A DNA stretch of 64,000 nt from positions 1 through 64,000 of the IMG/VR virus record IMGVR_UViG_3300042904_000419; one strand, 5' to 3'. Under the pieces are notes generated by a model, which searched no databases, was not told where the DNA came from, and saw only the letters and a program-made list of their open reading frames with translations. Position numbers and translations under genes: made by a program. The DNA comes from a virus. Of this stretch, positions 1 through 64,000 are shown in pieces; position 1 is the stretch's first letter; each line of letters begins with the position of its first letter.

Positions 1-1040
1 TGGTCAACCGCGTGGGCCGGCTGCTTACCGGTTCCGGCGGGGACCTGGAGGGCGGCGCGAACGGGGCGCTGGTCGGCGGCGGAGCACTGCTGGCGGCCGG
101 CGTGGCCAAGAGTGCCCTGGAAGGCTTCGTGAAGGCCGTCAACGAGGGCGCGCAGGCGCTCCGGACGCACCGCGCGGCGGTGCTGGCCAGCGGCGGCACG
201 AACGGCGAGATTTCCCGCCTCACGTCCTACGGGCTGCCCGGGGAGCAGATCGCGGCCCTCGGCGACCAACTGCGCGAGCGCCTGGGTATTGGCTCCGGGG
301 ACGTGCAGGCGCTCATGGCGGGCGGGCGCGCCGGCATCGGTCCGCAGCTCGACCCGCGGCTGGGCGGCAGCCAGAACAACGCGCGCCTCGTGGAGCAGGC
401 GACCGACTACCTGCGGAACGTGCGCGAGGTCTCGGGAGCGGAGGCGCAGCTCCTGGAGGCGCGGCGGCTGGGGCTGGCGGGGATGCTGGACACGATCAAC
501 GTGAGCCGGTCGGTCTACGAGGCGCAGCAGCGCGACGCGGAACTGCGGAGTCGCCTGTTCACCCCGGAGCAGCAGCAAGCGGCGCGGGACTACGCGGCGC
601 AAATGGAGCGCCTGACCGCCAACGCGGAACTACTGAAGGCGACCGCCGGGAGCACATCCTTGCGGGAATTCGCGGAAGGGCTGGGCGCTATCGCCACGCT
701 GACCGGCATTGCTGCGGAGCGGAGCGAGGCCTACGCAAACGCGCTCAGTATCTTGGGGACGGTCCTCAACATCACGCCGGCGTGGGTTTCGGCGGTGCAG
801 GGGGTCGGCCGGGTATTCGGGGGCGAGAGCGATTCGAAGCGCACCGCGGCCGAGAAGGACACCGACCGGGTGGTGGACGCGTTGAACAAGCAGACCCAGG
901 TGCTACTCGGCATGAAGGAAGGGCTCCTGCGTGGTGGCCCTGAAGCGGCGGGAGCACTCCCGCCCGGCCTCCGACGCCAGGCTTTGAAGCAAGCTATGGC
1001 CGCCAACGCTATCCCGCGCAAGCGCGTGAATCTGAGCTGA
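1..1040 (+). CDS. Tail tape measure protein, C-terminal part (5' partial)
   Basis: The frame is open from base 3 to a stop at 1040 and runs off the left edge, so this is the 3' part of a larger gene. Internal GTG at 12 is probably not the true start. The protein has a Gly/Ala-rich hydrophobic stretch near residues 20-45, then long Ala/Leu/Glu/Arg-rich helices and a second apolar stretch near residues 220-270, as in tape measure proteins, which set tail length and are ejected with the DNA. The gene before the right end of the window begins a tape measure-like protein in the matching frame, and the next gene here is a tail hub. Family assignment rests on composition and position, not on a catalytic motif. 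Confidence 0.6.
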   Translation, partial: VNRVGRLLTGSGGDLEGGANGALVGGGALLAAGVAKSALEGFVKAVNEGAQALRTHRAAVLASGGTNGEISRLTSYGLPGEQIAALGDQLRERLGIGSGDVQALMAGGRAGIGPQLDPRLGGSQNNARLVEQATDYLRNVREVSGAEAQLLEARRLGLAGMLDTINVSRSVYEAQQRDAELRSRLFTPEQQQAARDYAAQMERLTANAELLKATAGSTSLREFAEGLGAIATLTGIAAERSEAYANALSILGTVLNITPAWVSAVQGVGRVFGGESDSKRTAAEKDTDRVVDALNKQTQVLLGMKEGLLRGGPEAAGALPPGLRRQALKQAMAANAIPRKRVNLS

Positions 1041-1041
1041 T

Positions 1042-3588
1042 ATGCTCCTCTCTGATCCCGCACACCCGCTGGTCGCCACCACGGCGTACCGGCACACCCG
1101 CCTGGAGCTCGACGGGCCGCAGTGGGTCCTCTACAACGGCGCGTGGAAGCTCGACCGGGACGCGGACCAGATCACGCCGGCGGGCCTCGACACCCCCGCG
1201 TTCAACCTGGGGAGTAGCAACGTCTTCCGGCTGCCGGGGGCCGGGTGGATCCTGGAGCCGACGCTCCTCTCCCAGCGCAACCAGCTCCTCACGGCGAACG
1301 CCGGCCAGATGTATGACGGGCCGGCGTTCGCCAACCTCGCGCCGGGTATCGAGGGCTATTACCGCTGGCGGCAAGAGAACCTGAGCGGCGTCACCTACGA
1401 CGGCGACCTGGCCGAGCAGGCCATGCCGGCCTACGAGAAGGCGATTGCCGCCGGGAGTCCTTTTGCCTGCAACCTGGTGGCTGACCAGCTCGCCTATCCT
1501 GGCCCTCCGGCCGAGTCCCTGGTCCCCACCACTCGCCTCTTCTCCGGCCGGCGCACCGAGCCGCGCAATCAGGCCATCCAGTTCAGCTTCTTCGTGCCGC
1601 CGGTCGGCGAACCCGGCGACGTGCTGTACCGGCTGCTCTGGGGCGGGCCGGCGGATATGCTGCCGACCACCAAGCGGGGCGGCGAGTGGGGGCTGACGTA
1701 TCGCGGCGACGGCACCGCCTCCCTGTGGGCGCGGATTGATGGCGAGTGGGCGCGGCAGGGCACGGCGCAGTGGTCGGACGGGGTGAGCGCCCGCGGCGGG
1801 TGGGCGCATACCTACCTCCAGCCGCACGGCAAGAACCGGCTGTTCATTTACACCCAGGCCGGCACGGGTAAGGGCGGCGGGCTCCGGCGCCTGGGCTCCG
1901 AGCGGCTGCCGGCGGACTTCGGCTCCCTGAGCGTGACGGTGCACCGTCACAGCGCCCTGGCCACCGGCTACGGCTATAGGACCGGTATCACCGGTCCCGG
2001 CACCTTCCGGATTGACGCGCGGGCCGACCTGGCGGCGCGGTTCGCGATTGGCGCTACCGGCTACCCGACGGAAGGCCTCCTGGTCGATCGCCCGTTTAGC
2101 CTGCCGTTCACCGTGCCGGCGGATACTCTCTTGCGGCTGAAGCTGCGGACGCTATTCCCGGCCGGCACGGGAGTCGACATTCAGGGCGCGCTCTACGAGG
2201 CGGATACCGGCCTGGCGCTGGTCCCCGGCGACAATGCCGGGGAGTACCTGATCCCGGCGGGCGTGAAGCACTTCTTCGGCCGGTTCGTGCTGACCGGGTC
2301 CGGCACGCATACCCCGGTGCTAACCGGCGTCACCTACGAACTGGACGCGCGGCTGTCGAGCGTGCGGATTGAGGAAGCGGCGCTCCTGCAGGCGGAGTTC
2401 GCGGCACCCACCGACGTGGATCTTCTGGGCAGCGATCAGGACGTGACACACGAAGGCGGCCACCTGGAAATTCACGACTTGACAGACGAACTGGTGCCGC
2501 TGCGGACCCGGGACGGGGTGCCGATCCGCATCTTCACCACGGTGAACGAGGAGGGGGACGAGTCCTGCATCTTTGAAGGCGAGGCGTCGGCGATCGAGGA
2601 GACCGTGCACCTGGCGGCGCCCGGCAACCCCAGCTATCCGTTCTACTCCGTGGAACTGGCTGGCCAGTGGGCGCGGGTGGCCGAGCAGCGGGTGATCGGT
2701 AACCAGCCGTACGGCCTGAACCGGGACACCGGCAAGCCGGACCGCGTAACGAACATCATTCGGGAACTGTTCACTGACGCCGGCGTCCCGGCCGAGCAGA
2801 TGGACATTCCCGACCTACCGCTGGAGTTCTGGCCGTCGGAGAACGAGGGCGCGGAGATCTACATCCTCCAGTCCGGAACGTCCTACCTGGACGCAATTCA
2901 GAACCTCGCACGGCGCTACCTCGACGCCTGGATTGCCTGGGCGCCCAACAGCGGCCCCTACGGGCAATGGAAGCTGCGCCTCAACCCCGCGGACCCCGCC
3001 TCTAACATCCTGTGGGACTTCGTGACCGAAGCGCCGGAAGTCATCGGCCTGGGCGGGCTCCCAGTGCCGGCGGCGCAGCACGTGGCGGACACCTACGGCG
3101 AGGCTACAACGTTCATCCGGTCCTTGCGCCGGAAGCGGAAGCGCCCGGAGTACAACAGTGTCTACGTGTTCAACTCCCCGGACATGCAAGGCAAGATTTC
3201 AGCCTACGAGCACAACCCGCGCAGCTTCTCGCGGGATGCGGAAACGCCTACCGCGGACCCGGGGCACATCGACTACATCGGGCGCGAGGTGCCGGAGTCG
3301 TTCTACGATCCTACGATCGAGACGCAGCAGCAGGCCAATTGGATCGCCCGCCGGCTCCTGGACCTGGGCGGCTTCGGGCGGATCCTCTATGAATTCGAGG
3401 CACCGCTGGTGTTCGTGACGGACCCGAACGACGCGGACCAGGTGCGCCCGCGCAAGCTGATGATCGGGGATCCGGTGGCGATCGACGGGAAGGTCGGCGT
3501 GCTGCGGCCGTGTTCCGCGGCGTACCGGGACGATGTGCTGCAGCTCGCGGAATATCAGGTGGCGATGCTGCCCGGGGAGGGAGTCTGA
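1042..3588 (+). CDS. Tail hub / baseplate structural protein
   Basis: An 848-residue protein starting two bases after the tape measure stop. The N-terminal half is beta-rich with many Gly, Thr and aromatic residues. Residues from about 560 look like the hub domain that follows tape measure genes in siphoviruses: the segment reads DVTNIIRELF-like helices, a run of alternating strands, and a C-terminal region with QQQANWIARRLLDLGG and a beta-barrel that includes MIGDPVAIDG. Proteins of this kind close the distal tail tip and hold the fibres. No lytic motif was seen. It overlaps the next small gene through TGATG, so the two are translationally coupled. Confidence 0.6.
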   Translation: MLLSDPAHPLVATTAYRHTRLELDGPQWVLYNGAWKLDRDADQITPAGLDTPAFNLGSSNVFRLPGAGWILEPTLLSQRNQLLTANAGQMYDGPAFANLAPGIEGYYRWRQENLSGVTYDGDLAEQAMPAYEKAIAAGSPFACNLVADQLAYPGPPAESLVPTTRLFSGRRTEPRNQAIQFSFFVPPVGEPGDVLYRLLWGGPADMLPTTKRGGEWGLTYRGDGTASLWARIDGEWARQGTAQWSDGVSARGGWAHTYLQPHGKNRLFIYTQAGTGKGGGLRRLGSERLPADFGSLSVTVHRHSALATGYGYRTGITGPGTFRIDARADLAARFAIGATGYPTEGLLVDRPFSLPFTVPADTLLRLKLRTLFPAGTGVDIQGALYEADTGLALVPGDNAGEYLIPAGVKHFFGRFVLTGSGTHTPVLTGVTYELDARLSSVRIEEAALLQAEFAAPTDVDLLGSDQDVTHEGGHLEIHDLTDELVPLRTRDGVPIRIFTTVNEEGDESCIFEGEASAIEETVHLAAPGNPSYPFYSVELAGQWARVAEQRVIGNQPYGLNRDTGKPDRVTNIIRELFTDAGVPAEQMDIPDLPLEFWPSENEGAEIYILQSGTSYLDAIQNLARRYLDAWIAWAPNSGPYGQWKLRLNPADPASNILWDFVTEAPEVIGLGGLPVPAAQHVADTYGEATTFIRSLRRKRKRPEYNSVYVFNSPDMQGKISAYEHNPRSFSRDAETPTADPGHIDYIGREVPESFYDPTIETQQQANWIARRLLDLGGFGRILYEFEAPLVFVTDPNDADQVRPRKLMIGDPVAIDGKVGVLRPCSAAYRDDVLQLAEYQVAMLPGEGV

Positions 3589-3818
3589 TGGACGAACTGA
3601 GCGAGGCCCGCAAGGGGCAGCGGGCGGAACTCCTGCGCCCGCTGGGGGTCAACCCCAACGTCGAGCGGCTGACGGACCGGGACGTGCACGGCACGGGCCT
3701 GGAGAACGAGATCCTGGCGCTCCCGGACGTATCCAGTCGCGAGCTCTCCGACCTGGAGGGCCGGCGCACGTTCATCGTGGGGCTGGATAGTCCGTACGCG
3801 ACGGACCGGTACCTGTAG
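3588..3818 (+). CDS. Small tail-associated protein, unknown function
   Basis: A 76-residue acidic protein (MDELSEARKG at the start) whose ATG overlaps the stop of the tail hub gene as TGATG at 3586-3590. It ends with TFIVGLDSPYATDRYL and has no membrane segment or cysteine. Coupling to the hub gene suggests a minor tail or tail-tip assembly role, but no family is recognised. It is the last rightward gene before the leftward accessory island, and its stop lies only 3 bases from the convergent stop of the next gene. Confidence 0.65.
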   Translation: MDELSEARKGQRAELLRPLGVNPNVERLTDRDVHGTGLENEILALPDVSSRELSDLEGRRTFIVGLDSPYATDRYL

Positions 3819-3821
3819 CGC

Positions 3822-4031
3822 CTAGCGAATCAGACCGTTCGCGAATAGGTAGTACCAGAAGGCGGCGCCGCCGATGCCGAACGCGATAAGGATTCCCATC
3901 CACGCCTTCGAGGTGGCTGACATGCCGCGCCGCGGCGCTCTCGCAGTGGGCGCGAACGGGCCAGAGCCGCAGGTCGGGCAGAACTTCGCGCTCGGCGACA
4001 CGGCGGCACCACAACTCGGACAAGCAAACAC
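3822..4031 (-). CDS. Small zinc-ribbon protein with one membrane segment
   Basis: A 69-residue protein starting at GTG 4031 with GGAGG upstream at a normal distance. Residues 1-22 form a four-cysteine zinc ribbon (CPSCG, then CPTCG 14 residues later). Residues 44-63 are a hydrophobic helix (WMGILIAFGIGGAAFWYYLF) with an Arg-rich stretch before it, so the ribbon should face the cytoplasm. It lies directly downstream of a larger zinc-ribbon membrane protein, and the pair probably forms one leftward transcript. Function unknown. A longer reading frame extends upstream but overlaps the neighbour and lacks coding character. Confidence 0.7.
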   Translation of the reverse strand: MFACPSCGAAVSPSAKFCPTCGSGPFAPTARAPRRGMSATSKAWMGILIAFGIGGAAFWYYLFANGLIR

Positions 4032-4044
4032 GGTAGACCTCCAG

Positions 4045-4902
4045 TTATCCCGGTAGTAACAACTGACTTGGCGGGAGCGCGGGTGCGGGCGACTCGGGCG
4101 GGAGAAGCTTCCATTTCGACCTGACCCGCCGATACCGGTGGCCCTGATTACAGGCGGTCCACTCACCCCCGGACAATTCCGGTAAGTAGGAATGTCGGCA
4201 GGGGGGCTGGTAGAACTTCTCAATCCGGGCTCGCTCGACGGCGAGGCGGTCGGCGGCTGCTTCGCGTTCAGCGGCGAGGCGTTGGGCGGTGGCCTCCCGG
4301 GCAGCGGTGGCGAGGGCGTAGGCCCGCTCCTCTTCTGCGGCTCGGCGCCGAGCGGACTCTTCGTCTCGCCAGCGCTGCGCCGCGAGTTCCTGGGCTTCGC
4401 GCTGGATACGCTCCCGGGCCGCCCGATCCTGGATGATGCGCGTTGCAGCGCTGCCGCCGGAGAGAAAGACCAGCGCCACCACCCCGACGAGCACACCGGC
4501 CCCGAAGTGGCGCCGCCGCCTGGCAGCGGTTGCGGGCAGGTTCCCGCCGGGCGCGGCAAGGATGACACGTCGCAGACGTAGGAGCAGGAACGAGAGCACC
4601 CAGGCGCAGGCTAAAGCCATTACCGCCAGGCCAAAGAGCACCTCGCGCTGCTGGAGGTAGGTATAGATCCCTGCGGACCCGATGAGGGCGAGTGAGAGGA
4701 AGAGGATTCCGACCCCGATCGCATTCCAGATCAGCGATACGTGCCGCTCGGTTTCGTCAAGCGGCCCGGAGGCGGTCACGAGGGGCGCGTGAGGCTGCGT
4801 AGCGGCCCCTAGCGTGAGCGGTTTTCCGCAGGCAGGGCAGAACTGCGCAGCTAACGGGGCACCCTCGCCGCAGTCCGGACAAATCTTCAGGGTGCCAGAC
4901 AC
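4045..4902 (-). CDS. Zinc-ribbon membrane protein with coiled coil
   Basis: A 285-residue protein. The start is GTG at 4902, chosen because GGAGGG lies 7 bases upstream and the zinc ribbon follows at once: CPDCG at residues 8-12 and CPACG at 22-26. Two hydrophobic segments lie near residues 55-105 (IGVGILFLSLALIGSAGIY and AVMALACAWVLSFLLL) and a third near 130-150. A long Arg/Glu/Ala-rich coiled coil covers about 155-235, and a Cys-His-containing tail follows. The architecture suggests a membrane-anchored sensor or scaffold, but no function is assigned. Its ribosome binding site lies inside a stem-loop (4908-4943). Confidence 0.75.
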   Translation of the reverse strand: MSGTLKICPDCGEGAPLAAQFCPACGKPLTLGAATQPHAPLVTASGPLDETERHVSLIWNAIGVGILFLSLALIGSAGIYTYLQQREVLFGLAVMALACAWVLSFLLLRLRRVILAAPGGNLPATAARRRRHFGAGVLVGVVALVFLSGGSAATRIIQDRAARERIQREAQELAAQRWRDEESARRRAAEEERAYALATAAREATAQRLAAEREAAADRLAVERARIEKFYQPPCRHSYLPELSGGEWTACNQGHRYRRVRSKWKLLPPESPAPALPPSQLLLPG

Positions 4903-4907
4903 GGCAT

Positions 4908-4943
4908 AACCCTCCAGTCAATCAAACGACTGACCGGAGGGTT
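4908..4943 (-). promoter_or_regulatory. Inverted repeat covering the ribosome binding site of the 4045-4902 gene
   Basis: Arms at 4908-4920 (AACCCTCCAGTCA) and 4931-4943 (TGACCGGAGGGTT) match at 12 of 13 positions around a 10-base loop. On the leftward transcript the GGAGGG Shine-Dalgarno lies in the 3' arm, so folding would hide it. Because the repeat sits in the 77-base gap between divergent genes, it could instead be an operator dyad. Confidence 0.7.
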
Positions 4944-4979
4944 AGGTTCCGCGAGCCCAGATTCCTTGCTATGGAGACG

Positions 4980-5230
4980 ATGATGGACCAGACTGCCAAC
5001 GCCGCGCCGGAGCCAGAAGATCAGCACACCCTCCGCAACTTCGGGATTCCGCCGCACGTCCTGCGGGTCGATAGCGCCTGCCCGGAGGGCGCTACCCGGC
5101 ACATCTGCGTGGATTTCACGTGCTTGCCTCCGGCTCCGCCGCGAGCTGCCATCCCGAACTCCCTGCGGGCGCATCCCTTCGCCAGGCCATCGGGCGCGGC
5201 TTCATTCACCTGGGTCGGTGGATGCTCTAA
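4980..5230 (+). pseudogene. Small rightward gene interrupted by an apparent frameshift
   Basis: Starting at ATG 4980 (or 4983), with GGAG just upstream, the frame encodes MMDQTANAAPEPEDQ and on to RHICVDF with strongly G/C-biased third codon positions. After the TTT run at 5114-5116 that bias falls in this frame and continues in the next one, which reads HVLASGSAASCHPELPAG and ends ...GFIHLGRWML with TAA at 5228-5230. That stop lies one base short of the convergent gene's stop, a tidy fit. One extra T in the run would give a single 84-residue protein. No family recognised. It may be a real disruption or a sequencing indel. Confidence 0.5.
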
Positions 5231-5231
5231 C

Positions 5232-5411
5232 TTACCGCCGCTTCCAATGACCCGCCACGCGCCTCCCGTCCCGGCGCCGATACCCCGGCACCCAGACCGG
5301 CTGGCCGCTGCCGTCCGGAGGCGAGCGGGGCACCCCGCGACCGGAGCAGAGGGCGAGGAGCAGCGCCAGCACCGCGAACGGGGCGGTGGCGAGGAGGGCG
5401 AGGATCAGCAC
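5232..5411 (-). CDS. Small membrane-anchored or lipoprotein-like protein
   Basis: A 59-residue protein. Its GTG start (5411) overlaps the end of the upstream gene by 7 bases. Residues 1-22 are a hydrophobic helix ending LLLALCSG, which resembles a lipobox (L-A-L-C) but lacks the usual basic N-terminus. The tail WVPGYRRRDGRRVAGHWKRR resembles the short GY-x-R-x-DG-x-x-V-x-GH-x-R motif common in small bacterial and phage surface proteins. It is likely exported or membrane-bound, with a basic outer or cytoplasmic tail. The role is unknown. Confidence 0.6.
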   Translation of the reverse strand: MLILALLATAPFAVLALLLALCSGRGVPRSPPDGSGQPVWVPGYRRRDGRRVAGHWKRR

Positions 5412-5707
5412 GACGCCTCCTCGATCTTCGCCAGCAGTTCCCGGACCTCGCCCACCAGCAGGCTGCCCGGCTGCACGGGCGTGCCGGCGTCCCAGTAGGA
5501 CATGAGTTCGGTGAGGAGGTCGCGCATGTCCGGTGCGGTGGCGATCAGGGCGGCGTCGGCGCGGGCCTGAGCGGGTGACACGTTGTCAGTGTAAATCTTG
5601 GCGATCTCGCAGCCGGCGTCGTCCCCAATAACGACGGAGAGGTCATAGTCTCCCGGCTCCTCGGCGATCATCCCCGCTACTACCCACGGCCCTGGTGTGT
5701 GTTTCAT
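5405..5707 (-). CDS. Phage protein of the HTPGPW type, unknown function
   Basis: A 100-residue protein beginning MKHTPGPWVV, a start shared by many small phage proteins of unknown function. It continues with beta strands, IATAPDMRDLLTEL and an amphipathic C-terminal helix (VGEVRELLAKIEEASC). A GGGGGAG ribosome binding site precedes the ATG. The related phage proteins often contain ADAxLIAxAPDM, seen here as ARADAALIATAPDM. It is coupled to the small membrane gene downstream. Confidence 0.75.
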   Translation of the reverse strand: MKHTPGPWVVAGMIAEEPGDYDLSVVIGDDAGCEIAKIYTDNVSPAQARADAALIATAPDMRDLLTELMSYWDAGTPVQPGSLLVGEVRELLAKIEEASC

Positions 5708-5762
5708 CTTCTCCCCCTTTCGCGCATCTGATCACATCCCGGGTGCGATCCCGGGCGAGGGG

Positions 5763-5785
5763 TGCCGGGAGAGTGGCTCCCGGCA
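5763..5785 (-). promoter_or_regulatory. Intercistronic stem-loop
   Basis: A perfect 9-base stem (TGCCGGGAG / CTCCCGGCA) with a 5-base loop lies between the genes ending at 5795 and starting at 5707. A second possible stem, CCCGGG / CCCGGG, follows closely. There is no U tract, so it is more likely a partial terminator or an RNA-stability element than a full terminator. Confidence 0.55.
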
Positions 5786-5794
5786 GGGGCGGGG

Positions 5795-5998
5795 TTAGAA
5801 AGCGTTCCAATCCTTGCGGAACAGCTCTCGCTGGCGCTTGCTGGTGTTGCCGCACCACTCCGCGGCAGGGTCTTCCGGGTGTTCGGCCACGTAAGCTAGC
5901 AATGCACAAAGGCCGTCCTCGTCCGTGGCGCCACGGGTGTCCATGAGGGCGCGGGCCTTGGCAACGGCAATCCATCTCGCCCGATCAATCGACTTCAC
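5795..5998 (-). CDS. Small hypothetical protein
   Basis: About 67 residues from GTG 5998 (GGGGA 7 bases upstream), or 76 residues from ATG 6025. The shorter start reduces overlap with the upstream gene. The protein is helical: residues 1-35 read VKSIDRARWIAVAKARALMD, and the end is rich in Trp, Lys and Arg (AAEWCGNTSKRQRELFRKDWNAF). It has no metal site or membrane segment. No family recognised. It belongs to the leftward small-gene cluster. Confidence 0.6.
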   Translation of the reverse strand: MKSIDRARWIAVAKARALMDTRGATDEDGLCALLAYVAEHPEDPAAEWCGNTSKRQRELFRKDWNAF

Positions 5999-6281
5999 GG
6001 GTAATCCCCGCGGCCAGATCATCACGGCGCAGTTCCCGATAGGTCTCTTCGCAGAACGCCTTACCGGCGGCCGAGGTCTTCACTTCGCCGGCCTGGGCGC
6101 CGATTTCGCGGACCTCGCCCGTCTCGTGGTTCCGCGCGCTGGCCAGGTAGCTCCCCGGCTGCCAGGCGTAGACCCGGAAGGCCCAGGGGCCGTAGTCAGC
6201 AGCGATCCCGGCGCAGCTACCACCCACACGCTCCCAGTGGAGGCTGGTCTCGTTCGTCGCGGTCTTCGTGCTTCGGCTCAT
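5985..6281 (-). CDS. Hypothetical protein
   Basis: A 98-residue protein from ATG 6281. The first 60 residues alternate as beta strands (LHWERVGGSCAGIAADYGPWAFRVYAWQPGSYLASARNHETGEVREIG), and the last 30 form a charged helix. The pattern is that of a small phage beta-sheet protein. No function can be assigned. It overlaps the downstream gene by a few bases, which suggests co-translation. Confidence 0.6.
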   Translation of the reverse strand: MSRSTKTATNETSLHWERVGGSCAGIAADYGPWAFRVYAWQPGSYLASARNHETGEVREIGAQAGEVKTSAAGKAFCEETYRELRRDDLAAGITREVD

Positions 6282-6301
6282 CTCAGTTCGCCCTTTCAGA
6301 G

Positions 6302-6421
6302 GCGGCGGGGTGCTCTCCCGCCGCTGGTATGTCGATAGTTGCGATTAGAACGCCGGGTAGTGCCCCCGGTGACAGCAGAGGCACCGCACCGGCACCCAGG
6401 CCCGCTCCATCAGGCGGGCCT
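6302..6421 (-). promoter_or_regulatory. Two stem-loops in a 171-base intergenic stretch
   Basis: Stem 1 is GCGGCGGG (6302-6309) with CCCGCCGC (6317-6324). Stem 2 is AGGCCCGC (6398-6405) with GCGGGCCT (6414-6421). Both are perfect and neither has a U tract. A 21-codon leftward reading frame (ATG near 6413, MERAWVPVRCLCCHRGHYPAF) starts within stem 2. It may be a leader peptide, but support is weak. Otherwise 6282-6452 holds no gene. Confidence 0.5.
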
Positions 6422-6452
6422 GGGAGGCTCGGACCGGCCTCCCACACGTCGT

Positions 6453-6830
6453 TCAGTCCCAGAGGAGGGCGCGATCGGCCAGGACCTTCGCCTCGCGGGC
6501 GGCTTCGACCCGCAGCTCCTCGGCGCGGTGGTCGCCGCTCTCCTCGGCCACGAGGCAGAGCTCCTCGTCCGGCTCCGGGCCGATCATCGCTTCCGCGGCC
6601 ACGTGCAGCTTCACCAGCTCGATGTGCTTGCAGGCGGTTCCCCGGCGGCGGTGGTCCGGACACTCGCAGGTGCCGGCTACGGGGTCCACGGTGTACCCGT
6701 GGCCGTCCAGGTGGATCACCTCCCAGTCGGTCCCGCCGGGAGTGCCGGGGGTCACGAGGTAGTTCGCGGCTTCCGCGTAGGCCCGCAGCTTGCGGTCGGT
6801 GCTCTTCGGGCGGGTGGTGGTAGAATTCAT
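6453..6830 (-). CDS. SWIM zinc-finger protein
   Basis: A 125-residue protein starting at ATG 6830 with GAGGAG 7 bases upstream. Residues 50-77 contain GTCECPDHRRRGTACKHI, a SWIM-type finger (CxC then CxH) known to bind DNA or protein. N-terminal residues are basic (RPKSTDRKLRAYAEA), and the C-terminal half is an acidic helix (EESGDHRAEELRVEAAREAKVL). SWIM proteins of this size occur in phages and mobile elements and are usually of unknown role. It lies in a leftward cluster of small genes separated by stem-loops. Confidence 0.75.
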   Translation of the reverse strand: MNSTTTRPKSTDRKLRAYAEAANYLVTPGTPGGTDWEVIHLDGHGYTVDPVAGTCECPDHRRRGTACKHIELVKLHVAAEAMIGPEPDEELCLVAEESGDHRAEELRVEAAREAKVLADRALLWD

Positions 6831-6870
6831 TTGGCTGCTCCTCTGTCTTAAGCGGTGGGGGTGAAGTCCG

Positions 6871-6902
6871 GGCCGGGGAGTGTGTCCAGCACTCGCCCGG
6901 CC
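6871..6902 (-). promoter_or_regulatory. Long stem-loop upstream of the SWIM gene
   Basis: Arms at 6871-6882 (GGCCGGGGAGTG) and 6890-6902 pair over 12 bases with one bulge and a 7-base loop. There is no U tract on the leftward strand. It lies between the gene ending at 6920 and the SWIM start, and may act as an attenuator or processing site. Confidence 0.55.
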
Positions 6903-6919
6903 GCTTGCGTTTCTGGGGC

Positions 6920-7273
6920 TCAATCCATCTGGTAGTAGACGGTGGCGCGCAGGCCCGCCGCTTCCAGCGCGCAGCAGGCAGCCTGCGCTGCCCGCGTGCG
7001 GCAGGCGCCCTGGCCAGTGGTCACGTAGAGGAACACCGCCCGGCGTCCGAACCACTCGCTGATGCTGATCCGCACTCCAGCGGCGCGCGCCGCCTGCTCG
7101 ATCACGCTGTTGCGTACCGCGGGCTCCGGCCGGTAAACCGGCGTGTCCAGGTTGCAGGTGCCGGAATCGTCGCTGTCCTGCTCCGCCGCAGTGTCCGCCG
7201 CCATCCACGCGTCAGCGAAGGCGTTGGCCAGCAGTTCGCGGGTGGCTTCGGTGCGGGTGGCGGTGGTGCTCAT
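6920..7273 (-). CDS. Hypothetical protein, first gene of the leftward cluster
   Basis: A 117-residue protein. The start is ATG 7273, with GAGGAG 8 bases upstream, in preference to the ATG six codons earlier. The N-terminal helix (RTEATRELLANAFADAWMAADTA) is followed by an alpha/beta fold with VRISISEWFGRRAVFLYVTTG and a Cys-containing helix (RAAQAACCALEAAGLRATVYYQMD). It is the promoter-proximal gene under the TTGACA/TACTTT promoter at 7314-7342 and so is probably controlled by the divergent ribbon-helix-helix protein. No family recognised. Confidence 0.65.
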   Translation of the reverse strand: MSTTATRTEATRELLANAFADAWMAADTAAEQDSDDSGTCNLDTPVYRPEPAVRNSVIEQAARAAGVRISISEWFGRRAVFLYVTTGQGACRTRAAQAACCALEAAGLRATVYYQMD

Positions 7274-7313
7274 CTCGGTATCTCCTCGCAATTCGTAACT
7301 ACGTTATGGGTAT

Positions 7314-7342
7314 AAAGTAACTCCACGAAATACAGCTGTCAA
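7314..7342 (-). promoter_or_regulatory. Leftward promoter of the accessory cluster
   Basis: On the leftward strand TTGACA (7342-7337), a 17-base spacer, then TACTTT (7319-7314). This is a good sigma-70-type promoter for the genes from 7273 leftward. Confidence 0.7.
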
Positions 7343-7371
7343 GCGATTGGCAAAAGATTTTCGCGGAGTTA
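7318..7371. promoter_or_regulatory. Inverted 13-bp motif pair, candidate operator for the RHH protein
   Basis: TTTCGYGGAGTTA occurs at 7359-7371 on the plus strand (Y = C) and at 7330-7318 on the minus strand (Y = T). In each case it lies in the spacer just before the -10 box. The two inverted copies sit symmetrically over the divergent promoters, as expected for autoregulation by the adjacent ribbon-helix-helix protein. Confidence 0.6.
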
Positions 7372-7375
7372 TAAT
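7347..7375 (+). promoter_or_regulatory. Strong rightward promoter giving a leaderless mRNA
   Basis: TTGGCA (7347-7352), a 17-base spacer, then consensus TATAAT (7370-7375). The expected start of transcription, 7 bases after the -10 box, coincides with the ATG at 7382, so the message should carry no 5' leader. Confidence 0.8.
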
Positions 7376-7381
7376 ACCGGT

Positions 7382-7576
7382 ATGGAAAAGGCAGAGACGA
7401 GGGGCCGGAAGCCGGGGCGGACGTTCCCGCACAAGCGCAGCGTCTACCTGGACGACGAAGGGCTAGGGCTGCTTGACCGACTGGCCGCGGTGAAGCTCGG
7501 AGACAAGCCGCGAGGTGAGAGCGGGGCCATTCGGGAGGCGCTGCGGCAGCTCGCCCAGCGGGAGGGCGTGGAGTGA
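7382..7576 (+). CDS. Ribbon-helix-helix DNA-binding protein
   Basis: A 64-residue basic protein. After a Lys/Arg-rich tail, residues 18-64 (KRSVYLDDEGLGLLDRLA, then a helix ending AIREALRQLAQREG) match the ribbon-helix-helix pattern: a short strand with alternating polar residues, a helix, a turn and a second helix. Such dimers bind operator DNA in the major groove and usually repress their own operon. The gene starts a three-gene operon joined by GTGA overlaps and is read from a consensus promoter with no leader. Confidence 0.75.
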   Translation: MEKAETRGRKPGRTFPHKRSVYLDDEGLGLLDRLAAVKLGDKPRGESGAIREALRQLAQREGVE

Positions 7577-7752
7577 GCGAGACTGAACTCACCGCCGCTT
7601 ACGAGCGCCTGGCGGCTGCGCAAGCGGCCTGGGAGGAGGCTCACCGGCGAGCGGTGGAAGCCGTGCGCCGGGAAAGCGAAGCGGAAGCGGAACTGGAAGT
7701 CGCCCGGGCAGCGGTGGAGCAGCTAGAGGCGGCGCGGCGAGCCGAGGAGTGA
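7573..7752 (+). CDS. Small coiled-coil protein
   Basis: A 59-residue protein with GTG start 7573, overlapping the previous stop as GTGA. The whole sequence is Ala/Glu/Arg-rich with heptad spacing (YERLAAAQAAWEEAHRRAVEAV...), predicting one long coiled coil. Its stop overlaps the GTG of the next gene in the same way. Third codon positions are G/C-rich, supporting real coding. Function unknown. It probably bridges the regulator and the membrane protein or forms an oligomer. Confidence 0.6.
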   Translation: MSETELTAAYERLAAAQAAWEEAHRRAVEAVRRESEAEAELEVARAAVEQLEAARRAEE

Positions 7753-8375
7753 AGCTCGAAGAGTGTAGCGCGGAACTGCAGGCCGTGCTCGCCCGCGCGG
7801 AGGAGGGCCAGACGGGAGTGCGTGCGGCTCGCGGGTTTGGTCGTCATAACAGCGCGTTGTATCGAGCCGAGCTCCGGGGCAACGTAGTCACCTTTTACAC
7901 GCTAGATTTCGGCGGGAGCCGCGAGTGGGAGCCGCGCGGGGAGCCGACAGTCATGGCGTGGCTTGTCCACTCCGGGGACCCCGTAGGCCCTAAACGCGAG
8001 ATCCCTGAGCCAGCTGAAGAGTCGGACAGGAAAGGTGCCTTCTACTGGCTTGGCTTGGCAATGCGGCTCCCGGTCTTTTGCCTGATAGCCCTGGCCTCGC
8101 ACGTTTTCGTGCTCACTATCTATCTGTTGGCGAGCGTGCTGGTGATGCTGATCTACGCGTTGTGTCCTGTATGGTGGCTGGCAGGCGCGCCATTCGTCCT
8201 ACTAGTCGCAGCCTTCCGAAACGATGCCGCGGGCTGGGAGGCTTATCGCCATGCACTACCAGAGTGGATCGCGAGCATCGACCTCCCTTGGCGGCACTAT
8301 CCTGACCTGGCGATGCCCGCCCTCCGGACGTGGCTACGGGAAGGTGGGCCGTTCCCTCAAGACCCTTGGTTCTGA
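7749..8375 (+). CDS. Membrane protein of the RHH operon
   Basis: A 208-residue protein with a GTG start overlapping the preceding TGA. Residues 1-85 are soluble (an alpha/beta domain including FYTLDFGGSREWEP). Residues 98-160 hold two or three membrane helices (MRLPVFCLIALASHVFVLTIY, LLASVLVMLIYALCPVWW). The C-terminus is Trp/Pro-rich. The trio RHH regulator, coiled coil and membrane protein could be a lysogenic-conversion or exclusion module. No family recognised. Confidence 0.65.
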   Translation: MKLEECSAELQAVLARAEEGQTGVRAARGFGRHNSALYRAELRGNVVTFYTLDFGGSREWEPRGEPTVMAWLVHSGDPVGPKREIPEPAEESDRKGAFYWLGLAMRLPVFCLIALASHVFVLTIYLLASVLVMLIYALCPVWWLAGAPFVLLVAAFRNDAAGWEAYRHALPEWIASIDLPWRHYPDLAMPALRTWLREGGPFPQDPWF

Positions 8376-8392
8376 AGCGGCCTGAACCAAAG

Positions 8393-8418
8393 ACCGCCTC
8401 CCGTTGCCGGGAGGCGGT
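8393..8418 (-). terminator. Terminator between convergent genes
   Basis: A perfect 10-base stem (ACCGCCTCCC / GGGAGGCGGT) with a 6-base loop. On the minus strand it is followed by CTTTGGTTC, so it best fits termination of the leftward zinc-ribbon gene ending at 8423. It also closes the rightward gene ending at 8375. Confidence 0.65.
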
Positions 8419-8422
8419 AAAG

Positions 8423-8674
8423 TTACGCCGGCTCTCCGCATCCGGGACAAGCTTTGGCGCGACGCGAGATCTGCCGGCCACAAGTGCCGCAACTGACGAG
8501 CTGGGGCAAGGAACTCTCGCTGATCGCTGCCGGGCGAAACATGTTGCCCTTGGCCTGGAGCTGCTCGGACATCTCGTTGCGCCACCGCTCTTCGCACCAG
8601 CGATCGCTGCACTCCCACTTGAGAAAGCTATGGCCCTTGATGGGCGAGTGGCAACGGGGACAGTGGTAAGCCAT
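8423..8674 (-). CDS. Double zinc-ribbon protein
   Basis: An 83-residue protein from ATG 8674 (GGAGG 12 bases upstream). Two metal sites are visible: CPRC near residue 5 with C-x(5)-C (ECSDRWC) near 31-37, and CGTCG at 62-66 with CPGCG at 76-80. Between them lies a helix (ERWRNEMSEQLQAKGNMF). Such small proteins bind nucleic acid or act as adaptors. The gene stands alone, flanked by two near-identical hairpins (8393-8418 and 8776-8803). Confidence 0.65.
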   Translation of the reverse strand: MAYHCPRCHSPIKGHSFLKWECSDRWCEERWRNEMSEQLQAKGNMFRPAAISESSLPQLVSCGTCGRQISRRAKACPGCGEPA

Positions 8675-8775
8675 GGCGCGAACCATCCTCCAACCCCGGG
8701 GGCGCTGACCGCCGCCGGAACACTGGGCAGCCGTTCGCGAGCGCTCGCCTGCCTTCCTGCCGGGGCTGAAACAAA

Positions 8776-8803
8776 GACCGCCTCCCGGAATCGGGAGGCG
8801 GTC
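8776..8803 (-). terminator. Second copy of the terminator hairpin
   Basis: A perfect 12-base stem (GACCGCCTCCCG / CGGGAGGCGGTC) with a 4-base loop. The minus strand continues TTTGTTTC. The flank (CTGAAxCAAAGACCGCCTCCCG) repeats that at 8382-8402, so one copy is a duplicate of the other. No leftward gene ends here. Confidence 0.6.
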
Positions 8804-9007
8804 AGTGCGTGGGGCAGTGGCAGGCACAATAGCACCTCGCGTTTAAGTGAATTCGCGCGAACGGGTATCTTGATCCATGTGATTGGCGCAGAAAATGCAG
8901 GGTACCGCCACGGGAACGCGCAACTGTCCGGGCAGCGACCGGGGGAGCGTGCGACCGACGCGTGCGGTGAACCCTGGATTCTGTTACAATCGGCGCGGAG
9001 ATGCCCG
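8804..9007 (+). promoter_or_regulatory. Leader and promoter region of the Panacea module
   Basis: No gene is seen. TACAAT near 8983 is a good -10 box ahead of the gene at 9008, but no clear -35 sits 17 bases upstream. GGAG at 8997-9000 is the ribosome binding site. Confidence 0.35.
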
Positions 9008-9538
9008 ATGGAACCCCGAGACGATACCAAACTCAGAGAACTGATCCTCTACCTCGCGAAGAAGTGCGAGGGGGATTTGGCGTTCGCCAAGACCAAGCTC
9101 TGCAAGCTGCTGTTTTACTCGGACTTTGGCGCGTTCGTGGAACTGGGATCATCCATTACCGGCCAGCCGTACGTAAAGCTACCAAATGGCCCCGTGCCCC
9201 CTCGCGCCACGCGGCTGCTAACGAAGATGGAGAAGGCGGGCGAGCTGGCGATGGCCAAGCGGAGCTTTCACGGTCATCCGCAGGAGAAGCCGATGGCCTT
9301 GCGGGAGCCGGACCTGTCCCTGTTTACGGGCGCTGAAATTGCCCTCGTGGATGTGGTAATCGATCAACTCCGGGACCACAACGCCCGCGGCGTGAGCGAC
9401 CTCTCCCATGATTTCATCGGCTGGCAGGCCGCGGCGATGGGCGAGGAAATCCCGTATGAGACGGCGCTGGTGGATGTGTCCCCGGCGACTGAAGACGAGA
9501 TAGCGTACGCCAGGCAGTTAGTGAGCGCAGGACGCTAA
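9008..9538 (+). CDS. Panacea-domain (DUF4065) protein, probable antitoxin
   Basis: A 176-residue protein from ATG 9008 (GGAG, 7-base spacing). Residues 8-100 read LRELILYLAKKCEGDLAFAKTKLCKLLFYSDFGAFVELGSSITGQPYVKLPNGPV..., the signature of the Panacea / DUF4065 / SocA-like fold: a helical start, KLxKLLFYSDF, then ITGxxYxxxxxGPV. In known PanAT systems this domain neutralises a partner toxin encoded next door. The next gene begins immediately after the stop with no gap, as expected for such a pair. The domain call is strong, and the antitoxin role follows from family and context. Confidence 0.8.
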   Translation: MEPRDDTKLRELILYLAKKCEGDLAFAKTKLCKLLFYSDFGAFVELGSSITGQPYVKLPNGPVPPRATRLLTKMEKAGELAMAKRSFHGHPQEKPMALREPDLSLFTGAEIALVDVVIDQLRDHNARGVSDLSHDFIGWQAAAMGEEIPYETALVDVSPATEDEIAYARQLVSAGR

Positions 9539-9814
9539 GTGTACCTGCCGTCGCCATCTGCTCGCTACACGGCGGAACTTCGAGAAATCGAAGCGGGCAC
9601 TGGGGCCATTGCCGCCGCCCTGGAAAGCGGCGCCTATCGAATTCTGCGGCGAGATCCCCGCAAAGGCGCTTATATGCCCACCGCGGGCCTATGGGTGATC
9701 CGCCAGATTGTGGTTCGAGGGCTCCTGGTGGTGCAGGTCTACTACCAGATCCATGACGACCGCGAGGAGTTCGAGCTACTCTCGATACGCTCGATCGACC
9801 TCACCACACTTTAA
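9539..9814 (+). CDS. Candidate toxin partner of the Panacea protein
   Basis: A 91-residue basic protein whose GTG start follows the Panacea stop directly. It shows a helix (ARYTAELREIEAGTGAIAAAL), then strands YRILRR, LWVIRQIVV, LVVQVYYQIHDD and FELLSIRSID. This helix-then-four-strands order resembles RelE/ParE-type toxins but lacks a clear catalytic set. Toxicity is inferred from its place beside a Panacea gene. It is followed by a strong terminator (9834-9859), so the pair forms one short transcript. Confidence 0.5.
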   Translation: MYLPSPSARYTAELREIEAGTGAIAAALESGAYRILRRDPRKGAYMPTAGLWVIRQIVVRGLLVVQVYYQIHDDREEFELLSIRSIDLTTL

Positions 9815-9833
9815 CCATCACGGCGCCCTCTCC

Positions 9834-9859
9834 GCCCTCCCCCGCCGGGAGGGCTTTTT
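9834..9859 (+). terminator. Rho-independent terminator of the Panacea pair
   Basis: Stem GCCCTCCC / GGGAGGGC, loop CCGCC, followed by TTTTT at 9855-9859. Confidence 0.8.
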
Positions 9860-9876
9860 GCTGCGTGAACTGAGCC

Positions 9877-11247
9877 ATGCCCATCCGCCCCCCGGTCCTC
9901 ATCGGCAGCGTGGCCGGCGCCGGCGTGGTGGAGCTCACCGACGACGCCCCGGCCGGCTCGCAGCTCCTCGTCCTCTCCACCTACCAGCGGCTCGACCTGG
10001 ACCCGGCGCTGCCCCAGTTGGCGCACGACACGCAGGGTAACCCCTACCGCCGCGACGTCAACGACGGGTTTGCGAACGCCTTCCCCTTCCGCGGCGACGT
10101 GGACCCCAGCATCCTCGGGGGCATCGGGGTCACGGTGCACTCCTGCCACCTGCAGCACCCGCTCAGCATCGGCGACCAGATCACGGTACCGCAGGCGTCC
10201 AGTATCGCCGTCTTGCGGACGAAGGGCGTAGAGCGGGCCGGGGCGTTCCTGGTGTTCACCGGTACGTCCAGCTACGACGGCACGGTCGGCGGCACTTCCC
10301 CCAACGGGGACGACGCGGGCCTCCTCCATCCGTTCGGCACCCCGACCATGCCGCAGCTCGGCCTCCAGCGCGGCGACCTGCTGGTGGCGGTGCTCGGACT
10401 GGCGCTGCCGGTAGAAGGCGCGGAGACCCCGGCCTACGCCCTGAACACCCCGGGCTGGACGGAGCACGGCAGTTGGACCGGGCAGCGGCCCGGGGAACCA
10501 GATCCGGACAGCCTCTACGTGGCCACCCGGCGCGCCGGGAACGACAGCGCCTACGATTTCGAGGTGGGCGTCGGGCCGGCGTCCGGCGTGTGGAACCTGT
10601 TCGTGGCCGGGTACCGGGCCGACCCGGCGAGCGGCGGCAGCCGGCTCGCGAATGTCCACACGGACCATGGGGCCTACCTGGTGGCCGACACGCTCTCCGG
10701 CCAGGTCCGGATCAAGCGGACGCGGTTCAGCAGCGGCCCGCCCTGGGACTTTGACGACGTGTTCGTGGGGCCGGTCGGATCCACGGCGCCGACCCTGGCC
10801 TATCACCCGGTCCGGGACACGGTCCACGTGGGCTACGTGGACGCGGACGGGGCGATCGCCGAGTGGACCTCTCGCGACAGCGGCGAGAGCTGGGAGGAGG
10901 TGACGGACGTGGCAGGACTGTTCACCGAAGGGGCGACCCCGTACTTGATCCGCGTGGACCAGCACGGGGCGATCGTCCGCGCCGCGTTCATCGAAGCGGA
11001 GCCGGACACCGGCGCCGGCGATATCGCGGTCTCCCTGCAGCGCGTCGGGCAGAGCGGCCCGGAGGATGCGCTCATCATCTCCGACGGGGACGGCCTGCCG
11101 CTTCGGTGGGAGCCGCAGGGGTTCAGCCTCTCCCCCGCCAACGACGCGCAGGAGCGCTGGCTGCTCACCGCGGTCCTCCAGGGAGAGACCGAGGACTCCC
11201 AGTGGGTGAGTTATGACCGCTGCCGGAGCGTGACCCGGATCACGTAG
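9877..11247 (+). CDS. Virion fibre-type protein with sialidase-like repeats
   Basis: A 456-residue protein. The N-terminal 240 residues are beta-rich, with Gly/Asp/Thr loops. The C-terminal half has AEWTSRDSGESWEEVTDVAG near residue 330, which matches the Asp-box (S-x-D-x-G-x-x-W) of BNR/sialidase beta-propellers, preceded by a similar blade (PTLAYHPVRDTVHVGYVDADG). Proteins with these blades bind or cut glycans. It opens the receptor-binding module, followed by its own terminator and three more large fibre proteins. No catalytic residues were identified, so binding is the safer role. Confidence 0.55.
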   Translation: MPIRPPVLIGSVAGAGVVELTDDAPAGSQLLVLSTYQRLDLDPALPQLAHDTQGNPYRRDVNDGFANAFPFRGDVDPSILGGIGVTVHSCHLQHPLSIGDQITVPQASSIAVLRTKGVERAGAFLVFTGTSSYDGTVGGTSPNGDDAGLLHPFGTPTMPQLGLQRGDLLVAVLGLALPVEGAETPAYALNTPGWTEHGSWTGQRPGEPDPDSLYVATRRAGNDSAYDFEVGVGPASGVWNLFVAGYRADPASGGSRLANVHTDHGAYLVADTLSGQVRIKRTRFSSGPPWDFDDVFVGPVGSTAPTLAYHPVRDTVHVGYVDADGAIAEWTSRDSGESWEEVTDVAGLFTEGATPYLIRVDQHGAIVRAAFIEAEPDTGAGDIAVSLQRVGQSGPEDALIISDGDGLPLRWEPQGFSLSPANDAQERWLLTAVLQGETEDSQWVSYDRCRSVTRIT

Positions 11248-11286
11248 GACACATCCCGAATCCCGAAATCCAAAACTCGCCCTCCC

Positions 11287-11312
11287 GCCGGCCTCGCGTG
11301 CCGGCTTTCTCT
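11287..11312 (+). terminator. Short terminator before the tail fibre gene
   Basis: Stem GCCGGC (11287-11292) / GCCGGC (11300-11305) with a 7-base loop, then TTTCTCTT. It lies between two fibre genes, 12 bases before the next ATG. Confidence 0.55.
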
Positions 11313-11323
11313 TCGTCACCACC

Positions 11324-13513
11324 ATGCCCACTTACGACCTACTCGCTACCGAAGTACCGGCCGTCAACGTGCCCTCCGGCTGGATCACACCCGACGGCGA
11401 GGCGCCCGAAATCATCGAAGCGCTGCTGATCGGGGACGCGGCCATCGACAGCGTGCCGGTCTGGCACCGGTGGGCGAAGACGATCGAAGCGCTCGGCCGG
11501 ATGGGCGGCGGCGCGCGGGCGATCAGCCAGGGGCTCCTGCTGGAGACGGACGCCTCCCTTGCGCTCCCGGTGACCGCCGGGCAGGCCTGGGCGGATATTC
11601 CGATCGGCTTCGACGCGGACACCACCGTCGCCGTGACGGACGATATCCACGACGCGGGCGACTACGCTGGGGAGCGGATCTTCGTCTGGCTCACGCAAGG
11701 TAACACGCTGCAGCCGGTCAACAACAGCCTGACGGCGCCCAGCCCGGATGCGGTGTTCCTGGGGAGCTGCCGCACCCTGGACGGGGCGGTGGTCGACACT
11801 GACCGGTCGGGCGTGATGATCAAGCTGCAGGGCGGGATCCTGTTCCGGCGCACCGGCGACCCCGGCCCGCCCGGCGACACCCCGCCGAGTAACGTCTCGT
11901 TTCTGGCGCAGACCGACGGCGGCTACTACTGGTGGACCGGCTCCGCCTACGTCGCGCTGCTGGACGCGCAGACCGTCAAGACCGACGGCACGCACAGCAC
12001 CAGCGGGCCCCTCGCGGACGTAGTGACGGCCGGGACCGGCATCTCCCTCGCCGTGGTCGACACCGGCGGCGGTGTGTGGAAGCTGCAGATCACGAATACG
12101 GACCCGGGCAGCACTTACGCGGTGCACGTGGAGGAGCTCCCGACGTTCGACGTGGACGTCCCGTCCGGCGAAACCCGTTACGTCGAGGTCGATTTCAGCG
12201 AGCGCGGCAGCTTCCCGGCGGAAGGCAATTACACCGTCCTGGTGGATGCCGTCACGGGCGGCACGACCTCGCGCCTGGTGGTCGAGGAGGTGCAAACAGC
12301 GATTTCAGGGGGCGCGGACCTGGCCAGCAAGGGCGGCGGGGTCTGCGTGCTGCGGCTGCGGAACATCACCCAGCCGCTCCTGAACCTCACGAACGACACC
12401 TTTACCCTCACGGTCACCCTCGTCGGCCCGGACTGGACGGAAGGCAGCGACGCGGAAGCGGATCCAGCGATCACCGAGCTCGACCTCAAGGAGACCTATG
12501 TCCAGTATGTGCCGCTCGATCCGATCGAGTGTCCACCCGGGGAGGCGCGCGTCGTCAAGGTGGACCTGTCCGAGCTCGGCTCCTACGGCGGCGAGTTCCT
12601 GGTCCGCGCTTCCTGCGACCAGGACCCGACGAAAACGCTCATCTCCCGTCTCGTGGGCTATCAGGACGGGGAGGCGACGGCGGCGGGCTTCGCCGACGGC
12701 AACAACCTGGTCACGCCGGATACGTTCGCGCCGTCCTTCGCCATCGTGTACCTGCTCGTCCAGAACGCGGCGGATGCCGAGGCCGGCGACTACGGGACCA
12801 GCACACAGCTTGAGCTCACGCTCCGCTGCGAGGGGCCGCGGTGGCGCGCGCACCCGACCGGGACCGGCGTCCCGGCGGTGGACGTGTATCCCTACGACAG
12901 CGGCTTCGATCCGGCGGACTACGCCACGGAAGCGTATGTGGACGCGGCGACGGCGGACCTTATCAAAGCCGACGGCACGCGGGACTTCACCGGCGACCAG
13001 AGTATGGACGGGAACCGGCTTACGGACCTCCCGGACACCCCCACGGCCGGGGCCGACGCCGTAAACCAGAACTACGTCGACGCCGCCATCGCTACCGCCA
13101 TCGGCGGGCAGCGCATCGCTCCCTTGGCCCGCTGGGAGGACGTGGCCCCGACCACGCGCAACACCACGCCGCAAAGCCTCATCCTCCCGCTCAGCGCCTC
13201 TGTAGGGGCTGTGGCGCTCTCGGAGTGGCTCTGCCCGGGGGATGGCGCGGCGCGGCGGATCTCGATCCTCTGCAACACCACGCTCCTCAGCGGCACCGGC
13301 GCTTATCGCGCCGCGGTCTACCAGAACGGCTCCCCGGTAACGTCGCAATGGCTGGACCTGGAAACCGCTGACGGTCGCCAGAAGGTCGGAGAGCTCAATC
13401 TGGCGTTCGCCGCCGGGGATCTGCTGCAAGTCTTCGTGACAGTGCCGGGGACGCTGACCGTCAGTGGCGGGTATGTGGTGGTGGAGCTCTCCGGCTACGT
13501 GGAGGACCACTAG
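11324..13513 (+). CDS. Tail fibre protein
   Basis: A 729-residue protein. A short collagen-like run (GDPGPPGDTPP) lies near residues 188-198, followed by beta-strand repeats. Two similar segments of about 115 residues (VHVEELPTFDVDVPSGETRYVEVDFSERGSF and VQYVPLDPIECPPGEARVVKVDLSELGSY) suggest an internal duplication. Near residue 545 the motif DGTRDFTGDQSMDGNRLTDL with NQNYVDA is typical of phage fibre shafts. The last 120 residues form the tip domain. The role is host adsorption. Confidence 0.75.
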   Translation: MPTYDLLATEVPAVNVPSGWITPDGEAPEIIEALLIGDAAIDSVPVWHRWAKTIEALGRMGGGARAISQGLLLETDASLALPVTAGQAWADIPIGFDADTTVAVTDDIHDAGDYAGERIFVWLTQGNTLQPVNNSLTAPSPDAVFLGSCRTLDGAVVDTDRSGVMIKLQGGILFRRTGDPGPPGDTPPSNVSFLAQTDGGYYWWTGSAYVALLDAQTVKTDGTHSTSGPLADVVTAGTGISLAVVDTGGGVWKLQITNTDPGSTYAVHVEELPTFDVDVPSGETRYVEVDFSERGSFPAEGNYTVLVDAVTGGTTSRLVVEEVQTAISGGADLASKGGGVCVLRLRNITQPLLNLTNDTFTLTVTLVGPDWTEGSDAEADPAITELDLKETYVQYVPLDPIECPPGEARVVKVDLSELGSYGGEFLVRASCDQDPTKTLISRLVGYQDGEATAAGFADGNNLVTPDTFAPSFAIVYLLVQNAADAEAGDYGTSTQLELTLRCEGPRWRAHPTGTGVPAVDVYPYDSGFDPADYATEAYVDAATADLIKADGTRDFTGDQSMDGNRLTDLPDTPTAGADAVNQNYVDAAIATAIGGQRIAPLARWEDVAPTTRNTTPQSLILPLSASVGAVALSEWLCPGDGAARRISILCNTTLLSGTGAYRAAVYQNGSPVTSQWLDLETADGRQKVGELNLAFAAGDLLQVFVTVPGTLTVSGGYVVVELSGYVEDH

Positions 13514-13515
13514 CC

Positions 13516-15108
13516 ATGCTCCTCCGTAGCCGCTCCCGCCGCCCCGCTCCCGTCGCCCCGGCCAACCCCTGGTTCCCCTGGGTCGATCCCCTGCCGCAGC
13601 GCAGTCCCGATCGCGGCCGCTCCGTCCTGGCGGTGATCCCCTCCGGCGGCAAGTCCGGGAGGCAGCTCCGCCGCTGCTTGCAGCACCTCCACGCGGCCAG
13701 CGAGGGGGTAAGCCTGCGGGTGCTCGTGGTTCTGTGCCGGGTCACGCCGGGCGCACAGAAACGCGCCCGTGCTGCCTGCGCCGGCCTGGCCGAGCTGGTC
13801 GAGCTGGAGGGCGACTACACCTATTCGCGCTCCCTCAACGCCGGGTGGGCACGGCGCCGTGACGAAGGCTATTTCCTCGCGCTCAACGACGATTGCGACC
13901 TCCGGCCGGGGGCACTGGCGGCGCTCCGCCTGGCCCTCATTGAGGAAGGCTGGACGGCGGCCGGTCCGCACCTGACGACGGACTCCCCCCATTACAAAGC
14001 GGTGGTGGTGCCCGCGCGCAGCCGCCGCAATGAACCCCTTTGGGGCTGCTGCATCCTCTGGGACGCGTGGTGGCTGGAGCGTATCGGCACGCCGGGCAAG
14101 CCGTACGACGAGCGGCTGACGGGGTACGGGTTCGACGAACCCGAGCTCCTCATTCAGACGTTGCGGCGCGGCGGACGCTGGGGCGTAGAGCCGAAAGCCC
14201 ACGCCCATCACTATGGCCACCTGTTCGAGCAGGAGCAGGTGGTCTATGCCTCCCTCCGGTTCCAGGCGAATCTCCATCTGTTCCACGCCCTCCACGGCTG
14301 CCACGAATGGGGCGCCTCGCATCACTGGCAGCCGCTCCCCGGACTCCTGGTGAGCCTGGCGGGGCACAACGTCGCGGAGTGGGTCGAACGGTGCCTGCGG
14401 AGCGTGGAGGCGAGCCTGGCCGGCTACCGGTGGGCGCTGGTCTACGCGGACGACGGCAGCACGGACGGCAGCGCGGAGCTGGTGGAGCGGTACCCGCTGA
14501 GCTGCGGGATGCGGCTGGTGACGCGGCATCCGAAAGCCCGCAACGCCGCCCAGGCCAAGAACCGCGCCCTGGCGGACGGGCAGGGGCTCTCCCGCGCCTA
14601 TCCCGCGCTCCTGCTCATGGATGCCGATGACGAGATGCTACCGGGGCGCCCGGGGCTGCTCTGGCAGGCGCGAGACGCGGGACACCTGGCGGTGAGCGGG
14701 CCGTACGAGGCCGTGCCGCTGAGCGGAAGCCGCTCCCTCATCCGGCCGACGGCACAACAGCAGTGGAAGGGCGCGCTGGGCCCGTGGGCGACCCTGCTGC
14801 ACGCTTCATTGGTGCCGGCGGACGGCTGCCTGTTTCCCGAGGAGCTAGACGCCCACGAGGACGTCGCTCTCTGGCTTCGCTGGTGGCTGAACGGAACCGT
14901 GCTGCACCCGCTCCCGGACGGGCCGCCGGTTCATCGCTACCACCACCGGGCCGGCTCCACGTGCCGCGGGGCCGACGCCGCCGCGCTCTACCGGGCTTAC
15001 CGGGCCTGGCGGGCGCGCGAGCTGGGCGTAGCGGAGGCGCTGGGCGTAGCGGAGGCGCTGGCGCCGCTCGATTTCACTCTCCCGCCCCTCGCGGGCCGCG
15101 TGGGCTAA
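13516..15108 (+). CDS. Two-domain GT2-like glycosyltransferase
   Basis: A 530-residue protein with two GT-A folds in tandem. Domain 1 (about 35-250) begins VLAVIPSGGKSGRQLRRCL and has the metal-site region LNDDCDLRPG. Domain 2 (about 275-490) begins LLVSLAGHNVAEWVERCLRS and has YADDGSTDGSAELV and LLMDADDEMLPGRPG, the nucleotide-sugar and DxD-type motifs of family 2 enzymes. It would transfer sugars from NDP-sugars in the cytoplasm. Sitting between fibre genes, it may glycosylate fibre proteins or remodel the host surface. The last part has two tandem copies of an 18-base unit (LGVAEA twice). No membrane helices. Confidence 0.8.
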   Translation: MLLRSRSRRPAPVAPANPWFPWVDPLPQRSPDRGRSVLAVIPSGGKSGRQLRRCLQHLHAASEGVSLRVLVVLCRVTPGAQKRARAACAGLAELVELEGDYTYSRSLNAGWARRRDEGYFLALNDDCDLRPGALAALRLALIEEGWTAAGPHLTTDSPHYKAVVVPARSRRNEPLWGCCILWDAWWLERIGTPGKPYDERLTGYGFDEPELLIQTLRRGGRWGVEPKAHAHHYGHLFEQEQVVYASLRFQANLHLFHALHGCHEWGASHHWQPLPGLLVSLAGHNVAEWVERCLRSVEASLAGYRWALVYADDGSTDGSAELVERYPLSCGMRLVTRHPKARNAAQAKNRALADGQGLSRAYPALLLMDADDEMLPGRPGLLWQARDAGHLAVSGPYEAVPLSGSRSLIRPTAQQQWKGALGPWATLLHASLVPADGCLFPEELDAHEDVALWLRWWLNGTVLHPLPDGPPVHRYHHRAGSTCRGADAAALYRAYRAWRARELGVAEALGVAEALAPLDFTLPPLAGRVG

Positions 15109-15133
15109 CCCTTTCGCTGCCCGCCCTCTCCAC

Positions 15134-15161
15134 CGGTCGCCCTCCTCGGGGCGGCCGTTTT
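15134..15161 (+). terminator. Terminator after the glycosyltransferase gene
   Basis: A 9-base stem (CGGTCGCCC / GGGCGGCCG, one T-G pair) followed by TTTT at 15158-15161. Confidence 0.65.
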
Positions 15162-15176
15162 GCATGGTGACCCCTC

Positions 15177-17243
15177 ATGCCCTCGCACGACTTCCTGCTC
15201 CATGGACTCGGAGATAACGGCCAGCCCGTCAGCCGCTATCTACCGGAGCGCGGCGGGTCGGATACGAATCCGTTCCTGATCAATCACCCGTCGTCCGCTT
15301 TCGGTTCGGCAGGGGTGCCGGACTGGCCCTACAATTCGACCTCGGGCTACATCGAGGGGACTTCCGGCACGAAGTGGGGCGTGATCGACAGCGCTATCAC
15401 GCACGTCTCGAACCGGATTTCCGTCTGGCTGCGAAAGGTCAGCTCTCACTGCTACTTCGTCATCGGCCAGGTTACGAAAGTAGCTTCGCAGGACGGTTAC
15501 GACCACCTGTTCACCGGGACGGCCGGTAGTAACAACTTCAGCGTCCGCAAGAGCACGGCCGGCACCATCGGCGCGGCGCTGGGCTCCGTCACCGTCCCCG
15601 TGGACTCGACGGGCGGCGAGGTGACGGTGGACCGCTGGTACAGCGGCAGTGGCTCCACGTTGAACTTCGACGTGTATTGGAAGGGGGTCTACATCGGCAC
15701 CATCCAGGACACGTCCGCGTCCGGCGTGCATCTCACCGGTCTCTGTCCCGTCATCGCGATGGCGCCGACCGGGGGCGATCAGCCGAGCACCAGCAAAGGC
15801 TACCACTTCAACCGCTGGCAGGCGATTGCCACCGGGCAAACGGCGGCGGCGACGGCCATGCCGTCGCTGAGTCAGGTGCGGATCGGCGCCGGCGGGCAGT
15901 CCCTCCAGGTGAAGCGCCGCAGCGGCACCACGTTCACCGGCTCCACCTGGACGATCACGGACCAGTCCGGCGTGGCGATCACGGGCGTCAGCATCACGGC
16001 CCAGACCGTGAACGACGGCGACACCGTGACGCTCACGATCGACCCGGGGACCGACCTCTCCAAGCTCGGCCTCGCGCGGCTCAACTCCACGAGCGGGCAA
16101 CAGGTGCTCATTGCGCTGGTGCGGGATTACGCCCAGGTCCTCACGCCGAACGACGCCACGTTCCGGTCGTTCCTCTCCAAAGCCGGTATCCTCGGCGCCA
16201 GCAACGCCTACTGGGAGACGAACAGCCCCGGCAACGGGCTCATCTGCGGCGTCCGCAACGGCAACGGCGCGGTGATGTGCTTCGACCTGACGCCGACGGT
16301 GTCCGGGTTCCGGCCGCACCTGGGCGTCCTGGTGGACGCGGTGCAGGAACGCTACGCGCTGCAGAGCACCGACCCGACCACCTACTATCACCGGCTGTTC
16401 CGGGGGAAGGCGGAGACGGGTGATGTGGGGCTACAGGTGCAGCCGCTTTCCTTCAACCGGGCGAGCGGCGGCGACCTCTGGACCACGCAGCGGTTCCGGA
16501 TCAAGAACCTCGTTCTGCCAGGCGGAGCGTCCCTGGTGGGAATGACCTCTGGCCCGTGCATCGCGCGCACCGGGCGCATGCGGATCATCGGGGACTCCAT
16601 GATGATCGGCTATGCCTCGCTCGGAAGCGGGGACGTGCAGACCAACCACGACGCGTCGATCAGCTTCGGGCACTTCTACGCCCGGGCGCTCCGCATGTCG
16701 CCGGAGTTCCACGCAGTGGCCGGCGGGCGGTGGACCAACACCGCCGGCACCGGCACCTGGCCGGCGATCAACCGGGACGCCGGGGGCGCCTGGGGCAAGA
16801 AGGACGCCAGCAACAACTGGGACGACGCCACCGCCATCGAGGAATACCTCGTGGCGCTCGGCTACAACGACCTCTGGGGTTCCAGTCCCACCGATCCGTA
16901 CACGAAGGCGTTGGCCTGTTTCCAGTACGAGTACGCGATCAACCCGGGCGCGAACTGGACCATCCTCTCGCCGTCCGGCGCGTGGGAAAGCAGCGTCTTT
17001 CAGGCCGCGATCGATGCCGGCATTCCTAGCGATCAGTTGTTCCTCGTGCCGTGCGCCACGCTCATGCAGATCCTCATTGGCCTGGGGCCCATCCTGGGGG
17101 CTGCCGGTCGGTTTACCGAGGACGGCATCCACCCGAACGTTCCCGGGATGCTGCTGCTCCTGGGCGAGATTATGACCGTTCGCACCACGCCGACCGAAGC
17201 GTCAGGCGGCGGCTCGATCTTCTCTTCTCCCGTCATTTCGTAG
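15177..17243 (+). CDS. Tail spike-like protein with C-terminal SGNH hydrolase domain
   Basis: A 688-residue protein. The N-terminal 230 residues are lectin/jelly-roll-like strands, and the middle is a beta domain with Ig-like QSGVAITGVSITAQTV. From about residue 465 the SGNH blocks appear in order: IIGDSMMIGY (catalytic Ser in GDS), AVAGGRW (block II Gly), ALGYNDLWG (GxND, block III) and EDGIHPN (DxxH, catalytic Asp/His). Such domains remove acetyl or other ester groups from glycans, so this probably deacetylates capsule or cell-wall sugars during adsorption. It is the only receptor-module protein here with a full catalytic set. Confidence 0.8.
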   Translation: MPSHDFLLHGLGDNGQPVSRYLPERGGSDTNPFLINHPSSAFGSAGVPDWPYNSTSGYIEGTSGTKWGVIDSAITHVSNRISVWLRKVSSHCYFVIGQVTKVASQDGYDHLFTGTAGSNNFSVRKSTAGTIGAALGSVTVPVDSTGGEVTVDRWYSGSGSTLNFDVYWKGVYIGTIQDTSASGVHLTGLCPVIAMAPTGGDQPSTSKGYHFNRWQAIATGQTAAATAMPSLSQVRIGAGGQSLQVKRRSGTTFTGSTWTITDQSGVAITGVSITAQTVNDGDTVTLTIDPGTDLSKLGLARLNSTSGQQVLIALVRDYAQVLTPNDATFRSFLSKAGILGASNAYWETNSPGNGLICGVRNGNGAVMCFDLTPTVSGFRPHLGVLVDAVQERYALQSTDPTTYYHRLFRGKAETGDVGLQVQPLSFNRASGGDLWTTQRFRIKNLVLPGGASLVGMTSGPCIARTGRMRIIGDSMMIGYASLGSGDVQTNHDASISFGHFYARALRMSPEFHAVAGGRWTNTAGTGTWPAINRDAGGAWGKKDASNNWDDATAIEEYLVALGYNDLWGSSPTDPYTKALACFQYEYAINPGANWTILSPSGAWESSVFQAAIDAGIPSDQLFLVPCATLMQILIGLGPILGAAGRFTEDGIHPNVPGMLLLLGEIMTVRTTPTEASGGGSIFSSPVIS

Positions 17244-17251
17244 GAGCCCCC

Positions 17252-19042
17252 ATGAGCTACCTGGGCAGTTGGAAATTGGAAGATTCCCTCACCTTTGTGG
17301 TGAATACGCACTCGACGGCAGGAGCGGAGACGGACGCGGACGCCGCGCCGAGCTATCGCGTGTACGAGGACGAAACGACCACGCCGCTCCTCACGGGCAC
17401 CATGGCCCTGCTCGACGACGGCAACACCGTCGGTCAGTATTCAGAGCAGATCACCCTCAGCGCCGGCAGCGGTTTTGAGAAGGGCAAGTGCTACACGATC
17501 CGGGTGCGCGCCGTGGTCGGCGGGGTGGCAGGGAGCGCCGTTCACACCTTCCAAATCGAGGCGGAGGTGGACGCGAACACGGTTTCCGGCACGCCGCCGG
17601 ATTCGTCCGGGGTCGCTACGCTACTCCTGCGGCTGACCAACGACCGGGCCGCCCTCCTCGACAAGCTGAACATCACCGGGAACGTGGCGGGCTCCGCCGA
17701 GGTGGTGGCGATCCAGAACAACACGCGGGTGGTCCGCGTGGTCCCGAACCTGGTGGAACGTCCGGACAGCGGCAGCACGGCGTTCCGGATCGAGCTCTAC
17801 TGCTACGATGAAACCGGCAGCATGGAAGCGCCGGACAGCGCGCCCACGCTGTCCGTCGTTAACCAGTCCGGCACTTCGCGGGACGGCAACCTCGACAGCA
17901 CCTCCATGACCCTGGTGAGCACCGGGCGCTATCGCTCTACCTACACGGTGGACAGCGCCCACGCGATCGAGGAGCTCGTCTTCGTGTTCAGCCTGGTGGA
18001 GGGCGGCGCCACGCGACTGTTCGGGAACGTCAGCCAGGTGGTCGATACGACGGCGGTGGACTTCACCAGCGCCGACCGGACGAAGCTGGAGGCGATCCAC
18101 AGCGCGGCCACCGAGGCCCGCCTGGCGGAGCTCGACAGCGGAAACCTGCCGGCGGATATCGCGACGGTCGGGGCCAACGCCGCTACGGCCGCCACCCAGG
18201 CCACCGCCGCGGCGTCCAGCGCTGCTTCCGCCGATACCAAGGCCACCACCCTTCTGAATCGGCTCGGCGCCTGGACCGGCAGCGGCATCAACACGGTGCT
18301 CGGCGCCTTCCGCGCTCTCGCGGCGAAGGCTAACGGACTAACCCCCTCGGACCTCTCCGCCGGAACGACGTTCGACAACACCACGGACAGCGGCGAAGCG
18401 ATCCGGGATCAGGGCGATGCGGAGTGGCTGACCGGAGAGGGCGAGGGCGGCGAGACGATCGGCGCGCACACCGTCACGATCACCGTGACCGACGAGGACA
18501 CGCTAGACCCCATCTTCGGAGCACTGGTGAGCGTGAAGACGGTGGCGGGCTCGTTGGTGGAGCAGGGGCGCACGGATGCCGACGGGGAGTTTAGCACGTC
18601 TCTGGACGATGGCAGCTACACGGCGAGCGTCAACGCCCTGGCAGGCTACAGCGGCGTAGCGGATCAGGCGTTTACGGTCAACGGAGACGAGGACGTGAGC
18701 GTGGCGCTGGCTCCGATTCCCGTCGCCTCCGTCTCGCCCGGTACCCGCGTGGTCCGCATCATCCTGGTGGGCGCGAACGGGGCGGCCCTGAGCGGGGTGG
18801 TGGTCACCGCGCAGCTCGCGCAGCAGAAGGCGACGCTCGATCAGGCGCTCATCCAGGCGCAGCGGCTCTCCGCCACCACCAACGGCAGCGGCGTGGCCGA
18901 CCTGGTGTGCGTGACCGCGGACGAGTTCGAAGATGGGGCTGGCGAATACGTGTTCTGCGTGCCCAACTGGGGCAGCGTGCGAACCGGCATTCCCGCCGGC
19001 GCCGGCGTGCTCAACCTGCAGGAGCATCTGCAGGAGGTGTGA
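17252..19042 (+). CDS. Large structural fibre or tail-tip protein
   Basis: A 596-residue protein from ATG 17252 (AGGAG upstream). Beta-rich domain at 1-120, Ig/FN-like strands at 130-290, and an Ala/Thr coiled coil (ATVGANAATAATQATAAASSAASADTKATTLLN) near 305-340 typical of trimeric fibres. It ends with a carboxypeptidase-regulatory-like beta domain (TVTDEDTLDPIFGALVSVKTVAG...GRTDADGEFSTSLDDGSYTASV) and a second similar one. These folds bind carbohydrate or aid trimerisation. It closes the receptor module before a strong terminator. Confidence 0.65.
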   Translation: MSYLGSWKLEDSLTFVVNTHSTAGAETDADAAPSYRVYEDETTTPLLTGTMALLDDGNTVGQYSEQITLSAGSGFEKGKCYTIRVRAVVGGVAGSAVHTFQIEAEVDANTVSGTPPDSSGVATLLLRLTNDRAALLDKLNITGNVAGSAEVVAIQNNTRVVRVVPNLVERPDSGSTAFRIELYCYDETGSMEAPDSAPTLSVVNQSGTSRDGNLDSTSMTLVSTGRYRSTYTVDSAHAIEELVFVFSLVEGGATRLFGNVSQVVDTTAVDFTSADRTKLEAIHSAATEARLAELDSGNLPADIATVGANAATAATQATAAASSAASADTKATTLLNRLGAWTGSGINTVLGAFRALAAKANGLTPSDLSAGTTFDNTTDSGEAIRDQGDAEWLTGEGEGGETIGAHTVTITVTDEDTLDPIFGALVSVKTVAGSLVEQGRTDADGEFSTSLDDGSYTASVNALAGYSGVADQAFTVNGDEDVSVALAPIPVASVSPGTRVVRIILVGANGAALSGVVVTAQLAQQKATLDQALIQAQRLSATTNGSGVADLVCVTADEFEDGAGEYVFCVPNWGSVRTGIPAGAGVLNLQEHLQEV

Positions 19043-19060
19043 CACCTGACGCCTGAACCC

Positions 19061-19095
19061 GGCCGGGAGGAGCAGTAACGCTCCTCCCGGCCTTT
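19061..19095 (+). terminator. Strong terminator ending the fibre module
   Basis: A perfect 13-base stem (GGCCGGGAGGAGC / GCTCCTCCCGGCC), loop AGTAAC, then TTTCGCT. It separates rightward structural genes from the leftward gene ending at 19111. Confidence 0.85.
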
Positions 19096-19110
19096 CGCTG
19101 CGTACCTCCA

Positions 19111-19716
19111 TTACCCTTCCGCCGACGCCTTCGAGGGTCGGCCGGGGCGCTGGGGCTTAAACAGCGCCACCTCGTCGGCGTCCAGCCACCAGATCGGGCC
19201 GCGCGGGGTCTCTTCGCGAGTTGCCGCCAGCCGTCCCGCCCGAATCAGAGTGCGAACGCGTTGCGGCGACACGTTGCCGGTCCCGTTCTGCCGCTGGATG
19301 ATTCGGGCCGCCTCTTCGACTGTGAGCGGCTGCTTCGGCATGGGAGCGCTAGGAGGTTCGCTAGGATAGAGCATGTCCACCAATGCGCCGGCGGCGCGAG
19401 TGCCGGGTAGCGCCGAGTGCAGCGGGTCGCCGGAGACCTTGATGATCGAAGGAGACTCCGCGCTGATGGCCGCGAACAGCCCCCGGCTCCGCAGCGCAGC
19501 CAGCGTTTTACTCACCAACTCTGGCCATTCAGGCGTGGGGGTGACGCAGAGGGCTTCTGCCCACGTCGGAGCGCAGTACAACCGGTAATTCCCGCCCCGA
19601 TCCACATCTGCCTGAGTCAGGCCGGGGGTGGACTTCGGCTCAAACTCCAGCCCGGTGGCCTCGTCCAAAATCGCTTTGAGTTCGTCAAGATCCAGTTCGA
19701 TGCGCGTAGATTCCAT
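19111..19716 (-). CDS. HTH DNA-binding regulator
   Basis: A 201-residue protein. The N-terminal 115 residues are unlike known families (DLDELKAILDEATGLEFEP...). The C-terminal region (LTVEEAARIIQRQNGTGNVSPQRVRTLIRAGRLAATREETPRGPIWWLDADEV) is a MerR/excisionase-type winged helix-turn-helix ending in a Lys/Arg/Pro-rich tail. It has a good leftward promoter (19752-19781) and stands apart from the main leftward operon. It may control late or receptor genes. Confidence 0.65.
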   Translation of the reverse strand: MESTRIELDLDELKAILDEATGLEFEPKSTPGLTQADVDRGGNYRLYCAPTWAEALCVTPTPEWPELVSKTLAALRSRGLFAAISAESPSIIKVSGDPLHSALPGTRAAGALVDMLYPSEPPSAPMPKQPLTVEEAARIIQRQNGTGNVSPQRVRTLIRAGRLAATREETPRGPIWWLDADEVALFKPQRPGRPSKASAEG

Positions 19717-19751
19717 CTGTCGTCTCCTGCAGAGTCCCTGCCTACGCTGAT

Positions 19752-19781
19752 ACTATATCGCACGCGAAACAGTTTACGCAA
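19752..19781 (-). promoter_or_regulatory. Promoter of the HTH regulator
   Basis: On the minus strand TTGCGT (19781-19776), an 18-base spacer, then TATAGT (19757-19752), 36 bases before the start codon. Confidence 0.55.
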
Positions 19782-19846
19782 GGACTTGAACGAGTTTCCC
19801 CGCAACACCGGCAGGCCCTTGCGCATCCCTCGCCGAACAACGCCGC

Positions 19847-20101
19847 ATGCCTGACCACGATACGACCCCGCCGCCCCCGCTGCCGAAATACGAGCTCGAC
19901 CTCCTCGTGGATGCCGTCACCGAAGCGATCGACCTGGCCGAGAGCGGCGAGGTCCTGAACGGCTACCGGTGCCTCCTCGGCGGCCTGGAACGCGCCACGG
20001 AAAGCGAGGAGGCCGGCGATGCGCACGGGCCGGAGCTGGTGCGCCGCTACCGGCTGGCGCTGGAGCGCTACGGGGAGCGGTGGGGCGTCAAGATCGAGTG
20101 A
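19847..20101 (+). CDS. Small helical protein
   Basis: An 84-residue acidic protein beginning MPDHDTTPPPPLPKYELDLL. It then forms helices rich in Glu, Leu and Arg (VDAVTEAIDLAESGEVLNGYRCLLGGLERATESEEAG and LVRRYRLALERYGERW). It has no strong ribosome binding site and may be expressed weakly or from a leaderless message. No family recognised. It converges with the leftward early operon, whose last gene ends 20 bases away. Confidence 0.5.
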   Translation: MPDHDTTPPPPLPKYELDLLVDAVTEAIDLAESGEVLNGYRCLLGGLERATESEEAGDAHGPELVRRYRLALERYGERWGVKIE

Positions 20102-20120
20102 AGGGGCTACCCTGCGGGGA

Positions 20121-20528
20121 TCACCGTATCTCCTCAACTAGAATGTAATCCGCCTCCGACTGCACCAGGCGCGCGTCAAGGGATGGGGCGGGCTGAAGGT
20201 CGGCCGGGTTCAGAATCTCGAAGGGGTAAAGCTCGGCGAGCGCCACGCGGAGCGACCCATCCGGCAGGAGCCAGTGCAGCACGGAGTAGCCGCTCCCCAC
20301 CGCATCGTGGCCCATCCCCCGGTATTCGCCGGCCACCGCCCACAGACGCCGGAGGTCCACGGTCCCGCGGGGGCATGTGACCCGTAGCGTGGCCTCTGCG
20401 CCGTGCACCGAGACGCGGAGGCGCACCCCGGGCCACTCCCGCGCCAGCCGCGCTCGGAGGAGTGGCGCCACCTGGGCCAGCGGCAGGGGCTCAACGGGAG
20501 GCTCTGAGGCCAGGTCTGGCTCACTCAT
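20121..20528 (-). CDS. Hypothetical protein at the end of the early operon
   Basis: A 135-residue acidic protein overlapping the upstream stop by 8 bases. It starts with an acidic Pro-rich tail (EPDLASEPPVEPLPLAQ), shared with the gene at 20951. It continues with LLRARLAREWPGVRLRVSVHGAEATLRVTCPRGTVDLRRLWAVAGEYRGMG, an alpha/beta pattern of strand, helix and two strands. The end is hydrophobic and ends in DYILVEEIR. It may bind nucleic acid but the family is not recognised. Confidence 0.6.
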   Translation of the reverse strand: MSEPDLASEPPVEPLPLAQVAPLLRARLAREWPGVRLRVSVHGAEATLRVTCPRGTVDLRRLWAVAGEYRGMGHDAVGSGYSVLHWLLPDGSLRVALAELYPFEILNPADLQPAPSLDARLVQSEADYILVEEIR

Positions 20529-20957
20529 CAGCTTGCTCCATCTCCACGAACTCCGGATGCTGGCTTGCCATATGTCGATGCAGGTCCGCGAAAGTCCGGT
20601 TACAGCAGGGGCACACGCCGTTCGCCACCCGGTTGCGGATGCGCGTCACCACGCCGCGGGTAGCACTGAGCCGACGCTCCGCCTGCTCCTTGGCCTCCCG
20701 CTCCCGGTCCTTCTGTTCCCGTTGCCAACGCGCGTCCGCTTCCACCTGTGACAGCCGCACCTTCTGGGCGTCTAACTGCTTCCGGAGTTGGTCCGCTTCA
20801 GATTCCCGGAAGATTGCGGGTGTCCATTGGGGCAGTAGAAGTTCGCCCCATCCTTTCGGCGGGCGCTCAGGAGCGATTCCGGCGCCGCATAGGGGACCCC
20901 ACAGGAACAGCAGGTCAATGTCTCCAGCGTCGAAGTCCAGGTCATCGTTTTTAGCAT
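20521..20957 (-). pseudogene. Phage zinc-finger protein, interrupted by a frameshift
   Basis: From ATG 20957 (GGGGGAG 5 bases upstream), the first frame reads MLKTMTWTSTLETLTCCSCGVP...FYCPNGHPQSS. A -1 change near 20802-20815 then leads to ESEADQLRKQLDAQKVRLSQVEADARWQREQ (coiled coil) and GVCPCCNRTFADLHRHMASQHP, a C2H2 finger common at the C-terminus of this phage family. Together they form one protein of about 145 residues. One extra G in the GGG run would restore a single frame, so a sequencing or assembly indel is likely. Family members are widespread in phage early operons and of unknown role. Confidence 0.7.
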
Positions 20958-21208
20958 TTCGACTCCCCCTTCCACTTCCTCGTCTTCTCTCGCAACAGTT
21001 CCACGGCCTGCTCCACGTCGCCGTCCGCAGCGCACTGACACGCGCGCAAGATGCTGAGCGCGATCGGATACGCCGCGATATCCAGCATCTGGAGCGAGCC
21101 GGCCACTGCCAGCAGTGCGGAGAGCGCGTCGGCCAGGGGTTCGCTATCGGGGAGGCGCGGCGCCGGGGCCAACGGCAAGGGCTCAACGGGAGGCTCCTGC
21201 TGGTTCAT
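20951..21208 (-). CDS. Small acidic helical protein
   Basis: An 85-residue protein (MNQQEPPVEPLPLAP...). The N-terminal PPVEPLPLA segment is shared with the gene at 20121-20528. The rest is helical: LADALSALLAVAGSLQMLDIAAYPIALSIL, then a Cys pair and an amphipathic tail (DVEQAVELLREKTRKWKGESKC). It is coupled to both neighbours through ATGA-type overlaps. No function can be assigned. Confidence 0.6.
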   Translation of the reverse strand: MNQQEPPVEPLPLAPAPRLPDSEPLADALSALLAVAGSLQMLDIAAYPIALSILRACQCAADGDVEQAVELLREKTRKWKGESKC

Positions 21209-21628
21209 GCCTCCTCCTCCAGCGCTCGAATCCGGGCCGCAGCCACCTCGGCCCCGCGGCCGTGCCCCGTGATCCCCTCCGCCACCTGGGCGCACCGCTC
21301 CCGCTCGCCCCGTCGCCTCGGCCAGCAGCGCGTCGAGGGCGGCGGTGTCGACGGGTGCGGCGAGGGCGGAGTAAATCACTTCCCGCAGACTCGCCAACGG
21401 CACCCAGCCGCCCGCGTCTACCCGCCGGCGCAGGTCCTCCAACGCCTCCCGCAGCGCCTGTTCCCGCGCCTGGGCGATGGACATCTCCCGCGCCGCTGCT
21501 GCCCCCAGCGCGGCCACCAAAGAGCGCATCACGCCGTCTGGGGCGTAGTGGCCCACCTCTCCCAGGAGCCGGTCCAGCGTGGCCAGCAGGTCCGCGTGGG
21601 TGTCGGGTAAGACTAACTCCTCGCTCAT
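21205..21628 (-). pseudogene. Phage helical protein, interrupted by a frameshift
   Basis: Starting at ATG 21628 the frame reads MSEELVLPDTHADLLATLDRLLGEVGH...LLAEATG. At a GGGG run (21308-21311) it must shift by +1 to continue ERERCAQVAEGITGHGRGAEVAAARIRALEEEA, ending at TGA 21205-21207, which overlaps the next ATG. Without the shift the frame reads Gly/Arg-rich nonsense into the next gene. Removing one G gives a smooth protein of about 140 residues. The C-terminal RCAxxAE...AAARIRAL motif is common in small phage proteins. Confidence 0.65.
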
Positions 21629-21993
21629 CCGTTCCTCGCTTCCAGTATCACCACGGGCACGCCCTGTGCCCGCGCGTAGTTGATCGTCGACCACGTCCCG
21701 CCGCGCTGCCGCCCGTCCCAGCAGGCATACAGCGTGCCGCCGGTGGCCTTTACCCGGTCCACGATCTCGCGATTGCGGATCAGGGGCGCGACCTTCGGCG
21801 GATGGTTCTGGTAGTCCGGGCGGATGACGACGGTGGGCAAGTCATGCCGTTTCGCTGCCTGCTCCACCTGGGTGTCGAAGCCCACGGCACCCCCGTGGAT
21901 CCACGTCGCGCCCGGATGCGCTGCCGCGATGCGGTCGAGGGCCTCCGGGTCGGTCACCTTGTCGCGATGGCCGGTGAAACCGATCAGGAGCAT
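21625..21993 (-). CDS. SLOG-fold protein (DUF2493/YspA-like)
   Basis: A 122-residue protein. Residues 1-10 (MLLIGFTGHR) form the first strand with the GFTGHR loop, followed by WIHGGAVGFDTQVEQAAKRH and LPTVVIRPDYQ. These are the conserved features of the Rossmann-like SLOG fold used by YspA/DprA relatives to bind nucleotides. GGTWSTINYARAQG VPVVIL ends the fold. In phages such proteins often lie among small early genes and may bind or modify nucleotide signals. No catalytic role is proven. Confidence 0.7.
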   Translation of the reverse strand: MLLIGFTGHRDKVTDPEALDRIAAAHPGATWIHGGAVGFDTQVEQAAKRHDLPTVVIRPDYQNHPPKVAPLIRNREIVDRVKATGGTLYACWDGRQRGGTWSTINYARAQGVPVVILEARNG

Positions 21994-22481
21994 TGGGGCT
22001 CCTCCGTTGGCACCACCCGTGCCCGCAGCTTGGCTACATCTTCCACGCGCTCTGCCAGCCACGCCTCTTGTGCCGCCAGCAGCGCCTCTTCGGCCGCCTC
22101 CCGTCGGAAGTACAGATCGCTGACACGGTAGGACGTATCCCGCCGCGCGCCGCTCCGATCGTGCTCCGTCTTGATCAGGGTTACCGCGCCGGATTCGTCC
22201 AAGCCGAACTCGGTCTGGTAGCTGAAATTGACCGGGACCAGGGCCGGCATGTCGAAGTAGCCCGGCGCCAGGTGGTAGTAATCGCGCCAAATCCCCATCT
22301 CGAACGCCTGCCCGTCTGCCGTCCGCTGGCTCCCGGCCAACAGCCGCCCTAGACGCTTCCGGGCCTCGCCGAACTCCTGCACCGCTTGCACCGCCGCCTC
22401 ATGGCGCGCCGCCTCGTTGGCGTCCGTGAACTCCTTCCCGTCCGAGGTGCTATACGTCTCCGGTCGCTTCGTTACTCCCAT
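21984..22481 (-). CDS. Phage hypothetical protein
   Basis: A 165-residue protein. The start MGVTKRPETYSTSDGKEFTDANEAARHEAAVQAVQEFGEAR matches the many phage proteins that begin with a strand containing 'xDGKxFxDxxEAxxHE'. A middle stretch is Tyr/Phe-rich (IWRDYYHLAPGYFDMPALVPVNFSYQTEF), and the C-terminus is helical. The ATG lies 43 bases from the previous gene's stop, with a weak GGGAGG. Function unknown. Confidence 0.65.
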   Translation of the reverse strand: MGVTKRPETYSTSDGKEFTDANEAARHEAAVQAVQEFGEARKRLGRLLAGSQRTADGQAFEMGIWRDYYHLAPGYFDMPALVPVNFSYQTEFGLDESGAVTLIKTEHDRSGARRDTSYRVSDLYFRREAAEEALLAAQEAWLAERVEDVAKLRARVVPTEEPQCS

Positions 22482-22524
22482 CCCTCCCCCTCTCTCCCAG
22501 CCGCGCCGGGCACGTCGTTCGTAA

Positions 22525-22776
22525 TCAGCGCCGCCGCCAGTAGACCCCCACCGCGGGAATCGCCTGTGCCCGGACGTGCGGTGGCACCTCGTCCCAGGTC
22601 ACGTTCTCCCACCCGCCCGCGAACCGCCGCCAGCACGAAACCAGGTCCAAGCCGTCCCCGTCCTTACACCGCGCGACCGCGAACACTCCGAACAGTCCCA
22701 CTTGCTCCACGCTGCGCGCCGGGATGTGGTCCACCACCTGCTCCGGCTTGGCGATGATGCGTCTACCGAAGCTCAT
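22525..22776 (-). CDS. Small hypothetical protein
   Basis: An 83-residue basic protein from ATG 22776. It has a Cys and several Trp (LVSCWRRFAGGWENVTWDEVPPHVRAQ) and ends GVYWRRR. The N-terminal half is two beta strands (IIAKPEQVVDHIPARSVEQVGLFGVFAVARC). It overlaps the upstream stop by 4 bases and belongs to a run of small genes. No family seen. Confidence 0.55.
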   Translation of the reverse strand: MSFGRRIIAKPEQVVDHIPARSVEQVGLFGVFAVARCKDGDGLDLVSCWRRFAGGWENVTWDEVPPHVRAQAIPAVGVYWRRR

Positions 22777-22979
22777 TGCTCGGCAATCCCGAGCACGAAG
22801 TCGTTCGCCTGTAGTGGAGCGGTGACCGGCAGCAAGAACTCGCCCCGCATCATTCGCTGGCCCGCGTCGTAAGCCTTCTCCCGCGTGTCGATCTCCACGC
22901 CGTCGAGCTCGCGGACCGTGAACTCGATCGGCTCTGCCCCGGTGTTGTTCGCCACCGCCAAAACGTAGATCCACCGCAT
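22773..22979 (-). CDS. Small beta-rich protein
   Basis: A 68-residue protein from ATG 22979 (overlaps the upstream stop as TGATG). Pattern: strand MRWIYVLAVANN, helix/strand EPIEFTVRELDGVEIDTREKAYDAG and strand EFLLPVTA. It may be a small alpha/beta domain of the early operon. Function unknown. Confidence 0.55.
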   Translation of the reverse strand: MRWIYVLAVANNTGAEPIEFTVRELDGVEIDTREKAYDAGQRMMRGEFLLPVTAPLQANDFVLGIAEQ

Positions 22980-23206
22980 CACTCCTCGCCTTTCTTCCCC
23001 CAACCCCGCGCGTCCGGTTGCGCGCGTTCGTGCTCGTTCCACTCTCGCTGCTCCGCCTCCAAGGCGTGCAGCTCCAGGCCGCCTACCCGCTCCACCGCGC
23101 GCCACAGGGCATCCGTGAGCGCCGCCGGCAACATCCCCGCGCGCTTCGCGTCCAGGAGGTCAGCGACGGGGACGGTGACCGCGAGGGTGTGGCGCGGCGG
23201 ATTCAT
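22979..23206 (-). CDS. Small helical protein
   Basis: A 75-residue protein from ATG 23206. It starts with a strand (HTLAVTVPVADLLDAKRAG), then a long helix (LTDALWRAVERVGGLELHALEAEQREWNEHERAQ) with a Lys/Gly/Glu tail. The end is coupled to the gene at 22773. No family recognised. Confidence 0.55.
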   Translation of the reverse strand: MNPPRHTLAVTVPVADLLDAKRAGMLPAALTDALWRAVERVGGLELHALEAEQREWNEHERAQPDARGWGKKGEE

Positions 23207-24771
23207 GGGGTCGCCACCCCTAGCCGCTGCTTCGCCAGCTCGAGATAATCCGCGTTGAGATCGATCCCGATGTAGCGCCGCCCGTGCCTGAGCGCGACGA
23301 CTCCTGTGGTGCCGCTGCCGTTGAAGATGTCCAGCACCGTCGCCGGCACCGGCTCGCCCGCGAACGCCGGGTGACAGTCGCAGGACGGCTTCCAGCCGGT
23401 GGTCACGTAGGACGCGCAAACCGCCGGGGAGCGCTTCTGATAGCCCTTCTCGGCCCGCTCCGCGTCCGCCCCAGTGTTGCTGCCGAAGCACGCCGCGTAT
23501 TCCGGCGTCGGCTCGCTCACGCGCTCCCACGGGGCGCCACAGAGCCCGCAGACCCCGTGCGCCGACGTGCTGCCGAGGATTGGCGTCTCGACCAGCTTCT
23601 CGGGGTAGGTGGCGAAGTGGCAACCGGCCACCGCCTGCGTCGGGATGGTCCAGATGGAGCGCCGGCGTCGGGTGTCGGAGCCGGAATGCAGGGTAGCCGC
23701 GGCTTGCTCCGCGCTGCATTCGTGATACTGCCCCGCCTTGCGACTCTTCCATTCGCCGCGCGGCCGGTGCTTGCTGGGGCGTGCGGAATCGGGTGCCGCT
23801 GGCTCCCGCACCGCCACGTCATCCCAGTAGTTCTGCGCCGTCGGCGTGAACATCCAGACGTACTCGTGATCCTTCGTCATCGGCCGGTCCGGCACGCTTT
23901 CCGGGAGCGGGTTGGGCTTGTGCCACAGGCAGTCCGCCCGCACATACCAGCCGTCCTCCTGCATCGCCACCGCGAGCCGCTGCGGCACCAGGCACAGGTC
24001 CTTCGGCTTGATCCGGTCCGCGCCGAAATCCACCGGCCGCCGCATCGCGTCCTCGCCGGTCGCCGCTCGCATCCGGGCGTGCTTCCGGGCATAGGCCCCG
24101 TCGGCATCCTGCACGGGTGCCACGTTGCCGGCCGGGGACGAGCAGTAGCTATCCGCGATGTTGATCCACAGCACGCCGTCCGGACGCAGCACCCGCCGCA
24201 CCTCTCGGAACACCTCCACCAGGTGGGCGATGAACAGGGAAACCGTCGGCTCGGAACCCAGCTCCCCGCGCCACGCATGGCAAAGCTGGCAGAACTGACC
24301 CGTGGAGGCGGTGAGCGCTTCCACGTTGGAGGCGGAGCCCCGGTTAGACGCCTGCTTCTCGGAAAGCGTGTCCAGGTCGCCCCAGCGCGAGCGGCGCGGC
24401 GGTTCGAGCCCTCCCCAGGCGTGGGCGCACTCCGGATCCCCGCCCCAGACCTGCGGAACCGTGCCGTACACCCGGAGGCCGAGGTAGGGCGGGCTGGTCA
24501 TCACGCAGTGGACGGAGCCGGCGGGGATGCTCCGCAGCGCCGCAATCACGTGGCCACGGAGCAGGGTCACCCGCTCGTCAGCGTAGGCCGTGACGACCAG
24601 CGGCGTTTCGGTCACCGCCACTGTGCTCTCCCACGCCCCGCCCACCGGGCACATCGCGTACGGCACGGGCGCATCTTTCCCGTTGACGCGCTCCACAAGC
24701 AGGCCGCCGTTCGGGAGCGCCTGCCCTTCCAGCAGCGCACCGTCCTGGCCACGGAGGGAAACGGTGCTCAC
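23203..24771 (-). CDS. SPPY-type DNA methyltransferase (N4-cytosine/N6-adenine)
   Basis: A 522-residue protein from GTG 24771, in the recurring GGAGGTGCG-GTGA junction. Motif IV is TSPPYLGLR near residue 93, and the AdoMet-binding motif comes last as DIFNGSGTTGVVALRHGRRYIGID near 490, giving the permuted beta-type order. SPPY favours N4-cytosine, but the class also includes N6-adenine enzymes. Between the motifs lies an insert with Cys pairs (CGLCGAPW and CQLCHAW) that probably binds zinc or DNA. It methylates phage or host DNA, probably to evade restriction. Confidence 0.85.
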   Translation of the reverse strand: MSTVSLRGQDGALLEGQALPNGGLLVERVNGKDAPVPYAMCPVGGAWESTVAVTETPLVVTAYADERVTLLRGHVIAALRSIPAGSVHCVMTSPPYLGLRVYGTVPQVWGGDPECAHAWGGLEPPRRSRWGDLDTLSEKQASNRGSASNVEALTASTGQFCQLCHAWRGELGSEPTVSLFIAHLVEVFREVRRVLRPDGVLWINIADSYCSSPAGNVAPVQDADGAYARKHARMRAATGEDAMRRPVDFGADRIKPKDLCLVPQRLAVAMQEDGWYVRADCLWHKPNPLPESVPDRPMTKDHEYVWMFTPTAQNYWDDVAVREPAAPDSARPSKHRPRGEWKSRKAGQYHECSAEQAAATLHSGSDTRRRRSIWTIPTQAVAGCHFATYPEKLVETPILGSTSAHGVCGLCGAPWERVSEPTPEYAACFGSNTGADAERAEKGYQKRSPAVCASYVTTGWKPSCDCHPAFAGEPVPATVLDIFNGSGTTGVVALRHGRRYIGIDLNADYLELAKQRLGVATP

Positions 24772-26315
24772 GCCGCACCTCCCGTGATCATCGTCCCCGC
24801 CAGCAGCCGGCCAGCGAGGACCTCGCAGAAGCGCGGATCCGGACCCAGCAGCGCTTCGACGGTCCGCGCGACTAGCGAGAGGGGGATGGAGGCGTCCGGC
24901 AGGGCGTTCCGCAGCCGCTCGGCCTCGGCGCGCAGCTCTTCCAGTTGCTTCTCCAGGTGGTCGTTATGGGCGGCGGTCAGGTCGCGGACCTCCCGCACCT
25001 CCGCCAGCTCGCACACGGGGCAGGTCTCCCGGTCCGTGCCGTAGACGTGGCCGTGCGGGCAGACCTGCGCCAAGGCCCCATCGGCAGGGTTGGGGGAGCG
25101 GGCGCCGCCGAGAGCCTGGCGGGCTTCGCGCCCACCGTCTCCGATCACTCGCTCCGTAGACGGGTCCTCGCAGGCCCAACTCGTCTCTTCCGCGTAGAAC
25201 TCCAGGGCGTGGTGGTAGCTATCCCGCTCCCGCCGCAGCTCATAGAGCGCCGTTTCCTGCGCGGTGGTCACGGCCTGGAGGCGGGCGACTTCGGCCTCCG
25301 CCTGCAGCGCCCGCGTGTGCTCCGTTTCCAGCGCCTCGCGGAGCCGGTCGGTGGTCACCTGCACTGTCGCGAGGCGTTCATCCCGGTCGGTAATGAGGCG
25401 CTGGACGGCGGCGACCAGCGTCAGTTCACTCGTAATGCCTGCCGCCGCCAGCAGATCCATCGTGCGAGCGGCGCCGAACTGGCATTGCTCTACAAAGCGC
25501 TGGAAGGTGTCCCGCTCCGCCTCCGCCGCCTTCGCCCGCGCCGCCGCCGCTTCCATCTGCGTGCGGCAGAACAGCGCCTCCGCCTCCAGTTCCGTAATCC
25601 GCCGCTGCTCCTCGGTGCGCTCCGGGGCGGAGGCCGCCAACTCGCGCTCGATCTGGTTGCAGGTGTCGCACCAGACGCCCCCCACGACCCGCGGGCGCTC
25701 ACCGCACTGCTCACAGGGGAGCGAAGCCAGGTCGTTGACCGCGCGCCGCTGCGTTGGCTCATCCTGCTCTGCCGCCTGCCGCTCTTTCCGCAGCTTGTAG
25801 AAGGCCGTCTCCACAGCGCTTACCGAGCATCCCGTTGCCTTCGCGACCTTGCGCTTCCAGGCATCGCTACAAGCGGCGCGGACATCGATCCCGTCCGCCA
25901 CCACCCAGGCCACCACTTCCTCGCGTACCGTCGGCTTCGTTGCGCTCATCGTCTTCTCCGTAATCTGCGTCTCCCGCACCGGGGCCGGGCGCCGCTCCTG
26001 GCTGCCGCGGGCCTCGCGCTGCAGGGCGGCCAGGTGTTCGTCGATCGTCTCGGCGGAGAGCGGCCGCACCTCCGCGCACAACTCTCGCGCGAGCTTCCAG
26101 CGACTTACCGGCGTCAGGGTGCTCAGGTCCACGCCGCGCTGCCCCACCGCCTGCCGCACCCGTTCCCGCGGCTTGCCGAGCGCCTGCAGCTCCCGCACGT
26201 CCAGGCCGGGGGCGGGGATCACGGCGGCCCGGGGTCCAGAGTGCCACCAGGCCCGCTCCCGGGCCCGCTGGACGCCACGGGAGGCCTCGGCGGAGGCCAC
26301 GGTCTCGTATTTCAC
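24768..26315 (-). CDS. Large coiled-coil protein with zinc-binding cysteines
   Basis: A 515-residue protein from GTG 26315. After a basic N-terminus, residues 140-190 hold an HTH-like segment (VREEVVAWVVADGIDVRAACSDAWKRKVAKATGCSVSAVETAFYKL). Then CEQCGERPRVVGGVWCDTC is a zinc ribbon (C-x2-C-x11-C-x2-C). Residues about 230-370 form a long coiled coil with several breaks. A second ribbon (CPHGHVYGTDRETCPVC) is near 420. It could be a DNA-binding structural protein. A GTGA overlap joins it to the gene at 26312. Confidence 0.6.
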   Translation of the reverse strand: MKYETVASAEASRGVQRARERAWWHSGPRAAVIPAPGLDVRELQALGKPRERVRQAVGQRGVDLSTLTPVSRWKLARELCAEVRPLSAETIDEHLAALQREARGSQERRPAPVRETQITEKTMSATKPTVREEVVAWVVADGIDVRAACSDAWKRKVAKATGCSVSAVETAFYKLRKERQAAEQDEPTQRRAVNDLASLPCEQCGERPRVVGGVWCDTCNQIERELAASAPERTEEQRRITELEAEALFCRTQMEAAAARAKAAEAERDTFQRFVEQCQFGAARTMDLLAAAGITSELTLVAAVQRLITDRDERLATVQVTTDRLREALETEHTRALQAEAEVARLQAVTTAQETALYELRRERDSYHHALEFYAEETSWACEDPSTERVIGDGGREARQALGGARSPNPADGALAQVCPHGHVYGTDRETCPVCELAEVREVRDLTAAHNDHLEKQLEELRAEAERLRNALPDASIPLSLVARTVEALLGPDPRFCEVLAGRLLAGTMITGGAA

Positions 26316-26644
26316 GGGGAGACCCCATCCCGCACGGCCGCGAGCACCTGCGCCGCGGTCCACGGCCAGCGCCCGAGGACGCGCGCTACGGTCGTGACCT
26401 GCTGCTCGGTCACGTCCAACTCCCCCGCCAGTGTCTTCCAGAGCCGCAACCCGGCGGTGGTCGGCGGTACCGGGCCGTCCGGGTGGAGCGCCTCACAGCA
26501 GCGCGTCACCGCCTCCTCGATGCGGGCGCGGATCCGGGCCTTGCTCTCCACGTGCGCCTCGTGGCGGCTGCCCGCGCGCGCCGCGCTCTGCTTGATGCCG
26601 CGGGAGGCGTGGTGGCGGCGATCGGTGGTGGTAGCGAGGCTCAC
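26312..26644 (-). CDS. Helical DNA-binding-like protein
   Basis: A 110-residue protein from GTG 26644 (GTGA overlap with the upstream stop). A basic tail (DRRHHASRGIKQSAARAGSRHEAHVESKARIRARI) is followed by EEAVTRCCEALHP and LWKTLAGELDVTEQQVTTVARVLGRW, which looks like a helix-turn-helix. It may bind DNA; no family is recognised. It lies between a coiled-coil gene and an ASCH-like gene. Confidence 0.5.
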   Translation of the reverse strand: MSLATTTDRRHHASRGIKQSAARAGSRHEAHVESKARIRARIEEAVTRCCEALHPDGPVPPTTAGLRLWKTLAGELDVTEQQVTTVARVLGRWPWTAAQVLAAVRDGVSP

Positions 26645-27387
26645 GGGGTCGCCTCGACTTTCCGAAACTCCACCACCCAGAGCCAGGGGTTGGCGTTCCA
26701 GGAGCCGGGCTCGTGGATGCTCTCCCAAAGCGCGCGGAACGCCTTGCGGGGGTCCTTCGGCATGCATTGCCAGGCGCACCACAGCGGGTGCTTATCGTTG
26801 GGCAGGTCCTCGGCTGGGTCGCACGCCCAGTACTTGAGTAGCCGGCCGTCCTTCGTGAAGGATCGGATGCCTTCCGCCAGCGCGTCCGCCTCGCTGATCT
26901 CCTGGAGCCGCTCCACTCGCACACTAACGACTTCCAGCGTGGTCCGGCTGCAGGAGCGATACATGAACCGGCCGCCCAGCGGGCGCGTCAGGTCCGTGGA
27001 GCGTCCCGCGAGCTTCCGCACGTTGTCCGGGGTCAGGAGCACCTCGCGCTCCTCGCCGTCCGCCAGGTAGCGACAGGTCGCCGGGAGCCCGGACTTGGCC
27101 CGCGAGGCAGCGCACACCGTAGCCGTGTCGATCCCGCTTAGCGCGTAGCTTTCCTGCACCCACAGGCGGGTGCCGACCGGGTAGGGGCAGGGGATCGGTT
27201 TCGCGCGTATGATCCCGCTCCCCGGCTCACTTTCCGGGCCGGGGTAGTGCCCATGCCAGCCGGCGCCAACACGGAGCACCGCGGGGACGTCGGACGGGAG
27301 CTTGGCCAATCGCCGCGTCTGTGTCTTCCGACCGGCGCGGACGGCTGCTACCATCGCGGCCGTAAAGAGGATCGGTTTCTCGCTCAC
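26641..27387 (-). CDS. Phage ASCH-like protein (KPILF...GRKTQTRR family)
   Basis: A 248-residue protein. The start is GTG 27387, inside the recurring junction GGAGGTGCGCT-GTGA. The opening VSEKPILFTAAMVAAVRAGRKTQTRR is the hallmark of a large phage family with an ASCH-like, RNA-binding fold. Later GTRLWVQESYAL and WCAWQCMPKDPRKAFRALWESIHE fit the rest of the family. It is found in many temperate phages next to HD and Gp37/Gp68 genes, as here. The biochemical role is unknown. Confidence 0.75.
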   Translation of the reverse strand: MSEKPILFTAAMVAAVRAGRKTQTRRLAKLPSDVPAVLRVGAGWHGHYPGPESEPGSGIIRAKPIPCPYPVGTRLWVQESYALSGIDTATVCAASRAKSGLPATCRYLADGEEREVLLTPDNVRKLAGRSTDLTRPLGGRFMYRSCSRTTLEVVSVRVERLQEISEADALAEGIRSFTKDGRLLKYWACDPAEDLPNDKHPLWCAWQCMPKDPRKAFRALWESIHEPGSWNANPWLWVVEFRKVEATP

Positions 27388-28020
27388 AGCGCACCTCCGG
27401 TCAACTCGGCGAACATCCCCAGGAAGCGCCGTTCGGCCTTCTGCCAGCCCCACGGCTCAATCCGCATCCGGTGCGGCTCGATCCCCTGCAAGCTGTCCCA
27501 GCGCTCGATGCAGGGCGCGCCCAGCAGGTCGCGCGCCTCGGTGCAGAGCAGGATTTCATCTGCCGCCCGCACCAGGTCCGGCAACACCACCAGCCCGCCC
27601 CGCATCTCGTAGGGCAAGTCAAAGCGAAGGCAGGTCGCTGCCATCACCCGAGACTCAGCCTTCGCGTAGACCGGTCCCAGGTGCCGCTTCACCGGCCGGG
27701 GAATGTCTTTGAGGCCCAGGCCCTCCGGCGTGTCGTGGAGGAGCGCCCAGAGGCAGAGGATACGCTCCGCCCCCCCAGCTCTCCAGCAACTCCGCGGCGT
27801 GGACGGAATGCTGCCCGACCGAGTAGAAGCCGCCCTGACCCCCGAAGCGCGTCTCGCACGAAAGGCCGCGCGCAATAGCCTCGATGTGGATCTCTTCGGG
27901 GCGAGGGTCCAGCGGCCAGAACGGACCGGAGACGGTATGGATCCAGTCGCCGATGCGGGGGTCGGTGGAGGGGTTCGGCGCCTGCGCTACGCCGAGAAGG
28001 GATCGGCTTCCTGCTCTCAC
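27384..28020 (-). pseudogene. HD-domain hydrolase, interrupted by a frameshift in a G7 run
   Basis: From GTG 28020, the frame reads VRAGSRSLLGVAQAPNPST...WIHTVSGPFWPLDPRPEEIHIEAIARGLSCETRFGGQGGFYSVGQHSVHAAELL. That is the N-terminus of a phage HD phosphohydrolase (first His in YSVxQHS). After the poly-G tract (27770-27776 on the plus strand as C7) the continuation GAERILCLWALLHDTPEGLGLKDIP, with the HD pair, lies in another frame. Removing one G merges both parts into a protein of about 211 residues that matches the family length. Members act on nucleotides. Function is lost if the frameshift is real. Confidence 0.75.
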
Positions 28021-29108
28021 AGCGCACCTCCCGGCATCGCGTCGTGCGTGCGGCCGTCGAGGAGCCGGCCGGCGGCTTTCTTGCCGACGCGATACATCAC
28101 CGCCTCGCGGTCTCCGTATCCGTCGTCATCGTGTCCATTCCAGGGAGTAGTCAACGGGGACCACTTCCCGCCTTGGGTGACGGTGCCCCAAGGAGTGCCG
28201 CCGAACTCCGGATTGACCGGCACCCGCCACCCGTCGCCGTCGGGTGTGCGCTCGGCGTGAAAGGGGCGGCGGGCCGTGGCGTGGGAGCACGGCACATGCT
28301 CTCCCCACTGCTTGAAGAAGAACGGCACGCCGGACTGAGCGCATTCATCCCGAAGTGCTCGGAACCAATCCGGGTGGCTCGGCCGGGCGCCGGGGCCACT
28401 CTCGCCGCCGCAGATTACCCAGGAGAGTCCGTCCAGCGCCTTCCGTCGCCCGTGGCCCGAAGAAAGCTCACTGGCGATATCGCTCCGCAGGCCCAAAGCC
28501 TCGCACGCCTGCTTGCGGCCCTCCCACACGGGGCCGGACAGTTCCACCGGGCCAAGAAGTGGCTCCATCGAGAGAAAGCGCACCGGAATATCCGCGGGTA
28601 CCGCGAGCAGGGCCGGAACACGCTTGTTCGCCCATTCCTGGTTCTCGGCGGTCGTGCCGAGCCAGACATTTGCCGGCCAACCGCCGGGCTTTAGCCACGC
28701 CTCCGGCACCATCCCCCGCACGTTCTCCGGCCGCTTGGTGAGCAGTAGCCAATCCAGGTGCGGGGTCGCCTCGATCAGCGCCCAGAGCTTCGGGCGCTCC
28801 GCATCCCAGGTCGGATGCTCCTCGAAGACGTCGGCCATGCTGGCGCAGAACACTTTCCGGCGGATGCCCGCCTTCTCGGCCTGCGCGTTCCACTTCCGGG
28901 GCTCGTTCCAGTGCTTCTCGCCGAACGTGCGCCGCTCGGCCTTCGGTCCCCACTGCACACCGTAGCGGTTCGCCCAGGTGGCCGCGTAGCAGTGCGTGCA
29001 CGCGGGGCTGATCTTGGTGCAACCCCAAAGCGGATTGAACGTGTAGCCAGGCAGCACGGAGCCATCCAATAGGCGGGTAGCGGTCCACTCGATAGTCGTT
29101 TCAGCCAT
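28017..29108 (-). CDS. Phage Gp37/Gp68 family protein (DUF5131, radical-SAM-like)
   Basis: A 363-residue protein. It begins METTIEWT-like (MAETTIEWTATRLLDGS) then TFNPLWGCTKISPACTHCYAATWANR, with three cysteines in GC-x6-C-x2-C, the pattern of the DUF5131 / Gp37-Gp68 family. It continues VFCASMADVFEEHPTWDAERPKLW, LLLTKRPENVRGM, VWLGTTAENQEWANKRVPALLAVPADIPVRFLSMEPLLGPVEL and VICGGESGPGARPSHPDWFRALRDEC, all family motifs. These are predicted metal-cluster enzymes of unknown chemistry common in phage early operons. Confidence 0.9.
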   Translation of the reverse strand: MAETTIEWTATRLLDGSVLPGYTFNPLWGCTKISPACTHCYAATWANRYGVQWGPKAERRTFGEKHWNEPRKWNAQAEKAGIRRKVFCASMADVFEEHPTWDAERPKLWALIEATPHLDWLLLTKRPENVRGMVPEAWLKPGGWPANVWLGTTAENQEWANKRVPALLAVPADIPVRFLSMEPLLGPVELSGPVWEGRKQACEALGLRSDIASELSSGHGRRKALDGLSWVICGGESGPGARPSHPDWFRALRDECAQSGVPFFFKQWGEHVPCSHATARRPFHAERTPDGDGWRVPVNPEFGGTPWGTVTQGGKWSPLTTPWNGHDDDGYGDREAVMYRVGKKAAGRLLDGRTHDAMPGGAL

Positions 29109-29464
29109 CAGCGGGACCCTCCGGCGGTCGGGAGCGGCTGCCCGGCGAGGCGGTCCAAACCCCCATCATCAACCATTAGCTCGGAGAGGGGCGCGTCCCG
29201 GTGTGCGGCCCACGGATCGCCCATGTAGGGCAGTACCGTAAGCGCGTAAGCCGGAGCATCCGCAGCGTGCGCCTCAATCCGGGCGCACGCATCTTCAACA
29301 GTGGCGTGCGGGCCGTCTACCAGGCGCAGGTGAAAGAACGGCACGAACGCAGCGGTGTTGAACCGCACCCGGTGCGACTCGACGTAGCGGTAAAGCGCGA
29401 AGCCCTCGCCAGGCTTCAGGGTGGACGGACTCGCGTCCGCGGGTGCTACAGTAGTAGCGGTCAT
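29108..29464 (-). CDS. Phage hypothetical protein
   Basis: A 118-residue protein from ATG 29464 (GGAGGG 9 bases upstream). A GTG at 29569 gives a longer form with a Ser/Pro/Thr-rich lead that is less certain. Core sequence: GEGFALYRYVESHRVRFNTAAFVPFFHLRLVDGPHATVEDACARIEAHAADAPAYALTVLPYMGDPW, a mix of strands and helices like small beta-alpha domains. Its stop overlaps the Gp37/Gp68 gene start. No family recognised. Confidence 0.6.
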   Translation of the reverse strand: MTATTVAPADASPSTLKPGEGFALYRYVESHRVRFNTAAFVPFFHLRLVDGPHATVEDACARIEAHAADAPAYALTVLPYMGDPWAAHRDAPLSELMVDDGGLDRLAGQPLPTAGGSR

Positions 29465-29640
29465 GGTTCGGCGCCCTCCTACGGCGTCGACTGTGGTCGG
29501 GCTCGGACTGGCATTGGCGTGCTGGTCCGGGCCATTTTTTGTGGCTATTTCGGGTGATTGATAGGACACCGTTCAGGCTCCCGAGTTGCAAGAAAGATCA
29601 CTCTTAAGTTGGCTGTCTGCGAGGCAAAAAGAAGCGCGGG
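29465..29640. other. Gap without a clear gene between the 29108 and 29641 genes
   Basis: 176 bases. The leftward strand holds an in-frame N-terminal extension of the gene at 29464 (GTG 29569). A 7-base inverted repeat (GCGAGGC / GCCTCGC) near 29618-29650 with a T-run inside could be a weak hairpin. Base composition is more A/T-rich than its neighbours, which suggests regulatory rather than coding sequence. Confidence 0.4.
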
Positions 29641-30234
29641 TCAGGGCCTCGCCCCCTGTTCCCGGGCGGTGACCGCCACGGCCAGCGCCGCCCACATGTC
29701 CTTCGTAACGTGCAGGAGTGGGCCCGGCGCGCCCACTTTCCCGGCCCCGCCGCAGGTCCCACAACTCACCCGCGCGCCGCCGCGGACACTGCCGGCTACG
29801 TCGCCCTTCCCCCGGCACGCCGCGCATGTCTGCGGCTTCGCCAGCGCCACGCCGTCGCCGCCCCAGCGGTCGATCAGCGCTTGCCGCACGTGCGGGTCCC
29901 CGGCCTTCGGGTTGTCGGTCACGTGGGTGACACAGGTCTTCCGCGGGAGCAGCAGCGCCTCGGGGCCGTCGCCCCGCTGCCAGGCTTCGGCGTAGCGACC
30001 GACCCACAGCGCCGTGTACATCACCTCGGAGCCGACCGCCTGCCCGTAGCTCCCGGCCAGCATCTCGATCGCGCACACCTGGGCCGCGAAGTGGTCCTGC
30101 CGCAGCAGGTGGAGGAGGTCATGGTTCGGGAGCTTCCCACACTCCACGGTGCGGCCCTCCAGCACGCACCAGGCGGAGAGGGTGGGGCCGGGGTCGATCG
30201 CGAGGAGGCGCGGGGTATCGTTTGCTTGACTCAT
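29641..30234 (-). CDS. RuvC-like Holliday junction resolvase with zinc insert
   Basis: A 197-residue protein beginning MSQANDTPRLLAIDPGPTLSAWCVL, the first catalytic-Asp strand of the RNase H/RuvC fold. AAQVCAIEMLAGSYGQAVGSEV supplies the Glu, and TKDMWAALAVAV is the last helix with an Asp. Residues 138-165 insert a DnaJ-type cysteine knuckle (CAACRGKGDVAG...CGTCGGAGK) that is not usual in RuvC but occurs in phage relatives. It resolves four-way junctions formed during phage recombination. Close to Bet and DnaB genes. Confidence 0.75.
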   Translation of the reverse strand: MSQANDTPRLLAIDPGPTLSAWCVLEGRTVECGKLPNHDLLHLLRQDHFAAQVCAIEMLAGSYGQAVGSEVMYTALWVGRYAEAWQRGDGPEALLLPRKTCVTHVTDNPKAGDPHVRQALIDRWGGDGVALAKPQTCAACRGKGDVAGSVRGGARVSCGTCGGAGKVGAPGPLLHVTKDMWAALAVAVTAREQGARP

Positions 30235-30677
30235 GCCTCGCCTCCCAGGATCAACTGCCGCAGCTCCGCCTTGTCCCGCTGCGCCGGCGTAGGCTCGGCC
30301 GGGGCTTCCGGATCCGGCGCCACTACGTCGTCAGCCTCAACCGCCCGCAGATCCAGGAACAGCGCGGACATTACCGCGCCCGCAATCCGGGCCTGAAGCT
30401 TCTCCATCACCTCGCCGGCCGTGCTGACCATCGTGACCCGCATCCCGCCGTCTTCGACCGACTCCACGTCCAGCCGGAACGCGCTGCGCTGAGTCGTCTC
30501 CGCCAGGCTCCGCAGCATCATCCGCAGCCCGCGGGCATTCGCCTCTGCCGCCGAGCGCTGCCGCTGCGCTTCGATCAGGTTCCGCTGGAGGGTCGCCACC
30601 TCCGCCTCGCGGGCTTGCAGCTCGGCAAACGTCTGCTCGAACAGCGCCCGCTCATCCGGGGTCAGGGGCTCGCTCAT
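30231..30677 (-). CDS. Coiled-coil hypothetical protein
   Basis: A 148-residue protein from ATG 30677 (ATGA overlap with the upstream stop). Residues 6-70 form a coiled coil (DERALFEQTFAELQAREAEVATLQRNLIEAQRQRSAAEANARGL). The rest is mixed strands (FRLDVESVEDGGMRVTMVSTAG) and an acidic helical tail (TPAQRDKAELRQLILGGEA). No family seen; it probably oligomerises. Confidence 0.55.
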   Translation of the reverse strand: MSEPLTPDERALFEQTFAELQAREAEVATLQRNLIEAQRQRSAAEANARGLRMMLRSLAETTQRSAFRLDVESVEDGGMRVTMVSTAGEVMEKLQARIAGAVMSALFLDLRAVEADDVVAPDPEAPAEPTPAQRDKAELRQLILGGEA

Positions 30678-31078
30678 GGCGTCACCGCCTGCGCTAGTGG
30701 CTCCCGATGCAGCAGCCCAAAGCACCACACCCAACTCCCGCCGTCCACATAAAGGCGCGGAAAATGCCAGATGTTCTGCCCCTCGCGCTTCAGGTAACGG
30801 ACCTGTTCCAAAGGCAAGCCGGGCATCTCCACCTCGCTCTCAATGCCCTCCCCCCTCACCAGGAAGCCGAAGCGCCCGTCTGCATCCAGGTCGGGCCGAC
30901 GCTCCCACGTAAGCGGCGAAGTGGCCCGATAGGCGCGGTCGCCGGGGTAATGGCCCGCCAGCTCGTCATGGATCGCCTGGTCGGCGCAGTCCGCGCAGAA
31001 CTGCGCGATGTTGGCCACCGCATGCGCTTCGGTCGCGTCCGCCACTGGGCCGCTGCCCGGATTGATGCAAATCACCAT
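30674..31078 (-). CDS. Hypothetical protein with cysteine pair
   Basis: A 134-residue protein starting at ATG 31078 or the adjacent GTG 31075, both next to a GGGGGAG run. It begins MVICINPGSGPVADATEAHAVANIAQFCADCADQAIHDELAGHYPGDRAYR, with a Cys-x2-Cys, then strands, and ends with LPLEQVRYLKREGQNIWHFPRLYVDGGSWVWCFGLLH. Small phage proteins with this opening are common and unassigned. It sits upstream of RuvC-like genes. Confidence 0.55.
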   Translation of the reverse strand: MVICINPGSGPVADATEAHAVANIAQFCADCADQAIHDELAGHYPGDRAYRATSPLTWERRPDLDADGRFGFLVRGEGIESEVEMPGLPLEQVRYLKREGQNIWHFPRLYVDGGSWVWCFGLLHREPLAQAVTP

Positions 31079-31113
31079 CCCTCCCCCTTTCCGGGCGCCT
31101 CGCGCCCCGTCGT

Positions 31114-31335
31114 CTATCCCAGCTCCAGCGTGGGCACCGGATCCCGCGCCACCAGCCCGCGATGCTCCGGCCCGGCCACCTGGCGGCCGCTCGCCGTATA
31201 CAGCCGCACGTGTCGCCGCTGTGGGTGCGCCCGGAAGCCTTCCCAGTACCCGCGCGCCGCCTGCCGGTTCGGCTGCTCCGTCCAGCACTGCCGCCGGACG
31301 TGTCCCACCCACCACTCCAGGCGATAGCGAGGCAT
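31114..31335 (-). CDS. Small basic protein
   Basis: A 73-residue Arg/Trp-rich protein from ATG 31335: MPRYRLEWWVGHVRRQCWTEQPNRQAARGYWEGFRAHPQRRHVRLYTASGRQVAG. It has four strands and no cysteine pairs, and may bind nucleic acid. It lies 49 bases after the DnaB stop and precedes the hypothetical gene at 30674. Confidence 0.5.
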   Translation of the reverse strand: MPRYRLEWWVGHVRRQCWTEQPNRQAARGYWEGFRAHPQRRHVRLYTASGRQVAGPEHRGLVARDPVPTLELG

Positions 31336-31384
31336 CAGAACTCCCTCGCCGTCGGCATCGTGATGATGGCGATAGGGGCCAGCA

Positions 31385-32944
31385 TCAGCGGTCCGTCCAG
31401 TCTGCGTCTTCATCCGGCAGCTCCATCTGCGGCTGTTCCGGCTCCGGCGCGTGGCCTTCGAAGTGTCCCGCCGCTGGCTGGTAGATCCGACAACGGCCCA
31501 GGCTCCCGTGCAACTTGACCATGCCCACCGCGCCCTGCCGGTTCTTGGCGATGATGAGCTCTACCAGCCCCTCGCCGTCGTCGCGCTGCCCGGCCTTCTG
31601 CCGCGCGTAGTACTGCGGCCGGTGGATGAACATCACGGCGTCCGCCACCTGCTCGATCATCCCGCTTCCGCGAAGGTCGGAGAGCATCGGCCGCAGGTCC
31701 GCCCCGCCCCGGCGCTCGTTGCTGCGGGTGAGCTGAGACAGTACCACCAGGGCAATCCCGAGCTTCCGCGCCGTCGCCTGCAGGGACTTCATAATCAGGG
31801 TGAGGGCGGCGTTCTCGTTCTCCGCCTTCGGATCCCAACTGATGATCTGCAGGTAGTCGATCACCAGCATCTCGATCCGCTGCTCCCGCACCAAACGACG
31901 GGCGAGCGCGCGGATCTGGCCCGCGGTGACGTCCGACTCGTCCACGATGTGGAGGGGGTAACCCACTACCCGCTCCACCGCCTGCGCCAGCAGAGATTGC
32001 TGGGTCTCCGTGAGCTGGTCCGGCAATTCCGGGTTGGCGTGGTTCAGGACGGTGGTGAGCGGCACCCCGTAGCGCACGTCATGGAGCGCGGTATCCGCGC
32101 ATTGCATCCGGACGCCCACGTCCGCCCGCGGCATCTCCAAGCTGAGCAGCGCCGCTGGTTTCTTGGTGCGACCAGCGGTCAGGAGGAGCTCTACCGCCAG
32201 GGCGCTCTTGCCCATGCTCGGCCGCCCGGCCACGAGGTAGACCTTGCCGGGCAGGAACCCGCCTTGCATCCGGCGGTCGACCCCGGGGAACCCGGTGCTG
32301 ACGGCGCGCTCCGGAGCGAGCGCCGTGGCGCCGTACGTCTCCAGCGTGGCCAGCATCAGGTTCCGCGCGTTGTAGACCGGCACCGCCTGCCGCTGCGTCC
32401 CAATGGCGAGCACCACCTCCTCCGCGCAGTTCAGCAGGTCGTCGGCCTCCAGCTCCTCGTTCCGCGCGAGTTCGTCGATCGTCTGTCCCGCGGTAATCAG
32501 CTTGCGGCTGATCGACTTGCGCTTGACGATCCGCGCGTAGTGCTCCACGTGCGCCGCGGTGGGCACGCTGTCCGTCAGCGTCAGCAAATAGGCGAGCCCG
32601 CCGGCCCCTTCGAGCTGCTCCCGCTTCGCCAACTCCTCGGAGACCGAGAGGGTATCCACGGGCTGGTCCCGGTCCGCCAGGTAGGTGATGACCTCGTGGA
32701 GTTTCCGGTGGGCGTCCAGGTAGAAGTCTTCCCGCTCCAGCAACTCCACCACGGCATCCGTCGCCGTGCGGCTGATCAGAGCGGCGCCCAGGGCGGCCTG
32801 CTCCGCGTCGATGGACTGCGGTGGGAGCCGGTCAGGGAGCGCCGGGAGCCCCACGGGTGGAGCCTCGTACGGCACCGGCAGGTTTGCGGCCTCCTCGCTG
32901 CCGTAGGAGCGGCAGCTACGGGGGTCGGGGCGGCGCGTAGTCAC
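31385..32944 (-). CDS. dnaB: Replicative DNA helicase, DnaB family
   Basis: A 519-residue protein from GTG 32944 (GTGA overlap with the initiator gene). N-terminal domain: LPPQSIDAEQAALGAALIS...FYLDAHRKLHEVITYLADRDQPVDTLSVSEEL. The RecA-like motor has Walker A GRPSMGKSALAVELLLTAG, Walker B MLVIDYLQIIS, motif LVVLSQLTRSNERRGG and ADAVMFIHRPQYY with the arginine finger region. This is the hexameric helicase that unwinds phage DNA ahead of the replisome, encoded directly downstream of a DnaD-like initiator. Confidence 0.95.
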   Translation of the reverse strand: MTTRRPDPRSCRSYGSEEAANLPVPYEAPPVGLPALPDRLPPQSIDAEQAALGAALISRTATDAVVELLEREDFYLDAHRKLHEVITYLADRDQPVDTLSVSEELAKREQLEGAGGLAYLLTLTDSVPTAAHVEHYARIVKRKSISRKLITAGQTIDELARNEELEADDLLNCAEEVVLAIGTQRQAVPVYNARNLMLATLETYGATALAPERAVSTGFPGVDRRMQGGFLPGKVYLVAGRPSMGKSALAVELLLTAGRTKKPAALLSLEMPRADVGVRMQCADTALHDVRYGVPLTTVLNHANPELPDQLTETQQSLLAQAVERVVGYPLHIVDESDVTAGQIRALARRLVREQRIEMLVIDYLQIISWDPKAENENAALTLIMKSLQATARKLGIALVVLSQLTRSNERRGGADLRPMLSDLRGSGMIEQVADAVMFIHRPQYYARQKAGQRDDGEGLVELIIAKNRQGAVGMVKLHGSLGRCRIYQPAAGHFEGHAPEPEQPQMELPDEDADWTDR

Positions 32945-34110
32945 GGGCGACCTCCGGTGCTCGCAGCTCGCAGGGTTTCCCAGCGCCGGCGCAGCGCCTG
33001 GCGCATTACGGCCGGCTGTGCTTCCCACTCCGGGCTGCCGGGGCCCGCCGCCAGTAGCCGGTCGGTCTCACTCACCGCGGCCGGGATGCCCCGACTGACG
33101 ATCTTCTGCCGGACGGGCGGCGGCGGGGCTCCGGCCGGGGCGGCGAAGTCGTCGGCCTCGTCCGGCTCGGGGGCAGGGTGGGTTACGGAGGCCGGGGGGG
33201 GCGGATTCAGTCGGTCCCGGAGCGTGTTATAGAACCAGGGCATCGTCCGCGGTCCCTGGGAGCCCTTGGCCGCCCAGCGCCGCTTGGTTTCCTCCGCCGT
33301 AGCCAGCAACTCCGCCACGGTGACCCCGCGGCCCGTCTCGAGGTGGTGCTCCAGTTCGTCTTTCCAGCGCTCGAACCCCTCGCCGTCCAGGAGCCCGCCG
33401 TACCAGGCACTGACGGCCTGCTTGCCGCCCTCGTGGTACAGCTCGGCCGCTCGTTGGCGGTGCGGTGGCATCTTGAGCTGCACCCCTGGCGGAGGTTCCG
33501 GGGCGCCAGGGGTCGGGGCAGCGCCAGCGGGGGAGGAGTTGCCTGCCGGGGCGGCTGGAAGAGACGACGACGACCCCTCGCCGGTCGGTTCTGGGGCGGC
33601 CGACTCTCGTACCCCGTACTCGTCATCGTCATGGCTCTGGCATGGCTCTGGCTCTGGCAATGGGCGCGCGTGAGGCGGACAACGGCTGCCACTGTCCGCC
33701 AACGGCAGCCGTTGTCCGCCGTTGTCCGCCGTTGTCCGCCGTTGTCCGCCGTTGTCGGACACTTTCGGGCGAATGGGGCCGGTGACGAAGGCGCGCGCGG
33801 TGCGGAGGAGTTGCTTGCGGAGCGTCTCGTCGGCATGCTCGTGCCAATCGTGGACCACCAGGCGGTACTCCTCACTCTCGTCCAGCCAACCACATTCCGT
33901 GAGGGCGTCCACCAGGTCGTCCGGGTCACCTTCCCAGTCGATCCCCATGGCGATCCGGTGGTTGGGCAGCCGGCCCAGATCCCCGCAAGGAGTCTCCCGG
34001 GCGCAGAGGTGCCAGAGGCACTCCAGGAGGCCCACGACCACATAGTCGCGAACGTCCAGCCGGCGCGCGAGTGCGCGGAATTTGCTGTTACCTTGGGTGC
34101 CCCGCTTCAT
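32941..34110 (-). CDS. DnaD-like replication initiator
   Basis: A 389-residue protein from ATG 34110. The N-terminal domain (MKRGTQGNSKFRALARRLDVRDYVVVGLLECLWHLCARETPCGDLGRLPNHRIAMGIDWEGDPDDLVDALTECGWLDESE) is a winged helix like phage and plasmid initiators of the DnaD/ReplN type. The middle (about 115-220) is Pro/Glu/Ser-rich and contains DNGGQRRTTA repeats encoded by tandem 10-bp units. The C-terminal part is helical. It should bind the internal iterons and load DnaB, encoded next. The arrangement resembles lambda O with its origin. Confidence 0.7.
   Translation of the reverse strand: MKRGTQGNSKFRALARRLDVRDYVVVGLLECLWHLCARETPCGDLGRLPNHRIAMGIDWEGDPDDLVDALTECGWLDESEEYRLVVHDWHEHADETLRKQLLRTARAFVTGPIRPKVSDNGGQRRTTADNGGQRLPLADSGSRCPPHARPLPEPEPCQSHDDDEYGVRESAAPEPTGEGSSSSLPAAPAGNSSPAGAAPTPGAPEPPPGVQLKMPPHRQRAAELYHEGGKQAVSAWYGGLLDGEGFERWKDELEHHLETGRGVTVAELLATAEETKRRWAAKGSQGPRTMPWFYNTLRDRLNPPPPASVTHPAPEPDEADDFAAPAGAPPPPVRQKIVSRGIPAAVSETDRLLAAGPGSPEWEAQPAVMRQALRRRWETLRAASTGGRP
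33674..33756. repeat. Iterons inside the initiator gene, probable replication origin
   Basis: Four perfect tandem copies of GTTGTCCGCC occupy 33711-33750 with a fifth partial (GTTGTC) at 33751. An exact inverted copy (GGCGGACAAC) lies at 33674-33683, and a degenerate copy at 33691-33700. A 7-base hairpin (GGCTGCC / GGCAGCC) lies at 33684-33709. A 10-bp period matches one helical turn, as for protein-bound iterons. Confidence 0.65.
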
Positions 34111-34114
34111 CGCT

Positions 34115-34357
34115 CTAACCCCGCTCCCCAACAACCGACCGCGCCAGGCGGTCCTTCTCCACTCGCTCCCACCGCGGCGCATCATCCCCGGCAAATAGCG
34201 CCAGGGGCTCGGCCGCCGTCGTGTCTGCCGGTGCCCCCTGCGGGGCGTGCAGCACCAACACCTCTCCGGTCTCCGTGTGCCGGGCCAGCCCCATCACCCA
34301 GACTGTGCGGCCGGTGCCGCGGTGGCGGTAGTAGCCGGGCTGCAGCTCCTGGCTCAC
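34115..34357 (-). CDS. DUF1653-like protein
   Basis: An 80-residue protein from GTG 34357 (GTGA overlap). It has the family core YYRHRGTGRTVWVMGLARHTETGEVLVLHAPQG, a small beta barrel. DUF1653 proteins are often fused or linked to metal-dependent enzymes; here it is free-standing. The C-terminal half (LFAGDDAPRWERVEKDRLARSVVGERG) is a helix. It lies directly before the initiator gene in the early operon. Confidence 0.65.
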   Translation of the reverse strand: MSQELQPGYYRHRGTGRTVWVMGLARHTETGEVLVLHAPQGAPADTTAAEPLALFAGDDAPRWERVEKDRLARSVVGERG

Positions 34358-34896
34358 GCCGCCACCCGCTCGGCTTCCCGGGCCTCCGTAAAGGCCCGCG
34401 CTTCTAGTGAGCACGCCACATCACACCACACGTTGAAAGTGCTGCACGGGTTGCCGCGCTTCCCGAGCCCGGAGGCGAGCTGCGCCCGCGTGGGGTGTCC
34501 GTCCAGCAGCACCCACTCCACGGCCCCCAGCCGGGCCACCAGGCGCGCGGACCACTGCACCCAGGCCTCCGGCAGGTTCTCGTTGCGCCAGCCGGAGAAG
34601 AAGCGGCCCAGCGTGATCGCGCTGTCGCTGTAGACCGTGCCGCTCCACCCTTCCGGCAGCGCCCGCAGCGCCTTCGCCAGCGCGAAGTACTCGGCGTGGT
34701 TGTTGCTGACCAGCTCCACGCCCACCCGCGCCGGCAGAAGCAACCCGCTCTCGCTGGCGACGATGTGCTCCGTCGCGTCCTCCACCACCCGCAGGTCCGT
34801 GGCGACGGCGCACCAGGCCCACGTGCCGCCGAAAAGGCTAGGGTTCTTGCGGATCACGCCGCCGTCCGCGTAGACCGCTCGGATTTCGCTGGTCAT
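34354..34896 (-). CDS. RNase H-like nuclease
   Basis: A 180-residue protein from ATG 34896. The fold's first strand is IRAVYADGGVIRKNPSLFGGTWAWC (catalytic Asp in YADGG). NNHAEYFALAKAL brings the Glu, and YSDSAITLGRF brings the second Asp. LGAVEWVLLDGHPTRAQLASGLGKRG includes the final His/Asp region. It would cut RNA in RNA-DNA hybrids or act on DNA during replication. Its stop overlaps the next start as GTGA. Confidence 0.7.
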   Translation of the reverse strand: MTSEIRAVYADGGVIRKNPSLFGGTWAWCAVATDLRVVEDATEHIVASESGLLLPARVGVELVSNNHAEYFALAKALRALPEGWSGTVYSDSAITLGRFFSGWRNENLPEAWVQWSARLVARLGAVEWVLLDGHPTRAQLASGLGKRGNPCSTFNVWCDVACSLEARAFTEAREAERVAA

Positions 34897-35144
34897 CGCA
34901 GCTTCCCTCGCCGCTCGGGATCCCGCCGGCCGTAGGTGCCGGGGCCGCAGCGGCATTGATCGATCGGCAGCCCGCAGCCGCCCGGCTCGTCGTGGAACAT
35001 CAAGCGGTTCGGGTCGCCGAACAGGGCCTCGGTAGGCTCCTGGTCCGCAGCAGGGGCGGGCGCCCGGCCGGAGCCGCCGGAGATGAGCGAGCCCACCCCC
35101 GACGTCTCCAGCGTGCGCGTGATACTCTCGCGAAAGCCCATCAC
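34893..35144 (-). CDS. Small hypothetical protein
   Basis: An 83-residue protein from GTG 35144 or ATG 35141, overlapping the upstream stop. It starts GFRESITRTLETSGVGSLISGG and ends with GGCGLPIDQCRCGPGTYGRRDPERRGKLR, three cysteines in C-x6-C-x-C, perhaps a small metal site. No family recognised. Confidence 0.5.
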   Translation of the reverse strand: MMGFRESITRTLETSGVGSLISGGSGRAPAPAADQEPTEALFGDPNRLMFHDEPGGCGLPIDQCRCGPGTYGRRDPERRGKLR

Positions 35145-35386
35145 AGCCCCCGATACAGCACTTCGTGCCGCCGTAGTAACTCCAGGAGCAGCGCGTGCCG
35201 GGTCCCCTGCGGCAGCGAGTGAGCCAGCGCGTCTGCCAGTTCAGCAGCTTCCGCCTCATACAGCGCCCGGATTTCGTCCAGGTTCGCGGCGGTGATTTCG
35301 GGCAGGCGGCGCGAGACGCGGATCGTCAACTCCACGGGCTCACCGCTCCACAGCGGGTCGGCCACTGAAAGCTCCAGGTGCTTCAC
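35141..35386 (-). CDS. Small hypothetical protein
   Basis: An 81-residue protein (MKHLELSVADPLWSGEPVELTIRVSRRLPEITAANLDEIRALYEAEAAELADALAHSLPQG). It has an N-terminal pair of strands followed by a long acidic helix and an Arg/Leu-rich tail. Coupled to both neighbours. No function can be assigned. Confidence 0.55.
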   Translation of the reverse strand: MKHLELSVADPLWSGEPVELTIRVSRRLPEITAANLDEIRALYEAEAAELADALAHSLPQGTRHALLLELLRRHEVLYRGL

Positions 35387-35685
35387 TCCGGCACCTCCAC
35401 CCCTGCGGCACGCAGCGCCCGCGCCAGCGAGAGCATCCGCTGTTGGGCGCGCGCCGCACCGCTATCGACGCCGACCAGGGTGTCGCCGGTCCGGAAGTCC
35501 GCTTCCCGGCAAACCAGGAGCAGTTCCAGCGCCGCTTCCGCTACCGGACGGAAATACAAGGCCTCGGCGGCGCTCACTGGCGCGTGCCCGAAGCCGTCCT
35601 CGGGACGCACCCAGGCATGTGTCCCGAGGACCGTCTCCTGGTCGTTGCCCAGGAAGACAGCAGTATCCGGCGGTGCTTCGCTCAC
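35383..35685 (-). CDS. Hypothetical protein downstream of Bet
   Basis: A 100-residue protein from GTG 35685, in a GGAGGTTGCT-GTGA junction. It reads VSEAPPDTAVFLGNDQETVLGTHAWVRPEDGFGHAPVSAAEALYFRPVAEAALELLLVCREADFRTGDTLVGVDSGAARAQQRM, mixed strands and helices, with no metal or catalytic set. Its position directly after Bet would suit an accessory recombination protein. Confidence 0.5.
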   Translation of the reverse strand: MSEAPPDTAVFLGNDQETVLGTHAWVRPEDGFGHAPVSAAEALYFRPVAEAALELLLVCREADFRTGDTLVGVDSGAARAQQRMLSLARALRAAGVEVPE

Positions 35686-36614
35686 AGCAACCTCCCGGTT
35701 TCCACCGGCTCGTCCGCGCCAGCATCGCCCGCAAACTGGTCCTCGTCCTCGACCACTTCGGAGGCGAGTGGCCAGTTCGTATCCCCCGGCAGGCAGCCGC
35801 GCTGCTGCAGGAGTTGCACGAAGCGCTCCTTGCCGGCGGGGGTGACCTGGTTCAGCGCCCGAAAGTTCTCGCCGAGAGCCGCCCCGATGTGCTGGAGGAG
35901 CGCGGCGCGGTTCTTGGGGTCGCCGCCGGCCGCGATGTACGTCTCGTTGAAGACGCGCACCTGGTCCTTCTCCGGCAGGTCGGCGTACGCGGGGTCGGGC
36001 GCCGGTGCCTGGAGTTGGGCCGGCTGCTCCTCGATAATCCGGGAAGTGCCGGGGATCGCCTGCCCCTCGTCCATCAGGTCGAGGTCGCCGATACCGGCCT
36101 GCGGGATCTTCCGCCAGCAGTGCGCTTCGGCGCGGACCGCGAGCATGTGGAGTGGGCGCTGCTTCCAGTTGGGGTTGAACTCCATGAAGAATTCCTTCAG
36201 GTAGATCACCGCCTCGAACGCCCGGGAGCTCCCAGCGATCCACATCTGGCACCGGCAGGCGACCGGCAGTTCCTTCCGGACCCAGATCGAGCGCCATACC
36301 TCGTCTTCGCCGCAGTACGCAATCTCCAGCCCGTTGACCCGCGCGCGCTGCCCGCCCAGGTGCCGGAAGCCGTCAATCCCGGTCGCCATGACCAGCTTGC
36401 CGGTCTTGTCCGTCCAGCCGTAGATGTGGCGCTGCAGGGGGTCGAGCCCCTTGCGCTCGCAGTAGGCCATGAACACGAGAAACTGATCGTCCTTCGTGAT
36501 GCCGGAGGCCACCGTCTGCCGGATGGTCTGCCGGAGCTGCTGGCTAAACACCAGCCCCGTCTGCTGCTGCGCCAGGCCGTGGTTTCCGTGCCGGGCGATT
36601 GCCGTCTCTGACAT
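35682..36614 (-). CDS. bet: Single-strand annealing recombinase, Bet/RecT family
   Basis: A 310-residue protein from ATG 36614. The core LVFSQQLRQTIRQTVASGITKDDQFLVFMAYCERKGLDPLQRHIYGWTDKTGKLVMATGIDGFRHLGGQRARV matches the Bet (Redbeta-like) family, including the GLDPLxxxIY motif and the start of the DNA-binding beta sheet. Later WIAGSSRAFEAVIYLKEFF and the Pro/Glu-rich tail agree. It binds single-stranded DNA and pairs homologous strands. No exonuclease partner is evident nearby. Two stem-loops lie in its leader (36647-36705). Confidence 0.85.
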   Translation of the reverse strand: MSETAIARHGNHGLAQQQTGLVFSQQLRQTIRQTVASGITKDDQFLVFMAYCERKGLDPLQRHIYGWTDKTGKLVMATGIDGFRHLGGQRARVNGLEIAYCGEDEVWRSIWVRKELPVACRCQMWIAGSSRAFEAVIYLKEFFMEFNPNWKQRPLHMLAVRAEAHCWRKIPQAGIGDLDLMDEGQAIPGTSRIIEEQPAQLQAPAPDPAYADLPEKDQVRVFNETYIAAGGDPKNRAALLQHIGAALGENFRALNQVTPAGKERFVQLLQQRGCLPGDTNWPLASEVVEDEDQFAGDAGADEPVETGRLL

Positions 36615-36646
36615 GTCCGTCTCTCCTCTTGGCAGTGGGCAGAGAC

Positions 36647-36705
36647 GGCGGGGAAGGGCTCCCCGCCGCCCGTAGGGTGCGCCGCCTGCCGTACGCGGCG
36701 CACCC
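36647..36705 (-). promoter_or_regulatory. Two strong hairpins in the leader of bet
   Basis: GGCGGGGA / TCCCCGCC (36647-36667) and GGGTGCGCCGC / GCGGCGCACCC (36675-36705), both perfect. There is no U tract on the leftward strand. They could time bet expression or protect the mRNA. Confidence 0.55.
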
Positions 36706-36712
36706 ATGCGGT

Positions 36713-36976
36713 CTAATCCCAGAGCGCGGCGCGGCGCTTGGCCTCCGCTGCCTGCTCCTCCGGCGTCTGCCGGGCTCGCTGTTCCGCTGCCAGCGCCTCG
36801 CGGCAAGGGCGGCACATCTCCGCCGCCTCCCGCGTCAGCGCCGCCGCGAGCAGTTCCTCGGTCATCTGCGCGTCCAGGTCGATCTGCTCCGGGTGCCGCT
36901 GTCCGTCTGGGCACTCCCGGAACACGGTCAGGCGGCGGTACAGCATCCGCACCCGTGGTCGGAACCGATCGTCCAT
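36713..36976 (-). CDS. Small zinc-binding hypothetical protein
   Basis: An 87-residue protein from ATG 36976 (GGGGGAG upstream). It has a basic N-terminus (MDDRFRPRVRMLYRRLTVFRECPDGQRHPEQIDL), a long helix (EELLAAALTREAAEMCRPCREALAAEQRARQ) and two cysteines in CRPC. It lies between a tRNA-like gene and bet. No family recognised. Confidence 0.55.
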   Translation of the reverse strand: MDDRFRPRVRMLYRRLTVFRECPDGQRHPEQIDLDAQMTEELLAAALTREAAEMCRPCREALAAEQRARQTPEEQAAEAKRRAALWD

Positions 36977-37021
36977 CCGTCTCCCCCTCGTCCCGCCCGC
37001 AGGCTCCACCCCGCGAGCGAA

Positions 37022-37142
37022 GGAGAGAGGCCTGAGTCGAACAGGCTGCCCCGCGCCGCCGAAGCGGAAGCGTTACTCGGGGTGTCTAGCGGCCGTTGAA
37101 GTGATCGCTGGCTTGTGGGTCACCGTCCCCACCGCTCTCTCC
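37022..37142 (-). tRNA. tRNA-Sec-like gene, anticodon UCA
   Basis: A 121-base element read leftward with unusual but complete arms. Acceptor: GGAGAGAG pairs perfectly with CTCTCTCC (8 bp). D-arm: GTGGG / CCCAC with an 8-base loop containing GG. Anticodon arm: about six pairs with one A-C mismatch, loop ACTTCAAC with TCA. Variable arm: a long stem CCCCG / CGGGG around CCGC-TTCG-GCGG. T-arm: GCCTG-TTCGACT-CAGGC (5 bp). The 8+5 layout and UCA anticodon are hallmarks of bacterial selenocysteine tRNA. Departures: the discriminator is T rather than G, the length is 121 rather than about 95, no CCA is encoded, and the anticodon loop has 8 bases. It could be an opal-reading tRNA or a degenerate copy. 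Confidence 0.65.
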
Positions 37143-37183
37143 GTGGTCCCGGATCTACGCGCACCGGGCGATAGCGGGAGCGG

Positions 37184-37264
37184 TTACTCCTCTTCAGGCT
37201 CCTCCGGCGGCCCGGCCGCCCACATCAACAGCAGCACCCACAGCGCCCAGAACAGCGTCCGCAT
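37184..37264 (-). CDS. 26-residue membrane peptide
   Basis: ATG 37264 with GGAGGT just upstream. Sequence MRTLFWALWVLLLMWAAGPPEEPEEE is one hydrophobic helix with an acidic tail. Nearly all third codon positions are G or C, whereas the overlapping longer frame loses that bias here, so this peptide is the real coding frame. It may be a small membrane regulator. Too short for family assignment. Confidence 0.55.
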   Translation of the reverse strand: MRTLFWALWVLLLMWAAGPPEEPEEE

Positions 37265-37703
37265 GCCTACCTCCGTAGAGCCACAGGCCGAGCGAGAGCA
37301 CCCCGCCGGACAGCAGCGTGAGCAGCGCCAGGAGGCTCTGCTCCGTGAACCACAGCCCGCCCACCATGAGCGAGAGCGCCACCGCGCAGACGCCGCCCAG
37401 CCACAGCCGGAAGCGCGCGTACCGCTCCGCCTGCGCGACCTCCTGCTGCCGGACTTCCAGCGCCGCCCAGGAGGCCAGCAGTCGGGCCTGGTCGCGCCGG
37501 AGCGCTTCCTCGCGGGTATCCAGGGCTCCGGCCCGCACGTCCAGTTCCTGCAGGTCCGCCCGGCAGGCAGCGGCGCTCATCACGTCCGCCGCCCACTGGT
37601 CGAGGCGAGCGGTGCGGGTGTTCAGCTCCGCCTCGCGCCGGTCGAGGTCCTGAGCCCGGACGCGTAGGGCGCGCTCGGTTAGGGTGGGGAGGGGCTCGTT
37701 CAC
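37194..37703 (-). CDS. Coiled-coil membrane protein
   Basis: A 169-residue reading frame. Residues 8-100 are a charged coiled coil (RVRAQDLDRREAELNTRTARLDQWAADV...). Residues 100-142 are two membrane helices (RLWLGGVCAVALSLMVGGLWF and LLALLTLLSGGVLSLGLWLY). After residue 142 the coding bias vanishes. A TAG sits one base out of frame, next to the GGAGG that serves the 26-residue gene. If GG were GGG the protein would end at about residue 144 (...WLYGG). Function unknown. Confidence 0.6.
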   Translation of the reverse strand: MNEPLPTLTERALRVRAQDLDRREAELNTRTARLDQWAADVMSAAACRADLQELDVRAGALDTREEALRRDQARLLASWAALEVRQQEVAQAERYARFRLWLGGVCAVALSLMVGGLWFTEQSLLALLTLLSGGVLSLGLWLYGGRHADAVLGAVGAAVDVGGRAAGGA

Positions 37704-38062
37704 TGGCGGTCCTCCACAGCCTGCCAGCGAGCGGCGAACGCCCCGGCCTGGGTCAGCGTGTCCCGGATGGCCGGGTAGTCCGGCGTCGGCTCGGCGAGCT
37801 GCACCAGGGCGTCTCGGACCGCGTCATACAGCCACGGGAGCGCCGGTTCCCCGAGCGGATCGGCCAGCAGCACCAGCGGCTGCAACTGGTCCCGGAGCGT
37901 GGCGAGGATCCGCACGGCGTCCACGCGGCGACGTGGGGCGGAGAAGCCGGAGACGACGATCTGCGCCAGCCGGAGCCGGATCCGCGTGTGCCGCGGCGTG
38001 AGCGGGTGGGCGAGGTTGCCGTCGCGCTGGGGGCAGAGGGCCGGGCGGGGAGCCGTGTTCAT
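37700..38062 (-). CDS. Hypothetical protein
   Basis: A 120-residue protein with a basic Pro-rich N-terminus (MNTAPRPALCPQRDGNLAHPLTPRHTRIRLRLAQIV). Then come helices (AVRILATLRDQLQPLVLLADPLGEPALPWLYDAVRDALVQLAEPTPDY). Its stop overlaps the downstream start. No motif seen. Confidence 0.55.
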   Translation of the reverse strand: MNTAPRPALCPQRDGNLAHPLTPRHTRIRLRLAQIVVSGFSAPRRRVDAVRILATLRDQLQPLVLLADPLGEPALPWLYDAVRDALVQLAEPTPDYPAIRDTLTQAGAFAARWQAVEDRQ

Positions 38063-38551
38063 CTACGCGGCCTCCGCCAGCACGTCGCCGGCATCGCTGT
38101 ATTCGCAGAAGCAGCAGCCGTTCGGGCGGTGTGTCGCCACCCCGCAGTCGCACACGTACTCCGCGCCCCAGTCGGCGGTTTCGGGATCGAGGCGCACGCG
38201 GGCTTCCCACCAGGCCGGATCGTTATGGGCGAGCACCCGCTCCACCCAGGCCACGGTCTGCGCGAAGTGCCGGGTAGCCATCCGCTCGGCCTGGTAAGCG
38301 CCGTACTTCTTGCCGTCCAGCATGTCCTGGGCGACCCGGCCGGCGCGGAGCTTCTGCGCCTGGAAGAACCGGCGACGGATGGTGTTCGCGGGCTCCGAGA
38401 GCCGCGGGTAGTCGGCAAGGGAAGGGAAGCGCGCGAAGGGCACGGTGGCGCTGCCGGCCGGCCCATCCGCCCAGATGATCTGTGAAAGTGGGCGCTGTAG
38501 GGGCGATCCCTCGGTAGGTGCTTGTCGTGGGGGTCGGGTTTGCGTTACCAT
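38063..38551 (-). CDS. Hypothetical protein with C-terminal cysteines
   Basis: A 162-residue protein from ATG 38551. It has a basic Pro-rich N-terminus, a helical centre (LSEPANTIRRRFFQAQKLRAGRVAQDMLDGKKYGAYQAERM) and a C-terminal metal-like knot (YVCDCGVATHRPNGCCFCEYSD) with C-x-C and CC-x-C. It is among the first genes of the leftward operon after two small HTH genes. Confidence 0.55.
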   Translation of the reverse strand: MVTQTRPPRQAPTEGSPLQRPLSQIIWADGPAGSATVPFARFPSLADYPRLSEPANTIRRRFFQAQKLRAGRVAQDMLDGKKYGAYQAERMATRHFAQTVAWVERVLAHNDPAWWEARVRLDPETADWGAEYVCDCGVATHRPNGCCFCEYSDAGDVLAEAA

Positions 38552-38565
38552 GTGCGTGTTCCTGA

Positions 38566-38607
38566 ACGGCTCGGTGCAATGGGTGTCAGCCCGCACCGGG
38601 CCGTTTT
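38566..38607. promoter_or_regulatory. Long hairpin with T-tract on the plus strand
   Basis: Twelve paired bases (ACGGCTCGGTGC / GCACCGGGCCGT, one T-G pair) and TTTT on the plus strand. On the leftward transcript it is a strong leader stem-loop just upstream of the 38551 start. A second stem (GGCCGG / CCGGCC) lies at about 38617-38634. Confidence 0.5.
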
Positions 38608-38641
38608 GCGTGTACCGGCCGGCTGATCCCGGCCGAAGTCG

Positions 38642-38875
38642 TTAAGCGGCGGCCTGGTCGGACGCCGTGCCCAGGTGCGCTTGCTGCCGCAGCCATTGGC
38701 GCGGGATGCGCTTCTGCTTCCCGACCGCCACCGCGGCGATGGAGCCGCGCTCGATCCCGGTGCGGACGGCGCGCTCGCCGGTGTTCAGGATCTGCGCGGC
38801 CTGGACCACGGACAGGAAGACCGGCCAGGTGGCGGGATCTTCGGGGTTGAAGGCGGGGGCGCTCGGAGTGTCCAT
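38642..38875 (-). CDS. Excisionase-type HTH protein
   Basis: A 77-residue protein from ATG 38875 (TGATG overlap with the next). Residues 22-68 (LSVVQAAQILNTGERAVRTGIERGSIAAVAVGKQKRIPRQWLRQQ) form a MerR/excisionase-like winged helix-turn-helix. Placed near the repressor and integrase, it may act as an excisionase or as a Cro-type early regulator. Confidence 0.65.
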   Translation of the reverse strand: MDTPSAPAFNPEDPATWPVFLSVVQAAQILNTGERAVRTGIERGSIAAVAVGKQKRIPRQWLRQQAHLGTASDQAAA

Positions 38876-39084
38876 CAGGCGGCGACCTCCTCGCGGTCGA
38901 TCACGCCGGCGGCCCGGAACAGGGCCTTCCACTTCGCGAGGGTCGTAGCTGACACCCCCAGGAATGCCGCCTGCGCCTCGCGGGTCTCGTACTCGCGAAC
39001 GGCCTGCGCCACGATCTCCTCGATCGGCTTCCCGTGGTGGCGCTCCAGCATCCGCATGTAAGTGCTCTTCTCGCTCGCTTGCAT
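38875..39084 (-). CDS. Small HTH regulator, first gene of the leftward operon
   Basis: A 69-residue protein MQASEKSTYMRMLERHHGKPIEEIVAQAVREYETREAQAAFLGVSATTLAKWKALFRAAGV. The segment AAFLGVSATTLAKWKALFRAAG is a helix-turn-helix. As the promoter-proximal gene facing the repressor across the operators, it fills the position of Cro. Its start follows a leftward -10 box (TATAGT at 39134-39129). Confidence 0.65.
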   Translation of the reverse strand: MQASEKSTYMRMLERHHGKPIEEIVAQAVREYETREAQAAFLGVSATTLAKWKALFRAAGVIDREEVAA

Positions 39085-39100
39085 CGGTGGTCCCTGAATA

Positions 39101-39171
39101 AAGAAGTCGGTTATCTCACTTCTTCACCACTATAGACGGTCGATCCTTCCGCAAGTTGCAAAGAAGTGAGA
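39101..39171. promoter_or_regulatory. Operator region with AAGAAGT half-sites and divergent promoters
   Basis: A dyad AAGAAGT-N10-ACTTCTT lies at 39101-39124, and a further AAGAAGTGAGA at 39161-39171. The half-site AAGAAGTGAGA also occurs inverted at 39124-39114. The rightward promoter is TTGCAA (39156-39161), 17 bases, TTTATC (39179-39184). The leftward -10 is TATAGT (39134-39129) with a weaker -35. These overlap the operators, as expected for repressor control of both directions. Confidence 0.65.
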
Positions 39172-39204
39172 AACTTTTTTTATCCAGGGGCGTTCGTTAG
39201 GTTG

Positions 39205-39723
39205 ATGACCACACTAGCGCTCGAAGTCCGCCCCTCGGTAAGGGTCGGCCCCATGGAGTTCAGCCGTAAGTTCCGGGAGCTGGTAGCAGGCGAGCTACAG
39301 CGCGACGTGGCTAACAAGCTACAGTTCACGGCGTCGCGCATCAGCCAGATCATGCGGGGCGAGAAGCCCAGCCGCGAGTTCGTGGAGCGGGTGATCGAGG
39401 TCTACGGCGTCGATCGCGAGGAATGGCTGGGATATGCCGGCTTCGGTCCGAAGGGCCCCACGGACGAGCGCGAGGACCTGATTCGGCGGACCACCGAGGA
39501 GGTGCTGCGGGCCACGTCGTCTGCCTACCAGGCCCTTAGCGCCGCCTCCTGGTTCCTGGCGGAATACGCCCGGATCCAACACGCCCACCCGCACCTCTTC
39601 ATCCCGCTTCCGTCGCTGCGCGGCGGCATCGAGGGGCTGACGATGGAGGGCGCGAAAGACCTCATCCGGCTCACGGAAGAACTGATTGCCGAGGGCAAGT
39701 TCGGGCCGCGGCCGCTCTCCTGA
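39205..39723 (+). CDS. Xre-family phage repressor
   Basis: A 172-residue protein from ATG 39205. The upstream GTG at 39166 lies within the promoter, so the shorter start is chosen. Residues 17-60 (FSRKFRELVAGELQRDVANKLQFTASRISQIMRGEKPSREFVERVIEVYGV) are a canonical helix-turn-helix. The C-terminal region is alpha-helical (IRRTTEEVLRATSSAYQALSAAS) and lacks the Ser-Lys site of LexA-like peptidases. It should bind the AAGAAGT sites to keep the prophage silent. Confidence 0.8.
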   Translation: MTTLALEVRPSVRVGPMEFSRKFRELVAGELQRDVANKLQFTASRISQIMRGEKPSREFVERVIEVYGVDREEWLGYAGFGPKGPTDEREDLIRRTTEEVLRATSSAYQALSAASWFLAEYARIQHAHPHLFIPLPSLRGGIEGLTMEGAKDLIRLTEELIAEGKFGPRPLS

Positions 39724-39878
39724 TTCCGGCGGCATCGGGCGCTCACGCCTGCTCGTTGAGCGCACCCGGCCGAGGGACACCAAAAGACACCGCGTGTGAC
39801 AGTGTTCAGTGGATTCCGGGCCTCCGTTACGCAAACATAAGTTGCCATTGAAGCACTGACATGTGACGGGAGACGGGA

Positions 39879-40397
39879 ATGGGAGAGGCAGGGCGGGGGC
39901 GGCTGCGTTTGGCGTTTGCAGACCTGGTGGAGGTGGAGGAGGTCGTGGAGCAGCTACGGTTTATGGTGGGGCTGGAAGAGGGGGAGGTGCCGTCGACGTC
40001 CGACGCCTGGCGGCTGGCCGCGTTCACGCCGCAACTGGAGATCGAACTCCGCAATAGCCGCACGGCCGTGAGTTGGATCCGGGCGGATCGGCAGGCGATC
40101 GTGTGCCTTCCCGACACCTGGGACGAGGCGACCCTGGAACGGGCGCTCCTGGAGGAGTGCGGACACGTCCTGTTCACCATTCGCGCGTTCGATGCGCTTT
40201 CGGACACCCGAGGCGCGGAGCGACTGTTCCGCCTCTGGGAGCAGCGCGACGAAGCCAAGGTGCGCGCCTTCATGCTCTGCTGGCTGATCCCGCGAGGGCG
40301 ACTCCTGGAGTTCATGGGACGAGAGCCGGAACTCGCGGAACTGTGCCGCTGTACCGAGCAGGAGGTCTGGGATCGCCTGGAGCTCTGGGGAGGGTAG
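39879..40397 (+). CDS. ImmA/IrrE-like protein with altered zinc motif
   Basis: A 172-residue protein (GGGAGACGGGA before the ATG). The expected peptidase motif HExxH is present as EECGH (LLEECGHVLFT near residue 97), so the first His is replaced. Downstream RDEAKVRAFMLCWLIPRGRL fits the family's EA...FA..LLiP segment. ImmA-type proteins cleave or bind phage repressors during induction. With the first ligand missing it may be inactive as a peptidase. It sits between repressor and integrase, the usual place. Confidence 0.65.
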   Translation: MGEAGRGRLRLAFADLVEVEEVVEQLRFMVGLEEGEVPSTSDAWRLAAFTPQLEIELRNSRTAVSWIRADRQAIVCLPDTWDEATLERALLEECGHVLFTIRAFDALSDTRGAERLFRLWEQRDEAKVRAFMLCWLIPRGRLLEFMGREPELAELCRCTEQEVWDRLELWGG

Positions 40398-40400
40398 GCC

Positions 40401-41540
40401 ATGGCCTCGGGACACGTGCGGAAGCGGACCTCGACCTGGGCCTACGTGCTGGAGCTGCCGAAGGGGCTGGACGGGAAGCGCCGGCAGCAGTGGGTGAGCG
40501 GCTTCAAGACGAAGAAGGCAGCGCAGGCGGCGCTCAACCAGGCCCTGGCGGACCTGGAGAGCGGCGGCTGGTCGGAAGCATCCAAACTCACCGTCGCGGA
40601 GTATCTGGCGAAGTGGCTGGCGATCGTGGCGCCGGGGGTGAAGCCGGCCACCCTTCACGCCTACCGGCGCGAGTGCAGCACCCTGAGCGTCGTGTTCGGG
40701 GAGCTCCCCCTCGCGCGGCTCACTACCCTCCACCTGCGCGAGTGGTACCCGAAGGCCCTGGCGGCCGGCGTCTCCCACGGGAAGCTCGCCTACACGCAAA
40801 CGATCCTCTCCATGGCCCTGAAGGCGGCGGTGCAGATGGACCTGGTGCGGAAGAACGTGGCGTCCGCCGCGCCTCCGCCGAAGCGCCCGCTGTCCGACGA
40901 GCCGGAGCCGCCGCCGGCGCTGGCGCAGGAGGAGGTCCTGCGGATGCTGGCGGCGCTCCCGGAATGGATGCGGATCCTCACCATTGTCACGGTGGCCACC
41001 GGTCTTCGCCGCGGGGAAGTGCTGGCGCTCCGCTGGTCGGACGTGGACCTGGAGCACGGGATGCTGCGCACCCGGCAGAACCTGGTGCCGCTCCCGAATG
41101 GGGGGCTGGCGTTCTCCTCGCTCAAGACGCAGAAGTCCCGCCGGGAAGTGAGCCTCAGCCCGAAGCTGGTAGCGCTCCTGCGTGAGCACCGCGCGGCGCA
41201 GTGCCAGGTGCGGGCCCTGCTCGGTCCGGACTACCAGGAGCATTACGACCTGGTGTTCCCCCGTTCGGACGGCTCGCCGCGGAACCCTAACGTGGTCACC
41301 GACACCTGGAGTAACATCCGCCGGAAGCTCGACCTCCCCTACACCTTCCACGATCTCCGCCACACGCAGGCGACGCTGCTCATGGAGGCCGGGGTCCCGG
41401 ATAAGGTCGTCAGCGCCCGCCTCGGGCACGCGAAGACGAAGACCACGCAGGACCTGTACTCCCACGTCCGCCTGGTCTCCCAGAACCAGGCGGCGGCGGC
41501 CGTCGAGACCTGGCTGGAAGGGCTGGACGGGGCGGGTTAA
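40401..41540 (+). CDS. int: Tyrosine-family integrase
   Basis: A 379-residue protein. Arm-binding/SAM-like N-terminus (SGHVRKRTSTWAYVLELPKGLDGKRRQQW), core-binding domain near 60-160, and catalytic domain from about 175. Catalytic residues: Arg in ATGLRRGEVLALRW, His and Arg in HDLRHTQATLLMEAG, His in LGHAKTKTTQDLYSH, with the Tyr of DLYSH. It recombines attP and attB to insert and, with an excisionase, excise the prophage. Repeated TTTGCAAA-type sites follow at once and probably form attP. Confidence 0.95.
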   Translation: MASGHVRKRTSTWAYVLELPKGLDGKRRQQWVSGFKTKKAAQAALNQALADLESGGWSEASKLTVAEYLAKWLAIVAPGVKPATLHAYRRECSTLSVVFGELPLARLTTLHLREWYPKALAAGVSHGKLAYTQTILSMALKAAVQMDLVRKNVASAAPPPKRPLSDEPEPPPALAQEEVLRMLAALPEWMRILTIVTVATGLRRGEVLALRWSDVDLEHGMLRTRQNLVPLPNGGLAFSSLKTQKSRREVSLSPKLVALLREHRAAQCQVRALLGPDYQEHYDLVFPRSDGSPRNPNVVTDTWSNIRRKLDLPYTFHDLRHTQATLLMEAGVPDKVVSARLGHAKTKTTQDLYSHVRLVSQNQAAAAVETWLEGLDGAG

Positions 41541-41878
41541 GGGGCGTTTTTCTGCCCTCCGTTTGCAAATCGCTTGCAAAGGCCCTGTTCGCGGAGCTCT
41601 CCAGGCACGAAATAAGGCCACCTGTGCAAATGGCCCATTATACCCCGCCCCTGCACCCAGGGGAAGTTAGGCCACGTTCCGGCGGGCTCCAGGCACGAGC
41701 GACGGGGTCGGAATCGGGTAAATGCCCCCGTTGGCTGCGTCTCCGTGCGTTCCGGCGTTTGCAAAGTGGAGAGCGGCGCGAGATTGGCACTTCCTGCCCC
41801 CGGATTTGCTGGACGCGCGACTCTGCCTGTGGTAAATGGCAAACAGATGTTTGCAATTACCGAACAGGAGACGCAGAG
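41541..41878 (+). other. Probable attP region with integrase arm sites
   Basis: No gene is seen from 41541 to 41878. The motif GTTTGCAAA/T recurs: 41561-41570, 41574-41580 (TTGCAAA), 41624-41630 (GTGCAAA), 41757-41766 and 41849-41857, with an inverted copy near 41837. A 12-base direct repeat CTCCAGGCACGA is at 41599-41610 and 41687-41698. This dense array just after int suggests arm-type sites around a core. The core itself cannot be named without the host junction. Confidence 0.55.
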
Positions 41879-42376
41879 ATGTTCGATCGGACGTGCGGGA
41901 AGTGCGGGGCCGGGCTGCGCGCCCGGGATCAGGGTTGCCGGAACTGCAACAAGACAGTGACCTCCGCCAAGACGGAAATCGCCAAGCCGACGGTACCGAA
42001 GCGCCACCGCGGCGACTCCGCCGGTATCCGCATCCCCGCGCCGGTGGCGGAGGTCGTCCAATCGCCGGCGCTCGTGTTGGCGTCGCGGGCGAGTGAGCCG
42101 GCTCCGGACCTGGTGCTGGACGTGCCAGCGGAGAAGCCGAAGAAGGGGACCGGGCGCAAGCGGGCCGCGAAGGAGGCCCCGGCGCCGCTGCCGCTGGAGG
42201 TGACCGAGCCGGTGGAGCCTCCGGTCGAACTGGTGGCGGAGAGCACCGAGACGACTCCGGACGTGTCGGACGCGCTGGCGCCCGCACCGGTGGAGATCGT
42301 CCCCGCGCCGGAGCCCGAGCCGTTAGTGGTGGAATCTGCAGAGCCCAGCGAGCCCGCTCCGGAGGTCATCCCGTGA
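41879..42376 (+). CDS. Zinc-ribbon protein with long acidic tail
   Basis: A 165-residue protein from ATG 41879 (AGGAG upstream). Residues 5-23 (CGKCGAGLRARDQGCRNCN) form a four-cysteine ribbon. The remainder is disordered and rich in Pro, Glu, Ala and Val (EVTEPVEPPVELVAESTETTPD...), with one basic patch (KKGTGRKRAAKE). First gene of the rightward early operon after attP. It may act as a DNA-mimicking or adaptor protein. No family recognised. Confidence 0.6.
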   Translation: MFDRTCGKCGAGLRARDQGCRNCNKTVTSAKTEIAKPTVPKRHRGDSAGIRIPAPVAEVVQSPALVLASRASEPAPDLVLDVPAEKPKKGTGRKRAAKEAPAPLPLEVTEPVEPPVELVAESTETTPDVSDALAPAPVEIVPAPEPEPLVVESAEPSEPAPEVIP

Positions 42377-42600
42377 GCCGGCTCCTCGCGCTCGAACTGG
42401 CGGAGCCGGACGCGCTCGGGGTCCGCTGGGCGACGGCGCAGCGAGACGGGCGAACGTATGTTTCCTGTCGCTGGCCTGATGACACCGAACTCGTCGAGGT
42501 GCGCCACGAAGCGCATGGCGTCCGCTACTCGCGCCGGCTGAAGAGCGGGCCGCGGTGGTTGGCCTGGAAGCCCCTGGAGGTGAGCGGTGCGCGTGCGTAA
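42373..42600 (+). CDS. Small hypothetical protein
   Basis: A 75-residue basic protein with GTG start overlapping the upstream stop (GTGA). It reads MSRLLALELAEPDALGVRWATAQRDGRTYVSCRWPDDTELVEVRHEAHGVRYSRRLKSGPRWLAWKPLEV: beta strands with Trp/Arg pairs. It overlaps the DUF6504-like gene by 14 bases. Function unknown. Confidence 0.6.
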   Translation: MSRLLALELAEPDALGVRWATAQRDGRTYVSCRWPDDTELVEVRHEAHGVRYSRRLKSGPRWLAWKPLEVSGARA

Positions 42601-42913
42601 GACCATCCTGCAGCCCTTGAACCTGCCGCAGGCCGTCCGCGTGGTGGCCAGCGCCTCCGGGGCGCCGCAGAGCGTCGACGGAGTGCGGGTCGTGGAGCTC
42701 CTCGACCGCTGGCGGGTAGACGACACCTGGTGGCGGGAGCCGCTCTGCCGCATGTACTTCCAGGTGCTCCTCGTGGACGAGCGGACGCTCACCATCTACC
42801 ACGACCGGATCGCGGGCACCTGGCACCGGCAGCCGTATGGGGAGCCGGGGATGCCGGGGTTCGTGGCGCCCCGGCCGCCGGAGGAGGTGCGTGGAGATTC
42901 CCGCGACGAGTGA
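42587..42913 (+). CDS. DUF6504-like protein
   Basis: A 108-residue protein. The core VDGVRVVELLDRWRVDDTWWREPLCRMYFQVLLVDERTLTIYHDRIAGTWHRQPY matches DUF6504, characterised by DRWRVDDxWWR and YFxxxLxD. In cells such proteins often lie near error-prone polymerase genes, and the phage copy may be borrowed. It ends near the small gene at 43009. Family assignment is from the visible motif only. Confidence 0.7.
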   Translation: MRVRKTILQPLNLPQAVRVVASASGAPQSVDGVRVVELLDRWRVDDTWWREPLCRMYFQVLLVDERTLTIYHDRIAGTWHRQPYGEPGMPGFVAPRPPEEVRGDSRDE

Positions 42914-43008
42914 AGGACTCTCGCCCCGCCCCGGTGAACTGATCCCCAGCGAGTCCCCCTCGCGCCCGTCACAGGCTCCACCCTGCCCCCTTTCACGGAG
43001 GCAGGACT

Positions 43009-43101
43009 GTGCAAACCCAATCCCAGGACCCCATAGCTACTCCCGCCGAGGCTCCGTCAGCCGCGGCGGTTTGTGCGCTTGAGACGAGGTGCTGCCTGTG
43101 A
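43009..43101 (+). CDS. Short leader gene before the cytosine methyltransferase
   Basis: A 30-residue reading frame from GTG 43009 (GGAGGC upstream), VQTQSQDPIATPAEAPSAAAVCALETRCCL. Its stop overlaps the methyltransferase GTG in a GTGA. It could be a leader peptide for translational coupling. Support is limited to the ribosome binding site and overlap. Confidence 0.35.
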   Translation: MQTQSQDPIATPAEAPSAAAVCALETRCCL

Positions 43102-45077
43102 GCACCGGTGTCTCTCCGACGATCTACGCCGTCGATCTCTTCTGCGGCGCCGGTGGCTTCAGCTCCGGCCTCGCGTTGGCCGCCGCGGAGCTGGGCCTCG
43201 ACCTCGACCTGCTGGCGATCAACCACTGGCAGGTGGCGGTGGAGACTCACAGCAAGAACCACCCGGCCGCGCGGCACCTCTGCCAATCGATCGAGACCGT
43301 TAACCCCCGGGAAGCGGTGCCCGGCGGCAAACTGAACCTGCTCCTCGCCTCCCCGGAATGCACGCACTTCAGCTCGGCCCGGGGCGGGAAGCCGATGAGC
43401 GAGCAGCGCCGCGCCACGCCCTGGTGTATCCTGCGCTGGTTGGACGCCCTCGACGTCGAGTCGGTGGTAATCGAGAACGTCCCGGAGTTCGTGACCTGGG
43501 GGCCGCTCCACCCGGCGGACCACAAGGACGAGAAGAAGCGGGACCGACCGGTCGAGAAAGACAAGGGCAAGTACTTCCGCAACTTCGTCCGGAACCTCCA
43601 GAGCCTCGGCTACCGGGTCGACTGGCGGGTCCTCAACGCGGCGGATTACGGCGCGGCCACCACCCGGAAACGGCTGTTCCTGCTGGCCCGTAAGACGCGG
43701 CGACCGATCCGCTGGCCGGAGCCGACGCACGGGAAGGCGACGGGGTCTGTGCAAGGCGACCTCGGCCTGAGTGCCGTGCGTCTCCCCTGGCGAGCGGCGC
43801 GGGAGATCATCGACTGGGAGCTCAAGGGCGAGTCGATCTATGAGCGCAAGCGACCCCTCGCGCCGAACACCCTGGCGCGGATCATGGCCGGGCTGGAGAA
43901 GTTCAGCGGGCTCCCGTTCATCGTCGGCGCGGGCGGACCCACGAATGGCGGGAACCCGCAGAGTGTGGAGAGTCCGCTAGGAGCACTCCTGACGGAGAAC
44001 CACCGCGCCCTCTGCGAGCCGTTCCTGGTGGTTCTCCGCAATCACGCGGACGGCCGGAGCCTGGACGAACCGGTGCCGGCGCTCGCAGCCAACGGGACTC
44101 ACGTCGGGATTGCGGAGCCGTTCCTCGTGGGCTTCACCCATTCGAAGCGGGAGAACGGCTGTGTCTACTCCGCAGACTCGCCAGTACCGTGCGTTACCAC
44201 GAAGGCTGAGGTGGGGATCGCCGAACCGTTCCTCGTGAACATGAAAGGGAACTCCGATGCCGCGGACATTAACCTGCCTACCCCCACGATCACAGCAGGC
44301 GCTCCGCACCTCTACGCCGCCGAACCCTACCTGGTCAGCGTAAACCACGGCCCAGAGGCGCGGGTCCGTGACCTCGACCGGCCGCTGCCGGCACAGACCG
44401 GGAAGGGCACCCAGGCACTCATCGAGCCGTTCCTGATCGGCCAGCAGTCCGGAGCCGTGGCGCGAGGGGTGAGTGGGCCCGGCCCGACCGTGGCCGGTGC
44501 CGGGGCGATCAGCCTGGTCGAGCCCTTCATCCTACCGCATCAGCACGGTAGCAGCGGCCTGGACAACGTGCGGAGCATCGAGGTGCCGCTGCCGTCGGTC
44601 ACCGGCACCTCGTCGGACATGTTCCTGGCGGATCCATACCTCGTGGACTTCTACGGCGAGCGGGATGGCCAGGCGCCGCGCTGCCGCAGTGTGGACGACC
44701 CCCTGACGACAGTGGCGGGTAGCCGAACCCACGGACTTGCCCAGCCGTTCCTGCTCCGGTACTCCACGAAGGACCGGCAATCCCAGAGCGTGCATGAGCC
44801 GCTGGGCTGCGTGGATACCACCGATCGGTACGCGCTCGTGCATCCGGAGTTGGTGCGGAGCGGGCAGGTGCAGGGGGAGGTGGTCGGCTACCTGGATATC
44901 CGGTTCCGAATGCTGCAGCCGCATGAGCTCGCCGCGGCGATGAGCTTCCCGGAAACCTACACCTTTACCGGCAACCGGGAACAGGTGGTTAAGCAGATCG
45001 GAAACGCCGTGGACGTGAGCCAGGCCAAGGCGCTCTGCGGCGCGGTGCTCAAGAGCTTTCTGGGGGTTACCCCATGA
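43098..45077 (+). CDS. C5-cytosine DNA methyltransferase with repeat-rich domain
   Basis: A 659-residue protein from GTG 43098 (GAGG upstream). Motif I is VDLFCGAGGFSSGL, motif IV ASPECTHFSSARGG (catalytic Cys, unusual Glu before it), motif VI ENVPEF, and RLFLLARKTRRPI contributes motif VIII. Residues about 272-585 hold nine imperfect repeats of about 34 residues, each starting (A/V)EPFLV or similar. Motif IX-X follows as RMLQPHELAAAMSFPETY and QIGNAVDVSQAKAL. It adds 5-methylcytosine, likely to protect phage DNA, and the repeats may form an extended target-recognition scaffold. Confidence 0.9.
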   Translation: MSTGVSPTIYAVDLFCGAGGFSSGLALAAAELGLDLDLLAINHWQVAVETHSKNHPAARHLCQSIETVNPREAVPGGKLNLLLASPECTHFSSARGGKPMSEQRRATPWCILRWLDALDVESVVIENVPEFVTWGPLHPADHKDEKKRDRPVEKDKGKYFRNFVRNLQSLGYRVDWRVLNAADYGAATTRKRLFLLARKTRRPIRWPEPTHGKATGSVQGDLGLSAVRLPWRAAREIIDWELKGESIYERKRPLAPNTLARIMAGLEKFSGLPFIVGAGGPTNGGNPQSVESPLGALLTENHRALCEPFLVVLRNHADGRSLDEPVPALAANGTHVGIAEPFLVGFTHSKRENGCVYSADSPVPCVTTKAEVGIAEPFLVNMKGNSDAADINLPTPTITAGAPHLYAAEPYLVSVNHGPEARVRDLDRPLPAQTGKGTQALIEPFLIGQQSGAVARGVSGPGPTVAGAGAISLVEPFILPHQHGSSGLDNVRSIEVPLPSVTGTSSDMFLADPYLVDFYGERDGQAPRCRSVDDPLTTVAGSRTHGLAQPFLLRYSTKDRQSQSVHEPLGCVDTTDRYALVHPELVRSGQVQGEVVGYLDIRFRMLQPHELAAAMSFPETYTFTGNREQVVKQIGNAVDVSQAKALCGAVLKSFLGVTP

Positions 45078-45331
45078 GCCACCGCCCCGCCTATCGCCAG
45101 CCCGCCCCGCCCCGCGGCCTGATCGGTCCCACGGGCGGCCCGGGACACCAGGGGTCCGACGACGCGCCCACGGACGCCGAGGCGGCGGTGATCCTGCGCG
45201 ACCGCCCCGGGACTCGTGCGCTGATCCGCGACCTGCTGACCCGAGCAGACGTCGCCAGCGACCCCCGGCGCGCGCGGGGACTGGTGCAGGAGGCGGAGGC
45301 TTGGGCGCGGACGCTGGAGGTGCGGAAGTGA
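45074..45331 (+). CDS. Small hypothetical protein
   Basis: An 85-residue protein. The N-terminal half is Gly/Pro-rich (RQPAPPRGLIGPTGGPGHQGS), and the second half is a helix (EAAVILRDRPGTRALIRDLLTRADVASDPRRARGLVQEAEAWARTLE). ATG overlaps the methyltransferase stop. It may assist the enzyme but no family is seen. Confidence 0.55.
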   Translation: MSHRPAYRQPAPPRGLIGPTGGPGHQGSDDAPTDAEAAVILRDRPGTRALIRDLLTRADVASDPRRARGLVQEAEAWARTLEVRK

Positions 45332-45621
45332 GCCAGCTTTGGCGTGATACGGCCGGAGTGTTTCCGCTCTGGCAGCGGGCGTGCTTCCTGCTTGCGGTGG
45401 ACGCGATGCGCCGTCGCCGCTGGCGTCTCCTGTCCTGGCTGGGTTGGCGGCGCGAGGAGCTGGAGTTGATCTCACCAACTGGTGAGCCGCAAGGAGTGAA
45501 GACGGTCTGGCTGTTGGCCGTGCGGAACGGCGAGGGGCTGCTGATCGAGGTCCTTTCCTCGAACGGGCGGCGCACCTGGTATGAGCTGAGCCGCAGTGAC
45601 CTGAGCGAGGCCACCCCATGA
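45328..45621 (+). CDS. Small hypothetical protein
   Basis: A 97-residue protein from G45328 (GTGA overlap): VSQLWRDTAGVFPLWQRACFLLAVDAMRRRRWRLLSWLGWRREELELISPTGEPQG. A hydrophobic/basic N-terminal half is followed by beta strands (VWLLAVRNGEGLLIEVLSSNGRRTWYEL). No known family. Confidence 0.5.
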   Translation: MSQLWRDTAGVFPLWQRACFLLAVDAMRRRRWRLLSWLGWRREELELISPTGEPQGVKTVWLLAVRNGEGLLIEVLSSNGRRTWYELSRSDLSEATP

Positions 45622-45896
45622 GCTGCTACGTGGACGAGCTCCGCGACTACCGGCAGCGCCACGACCTCCCGCCCCGGATGCGCCGGGAGTGGTGCCACCT
45701 GACCGCGGACACCGAAGACGAGCTGCACGCGTTCGCGGCGCGATTGGGAATGCGCCGGGAGTGGTTTCAGGATCACCCCCGGCCGGAGCGGCGGCACTAC
45801 GATCTGACGCGGGAGCGGCGAGAGCGGGCGGTGCGCGCGGGGGCTTTATCCGTTCCGGCGCGTGAACGGCTGAAGGCGGCGAGGGCTAACCCATGA
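45618..45896 (+). CDS. DUF4031-family protein
   Basis: A 92-residue protein with the family features in order: CYVDELRDY, HLTADTEDELHAFAARLGMRREWFQDHPRPERRHYDLTRERRERAVRAGAL. DUF4031 proteins are common in phages and mobile elements and are thought to be nucleases or nucleotide-binding, but unproven. The gene lies directly before two HTH regulators. Confidence 0.85.
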   Translation: MSCYVDELRDYRQRHDLPPRMRREWCHLTADTEDELHAFAARLGMRREWFQDHPRPERRHYDLTRERRERAVRAGALSVPARERLKAARANP

Positions 45897-46123
45897 CTGC
45901 CCCCACCCCCACCCTCGGCGCCCGCATCCGGCAGCGCCGCGAGGCCCTGCGGCTCACCCAGGAGCAGCTCGCCACGCGGGCGGGGATCACGCGGCAGTCG
46001 CTCTCCCGGATCGAGTGCGGCGGCCATGAGGTCTACTGGGATACGGCCTGTAAGCTGGCGGATGCCCTGGGGGTCACCCTGGACGCACTGCGGGATGTCA
46101 AATCTACGTTGCAAAGCTCGTAG
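45893..46123 (+). CDS. Small Xre-type HTH regulator
   Basis: A 76-residue protein. Residues 10-62 (RIRQRREALRLTQEQLATRAGITRQSLSRIECGGHEVYWDTACKLADALGVTLDAL) are a Cro/C1-type helix-turn-helix. It is in the rightward operon, separate from the main repressor, and may act as a second regulator of early or late genes. Confidence 0.8.
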   Translation: MTAPTPTLGARIRQRREALRLTQEQLATRAGITRQSLSRIECGGHEVYWDTACKLADALGVTLDALRDVKSTLQSS

Positions 46124-46183
46124 CGGATGAGGATTTCTGCGTTAAATAGGCTCAAATACCCGGTGAGGGAGCGACTTACCAGC

Positions 46184-46660
46184 ATGCCAACCGCGACCCA
46201 TACCGAACGGAAAGCCGCCGAGGAGCTGCTCACGCAGTACTGCCGGACCGCCCACCTGGGCGAGTTGCAGACGGAGATCGTGCGCCAGCACCTGTGCGCG
46301 GGGCGGACGCCGCCGGAACTGCGGGAGACCTTGCCGACCAAGCCCGGCGCCAAGCCGCTCGGGACGCGCCAGATTCGGGACCTGTTGGATGCCGGACTGC
46401 GGCGGGTGTGCGGTCTGCCCGGCGCGCGCGAGATGCTGCAGCAGACGGTAACCGCAGAGCAGTTCGAGCGGATCACGGACCGGGAGAGCCTCCCGCCGAC
46501 GGTGGGCGAGTTGATGGACGGCCCACGGCGACCAGAGCCCGGCCGGCGCTTTTACGGGCGCGAGTGGACCACCATGTGCTTCCTGCCGGGGCAGGAGACG
46601 AAGAAAGGCGAGCGAGGCGTACCGGTGCGGCTGGTGGAGGAGATCCGCCGCCCCTGGTAA
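46184..46660 (+). CDS. HTH protein in the position of a late activator
   Basis: A 158-residue protein from ATG 46184 (GGGAG 12 bases upstream); an alternative start at 46127 adds 19 residues. The helical N-terminus includes LGELQTEIVRQHLCAGRTPPELRETL, and then LGTRQIRDLLDAGLRRVCG, which resembles sigma-70 region 4-like or Q-type helix-turn-helix segments. It is the last gene before tRNA-Met, terminators and the lysis cassette, where a late regulator would sit. No specific family match is claimed. Confidence 0.5.
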   Translation: MPTATHTERKAAEELLTQYCRTAHLGELQTEIVRQHLCAGRTPPELRETLPTKPGAKPLGTRQIRDLLDAGLRRVCGLPGAREMLQQTVTAEQFERITDRESLPPTVGELMDGPRRPEPGRRFYGREWTTMCFLPGQETKKGERGVPVRLVEEIRRPW

Positions 46661-46922
46661 GACGAGCAGGGTTAGTATCCGGCCCGGATCCGGGAGAGGC
46701 CGTGAGGCCACATCCGCGATGGCTCGGTGGTTCTTCGCCTCGATAACACGATTTGCCCGGCAAACGGGCGACAGGGTTCGGGAAACGCGGCCTCGAAAAC
46801 CGCGCGCTCCTTAGTGCCGCAAGGCAGCCGCCTCGAAAACGGTAGAGCACCCGAGCAGCATACCCTGCCAGTCACCGGGGATCGGCTCCCGGCCCTACCC
46901 GTGCGGGGGCTGCACGGGACCT
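46661..46922. other. 262-base non-coding region before tRNA-Met
   Basis: It contains several short hairpins: CCCGTGC-GGGGGCT-GCACGGG at 46898-46918 and CGCGG...CCGCG around CCTCGAAAA near 46780. CCTCGAAAAC occurs twice (with a CCTCGATAAC variant). No convincing gene is seen. It probably holds late-region regulatory RNA or remnants. Confidence 0.4.
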
Positions 46923-46995
46923 GACGCGGTGGAGCAGTTGGTAGCTCGTCGGCCTCATAAGCCGAAGGTCGGCGGTTCGAGTCCGTCCTGCGTCC
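46923..46995 (+). tRNA. tRNA-Met (anticodon CAU)
   Basis: A full cloverleaf: acceptor GACGCGG / CTGCGTC (one G-T pair), D-arm GAGC...AGCTC with TTGGT, anticodon stem TCGGC / GCCGA with loop CTCATAA, variable AGGTC, and T-arm GGCGG-TTCGAGT-CCGTC. G1-C72 pairing makes it an elongator Met, or an Ile tRNA if the anticodon C is modified. It has no CCA end encoded. Confidence 0.85.
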
Positions 46996-47038
46996 CTCCG
47001 GTGCGGAACCGGTGTCACGAGCGTGAGCCATTGACTGG

Positions 47039-47071
47039 GGCCGGGGAAGCGTTCTCCCCGGCCTCTTCTTT
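47039..47071 (+). terminator. Terminator after tRNA-Met
   Basis: A perfect 9-base stem (GGCCGGGGA / TCCCCGGCC), 7-base loop, then TCTTCTTT. Confidence 0.8.
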
Positions 47072-47190
47072 CGTCCGCACCTCGGCGTCACGCTTTACGC
47101 AGTCGGGGAGCGATCCCCACTCCGCGCCCGGACGGGTTCCGGGTAACAGCGGTTTCGCTGTGCCAGTGCTTACTTCAAATCCATGATCCT

Positions 47191-47220
47191 GGCCCGGAGC
47201 CCCCGCTCCGGGCCTTTCTT
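47191..47220 (+). terminator. Second terminator before the lysis genes
   Basis: A perfect 10-base stem (GGCCCGGAGC / GCTCCGGGCC), loop CCCC, then TTTCTT. Between this and the first terminator (47072-47190) no gene is seen. Confidence 0.85.
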
Positions 47221-47249
47221 CATCCCGCGCGGTGCGGCGGACCACTTCG

Positions 47250-47531
47250 ATGCAGCTCGAGCTTGGACACCTGATCACCATCGGCTGCTTTCTCTTCGTG
47301 CAGAATCTGGCGCTGTGCGTCTTCCTGTGGAAGGCGGGGGGCTTCGTAGCACGGGTCGAAACCGCGGTGCAGAAGGTCTCCGAGGTCGGACTCCAGACGC
47401 AGACCGAGGTGCGGGACACTCGCGCCGAGCTGCGGGCGCACACCCAGCAGGAAGAGCACCAGTTCCGCGACATGCTCGTCCACCAGACCGTGTTCGACGG
47501 CCGCCTCAAGGCCATCGAGGGGCGGACCTGA
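47250..47531 (+). CDS. Small membrane protein of the lysis cassette
   Basis: A 93-residue protein from ATG 47250. Residues 5-29 (LGHLITIGCFLFVQNLALCVFLWKAGG) are one membrane segment, followed by a charged coiled coil (VETAVQKVSEVGLQTQTEVRDTRAELRAHTQQEEHQ). It resembles class II/III holins or accessory proteins and is joined by TGATG to the next holin-like gene. The role is inferred from topology and position. Confidence 0.55.
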   Translation: MQLELGHLITIGCFLFVQNLALCVFLWKAGGFVARVETAVQKVSEVGLQTQTEVRDTRAELRAHTQQEEHQFRDMLVHQTVFDGRLKAIEGRT

Positions 47532-47785
47532 TGGAGACGCCGCACCCGGCTCGCCGTCGCCGTCGCAAGACCGGTTTCTACCGCGACCGGCACTTCTGGA
47601 GCGCGGCGATCGTCGCCCTGCTCCCCGTGCTGATCAACCACCTGCCGGCCCCCTGGCAGGACCTCGCCATGGAGATTTACGGCGCCCTGGCCGCGGCCGG
47701 CATCATCGCGGCGCGCCGCCACAACCGGACCGATCTAGGGCTGCGGACGGGGATCTCCTCGACCCAGCCGGAGGACCTGACATGA
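47531..47785 (+). CDS. Holin-like membrane protein
   Basis: An 84-residue protein. A basic N-terminus (PHPARRRRRKTGFYRDR) precedes two apolar helices (HFWSAAIVALLPVLINHL, AMEIYGALAAAGIIAARRHN). Small phage proteins with this topology form pores for the endolysin. It lies just upstream of the endolysin-like gene. Sequence alone cannot prove the pore. Confidence 0.6.
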   Translation: METPHPARRRRRKTGFYRDRHFWSAAIVALLPVLINHLPAPWQDLAMEIYGALAAAGIIAARRHNRTDLGLRTGISSTQPEDLT

Positions 47786-48198
47786 TTCTGGCACTACTCA
47801 AAGCGCTTGGCGTTACCGGCCTCGGCCAGTTGAAGACCGCCGGCCCGGTTGCACTCAAAGCCGCGCTGCAGTCCGCGCTGGCCCGGGGTCGCGCCGGCAT
47901 CCTGAAGAAAGCGCTCACGCGGCTCACGAAGGACGGCGACGTCGCGAAGCTGACCCAGGACGGGCCGTTCATGGATCGCGACGGGGTCGCCATGACCGGG
48001 CGGCAGATGTTCGCCCATCAAGCGCTGTACGCGATCCCCCGGGCCGCTGGCATCGGCGGTACGCTCACGGACCTGGTGCGCGATGATCACGTGACGGCTT
48101 GGGGTCTGGCCGAGGCCGACACGCTCCTCTCCGGCGTGACGGATGGCAGCGTGGCGTTAAGCCTCGTCTTCGACCGGCTGCTGGAGCAGATCGGATAG
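47782..48198 (+). CDS. Lysis-region hypothetical protein
   Basis: A 138-residue protein. Hydrophobic/amphipathic N-terminus (LALLKALGVTGLGQLKTAGPVALKAAL), helices with basic residues, and a C-terminal half with LVFDRLLEQIG. It overlaps the holin-like stop by 4 bases. It could be a minor structural or lysis-related protein. No family seen. Confidence 0.5.
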   Translation: MILALLKALGVTGLGQLKTAGPVALKAALQSALARGRAGILKKALTRLTKDGDVAKLTQDGPFMDRDGVAMTGRQMFAHQALYAIPRAAGIGGTLTDLVRDDHVTAWGLAEADTLLSGVTDGSVALSLVFDRLLEQIG

Positions 48199-48202
48199 GC
48201 CC

Positions 48203-48778
48203 GTGCTCACGCTTACCAACGCGCGCATCCGGGAGGCGCTCGCCGCCCTCGGTTACCCCGCACCGGCGCCCGGGCAGCTCCACCTGCTCGGCGTACGGGG
48301 CGCGGTCCCGGTGAGCGCGAACGTGCTTCGCCCCGGCGCGAACCACCTGGACCGCTACGACGACAGCCTCGTCCTGTTCGGGACCACGCTGCACGCCTAT
48401 CGGGCGACGGTGGACCCGGGGAAGCGCTATACGGACCAGCCACAGAACGCCGCCGGCTGTGCCCACCTGGTGAACGGCTACTGGCGGTATCAGCGCGGCC
48501 TCCACAAGGGGATCCCCGCCCTCATACAGGCAGCTCCGGTGACCGTGCGGCGCGACCGGGATCGGGACGGAGACGACGAGGCCGGTGAGCCGGTAGAGAC
48601 CGGGATGTTCGGGATCAACCTCCACCCGGGCGGGAACGGAGCGCAGCCGGTGGGACCGTGGTCCGCGGGTTGTCAGGTAATCCCGCGCGAGGGGTGGCCG
48701 TCCTTCTGGGAGCACGTGCTCGCCAGTGGGCAGAGGCACTTCGGTTACTGGTTGCTCGACGCGAAGGATTTGAGTTAG
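48203..48778 (+). CDS. Endolysin candidate, L,D-transpeptidase-like fold
   Basis: A 191-residue protein from GTG 48203. The motif MFGINLHPGGNGAQPVGPWSAGCQVIP carries the His...SxGC pattern (His-x-Gly and Ser-x-Gly-Cys) of YkuD-like L,D-transpeptidases and related peptidoglycan enzymes. The N-terminal third contains LGVRGAVPVSANVLRPGANHLDRYDDS. Following a holin-like gene, it should attack or remodel peptidoglycan at lysis. It could instead be a peptidase of the same fold; the enzyme class is an inference. Confidence 0.55.
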   Translation: MLTLTNARIREALAALGYPAPAPGQLHLLGVRGAVPVSANVLRPGANHLDRYDDSLVLFGTTLHAYRATVDPGKRYTDQPQNAAGCAHLVNGYWRYQRGLHKGIPALIQAAPVTVRRDRDRDGDDEAGEPVETGMFGINLHPGGNGAQPVGPWSAGCQVIPREGWPSFWEHVLASGQRHFGYWLLDAKDLS

Positions 48779-48850
48779 GGCCGCTGTGGTCTCCCTCTCT
48801 GTAAGACACCTGCGCCTGCGTCCGCGTCTCACTCCCGTGCGAATTCTCCC

Positions 48851-49678
48851 ATGCGACTCGAACCCGGCGCCTCCCTTGCCGCCGCTGCCAAGCGGGCCCC
48901 CGGCGAGCGGATCATCCTCACGGCCGGCGCGTACGCGGGCGGCGTGATTAGCGGCGTACGGAAGCTTCACCTCCAGGCCGAAGGCATCGTGATCCTGACG
49001 GGAGGCGCGGAGCTCAAGATCGAGAACTGCGGGGAGGTCGTGCTCGAAGACTTCGAGGTGCATAAGAGCCGCACGCACGGCGTCCGCGTGATCGGGTGCG
49101 AGAGCCTGCGCGCCGTCGGCCTCCGTCTCCAGAGCAGCACGTCCAATGGACTCCTCACCGCCAACACGCCCCACGTCGAGGTGCTGGACTGCGAGAGCCG
49201 GGACTCCGTTGACGGCCACGGGTTCTACCTCAGTCAGTCCGGAGACCACCTGCTCATTCGCGACTGCACGGCCCACGGCAACGCCCGCGCCGGGATCCAG
49301 GTCAACGCGGTGGAGGGGCGGCCGAAGAAGCGCGACGTGAGCCGGGACGGGATTTCGCAGGACGTCCAGCTCCTCCGCAACGTCCTCACCGGTAACCAGA
49401 CCCGCTACGGTGGCGCGGCGCTCAACCTGGCCGGCTGCCGAGGCGTGATCATCCAGGGCAACCGGATCGAGGCGCACCGCGGTCGGCACGGCATCGCGCT
49501 GTGGGACGACGAGGCCGGCGCGGAGTTCGCGTGTCGGGACGTGGCGATCGAGGGGAACAGCGTCAGCTTTGCTCCGGGGTTTGGTAGCGCGAATGTGAGC
49601 GTCGGGAAGACGTGTCAGCGGGTGAGCGTGGGGCGGAACGCGTGGGCTGTGGGGGCGGTGGAAGTGAGTCGGGGGTGA
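48851..49678 (+). CDS. Right-handed beta-helix protein
   Basis: A 275-residue protein. Repeating strands about 22 residues apart (GVRVIGCESLRAVGLRLQSSTSNGLLTANTPHVEVLDCESRDSVDGHGFYLSQSGDHLLIRDC and on) are typical of parallel beta-helix proteins (pectate lyase-like). A mid-region with basic residues (EGRPKKRDVSRDGISQD) interrupts the helix. Proteins like this are usually tail spikes, so its place in the lysis cassette is unusual. No catalytic set identified. Confidence 0.7.
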   Translation: MRLEPGASLAAAAKRAPGERIILTAGAYAGGVISGVRKLHLQAEGIVILTGGAELKIENCGEVVLEDFEVHKSRTHGVRVIGCESLRAVGLRLQSSTSNGLLTANTPHVEVLDCESRDSVDGHGFYLSQSGDHLLIRDCTAHGNARAGIQVNAVEGRPKKRDVSRDGISQDVQLLRNVLTGNQTRYGGAALNLAGCRGVIIQGNRIEAHRGRHGIALWDDEAGAEFACRDVAIEGNSVSFAPGFGSANVSVGKTCQRVSVGRNAWAVGAVEVSRG

Positions 49679-49680
49679 GG

Positions 49681-49809
49681 ATGGATCCCAAATCCTTCGT
49701 TTGCGGCATAGTCGCCGGGATGGGCCTCGCCGTGGTGGCTCGCGGCCTGGGATGCCTGCTAGGCATGCTTGCCGGGTTTCGCGAGATAAGGCGCATGGAG
49801 CGTTGGTAG
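49681..49809 (+). CDS. Small membrane protein
   Basis: A 42-residue protein from ATG 49681: MDPKSFVCGIVAGMGLAVVARGLGCLLGMLAGFREIRRMERW. One hydrophobic segment (residues 6-32) with a basic tail. It may be a lysis accessory or antiholin-type peptide. Only a weak ribosome binding site. Confidence 0.55.
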   Translation: MDPKSFVCGIVAGMGLAVVARGLGCLLGMLAGFREIRRMERW

Positions 49810-49855
49810 CTTTCCGGCCGGGAGAGCATCGGTCGGCATGGATAGAGAGGATGAG

Positions 49856-50380
49856 ATGAGACTTCCGAGAGGAATGGGCTTGATCCTGGCGGCCCTAACG
49901 CTGGGAGTGGTCGGGATGGCTCCGGCGCAGGCGAGCGCGCCACCCGGCCGGAGTGAGCCGGTCAGCTTTCGCCTGGAGGCGCCGCAGTATACCGGGGGCG
50001 GGACGGTGATGGCGCATGCCACGATTCCGGCAGTGGCGGGGCTAGCGGCTATCGCTCTGACCAGCATCGCACCGGCTAGCGCGTCGCGATTGTTTCGCAA
50101 GAAGCCGGTGACTGTCGAGGCCATCACGTTCGAGGAGTTGGTGGAATATGGTCGCGAGAACGGCGCCAACATCGTCAACGGGATGCCGTGGTCGTTCCAG
50201 TATAAGGGTCATCCGATCACCCACGAGAACGACGACTGCTACCTGATCCCAACGCTGGAAGGAACGATGGAGTTTCGGCGTGGGGACATGCTCATTACCG
50301 GCGTGAAGGGCGAGATTTACCCCTGCAAGGCCGAAATCTTCGCGGCGACCTACGAGCCGGCCGCAGCCCCCACGGGATAG
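49856..50380 (+). CDS. Secreted-type protein with PGDYG-like domain
   Basis: A 174-residue protein from ATG 49856 (AGAGAGG upstream). Residues 1-28 look like a signal peptide (basic start, LILAALTLGVVGMAPAQASA). Residues from about 80 (FRKKPVTVEAITFEELVEYGREN...YLIPTLEGTMEFRRGDMLITGVKGEIYPCKAEIFAATYE) are typical of small phage proteins with a PGDYG-like beta domain, which are normally cytoplasmic. The fusion is unusual and could be a lysis accessory factor. Confidence 0.6.
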   Translation: MRLPRGMGLILAALTLGVVGMAPAQASAPPGRSEPVSFRLEAPQYTGGGTVMAHATIPAVAGLAAIALTSIAPASASRLFRKKPVTVEAITFEELVEYGRENGANIVNGMPWSFQYKGHPITHENDDCYLIPTLEGTMEFRRGDMLITGVKGEIYPCKAEIFAATYEPAAAPTG

Positions 50381-50388
50381 CCCCAACC

Positions 50389-50453
50389 GCGAAGTAGCTC
50401 AACGGTAGAGCGCCGGGCTTCCCGGTGACCGCGGTTCAACTCCGCGCTTCGCA
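50389..50453 (+). pseudogene. Shortened tRNA-Gly-like element
   Basis: 65 bases. T-arm CGCGG-TTCAACT-CCGCG and D-arm GCTC...GAGC are intact. The acceptor has only 6 base pairs (GCGAAG / CTTCGC). The anticodon arm is a compact hairpin CCGGG-CTT-CCCGG instead of a 5-pair stem with a 7-base loop. A full tRNA-Gly(UCC) would carry about 5 more bases (AACCC) there. It is probably a remnant or a non-decoding tRNA-like RNA. Confidence 0.6.
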
Positions 50454-50500
50454 ATGCAGATTTCCTACCAGAACGCGGCGGATTAGTAGCTGCTCGCCCT

Positions 50501-50551
50501 GTTAACCCTGGCGGTTAACACAGTTAACGCATGGAACCAGGAACGGTTAAC
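50501..50551 (+). repeat. Cluster of four GTTAAC palindromes at the terminase gene
   Basis: GTTAAC occurs at 50501-50506, 50514-50519, 50523-50528 and 50546-50551. The first two form an inverted repeat (GTTAACC-N5-GGTTAAC). This lies at and just before the start codon of the small terminase gene, a typical place for a packaging (pac/cos) or TerS-binding site. Confidence 0.6.
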
Positions 50552-51265
50552 CCCCGCGGCGCCCGCTTCACCGACCAGGAGCTGCGCGAAGACCTCGGCA
50601 GCGGGCTCAAGCCGGCGGACATCGCCCGAAAGTACCAGGTCAGCCCCGCAGCGGTCTCCAAGCGGATCACGAAGCTCAACCTGGCCACCACCACGGCGGC
50701 TGTCGCCCCCGAGGAATCCCGCCGGTTCGTCAGCGGTCAGATCAACGCCATCGAGCAGTTGGAGCGCGGCCTGGGCCGGGTGAACCTGCTGATGGATGCC
50801 TGCGACGCGTGGCTGCGGAGTGCAGACGATCCGGAGCGCTACGACGTGGGGGCCCGCGCCGAAGAGGTAGACGTCACGTACGAGGTAGAGGTCCGCACCG
50901 CGAACGGCTCCCTGGTTACCCAGAAGCGCACCAAGCGGCTCACAGAGCTGATGGGCTGCCTGGAAGGCGAGGACGAAGACGGCGCCCGGTTCTGCGGCTG
51001 GAAGCACGGCGAGACCAAGCGCGCCGACCCCCGCGAGTTGATCCTCCGCACCGTAGCCGAAGGCCGGCAGACGGTGGCAGCCGCTACGGAGCTCGCGAAG
51101 CTCCTGGCAGACATGCGGGCCATGCAGGAGTGGCGCGAGGTGGTGCTGGGAGCGATCGGGAGAGCGGCGCCGGATGTTCGCGACGAAATCATCGCCGAGG
51201 TTCGATCCTCTCTCGTTCTCCGCGGGCTTCTTGACGGACCCGCGGGCAGCGGTCAGGTGCACTGA
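50531..51265 (+). CDS. Terminase small subunit
   Basis: A 244-residue protein. Residues 10-60 (ARFTDQELREDLGSGLKPADIARKYQVSPAAVSKRITKLNL) form a helix-turn-helix. The centre is acidic and helical (QLERGLGRVNLLMDACDAWLRSADDPER), and the C-terminus holds an oligomerisation helix region. It precedes the large subunit, which overlaps its 3' end by 92 bases. It should recognise the packaging site, possibly the GTTAAC cluster at its own start. Confidence 0.7.
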   Translation: MEPGTVNPRGARFTDQELREDLGSGLKPADIARKYQVSPAAVSKRITKLNLATTTAAVAPEESRRFVSGQINAIEQLERGLGRVNLLMDACDAWLRSADDPERYDVGARAEEVDVTYEVEVRTANGSLVTQKRTKRLTELMGCLEGEDEDGARFCGWKHGETKRADPRELILRTVAEGRQTVAAATELAKLLADMRAMQEWREVVLGAIGRAAPDVRDEIIAEVRSSLVLRGLLDGPAGSGQVH

Positions 51266-52820
51266 GCAGAAGCTTACCCTGGCGGACCTGCGGATCCGCA
51301 CCAAGGACAAGCGCATCATCGGGTTCGCGCCGAACCCGGTGCAGGTGCTCTACCTGGACCAGCTATGTCCGCGCTGGCGGGCCGGCGACTACAAGCTGCA
51401 GGCGACGAAGGAGATCATCCTCAAAGCCCGCCAGTTCGGGTTCTCGACCCTGATCCTGGGCCTTTTCTTCCTGGACACGATCAGCACGCCGAACACGAGC
51501 ACGGTAGTCATTGCCCATGACGGCGAGAGCACCGAGCGCCTGTTCCGGATGGTGCATCGCTTCTACCTGAGCCTGCCGGAAACGACCCGACCCCGCACCA
51601 AGTTTGCCAACCGCCGCGAATATCTGTGGCCGGATCTGGACTCCTCGTTCTTCGTGGGGACCGCCGGCGCCAAGGACTTCGGGCGCTCCTCCACGATCAA
51701 CAACGTGCACATGTCCGAGGTCGGCATGTGGAAGAACGGCGAGGAGTTGGTGAGCGGTCTCCTGCAGGCGGTGCCGGCCGGTGGCAACGTCTTCGCAGAG
51801 AGTACGGCAAAAGGGCTGGGGAACTGGTTCCACTCCGAGTACACCGCGGCCGAACGCGGAGATTCCGTCTTCGTTCCGCGTTTCTTCGGCTGGCATCAAC
51901 ACGAGGAGTACCGGAGCGCTCCGGGGCCGGGTTTCACGCCCACGCCCGACGAAGAGAAGCTAATCGCCGCGTACAGGGTAACGCCGGAGCAGTTGGCCTG
52001 GCGTCGTACGAAGATTCTAGAACTCCGGGACCTGTTCCCCCAGGAATACCCGGCGAACGCCCGCGAGGCGTTCCTGACTTCCGGCAATCCCTACTTCGAT
52101 CGAGCCAAGCTCAGCGAGCTGTCCGACGCACTACACGGCCCGGAGCACCGGCCGCTCAAGCCGGAGATCCCCGTCGCCTATCCACTCCTGCGCCGGGAAC
52201 CGAAGCTCACGATCTGGAAAGCGCCAGCACCTGGTCGCCGGTACGTGATCGGGGCGGACACGGCCGAAGGGCTGCCGGACAAGGGCAAAGACGCGGACTT
52301 CGACAGCGCAGACGTGTTCGACGCGGAGACCTGGGAGCAGGTGGCGCGCCTGCATGGCCAGTGGGACACGCACCAGTACGGGCTGCTGCTGGCGGAGCTC
52401 GGCACCTGGTATAACCTGGCGCTCCTCGGCATCGAGCGGAACAACCACGGGCACGCGGTGATCAACGCCGCGATGCATACGGCCGGCTACCCGGTACAGA
52501 AGCCGGGGCAGGGCTCCGGGCTCTACTGTCACGAGGAGTTCGACGAGAAGAAGACGGTTACGGCACGCCGGCCGGGCTGGCCAACCACGGCGAAGACCAA
52601 GTTCTTCGCGCTCGACGGACTGGCCACCAGCATCGACGAGGACGCGCTAAAGCTCCACTCCCCGCAGACCGTCTCTGAACTCCTTACCTTCGTGAAGCTT
52701 CCGGGCGGCAAGGCGGGCGGCGAAGGCAAGTGTCACGACGACGCGGTGATGAGCTGTGCGATTGCGGATGCGCTGTTGAAGATGCGGTTGAGCGCGCCAC
52801 GGAAAATTTGGGCCAAATGA
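51174..52820 (+). CDS. terL: Terminase large subunit
   Basis: A 548-residue protein. The ATPase part has the degenerate Walker A EIILKARQFGFSTLILG near residue 80, and STVVIAHDGESTERLFRMVHRFY. The nuclease part has GADTAEGLPDKGKDADFDSADV (first Asp set) and CHDDAVMSCAIADALL (last Asp pair). This motor packages DNA into proheads and cuts it. No Lys follows the Gly in the P-loop; the Lys in KARQ may substitute. The start shares its region with terS. Confidence 0.9.
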   Translation: MFATKSSPRFDPLSFSAGFLTDPRAAVRCTEQKLTLADLRIRTKDKRIIGFAPNPVQVLYLDQLCPRWRAGDYKLQATKEIILKARQFGFSTLILGLFFLDTISTPNTSTVVIAHDGESTERLFRMVHRFYLSLPETTRPRTKFANRREYLWPDLDSSFFVGTAGAKDFGRSSTINNVHMSEVGMWKNGEELVSGLLQAVPAGGNVFAESTAKGLGNWFHSEYTAAERGDSVFVPRFFGWHQHEEYRSAPGPGFTPTPDEEKLIAAYRVTPEQLAWRRTKILELRDLFPQEYPANAREAFLTSGNPYFDRAKLSELSDALHGPEHRPLKPEIPVAYPLLRREPKLTIWKAPAPGRRYVIGADTAEGLPDKGKDADFDSADVFDAETWEQVARLHGQWDTHQYGLLLAELGTWYNLALLGIERNNHGHAVINAAMHTAGYPVQKPGQGSGLYCHEEFDEKKTVTARRPGWPTTAKTKFFALDGLATSIDEDALKLHSPQTVSELLTFVKLPGGKAGGEGKCHDDAVMSCAIADALLKMRLSAPRKIWAK

Positions 52821-54316
52821 GAGCAATCGACGGCGCGCGCGCCTACCTCGCCGCCCGGGGTAATGGGTGGTCGCATGGGGAGGCGCGGGAGACCGCGGAA
52901 CTGGTGCGGGCCTCCGGCGGCCTGGTCGCGGTCAAATCCCTGCTCCACAGCGCCGGCGGCTTCTCCGGGAACAATACCGGCTGGCCGAACTCCTTTCGCA
53001 AGCTGACGGATAGCTGGCCGGAGCGCACGGGGCAAAGCGCCTCCGGCGTCTCCCTGGATCAGTTCTGGAGCTGCTCCACCGTCCAGGCGAACCTGAGCTT
53101 TATCCAACGGACGTTCCCCGAGGCGCGCCCCCGGGTGCTGGATGGCGAGGGCGAGGACGCGGAGGAGATCCTGGGGCACCCGCTCACGCGGCTCCTCAAC
53201 CGGCCGAACCCGTTCTACACGGCACATCGGCTGTGGCAGGTGACGCTGGCCGACTGGTGGGTCACAGGCCGGGGCAATGCCTACTGGCGGATCGTGCGCG
53301 GCGGCTATCGGGAACCGGTGGAGCTCTGGCACCTGCCGGCGGCAGAGGTAGAGCCGGACTGGCCCCGGGATGGTAGCGCGTTCATCTCGCACTACCGCCG
53401 CACGGTGAACGGCAAGACGGAGGAGCTGGACCCGCGTGACGTAGTGCACTTCCGCTTTGGCCAGGACCCACACAACAGCCGCAAAGGCTGGTCGCCGCTC
53501 CTGGCGGGGGCGCTGGAGGTGGCGAACCTTAACGAGGGCGGGCGGTACCGGGTCGGCCTCCTGGAGCGCCACGGGGTTCCGTCCTACGCCCTGACGCCGC
53601 AGAACGAGCAGGTCGCCCAGGGGATGGACGAGCCCACCATCGAGCTGCTCCAGCGGCTCTGGCAGGAGAAGCACACCGGCGCGATGCGCGGCGGGCTGTT
53701 CGTGCCCAACTTCGCCGCGAAGCTGGACCGCGTGGGCTACTCCCCGCAGGAGCTCGACATCCGCCAGATGCTCGGCTGGGACGCCGACATGGTGTGCGCC
53801 CTCTTCGGGCTCAGCTCCATGGTGCTGGGCTTGCCCTCCGGCGAGGAGCATCGCACCTTCGCGAACATGGCCGAGGCGCGGGAGAGCGCGTTCGAGAGCA
53901 ACATCGTCCCCACCCAGGCGCTCATGGCGGCGGACCTGGAACTGCAACTCCTTCCGGAGTTCGACTCGGACGAGTCCCATCACGTCGGTTGGGATTACAG
54001 CCGGGTGCGGGTGCTGCAGGACGATCAGGACAAGCTGTATACGCGGCTGGATCAGGCGGTGACTACCGGCTGGTTGGCGCCGAACGAGGCGCGGAAGAAG
54101 GTGAGCCTCCCGGCGCTCAAGGGCGGCGACGAGCCAAAGCCGCTGTCCGCCGAGGTGCGCGAAGACTACCAGCAAGGGATCATCACCCGCAACGAGGCCC
54201 GGAAGCGCCGCGGGCTGCCACCGGTGAAGGAAGAGGCTGCGGCGCCTGCGGGTGAGCTAGAGGCGGGAACGGAACCCGCGGTGGGCGCAGCAGGTGGCGC
54301 ACCCGGGGCACGCTGA
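52817..54316 (+). CDS. Portal protein, HK97 type
   Basis: A 499-residue protein from ATG 52817 (ATGA overlap with terL). Motifs include VSLDQFWSCSTVQANLSFIQRTFPEARPRV, FYTAHRLWQVTLADWWVTGRGNAYWRIVRGG, WHLPAAEVEPDWPRDG, DPRDVVHFRFGQDPHNSRKGWSPLLAGALEVANLNEG and the C-terminal GKLTARNEAR-like ITRNEARKRRGLPPVKE. The dodecameric portal is the DNA entry channel of the head. Confidence 0.9.
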   Translation: MRAIDGARAYLAARGNGWSHGEARETAELVRASGGLVAVKSLLHSAGGFSGNNTGWPNSFRKLTDSWPERTGQSASGVSLDQFWSCSTVQANLSFIQRTFPEARPRVLDGEGEDAEEILGHPLTRLLNRPNPFYTAHRLWQVTLADWWVTGRGNAYWRIVRGGYREPVELWHLPAAEVEPDWPRDGSAFISHYRRTVNGKTEELDPRDVVHFRFGQDPHNSRKGWSPLLAGALEVANLNEGGRYRVGLLERHGVPSYALTPQNEQVAQGMDEPTIELLQRLWQEKHTGAMRGGLFVPNFAAKLDRVGYSPQELDIRQMLGWDADMVCALFGLSSMVLGLPSGEEHRTFANMAEARESAFESNIVPTQALMAADLELQLLPEFDSDESHHVGWDYSRVRVLQDDQDKLYTRLDQAVTTGWLAPNEARKKVSLPALKGGDEPKPLSAEVREDYQQGIITRNEARKRRGLPPVKEEAAAPAGELEAGTEPAVGAAGGAPGAR

Positions 54317-55101
54317 TGGCGAACGGTGGGTTCATCGACGGCGGGGGCGGCGGGCTGATCGATGGGGGCGGAGGCGGGTTCCGCGAAGAGGACCATCCAC
54401 GCGGGCCGGGCGGGAAGTTCGCCAGCAAGGGCGGGAGTGCAGGTGGCAGTCACGGCGGATTGGGTTTCCCGGCGCGAGAGGCTCGGCTCGGCTCGGCGGG
54501 CGGTAACGAGAAGACGCCCGAGATCCACGAGTTCGAGCGGCTGACCCGAGAGCTCGGCATCCCGGAAGTAGATTTCGGCACCTCCGTGCATGTGGCTCGT
54601 TGGGCGTATCGCGGGCTGAAAGAGGGCCACAACGCCGGTCGGGAGATGCCGTCCGCCGTGCGCGTCGACCCGCATCTGGAAGCGGTCGCCCAAGTGGATC
54701 CGAAGACATTGGCGCTCACGATCAACCCGCGGCAACCAGATTTTCAATCACAAGGCGCGGCGAAGGTAGAGGCTCGCGCCGCTGGCCGGCGCAAGCTGAC
54801 CTCCACGCGGCACGAGCACCATTTCATTCGGCACGAACTAACCCATGTTGCTCATGCGCGCGCCTTGGGGGCTGCGCAGGTGATTGCGTACAACGATCCG
54901 AAGTGGTCAGACGCGGTGGGAGGTGCCGAGGCGCTCTCTCTTGCCGAGACGGTAAGTACCCGCGCCACCTACTCTCCCGCGGAGTTCGTGGCCGAGGTCT
55001 ACGCCGGGCACTTAGGGGAAGTCAACTACCCAGAGCCGGTGCTGCAGCTTTACCAACGCTATGGTGGGCCAAAGTTACCCGCCCGTAACTCGCAAGAGTG
55101 A
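54316..55101 (+). CDS. Head-module protein with HExxH metallopeptidase motif
   Basis: A 261-residue protein whose ATG overlaps the portal stop. It starts with Gly-rich repeats (GGFIDGGGGGLIDGGGGGFREEDHPRGPGGKF; EDHPRGPGGxF also occurs in other phage head-region proteins). Residues 168-180 (HHFIRHELTHVAH) contain HELTH, a zinc-metalloprotease motif (H173, E174, H177). The further region has AETVSTRATYSPAEFVAEVYAG, a plausible third-ligand helix. It may process the head or be a packaged effector. Position between portal and the serine-type protease is unusual. Confidence 0.6.
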   Translation: MANGGFIDGGGGGLIDGGGGGFREEDHPRGPGGKFASKGGSAGGSHGGLGFPAREARLGSAGGNEKTPEIHEFERLTRELGIPEVDFGTSVHVARWAYRGLKEGHNAGREMPSAVRVDPHLEAVAQVDPKTLALTINPRQPDFQSQGAAKVEARAAGRRKLTSTRHEHHFIRHELTHVAHARALGAAQVIAYNDPKWSDAVGGAEALSLAETVSTRATYSPAEFVAEVYAGHLGEVNYPEPVLQLYQRYGGPKLPARNSQE

Positions 55102-55102
55102 T

Positions 55103-55120
55103 CTGCGTTATAATACGCAG
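55103..55120 (+). promoter_or_regulatory. Promoter -10 box inside a perfect dyad
   Basis: CTGCGT-TATAAT-ACGCAG: TATAAT (55109-55114) is flanked by 6-base inverted arms. The start of the next gene is 13 bases downstream. No strong -35 sits 17 bases upstream, so a bound factor may be needed. Confidence 0.65.
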
Positions 55121-55132
55121 GGGTGAAGAGTA

Positions 55133-55402
55133 ATGGTGCAGATTGGGGTCAAGTTAGGCGGTCCTCCCGAGGCCAAACAGTGTATTAAGTGCGCCCACTT
55201 CAACGACGATAAGCCGGGCGCCTACGTCTGCGCCGCGTACCCGGACGGCATTCCGACGGACATCCTGTACGACGAGGTCGACCATCGCCAGCCCTACGCC
55301 GGGGATCACGGCATTCAGTTTGAGCCGTGGGAAGCAGGCGCCGAGTCGCCGTTCGCATACTGGGATCGGCTAGCAGCCGAAGAGGCGAAAGCCCCGGCCT
55401 AA
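55133..55402 (+). CDS. Small Cys-containing phage protein
   Basis: An 89-residue protein. [50 protein letters not shown] matches small phage proteins with Cys-x2-Cys plus another Cys and the YPxGIP motif. It may bind metal. The gene has its own promoter-like dyad and is followed by a terminator-like region, so it is probably a separate transcript inside the head cluster. Confidence 0.75.
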
Positions 55403-55521
55403 CCCCTAGCCTTCAGCCGGCCGCAGGCGTTTACCCAGGAGCCCCGGCCACCGGGACGCATGACGCGGTCGGCCACGGTCGGCTGAATACCTCCCCCTAA
55501 CCACATACTTCGCCCTTTACA

Positions 55522-55550
55522 GGGGCTCGGCATTATGCCGAGCCCCTTCC
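55522..55550 (+). terminator. Terminator before the protease gene
   Basis: A perfect 11-base stem (GGGGCTCGGCA / TGCCGAGCCCC), loop TTA, then TTCC. It ends the transcript of the small gene at 55133. The 175 bases from 55403 hold no other gene. Confidence 0.7.
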
Positions 55551-55579
55551 TGCGTTTCTGGGCGAGCGAGGCAGAGACC

Positions 55580-56653
55580 ATGGACAAGCTGATCAACTTC
55601 GGGGGCGCGGTCAAGGCGCTGGGCGAGGGTGTGGTGGAGGGCTATCTGGTCCTCTTCGGCACGCCGGACGAGACCGACGCCAGCGGGCTCCGGGACTTCT
55701 TCACGCCGGAGACCGACTTCGGGCTGGCCGACGGGATGAAGTCGACCATCTGGTACCGGCACGCGCTGGAGCCGTCGCTGGATCGCCCCATCGGTGAGGG
55801 GGCGCTGAAGGCGGACGACGTTGGCGTGTTCATCACCGGCCAGCTCAACCTCCGCGACCGCTACGTGAAGGCCGTCTACGACCAGATGGCCTGCAAAGGC
55901 AAGTTGGGCTGGTCCTCCGGATCCGTGAGCCACCTGGTGCGCCGCGAACCCCAGGAGAACGGCGCCCACAAGATCACCCGTTGGCACCTTGGCCTCGATG
56001 CCTCGCTCACCCCGGATCCGGCCGAGCCCCGCACCCAGGTCGCCGTAAAGAGTCTCACGGACCTGCCGGCGGTGGCGCCCCTGGAAGAGCTGCTCCCCGA
56101 GATCAAAGCGCAGTTCCTGGGCGAATACGTGGAGCGCGAGATGACCCTCGCCTCCCTCCGCACGCTCAACGACGCGCTGATGTACTCCGTGGTGGCACGC
56201 TGCCTCTACGATGACCAGCTCACCCCGGAGCAGAAGCAGGCGCACCTCGCCGGCGCCTTCGCTGAGTTCAGCGCCCTCGCGCTCGAAACACTTTCCCCGC
56301 TCCTCGCGGGGACCGATAGCGGCGCCCTGAAGGCGCTGCGCACCCTGTGGGGCCCGGAACGACCGGAGTCCCTCGTAGAGCACGCGGCAAAGGTGGTGTC
56401 CGCCAGCGCCGAGTTCGCCAACCGCCTGGAGACCAGGCTGGAAGTGCGACAGACCGACGGCCGCACGCTGTCCGCGGCGCAGCGGGACGCCCTCAAGGCA
56501 GTGGTCGAGGAGTTCAACGACCTCGACGCCGTGAAGGCGCACCTGCTCCGCACCCTGGCGGCGGCGGAAGGCAAGCCCACCCCCACGCGCGAGGACACCG
56601 AGCGGCTACGGACCGCCTTCCTCCGCCTGACTTCGCCCGTAGGAGCGAACTGA
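55580..56653 (+). CDS. Prohead protease (HK97-like)
   Basis: A 357-residue protein from ATG 55580. The protease domain occupies about 15-175, with WYRHALEPSLDRPIGEGAL (His region) and MACKGKLGWSSGSVSHLVRRE (Ser region). GYLVLFGTPDETDASGLRDFFTPETDF and LDASLTPDPAEPRTQV complete it. The C-terminal half is helical and probably a scaffold-like delta domain. It processes the capsid protein during maturation. Confidence 0.85.
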   Translation: MDKLINFGGAVKALGEGVVEGYLVLFGTPDETDASGLRDFFTPETDFGLADGMKSTIWYRHALEPSLDRPIGEGALKADDVGVFITGQLNLRDRYVKAVYDQMACKGKLGWSSGSVSHLVRREPQENGAHKITRWHLGLDASLTPDPAEPRTQVAVKSLTDLPAVAPLEELLPEIKAQFLGEYVEREMTLASLRTLNDALMYSVVARCLYDDQLTPEQKQAHLAGAFAEFSALALETLSPLLAGTDSGALKALRTLWGPERPESLVEHAAKVVSASAEFANRLETRLEVRQTDGRTLSAAQRDALKAVVEEFNDLDAVKAHLLRTLAAAEGKPTPTREDTERLRTAFLRLTSPVGAN

Positions 56654-56654
56654 G

Positions 56655-57950
56655 ATGAAGCTTCCCGAGTACCGCACGGCTATCAAGAGCAAGTGCGAGG
56701 AAGTCCAGGCCATTTTCCGCAAGGCGGACCTGGAGCAGAACGGCATCTGCAGCACCGAGCAGCAGGAGCAGATCAAGAGCCTGAACAAGCAGATCGAGGA
56801 GCTGGAGCAGAGCGCTCAGTCCCTCGCGCAGCAGGACGAGCTGAAGGCGCTGAACGGCCGGCGCCTGGATGCCTTCGGTCGCCCCGGCAACCCGCAGCAG
56901 TTCGACGGCACGCCGGCGGGAGCTGGGCGCCGCGGCAGTATCGGCGAGCGGTTCCTGGCGAGTGATGCCTTCAAGGCCTGGTTCGACAGCGTGGCGCCGC
57001 ACGGCCAGGTGCCGGAGCGGATGCGGATCACCAGCCCCTCCGTGCCGTTCAACGGCGAGGGCGTCAAGTCGCTCCTCACCGGCCTGACGACCTGGAGCGC
57101 CCGCACCGACACCTCGGCGTCTGCCCTGGTGCCGATCGACCAGCGCGGGCTGCTCGACATGGGCTACTGGCAGCGGCCCCTCCGCATCTCGGACCTCGTG
57201 AGCCACGGCACGACCACTGGCGACGTGATCGAGTACGTCCGGATCACCGGGGTCACCAACAACGCCGCTCCGGTGGCGGAAGCCACCGCGACCGGCGGGA
57301 GCTCGGGCGTGAAGCCGGAGAGCGCCATGGCGTTCGAGGTGATCCAGGACCGGGTCAAGACGATTGCCACCTGGCTCCCGGCGACCCGGCGCGCCCTAGG
57401 TGACGCGGGCCAGCTCCGCAGCCTCATCGACGCGTTCCTCCGGTATGCGCTCCTGGAGGAGCTGGAGGACCAGATGGTCTCTGGCTCCGGCGCGGGCGAG
57501 AACCTGACCGGCGTCCTCAATGTCAGCGGGATCCTCACCCAGTCGTGGTCCGCGGATCTCCTGACCACGGCGCGCAAAGCCATCACGAACATCACCCTGA
57601 ACGGCCGGGTAACGCCGAACGCCTGGGTGCTGCACCCCAACGACTGGGAAGACTTCGACCTGCTCACGGACAACGAGAACCGCTATTTCTTCGGCGGCCC
57701 GCAGAGCGTCGGCACCCCGCGCCTCTGGGGGGTGCCGGTGATCGTGTCCGAGGCTGTAACCGAGGGCTTCGGGGTCCTCGCGGACTGGTCGAAGGCCATG
57801 CTGTGGGACCGGGAGCAGACGAACATCCTGGTCAGCGACAGCCACGCCGACTTCTTCATCCGCAACCTGATCGCCATCCTGGGCGAGCTGCGGGCGGCGT
57901 TCGGCGTCATCCGCCCCAAGGCGTTCCTCAAGGCGGACTGGACCGAGTAG
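56655..57950 (+). CDS. Major capsid protein (HK97 fold)
   Basis: A 431-residue protein. The N-terminal delta-like helix (KLPEYRTAIKSKCEEVQAIFRKADLEQNGICSTEQQEQIKSLNKQIEELEQSAQSL) precedes the mature domain beginning about residue 95. Signature segments follow: RTDTSASALVPIDQRGL, YVRITGVTNNAAPVAEATATGGSSGVKPESAMAFEVIQDRVKTIATWLPATRRAL, SGSGAGENLTGVLN and NAWVLHPNDWEDFDLL. These are HK97 P-domain and E-loop features. It is directly downstream of the protease. Confidence 0.9.
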   Translation: MKLPEYRTAIKSKCEEVQAIFRKADLEQNGICSTEQQEQIKSLNKQIEELEQSAQSLAQQDELKALNGRRLDAFGRPGNPQQFDGTPAGAGRRGSIGERFLASDAFKAWFDSVAPHGQVPERMRITSPSVPFNGEGVKSLLTGLTTWSARTDTSASALVPIDQRGLLDMGYWQRPLRISDLVSHGTTTGDVIEYVRITGVTNNAAPVAEATATGGSSGVKPESAMAFEVIQDRVKTIATWLPATRRALGDAGQLRSLIDAFLRYALLEELEDQMVSGSGAGENLTGVLNVSGILTQSWSADLLTTARKAITNITLNGRVTPNAWVLHPNDWEDFDLLTDNENRYFFGGPQSVGTPRLWGVPVIVSEAVTEGFGVLADWSKAMLWDREQTNILVSDSHADFFIRNLIAILGELRAAFGVIRPKAFLKADWTE

Positions 57951-57960
57951 GCCAAGACCT

Positions 57961-57986
57961 GGGGCGGGGGAGTGATCCTCCGCCCC
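57961..57986 (+). terminator. Stem-loop after the major capsid gene
   Basis: Eleven paired bases with one G-T pair (GGGGCGGGGGA / TCCTCCGCCCC), loop GTGA, no U tract. It may trim transcription so that capsid mRNA exceeds that of downstream genes. Confidence 0.5.
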
Positions 57987-58001
57987 TCGGAGAGCAAGAC
58001 C

Positions 58002-58499
58002 ATGGCTTATAAGGATCCTCTGGCAGCGGGAATGCGCGATACGCGCACGCTCCCCCTGTCGGCCGACGCTACCGGTCGCGCGCGGATGGCGACCAACTTC
58101 TTCAACGCGGCTACCGCGCTGGCGAAGTTCGCGGCCCAGGCGATTGCGTGGAGCCTCATCGCCCCGCGCGCCGTGGAGGCACACACCGCGGGCGACACGC
58201 TCACCACCGCCGAGTGCGGCTCGGTGCACACCAGCGTGGGGGCCTCCGGCACCATCACCCTGGCGCTGCCGCCAGCGACCGTCGGCCTGGAGTACTACTT
58301 CCGGGTGGGAGCGGCCCAGGAGCTCCGCATCGATCCGGATGGCACGGAAACCATCGCCCTCCCCTCCACGGGAGTGCAGGGCGCGGCCGGCAAGTACCTG
58401 GTCGCCGATGCAGACGGCGAAACCCTGCACCTGGCGTGCACCAAGGCCGGCCAGTGGAGCGTGTTCGGCTTCACCGGCACCTGGACCGCGCAGCCGTAG
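58002..58499 (+). CDS. Probable capsid decoration protein
   Basis: A 165-residue protein from ATG 58002. It has an apolar Ala-rich helix (ATGRARMATNFFNAATALAKFAAQAIAWSLIAP) and then a beta domain: GTITLALPPATVGLEYYFRVGAAQELRIDPDGTETIALPSTGVQGAAGKYLVADADGETLHLACTKAGQWSVFGFTGTW. The next gene repeats this domain closely. Adjacent to the capsid gene, it probably decorates the shell or head vertices. Confidence 0.6.
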   Translation: MAYKDPLAAGMRDTRTLPLSADATGRARMATNFFNAATALAKFAAQAIAWSLIAPRAVEAHTAGDTLTTAECGSVHTSVGASGTITLALPPATVGLEYYFRVGAAQELRIDPDGTETIALPSTGVQGAAGKYLVADADGETLHLACTKAGQWSVFGFTGTWTAQP

Positions 58500-58568
58500 G
58501 GCGAGCGTGGCGACTACTACCCGGCGGGGTGTGCGTGACACCCGGCCTTACCTCTTGAGGATACAACA

Positions 58569-58928
58569 GTGCCCCATACCGTCAACGGAATGGCCCCGCG
58601 GACGCGGGAAATCAAAACGGCGGATTACACCGTCGTCGTGGACGACGTCGGCAAGACGTTCACCAACGAAGGCGCGAGCGGCGCCGTCGTCTTCGCGCTG
58701 CCGCCGGCTACGGTCGGCCAGTGGTACCGGTTCTGCGTGAAGGCCGCGCAGGAGCTCCGCATCGACCCGAACGGCACGGAAACCATGTCCCTGCCGTCTA
58801 CCGGCGTGAAGCAGGCGGCGGGCGCTTACCTCACGGCCAACGCCGACGGCGAGTGCCTGGAGATCGAGTGCGTCAAGGCGGGGGAGTGGGAGTCCCGCTA
58901 CTACACCGGCACCTGGACCGCGGTCTAG
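58569..58928 (+). CDS. Paralogue of the decoration protein
   Basis: A 119-residue protein (GTG start at 58569, TTGAGGA upstream). Its domain VVFALPPATVGQWYRFCVKAAQELRIDPNGTETMSLPSTGVKQAAGAYLTANADGECLEIECVKAGEWESRYYTGTW matches the neighbour's C-terminal domain at most positions, but lacks its N-terminal helix. It probably arose by tandem duplication and supplies a second type of surface protein. Confidence 0.65.
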   Translation: MPHTVNGMAPRTREIKTADYTVVVDDVGKTFTNEGASGAVVFALPPATVGQWYRFCVKAAQELRIDPNGTETMSLPSTGVKQAAGAYLTANADGECLEIECVKAGEWESRYYTGTWTAV

Positions 58929-58942
58929 GACCGTGCACGGCT

Positions 58943-58974
58943 GCCGCCGGGGTGGTTCGCTCCCCGGCGGCTTC
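58943..58974 (+). terminator. Terminator before the connector genes
   Basis: A perfect 10-base stem (GCCGCCGGGG / CCCCGGCGGC) followed by TTCT, just upstream of the tRNA-like element at 58976. Confidence 0.7.
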
Positions 58975-58975
58975 T

Positions 58976-59056
58976 GACTGCGTAGCCCAATTGGAAGAGG
59001 CACGACGACCGAATAGGTACGCCGCACCGGCGCAGGTTCGAATCCTGCCGCAGTCC
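58976..59056 (+). tRNA. tRNA-like element with unusual anticodon arm
   Basis: 81 bases. Acceptor GACTGCG / CGCAGTC (7 bp), T8-A9, D-arm GCC...GGC, and T-arm GCAGG-TTCGAAT-CCTGC are all normal. The expected anticodon arm is replaced by an extended hairpin, CGACG-ACC-GAATA-GGT-A-CGCCG, with an A-C mismatch and a 5-base loop. Thirty bases separate the D- and T-arms rather than 23-24. No standard anticodon can be read. It might be a non-decoding tRNA-like RNA or an unusual tRNA. Confidence 0.55.
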
Positions 59057-59064
59057 TGAATCTC

Positions 59065-59709
59065 ATGCCTTACCCTTCTTACCCCACCGCTGATGACCTG
59101 GGCGCGTTCTTGACCGCCGCCGGCATCACGCTGAGTGCCGCGCTGACGGCCCAGCTCGAACCGGCCATTGCCGCCGGCATCGAAGGCTTCGAAAAGGCCG
59201 TCCACGGCAAGATGCTGGCGGAGGCGCCGGCGACGATCCGGAAGTTCGCCGTGCCGCTCCATGGGGCGACGTTGACCATCCCGTGGCTGGCGGCCGAGCC
59301 GGAGACGATTGCCTTCGTCCCGGTCGGCGGCACGGAAGAGGAGTGGGCGCTCGACACCGACTACTGGTGCGAGCCGGGGAACGCTCTTGCCCGAGGGAAG
59401 CCGATCACCAGCCTCCGCCTGAAGCAGTCCTGGTATGGCGTGGATGACACGCTGCGCCGGGCCGTGCAGATTGAGGGGCTGTGGGGCTATTCCACCCAGC
59501 TTCCCGCCGATGCCCACCGGGCGATGCTGGCGGGGGCGGCGCTGGACCTGTGGGAAAGCATCACGCTCAATGCTACCGGAGGCCGCCTGAGCGTGCGCGA
59601 AGGCGACGCTTCGATCGATTACGGCGTGGAGCGCTGGAGTAAGGCGGCGACCGCGTGGAAAACGCAGTATGACCGGGCCGTGGCCGCTTACCGGAGGCTG
59701 GGGTTTTGA
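59065..59709 (+). CDS. Head-tail connector protein
   Basis: A 214-residue protein. It has an N-terminal helix with YPTADDLGAFLTAAGITLSAALTAQLEPAIAAGIEGFEKAVHGK, a central beta part (FAVPLHGATLTIPWLAAEPETIAFVPVGG), and helices with AHRAMLAGAALDLWESITL. This resembles gp6/gp15-type adaptors that sit below the portal. The downstream gene overlaps it by 4 bases. Confidence 0.65.
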   Translation: MPYPSYPTADDLGAFLTAAGITLSAALTAQLEPAIAAGIEGFEKAVHGKMLAEAPATIRKFAVPLHGATLTIPWLAAEPETIAFVPVGGTEEEWALDTDYWCEPGNALARGKPITSLRLKQSWYGVDDTLRRAVQIEGLWGYSTQLPADAHRAMLAGAALDLWESITLNATGGRLSVREGDASIDYGVERWSKAATAWKTQYDRAVAAYRRLGF

Positions 59710-60098
59710 GCCTGAGCGTGCTGCGGAACCATACCTGCGACGTCTGGCGGGAAACCGAAGGACTGAACGCCGACGGCACCCGCGACACGCCCACCTGGGC
59801 GCGGATTGCTGACGGCGTGGCCTGCCGCTTCCAGACCGGGCAGTCGGCGAAGGGTCCGGCGGGCGGGTTCATCGTGGCCGAGTCCGACCAGCTCGACACG
59901 CTGGACCAGATCCATTTCGAGTTGACCGCCGATCTCCAGAACGGGGACGTGCTGGTACAGACGACCGGTCCGGATGCCGGGGAATACTGGACGGTCCGCG
60001 GCGACCCGAAGAAGCAGAACACCTTGATCCCGAAGCTCTCCGTCCGTGCCTCGCGCGCCATGGATGTGTCCCCCACGATTAGCGGAGCCTATGCCTGA
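59706..60098 (+). CDS. Head closure protein
   Basis: A 130-residue protein starting SLSVLRNHTCDVWRETEGLNADGTRDTPTW. The beta barrel of head-closure (SPP1 gp16-like) proteins is suggested by its strand spacing and by GEYWTVRGDPKKQNTLIPKLSVRASRAM. It lies between connector and tail completion genes. Confidence 0.6.
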   Translation: MSLSVLRNHTCDVWRETEGLNADGTRDTPTWARIADGVACRFQTGQSAKGPAGGFIVAESDQLDTLDQIHFELTADLQNGDVLVQTTGPDAGEYWTVRGDPKKQNTLIPKLSVRASRAMDVSPTISGAYA

Positions 60099-60571
60099 TG
60101 GCTGCCTATCACACGGCCCTCTGGGAGGCGCTGGTCGACCTGATCGGCGAGACCTGGCCGGAGGTGGTGCCGAACGGCATCTACCGGGCGCGAGAGCTCG
60201 CGCGGATCGACTGGGAGCGCAAGGCCAAGCGCGGGGAGTTGCCGCTGTGCGTGGTGGACGTGGAATACGGCCCGTCCACCCGGGCCGGGGTCTGTAACCG
60301 CACGGAGGTCGTTACCGCCACCATCTACCGCATCGTCGGGGCAGTGGATGAGCCGGACTGCGCGGCGCAGATGGATAAGGCGCAGGAGCTCCAACAGGCC
60401 CTCTGGCCGCTGAACGGCACCAAGCCGCTGTATCCCTCCGGGCAGGTCGAGGCGTACCCGCTGGCCAGCGATCACCTCGGCTTGCTGCTCAACCGCTACT
60501 TCCTGCAGTCCGCGCAACCCTTCTGGGGCACGGCGGTCGTGGTCCGCATCCTCGTGGGCGAAACCCGATGA
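60098..60571 (+). CDS. Tail completion-type protein
   Basis: A 157-residue protein. ATG overlaps the previous stop. It begins MAAYHTALWEALVDLIGETWPEVVPNGIYRARELARIDW, continues with strands (LPLCVVDVEYGPSTRAGVCNRTEVVTATIYRIV) and ends VVVRILVGETR. Proteins in this position set the head-tail joint or tail neck. Family not certain. Confidence 0.5.
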   Translation: MAAYHTALWEALVDLIGETWPEVVPNGIYRARELARIDWERKAKRGELPLCVVDVEYGPSTRAGVCNRTEVVTATIYRIVGAVDEPDCAAQMDKAQELQQALWPLNGTKPLYPSGQVEAYPLASDHLGLLLNRYFLQSAQPFWGTAVVVRILVGETR

Positions 60572-61017
60572 ATCTGCCCCAGGCCGCCGACCACCTGGAC
60601 CGCATCGCGGACGGGTTGGAGCGGGAGTGTCTGGCGGCCGTAGCAGAGACCCTGGACGATTTGCGGGACCGGGCCGTGTATCAGTCCGAGGGGCCGCTTA
60701 CGCCCCAGGAGTTGCGCCGGCTGGGTCATCCGCTGGCCCGGCGCCGCGGCACGCCGCAGATCGACCCGCACCGCGTGAACCGCCAGTCCGGAGTGTTCGC
60801 CGGCTCCTGGGACACGGACGGTCCCCACGAAGACGAGGGCGGGGTGTTCGGCGCCCTGTTCAACACCGATCCGAAGGCCCCGTTCCTCGAGCAGCCCGAC
60901 GGCGGGCCGAAGTCCACCATGTTTCCCCGGCACCCGCACGAAGCGGCCAGCCGGGATGTCGAGCCACGCTTTACCGAGCGGATGGACGCGGCCCTGGTCC
61001 GCGCCCTGGAAGGTTAA
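60568..61017 (+). CDS. Minor tail / head-tail joining protein
   Basis: A 149-residue protein (MNLPQAADHLDRIADGLERECLAAVAETLDDLRDRAVYQS). The N-terminal helix and GVFAGSWDTDGPHEDEGGVFGALFNTDPKAPFLEQPDGG resemble HK97 gp10-like tail components. It lies between tail neck and tail structural genes. Confidence 0.55.
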   Translation: MNLPQAADHLDRIADGLERECLAAVAETLDDLRDRAVYQSEGPLTPQELRRLGHPLARRRGTPQIDPHRVNRQSGVFAGSWDTDGPHEDEGGVFGALFNTDPKAPFLEQPDGGPKSTMFPRHPHEAASRDVEPRFTERMDAALVRALEG

Positions 61018-61020
61018 CCC

Positions 61021-62265
61021 ATGCCCACCCAAGCCCAAATCCACGCCATTACCGACGCGCTCGCCGCGCGCATCCAGGCCAACCTGAACGGCTACGCGGC
61101 CGAGGTCGGCGCCGGCACGCAGTCCAGTCTTGCCGCGCAGCTCGACGCGATCGGCGACCTGGACCTGGAAGGGGCGCTGATGGCGTCCTTCCTGCAGTGT
61201 GATCGCCAGAGCCTCCCGGAGCAGTATAAGACCGCCCTGCCGCATCTCCTGGGCCGCGCAGGTTACGCGGACCTGGTGAGCGCCTGGCAGAACTACGTGG
61301 CGGCCGAAGGGGCTTACGCCTCCCTCGACGCGCTCCTGACGGATCTGGGCGCCACCCTGCACCCGTTGGCGGCGGAAGCGTTTCGGCACGTGCAGGGCGA
61401 CGGGGCGGTCAGCGCGGCCAACGTGTTCGCGCCGAGCTACGGAGTGATCGCCCCGGTGCGGTTGTATCAGGGCGCGGACGGCAGCCTCTCCGAAGAGACG
61501 GTCGACGCCGGGGACGTGGGCACGGCGGATGTAACCCTCTTCGCCTCGGACAACCATGCGCTCTACGTCGGCGCGGACAGCAAGTTCAGCGCGCTGGTGA
61601 TTGGACTCAGCACCGCCGCGAACGTGACGATTACGCCCACCTTCCAGTATTGGAACGGCTCGGCCTGGGTCACCCTCTCCGTCACGGACAACACCGCCGG
61701 GCTCACCCTCAACGACGTCATTACCTGGACGCCGCCCGCCAACTGGCAGCGGTGCGCGGCCGATGCTGGCGGGACGGCGTTCAGCGACACCACGCCGCGG
61801 TATTACCTGCGGATTGCCCGCACCGCCGATACGGTGGGCACGCCTCCAGTCGGGACCATGATCCGCCTGCAGCCGGCGGCCGTCCTGAACGCCTCCGGCG
61901 CCCACCTGGGCGTGCCGCAGCCGGCCCTCGCGCTGGTCCGCATCACCGGCGCCGCGACCCTGGCGGTGGTGGCGGGGGTCGATCCCTCGACGCGCTTCAA
62001 AGCGCCGGCCTTCCGGCTCCGTGCGCTCACTCCCGGGCTGGGCACGCCGACCCTCACCGTGTCCTACACCGACCAGGACGGGAACGCGGCCACGCAGGCC
62101 CAGAGCGCCCTGGAGAGCCCGGCCGCCGGCGATACCATCGCCGTCACGCTGGCCGGCGGGGACACGGGCGTGCTGGGGATCCTGACGACCGGGTGGGTGG
62201 TTTCCGGGGGCGCAAGGGGAATCTTGGCTTTGGAAGTGGCCGAAACCCGCACGCCGGCGCTGTAG
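61021..62265 (+). CDS. Tail structural protein
   Basis: A 414-residue protein. Residues 1-130 are helical (SLAAQLDAIGDLDLEGALMASFLQ...). The rest is beta-rich, with a sequence such as FQYWNGSAWVTLSVTDNTAGLTLNDVITWTPPANWQRCAADAGG that resembles carbohydrate-binding/lectin strands. It probably decorates the tail or forms part of the tail neck. Family not identified. Confidence 0.5.
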   Translation: MPTQAQIHAITDALAARIQANLNGYAAEVGAGTQSSLAAQLDAIGDLDLEGALMASFLQCDRQSLPEQYKTALPHLLGRAGYADLVSAWQNYVAAEGAYASLDALLTDLGATLHPLAAEAFRHVQGDGAVSAANVFAPSYGVIAPVRLYQGADGSLSEETVDAGDVGTADVTLFASDNHALYVGADSKFSALVIGLSTAANVTITPTFQYWNGSAWVTLSVTDNTAGLTLNDVITWTPPANWQRCAADAGGTAFSDTTPRYYLRIARTADTVGTPPVGTMIRLQPAAVLNASGAHLGVPQPALALVRITGAATLAVVAGVDPSTRFKAPAFRLRALTPGLGTPTLTVSYTDQDGNAATQAQSALESPAAGDTIAVTLAGGDTGVLGILTTGWVVSGGARGILALEVAETRTPAL

Positions 62266-62313
62266 ACAGTTCCGCTTTTCGCGGGGTGACCCGCACCTTG
62301 GGAGGATCGATCG

Positions 62314-62781
62314 ATGCCGAGCATTGCACCGTATCAGGTGGCCGCTGACCTGTCGGCCATCTCCATTCAGAAGCTCACGCGGGCGAGCAATGGCGCGCTC
62401 ACCGTCAACGGTGCAGCGTATAGCTTGGTCGCCTTGCTGGACGCCTTCGACCACACGGATGACGTCCAAACCGAGAATATCAAGCCCGTCACGAGCACTC
62501 GGCGCAATGAGGTGCCGTTGGTGACCGGGAGCAGTCTCCGGATCACGGCCCTGCGGCGCTCCGACGCCGGGCAAGTGCTGCAGAACGTGAAGGCCAATGC
62601 AAGCTGGTGCCTCGTCACCTACGTCGAGGGGACGGAGACCCTCGGCCCCGGTTACTACACCGTCGGCCCGCTCACCCGCGGCGTCATCGGCGAGGGCAAG
62701 CAGACGATCACGCTGCAGCTCCTCCCATGCGATCCGGGCCAGGTGCAGGTGCCGTACAGCACCAGCGTGGCGGCGAGCTAG
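62314..62781 (+). CDS. Major tail (tube) protein candidate
   Basis: A 155-residue protein, preceded by GGGAGG and closely followed by the chaperone pair, the normal place for the tube protein. Beta strands dominate (YQVAADLSAISIQKLTRASNGALTVNG..., SLRITALRRSDAGQVLQNV, YYTVGPLTRGVIGEGKQTITLQLLPC). Short for a tail tube protein, but phages with small ones exist. Confidence 0.6.
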   Translation: MPSIAPYQVAADLSAISIQKLTRASNGALTVNGAAYSLVALLDAFDHTDDVQTENIKPVTSTRRNEVPLVTGSSLRITALRRSDAGQVLQNVKANASWCLVTYVEGTETLGPGYYTVGPLTRGVIGEGKQTITLQLLPCDPGQVQVPYSTSVAAS

Positions 62782-62793
62782 GAAAGGATCCCC

Positions 62794-63249
62794 ATGGCCC
62801 GTATCAATCCCTGGGCGGCGGAATATGCCGCCCCCGAGCCGGAGCCGGTCACCCGCACCCTCTCCGCTCCCGGTGCCCCGGACCTGGTGTTGACGCTCCG
62901 GCCGCTGGACGAGTTCACCACCGAGGCGGCGTTCGCGCAGGCGGCGGAATGGGAAGCTGTGCACGTGAAGGGCAAGGGCGGTGCCAAGCCGCTGCCCCTC
63001 GCGGTGCCGGGTGGCTGCCCCCCGCTCAGCCGGAACATCCTGGATGCGATCGCCTTCCTCTGCCAGATGCAGGTACCGGAAGCGGGCGAGGAGCCGTACT
63101 CGCTCCTCGATTGGCTGGGCTTCGCGAAGCAGCAGAAACTCCGGCCCCTCTGGCGGCAGGCAATCGCGTTTACTAACGAGGTCAACAAAGCCGCGGAGAC
63201 CGCCGCCCCAAACCCGCCCGCGACCGCTACTTCGGCCTCCTCGACGTAG
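62794..63249 (+). CDS. Tail assembly chaperone (gpG-like)
   Basis: A 151-residue protein, acidic/basic mixed, reading LDEFTTEAAFAQAAEWEAVHVKG and PYSLLDWLGFAKQQKLRPLWRQAIAFTNEVNKAAETAA. It lies between the tube protein and the tape measure, where the G/GT pair is found. Near its end the slippery heptamer C-CCA-AAC at 63207-63213 would shift ribosomes to make the longer GT form. Confidence 0.75.
   Translation: MARINPWAAEYAAPEPEPVTRTLSAPGAPDLVLTLRPLDEFTTEAAFAQAAEWEAVHVKGKGGAKPLPLAVPGGCPPLSRNILDAIAFLCQMQVPEAGEEPYSLLDWLGFAKQQKLRPLWRQAIAFTNEVNKAAETAAPNPPATATSASST
63207..63213 (+). promoter_or_regulatory. Programmed -1 frameshift site CCCAAAC
   Basis: Read in the G frame as C CCA AAC, this fits X XXY YYZ (CCC, AAA, C). 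A -1 slip re-pairs CCC AAA and continues CCC GCC CGC GAC CGC TAC in the GT frame, which is open for 84 codons to TAA at 63465. Confidence 0.8.
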
Positions 63250-63467
63250 CGGTCCACCGGACCAAGCAGCACCCGGGCCCAGGCTACTTCACCGCCTGGG
63301 CCTTGTGGAGCATCAACGAGCGCCTCGGCGGAAACGCCGGCGTAGACCTCGCCGAGCCCAACCTCTCCCACCTCCGCGACCTGGCGCTGCTCGAACGCTG
63401 GCGCCAGGAGCACGGCGGCACGCCGGCAGCAAACGACCCGTTCGCCGGCCTGACGGAAGACTGGTAA
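63213..63467 (+). CDS. GT extension of the tail chaperone (made by -1 frameshift)
   Basis: The frame has no start of its own. It is read as join(62794..63213, 63213..63467) giving a fusion of about 224 residues. The added part reads RDRYFGLLDVAVHRTKQHPGPGYFTAWALWSINERLGGNAGVDLAEPNLSHLRDLALLERWRQEHGGTPAANDPFAGLTEDW. Lambda-type G/GT pairs bind the tape measure and control tail length. Its stop precedes the tape measure ATG by a few bases. Confidence 0.75.
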   Translation, partial: PARDRYFGLLDVAVHRTKQHPGPGYFTAWALWSINERLGGNAGVDLAEPNLSHLRDLALLERWRQEHGGTPAANDPFAGLTEDW

Positions 63468-63471
63468 CCCC

Positions 63472-64000
63472 ATGCCCTCCATGCTGATCGAAGTCCGCGG
63501 CAGCGGCGTCCGGGAGCTCGCGGAGCAGTTCCGCGCCTCGGCGGAGGCGGGGCGCGTCCTGGTCCGGGGGATCGAGCGCCTCCCGGACGTGCTGCAGGAT
63601 GCCGCGGCGGGCTACGAGCTCATCAAGCGCACCTCGGCGAACGTGACCTGGGGCGTGCAGCAGGCGCATATCACGCGGCTGGAGAAGTATGCCGACGCCC
63701 TCCTGAATGTGGCGGCTGGCTATGAGCTGGTCGCCGTGGCCCGGGAGCGGGCGGGCCTGGAGAGTGCGCCGGTGCAGGTGGTCGCCTCTCCGGTCCGGAC
63801 GGCGGCCGTACGGCCCGTGAACCGGCGGGTAGAGCCGAGCGGGGACGGCGGCGATGCTTCGCGCAGCGTACGCGGGACGGACCTCACCAAGGGATTCCTG
63901 GTCGACCCGGCCACCGCGTACCGCTATCAGGATCTCTTCCCGAAGGCGCCGGAGCCTGCCCCGCCTCGCAAGCCCCTCGTCTCCGGCATCTACCAGGACC
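63472..64000 (+). CDS. Tail tape measure protein, N-terminal part (3' partial)
   Basis: The reading frame starts at ATG 63472, five bases after the GT stop, and runs off the window. The first 176 residues are helical (GSGVRELAEQFRASAEAGRVLVRGIERLPDVLQDAAAGYEL, then TRLEKYADALLNVAAGYELVAV) and then Pro/Arg-rich. GYEL appears twice, a hint of repeats. Position after G/GT identifies it. If the two window ends meet, the frame continues without a stop into the gene at 1. Confidence 0.7.
   Translation, partial: MPSMLIEVRGSGVRELAEQFRASAEAGRVLVRGIERLPDVLQDAAAGYELIKRTSANVTWGVQQAHITRLEKYADALLNVAAGYELVAVARERAGLESAPVQVVASPVRTAAVRPVNRRVEPSGDGGDASRSVRGTDLTKGFLVDPATAYRYQDLFPKAPEPAPPRKPLVSGIYQD

Follow-up and report, generated by a model that had tools for sequence, protein, structure and literature searches.

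A tRNA-Sec-like element between two small genes in the early region of a temperate phage

The 64 000-nucleotide stretch of DNA that was analysed (the window) makes up nearly all of a 64 325-base virus record and carries an element of 121 nt on the minus strand, the architecture of which combines 8+5 acceptor/T pairs, a D arm, an anticodon loop with UCA and a long variable arm. The element is very probably a real tRNA-derived RNA, the main reservation being that the number of windows screened before this one was picked is not counted in the chance rate given below. The best overall explanation, which is held with moderate confidence, is a gene for a tRNA-like RNA, either derived from selenocysteine tRNA (tRNA-Sec) or convergent with it, that has departed from the selenocysteine pathway.

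Position and fold of the element

The element is located in a gap of 217 bases between genes 37194–37703 and 36713–36976 and on the same strand as both. The surroundings are the early region of a temperate phage: the minus-strand genes from ∼39.1 to 19.1 kb include those for a RecT-like protein, a DnaB helicase, a methyltransferase and DUF5131 proteins, and the adjoining plus strand holds a repressor-like gene and an integrase. The element lies entirely between the genes of a compact operon, and only some 5% of placements within this early region would be fully intergenic. No family could be assigned to gene 37194–37703, for which a match to RNase_Y_N was weak and under the cut-off, and a family search with gene 36713–36976 returned none. 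The features are listed below in the direction of the minus strand.

37194–37703, minus strand: upstream early-operon gene, 169 aa, ending 51 nt before the element (gene calling)
37022–37142, minus strand: whole tRNA-like element, 121 nt (cloverleaf in MFE fold and centroid)
37135–37142, minus strand: 5' strand of the acceptor stem, GGAGAGAG, in 8 Watson–Crick pairs with 37022–37029
37115–37132, minus strand: D arm GTGGG-GACGGTGA-CCCAC, 5 pairs and 8-nt loop (fold)
37110–37114, minus strand: linker AAGCC, 5 nt, between D stem and anticodon stem (fold and tRNA-Sec alignment)
37088–37109, minus strand: anticodon arm AGCGATC-ACTTCAAC-GGCCGCT (fold)
37097–37099, minus strand: anticodon UCA, with U before and A after it (sequence and fold)
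37083–37087, minus strand: linker AGACA, 5 nt, between anticodon stem and variable arm (fold)
37049–37082, minus strand: long variable arm CCCCG...CGGGG with inner hairpin CCGC-TTCG-GCGG (fold)
37030–37046, minus strand: T arm GCCTG-TTCGACT-CAGGC (fold; GTTCGAYTC is common to bacterial tRNA-Sec)
37022–37029, minus strand: 3' strand of the acceptor stem, CTCTCTCC, pairing with 37135–37142
37021, minus strand: discriminator U73 (sequence; tRNA-Sec needs G73)
36993–37020, minus strand: 11-pair hairpin starting one base 3' of the element (fold of 36960–37200)
36713–36976, minus strand: downstream early-operon gene, 87 aa, beginning 45 nt after the element (gene calling)
35682–36614, minus strand: RecT-like single-strand annealing protein (PHROG 2780, E 7.8e-26)

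When the 121-nt strand was folded alone, the cloverleaf was both the MFE structure and the centroid, and it was kept in a 241-nt context (36960–37200, ∼60 bases on each side). All 18 of the acceptor, T and D pairs are Watson–Crick. The folding energy is ordinary for such GC-rich DNA (z of −1.36 alone and 0.06 in context), so the case for the element rests on the arrangement of its arms and on its loops and not on stability. The MFE fold reproduces the arms described in an earlier note on this DNA (8-pair acceptor, 5-pair T arm, 5-pair D arm and long variable arm), and sequence and fold together bear out UCA in the anticodon loop. The reservations entered there were likewise correct: the discriminator is T, the anticodon loop has 8 nt, its stem has one mismatch and the total length is 121 nt. 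The anticodon stem (AGCG.A.UC / GG.C.CGCU) consists of six pairs and one A.C mismatch and closes the 8-nt loop ACTTCAAC, in which U33, UCA and A37 are retained.

Two further features had escaped the earlier description, namely the 5-nt linkers that flank the anticodon stem and the absence of an encoded CCA in the sequence after position 37021. The other tRNAs of the same phage are likewise without an encoded CCA and its absence here is therefore no defect. No terminator was found at the 11-pair hairpin (36993–37020), which has no T run behind it.

Chance expectation and comparison with bacterial tRNA-Sec

The chance expectation was estimated with a blind descriptor that accepts any 8/5 cloverleaf and requires neither an anticodon nor Sec-like loops. 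The descriptor had exactly one match in the window, the element itself, and none in 60 shuffles of the window; most of its matches in 2.4 Mb of other loci were true tRNA-Sec genes. Random sequence of the same composition gave 15 matches in 589 Mb (9200 windows), or ∼0.002 per window, and a second random set gave 28 structural decoys with 8/8 acceptors in 11 234 windows. The D, anticodon and T loops were next scored for similarity to those of 20 bacterial tRNA-Sec. The element reached 28.3 bits, compared with a mean of −15.0 (s.d. 9.8) and a maximum of 16.3 bits for 1944 structural decoys; 19 of the 20 reference tRNA-Sec scored 36–45 bits and one scored 21. Together, the structure rate of the second random set and the decoy count give a joint chance rate of less than about 1e-6 per window. 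A cloverleaf formed by chance in GC-rich DNA could draw on the leniency of the descriptor, on the many windows that were perhaps screened at ∼0.002 matches each and on the ordinary folding energy, but it is very improbable given this joint rate, a loop score above those of all the decoys, acceptor, T and D stems made up of Watson–Crick pairs throughout and the intergenic position.

Bacterial tRNA-Sec (selC; Rfam RF01852) has in common with the element the 8/5 acceptor/T stems, the long variable arm, UCA within a CUUCAA loop, CGGT in the D loop and the T loop GTTCGACTC. As in tRNA-Sec, the inner GA/GA of the D loop could pair as tandem sheared G.A and leave CGGT as a tetraloop, and a CGGT/TGGT loop is present in the bacterial tRNA-Sec alignment. 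The base behind CUUCAA is C in the element, whereas it is A in this alignment. Bacterial tRNA-Sec has a D stem of 6 bp with a 4-nt loop, a spacer of 0–1 nt between D stem and anticodon stem, a length of 90–101 nt and G73; the corresponding features of the element are 5 Watson–Crick pairs with the 8-nt loop GACGGTGA, a spacer of 5 nt, 121 nt and U73 (37021). An essential G73, a length of 90–101 nt and a 6-bp D stem are also the values given for tRNA-Sec in the Secmarker study (PMC5330540).

An Rfam search with the element gave no match at E ≤ 10, RF01852 included; there was no gathering-level match to the canonical tRNA family RF00005, and ARAGORN does not call the element. A covariance model was purpose-built from 20 bacterial tRNA-Sec (from E. 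coli, Desulfobacterota and Chloroflexota), and the element scored 6.8 bits against it in a wrong alignment, with the background in the same window reaching 18 bits. The covariance search that the earlier note had proposed, and on which it would have given up a tRNA-Sec assignment for lack of a score, thus yielded no tRNA-Sec score; the linkers and the long variable arm, which the model is unable to span, account for this. What stands of the original assignment is an architecture like that of tRNA-Sec and its location in an early operon of a phage; the identity as tRNA-Sec does not hold in view of the model result, U73, the linkers and the length. The element resembles tRNA-Sec but falls outside its family. 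A functional phage tRNA-Sec, on which serine would be loaded and turned into Sec before delivery by host SelB, could account for the 8/5 architecture, for UCA in the CUUCAA loop, for CGGT in the D loop and for the T loop. It is nevertheless extremely improbable: it is strongly disfavoured by U73 at the position where G73 is essential (PMC5330540), and the 5-nt linkers, the 121 nt, the empty Rfam search at E ≤ 10 and a score of 6.8 bits under a background of up to 18 bits speak against it as well.

The linkers and the long variable arm hide such elements from the standard tRNA finders, and the present one exemplifies this class. Basilisk-like Bacillus phages provide a precedent for a tRNA-Sec claimed in a phage genome (PMC6145125); those are tRNAscan-SE calls beside ordinary tRNAs, whereas the present element is missed by ARAGORN and Rfam.

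Searches for relatives

At the DNA level the element had no phage match, and plasmids gave only marginal short matches. Patterns of the three loops retrieved from IMG/VR only host selC copies and chance matches. In the intact tRNA-Sec found by the IMG/VR scans the acceptor is followed by G and then CCA, as would be the case in host genes caught at prophage edges. The present element differs from them in its altered discriminator and in its place within a phage operon. In two further records (L291 and L301) a host selC gene is represented by its 3' part, which passes into unrelated DNA close to the anticodon loop; integration of a prophage in selC would leave such a junction. That the element might itself be an attP fragment of selC was rejected: an attP would hold the 3' half only, and in the element the D arm and the two strands of the acceptor are all intact.

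Records related through other phage genes were searched as well. The RecT gene had no relatives in IMG/VR. The closest record by terminase is at 79% (L065/L084), and its alignment does not reach the early region; the element was not present in the TerL-related IMG/VR records, the alignments of which stop outside the early region. A TerL search of genomes with the single protein returned nothing and a profile search returned 79 distant loci, and the element was absent from the 72 of these loci that were searched, viral ones included. It was also absent from the 18 loci searched among 15 records sharing gene 32941–34110 and three sharing the integrase. A model based on the element gave weak matches in 1486 genomes of four phyla, no more than expected by chance; being built from one sequence it is insensitive, and it missed the E. 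coli selC in L020 and L054. The best genome match (L306, an Acidobacteriota genome; 123 nt, 34.5 bits, E of 0.009 per genome, beside a tRNA) was rejected, as a match of this kind is expected by chance among 1486 genomes and its T loop is abnormal.

The absence of relatives from the IMG/VR loop-pattern searches would suit a decaying relic of a tRNA-Sec-like gene taken from a host, as would the anticodon-stem mismatch, the 8-nt loop, U73 and the extra linkers. Such a relic is unlikely, however, since the 13 acceptor/T pairs and the 5 D pairs are intact and Watson–Crick, and drift would not keep such pairing for long.

Some structured RNAs were observed in the related records. The closest terminase relative contains a match to the int-alpA RNA family (L084:7360–7423, plus strand; 36.4 bits, cut-off 35.8). 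A phage record that shares gene 32941–34110 contains a 108-nt cloverleaf with 7/5 acceptor/T arms and no recognisable anticodon loop (L343:17279–17386, minus strand, identical to L315:198–305, plus strand). A 76-nt tRNA body (L358:8976–9051, minus strand, identical to L322:5598–5673, plus strand) scores 46.4 bits against Rfam tRNA; its anticodon arm, GACGAGTGCTCGTC, is a palindromic hairpin that lacks a usable loop.

UGA in the phage and possible roles

TGA is the stop codon of 49 of the 79 called phage genes, in many of which it overlaps the next start, and the extensions past these stops look non-coding. The phage genes show no apparent site at which an in-frame UGA would be recoded. With most genes ending in TGA, a strong suppressor of UGA would be detrimental to the phage and is unlikely, and the general opal suppressor put forward earlier is disfavoured by this same count. 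The options that remain are that UGA is read with cysteine, weakly or in dependence on SelB, that the RNA has a role other than decoding, or that the gene is decaying.

The element can be compared with tRNAs that have a Sec-like architecture and other jobs, which are known from bacteria and metagenomes (PMC7609411). Among them are tRNASec-like tRNAs with U73 and UCA (PMC7609411). The selC* tRNA-Cys, in which the anticodon is GCA or UCA (PMC7609411), have a Sec-like body and U73 in common with the element and, in some members, the UCA anticodon. They have an 8/4 branch with a bulged A51a (PMC7609411), whereas the element is 8/5 with a T stem free of bulges, and two of their subgroups adjoin selB* or cysS*; a Pfam scan of 30 of the 79 called phage genes showed neither SelB nor CysRS. 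The determinants of bacterial CysRS are U73, G2–C71, C3–G70 and GCA, and in minihelices Cys identity can come from U73 alone (PMC9976931). U73, G2–C71, C35 and A36 are present in the element; C3–G70 (pair 3–70 is A–U) and G34 are missing. The bases present would point to a cysteine identity, as in selC* tRNA-Cys. The other suggestion in the earlier note, an evolved allo-tRNA, does not fit in the published sense. Allo-tRNAs also have a non-standard acceptor branch, a long variable arm and an odd anticodon, but their branch is of 12 pairs (8/4 or 9/3) and their identity is serine (G73), compared with 13 pairs (8/5) and U73 in the element.

The favoured explanation can be put as a series of steps. 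The element would be a gene for a structured tRNA-like RNA, descended from or converged on tRNA-Sec, that would no longer take part in the selenocysteine pathway. The early (minus-strand) transcript of the phage would include it between the two small genes, and RNase P and RNase Z would probably excise it, with CCA supplied by the host. Charging with serine is not expected, given U73. If the RNA is charged at all, cysteine would be the likeliest amino acid (U73, G2–C71, C35 and A36), and weak reading of UGA could then follow; that the element does read UGA with Cys is possible but rather doubtful. The missing C3–G70 and G34, the lack of a relative in the records searched, the absence of an apparent UGA recoding site and the ordinary folding energy count against the favoured explanation. 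Were the element expressed, it would be a small example of a tRNA mimic or non-standard tRNA employed by a virus.

A serious rival, although we consider it less than probable, is a non-decoding tRNA mimic, the body of which would either serve in processing, as a signal at which the early transcript is split, or bait host enzymes that bind or cut tRNA. Its standing is owed to two more tRNA bodies of the phage (50388–50454 and 58976–59056), which have no normal anticodon loop and seem unable to decode, and to similar cloverleaves in two distant phage records. The intergenic position within the operon and the strong hairpin directly 3' of the element are also consistent with a mimic, weak or absent decoding is easier to accept in a phage in which TGA ends most genes, and resistance to the anticodon nucleases of the host has been proposed for phage tRNAs (PMC10264068). 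Against a mimic, U33, UCA and A37 are still in place in the anticodon loop, and the binding or processing role is itself putative.

Three other tRNA bodies were observed in the window, all on the plus strand. That at 50388–50454, in a gap between genes, scores 58.1 bits against Rfam tRNA and is missed by ARAGORN; its anticodon arm is CCGGG-CTT-CCCGG, without a normal loop. That at 58976–59056, in a gap between late genes, scores 35.2 bits against Rfam tRNA and has a perfect acceptor and T arm with an aberrant anticodon region, CGACGACC-GAATA-GGTACGCCG. The third (46923–46996) is an ordinary tRNA-Met (CAT) with CCA not encoded; a similar tRNA is located at L084:5715–5787 in the closest terminase relative. 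By analogy with tRNA-dependent lysogeny (PMC10865867), this tRNA-Met may complement a host tRNA broken by integration.
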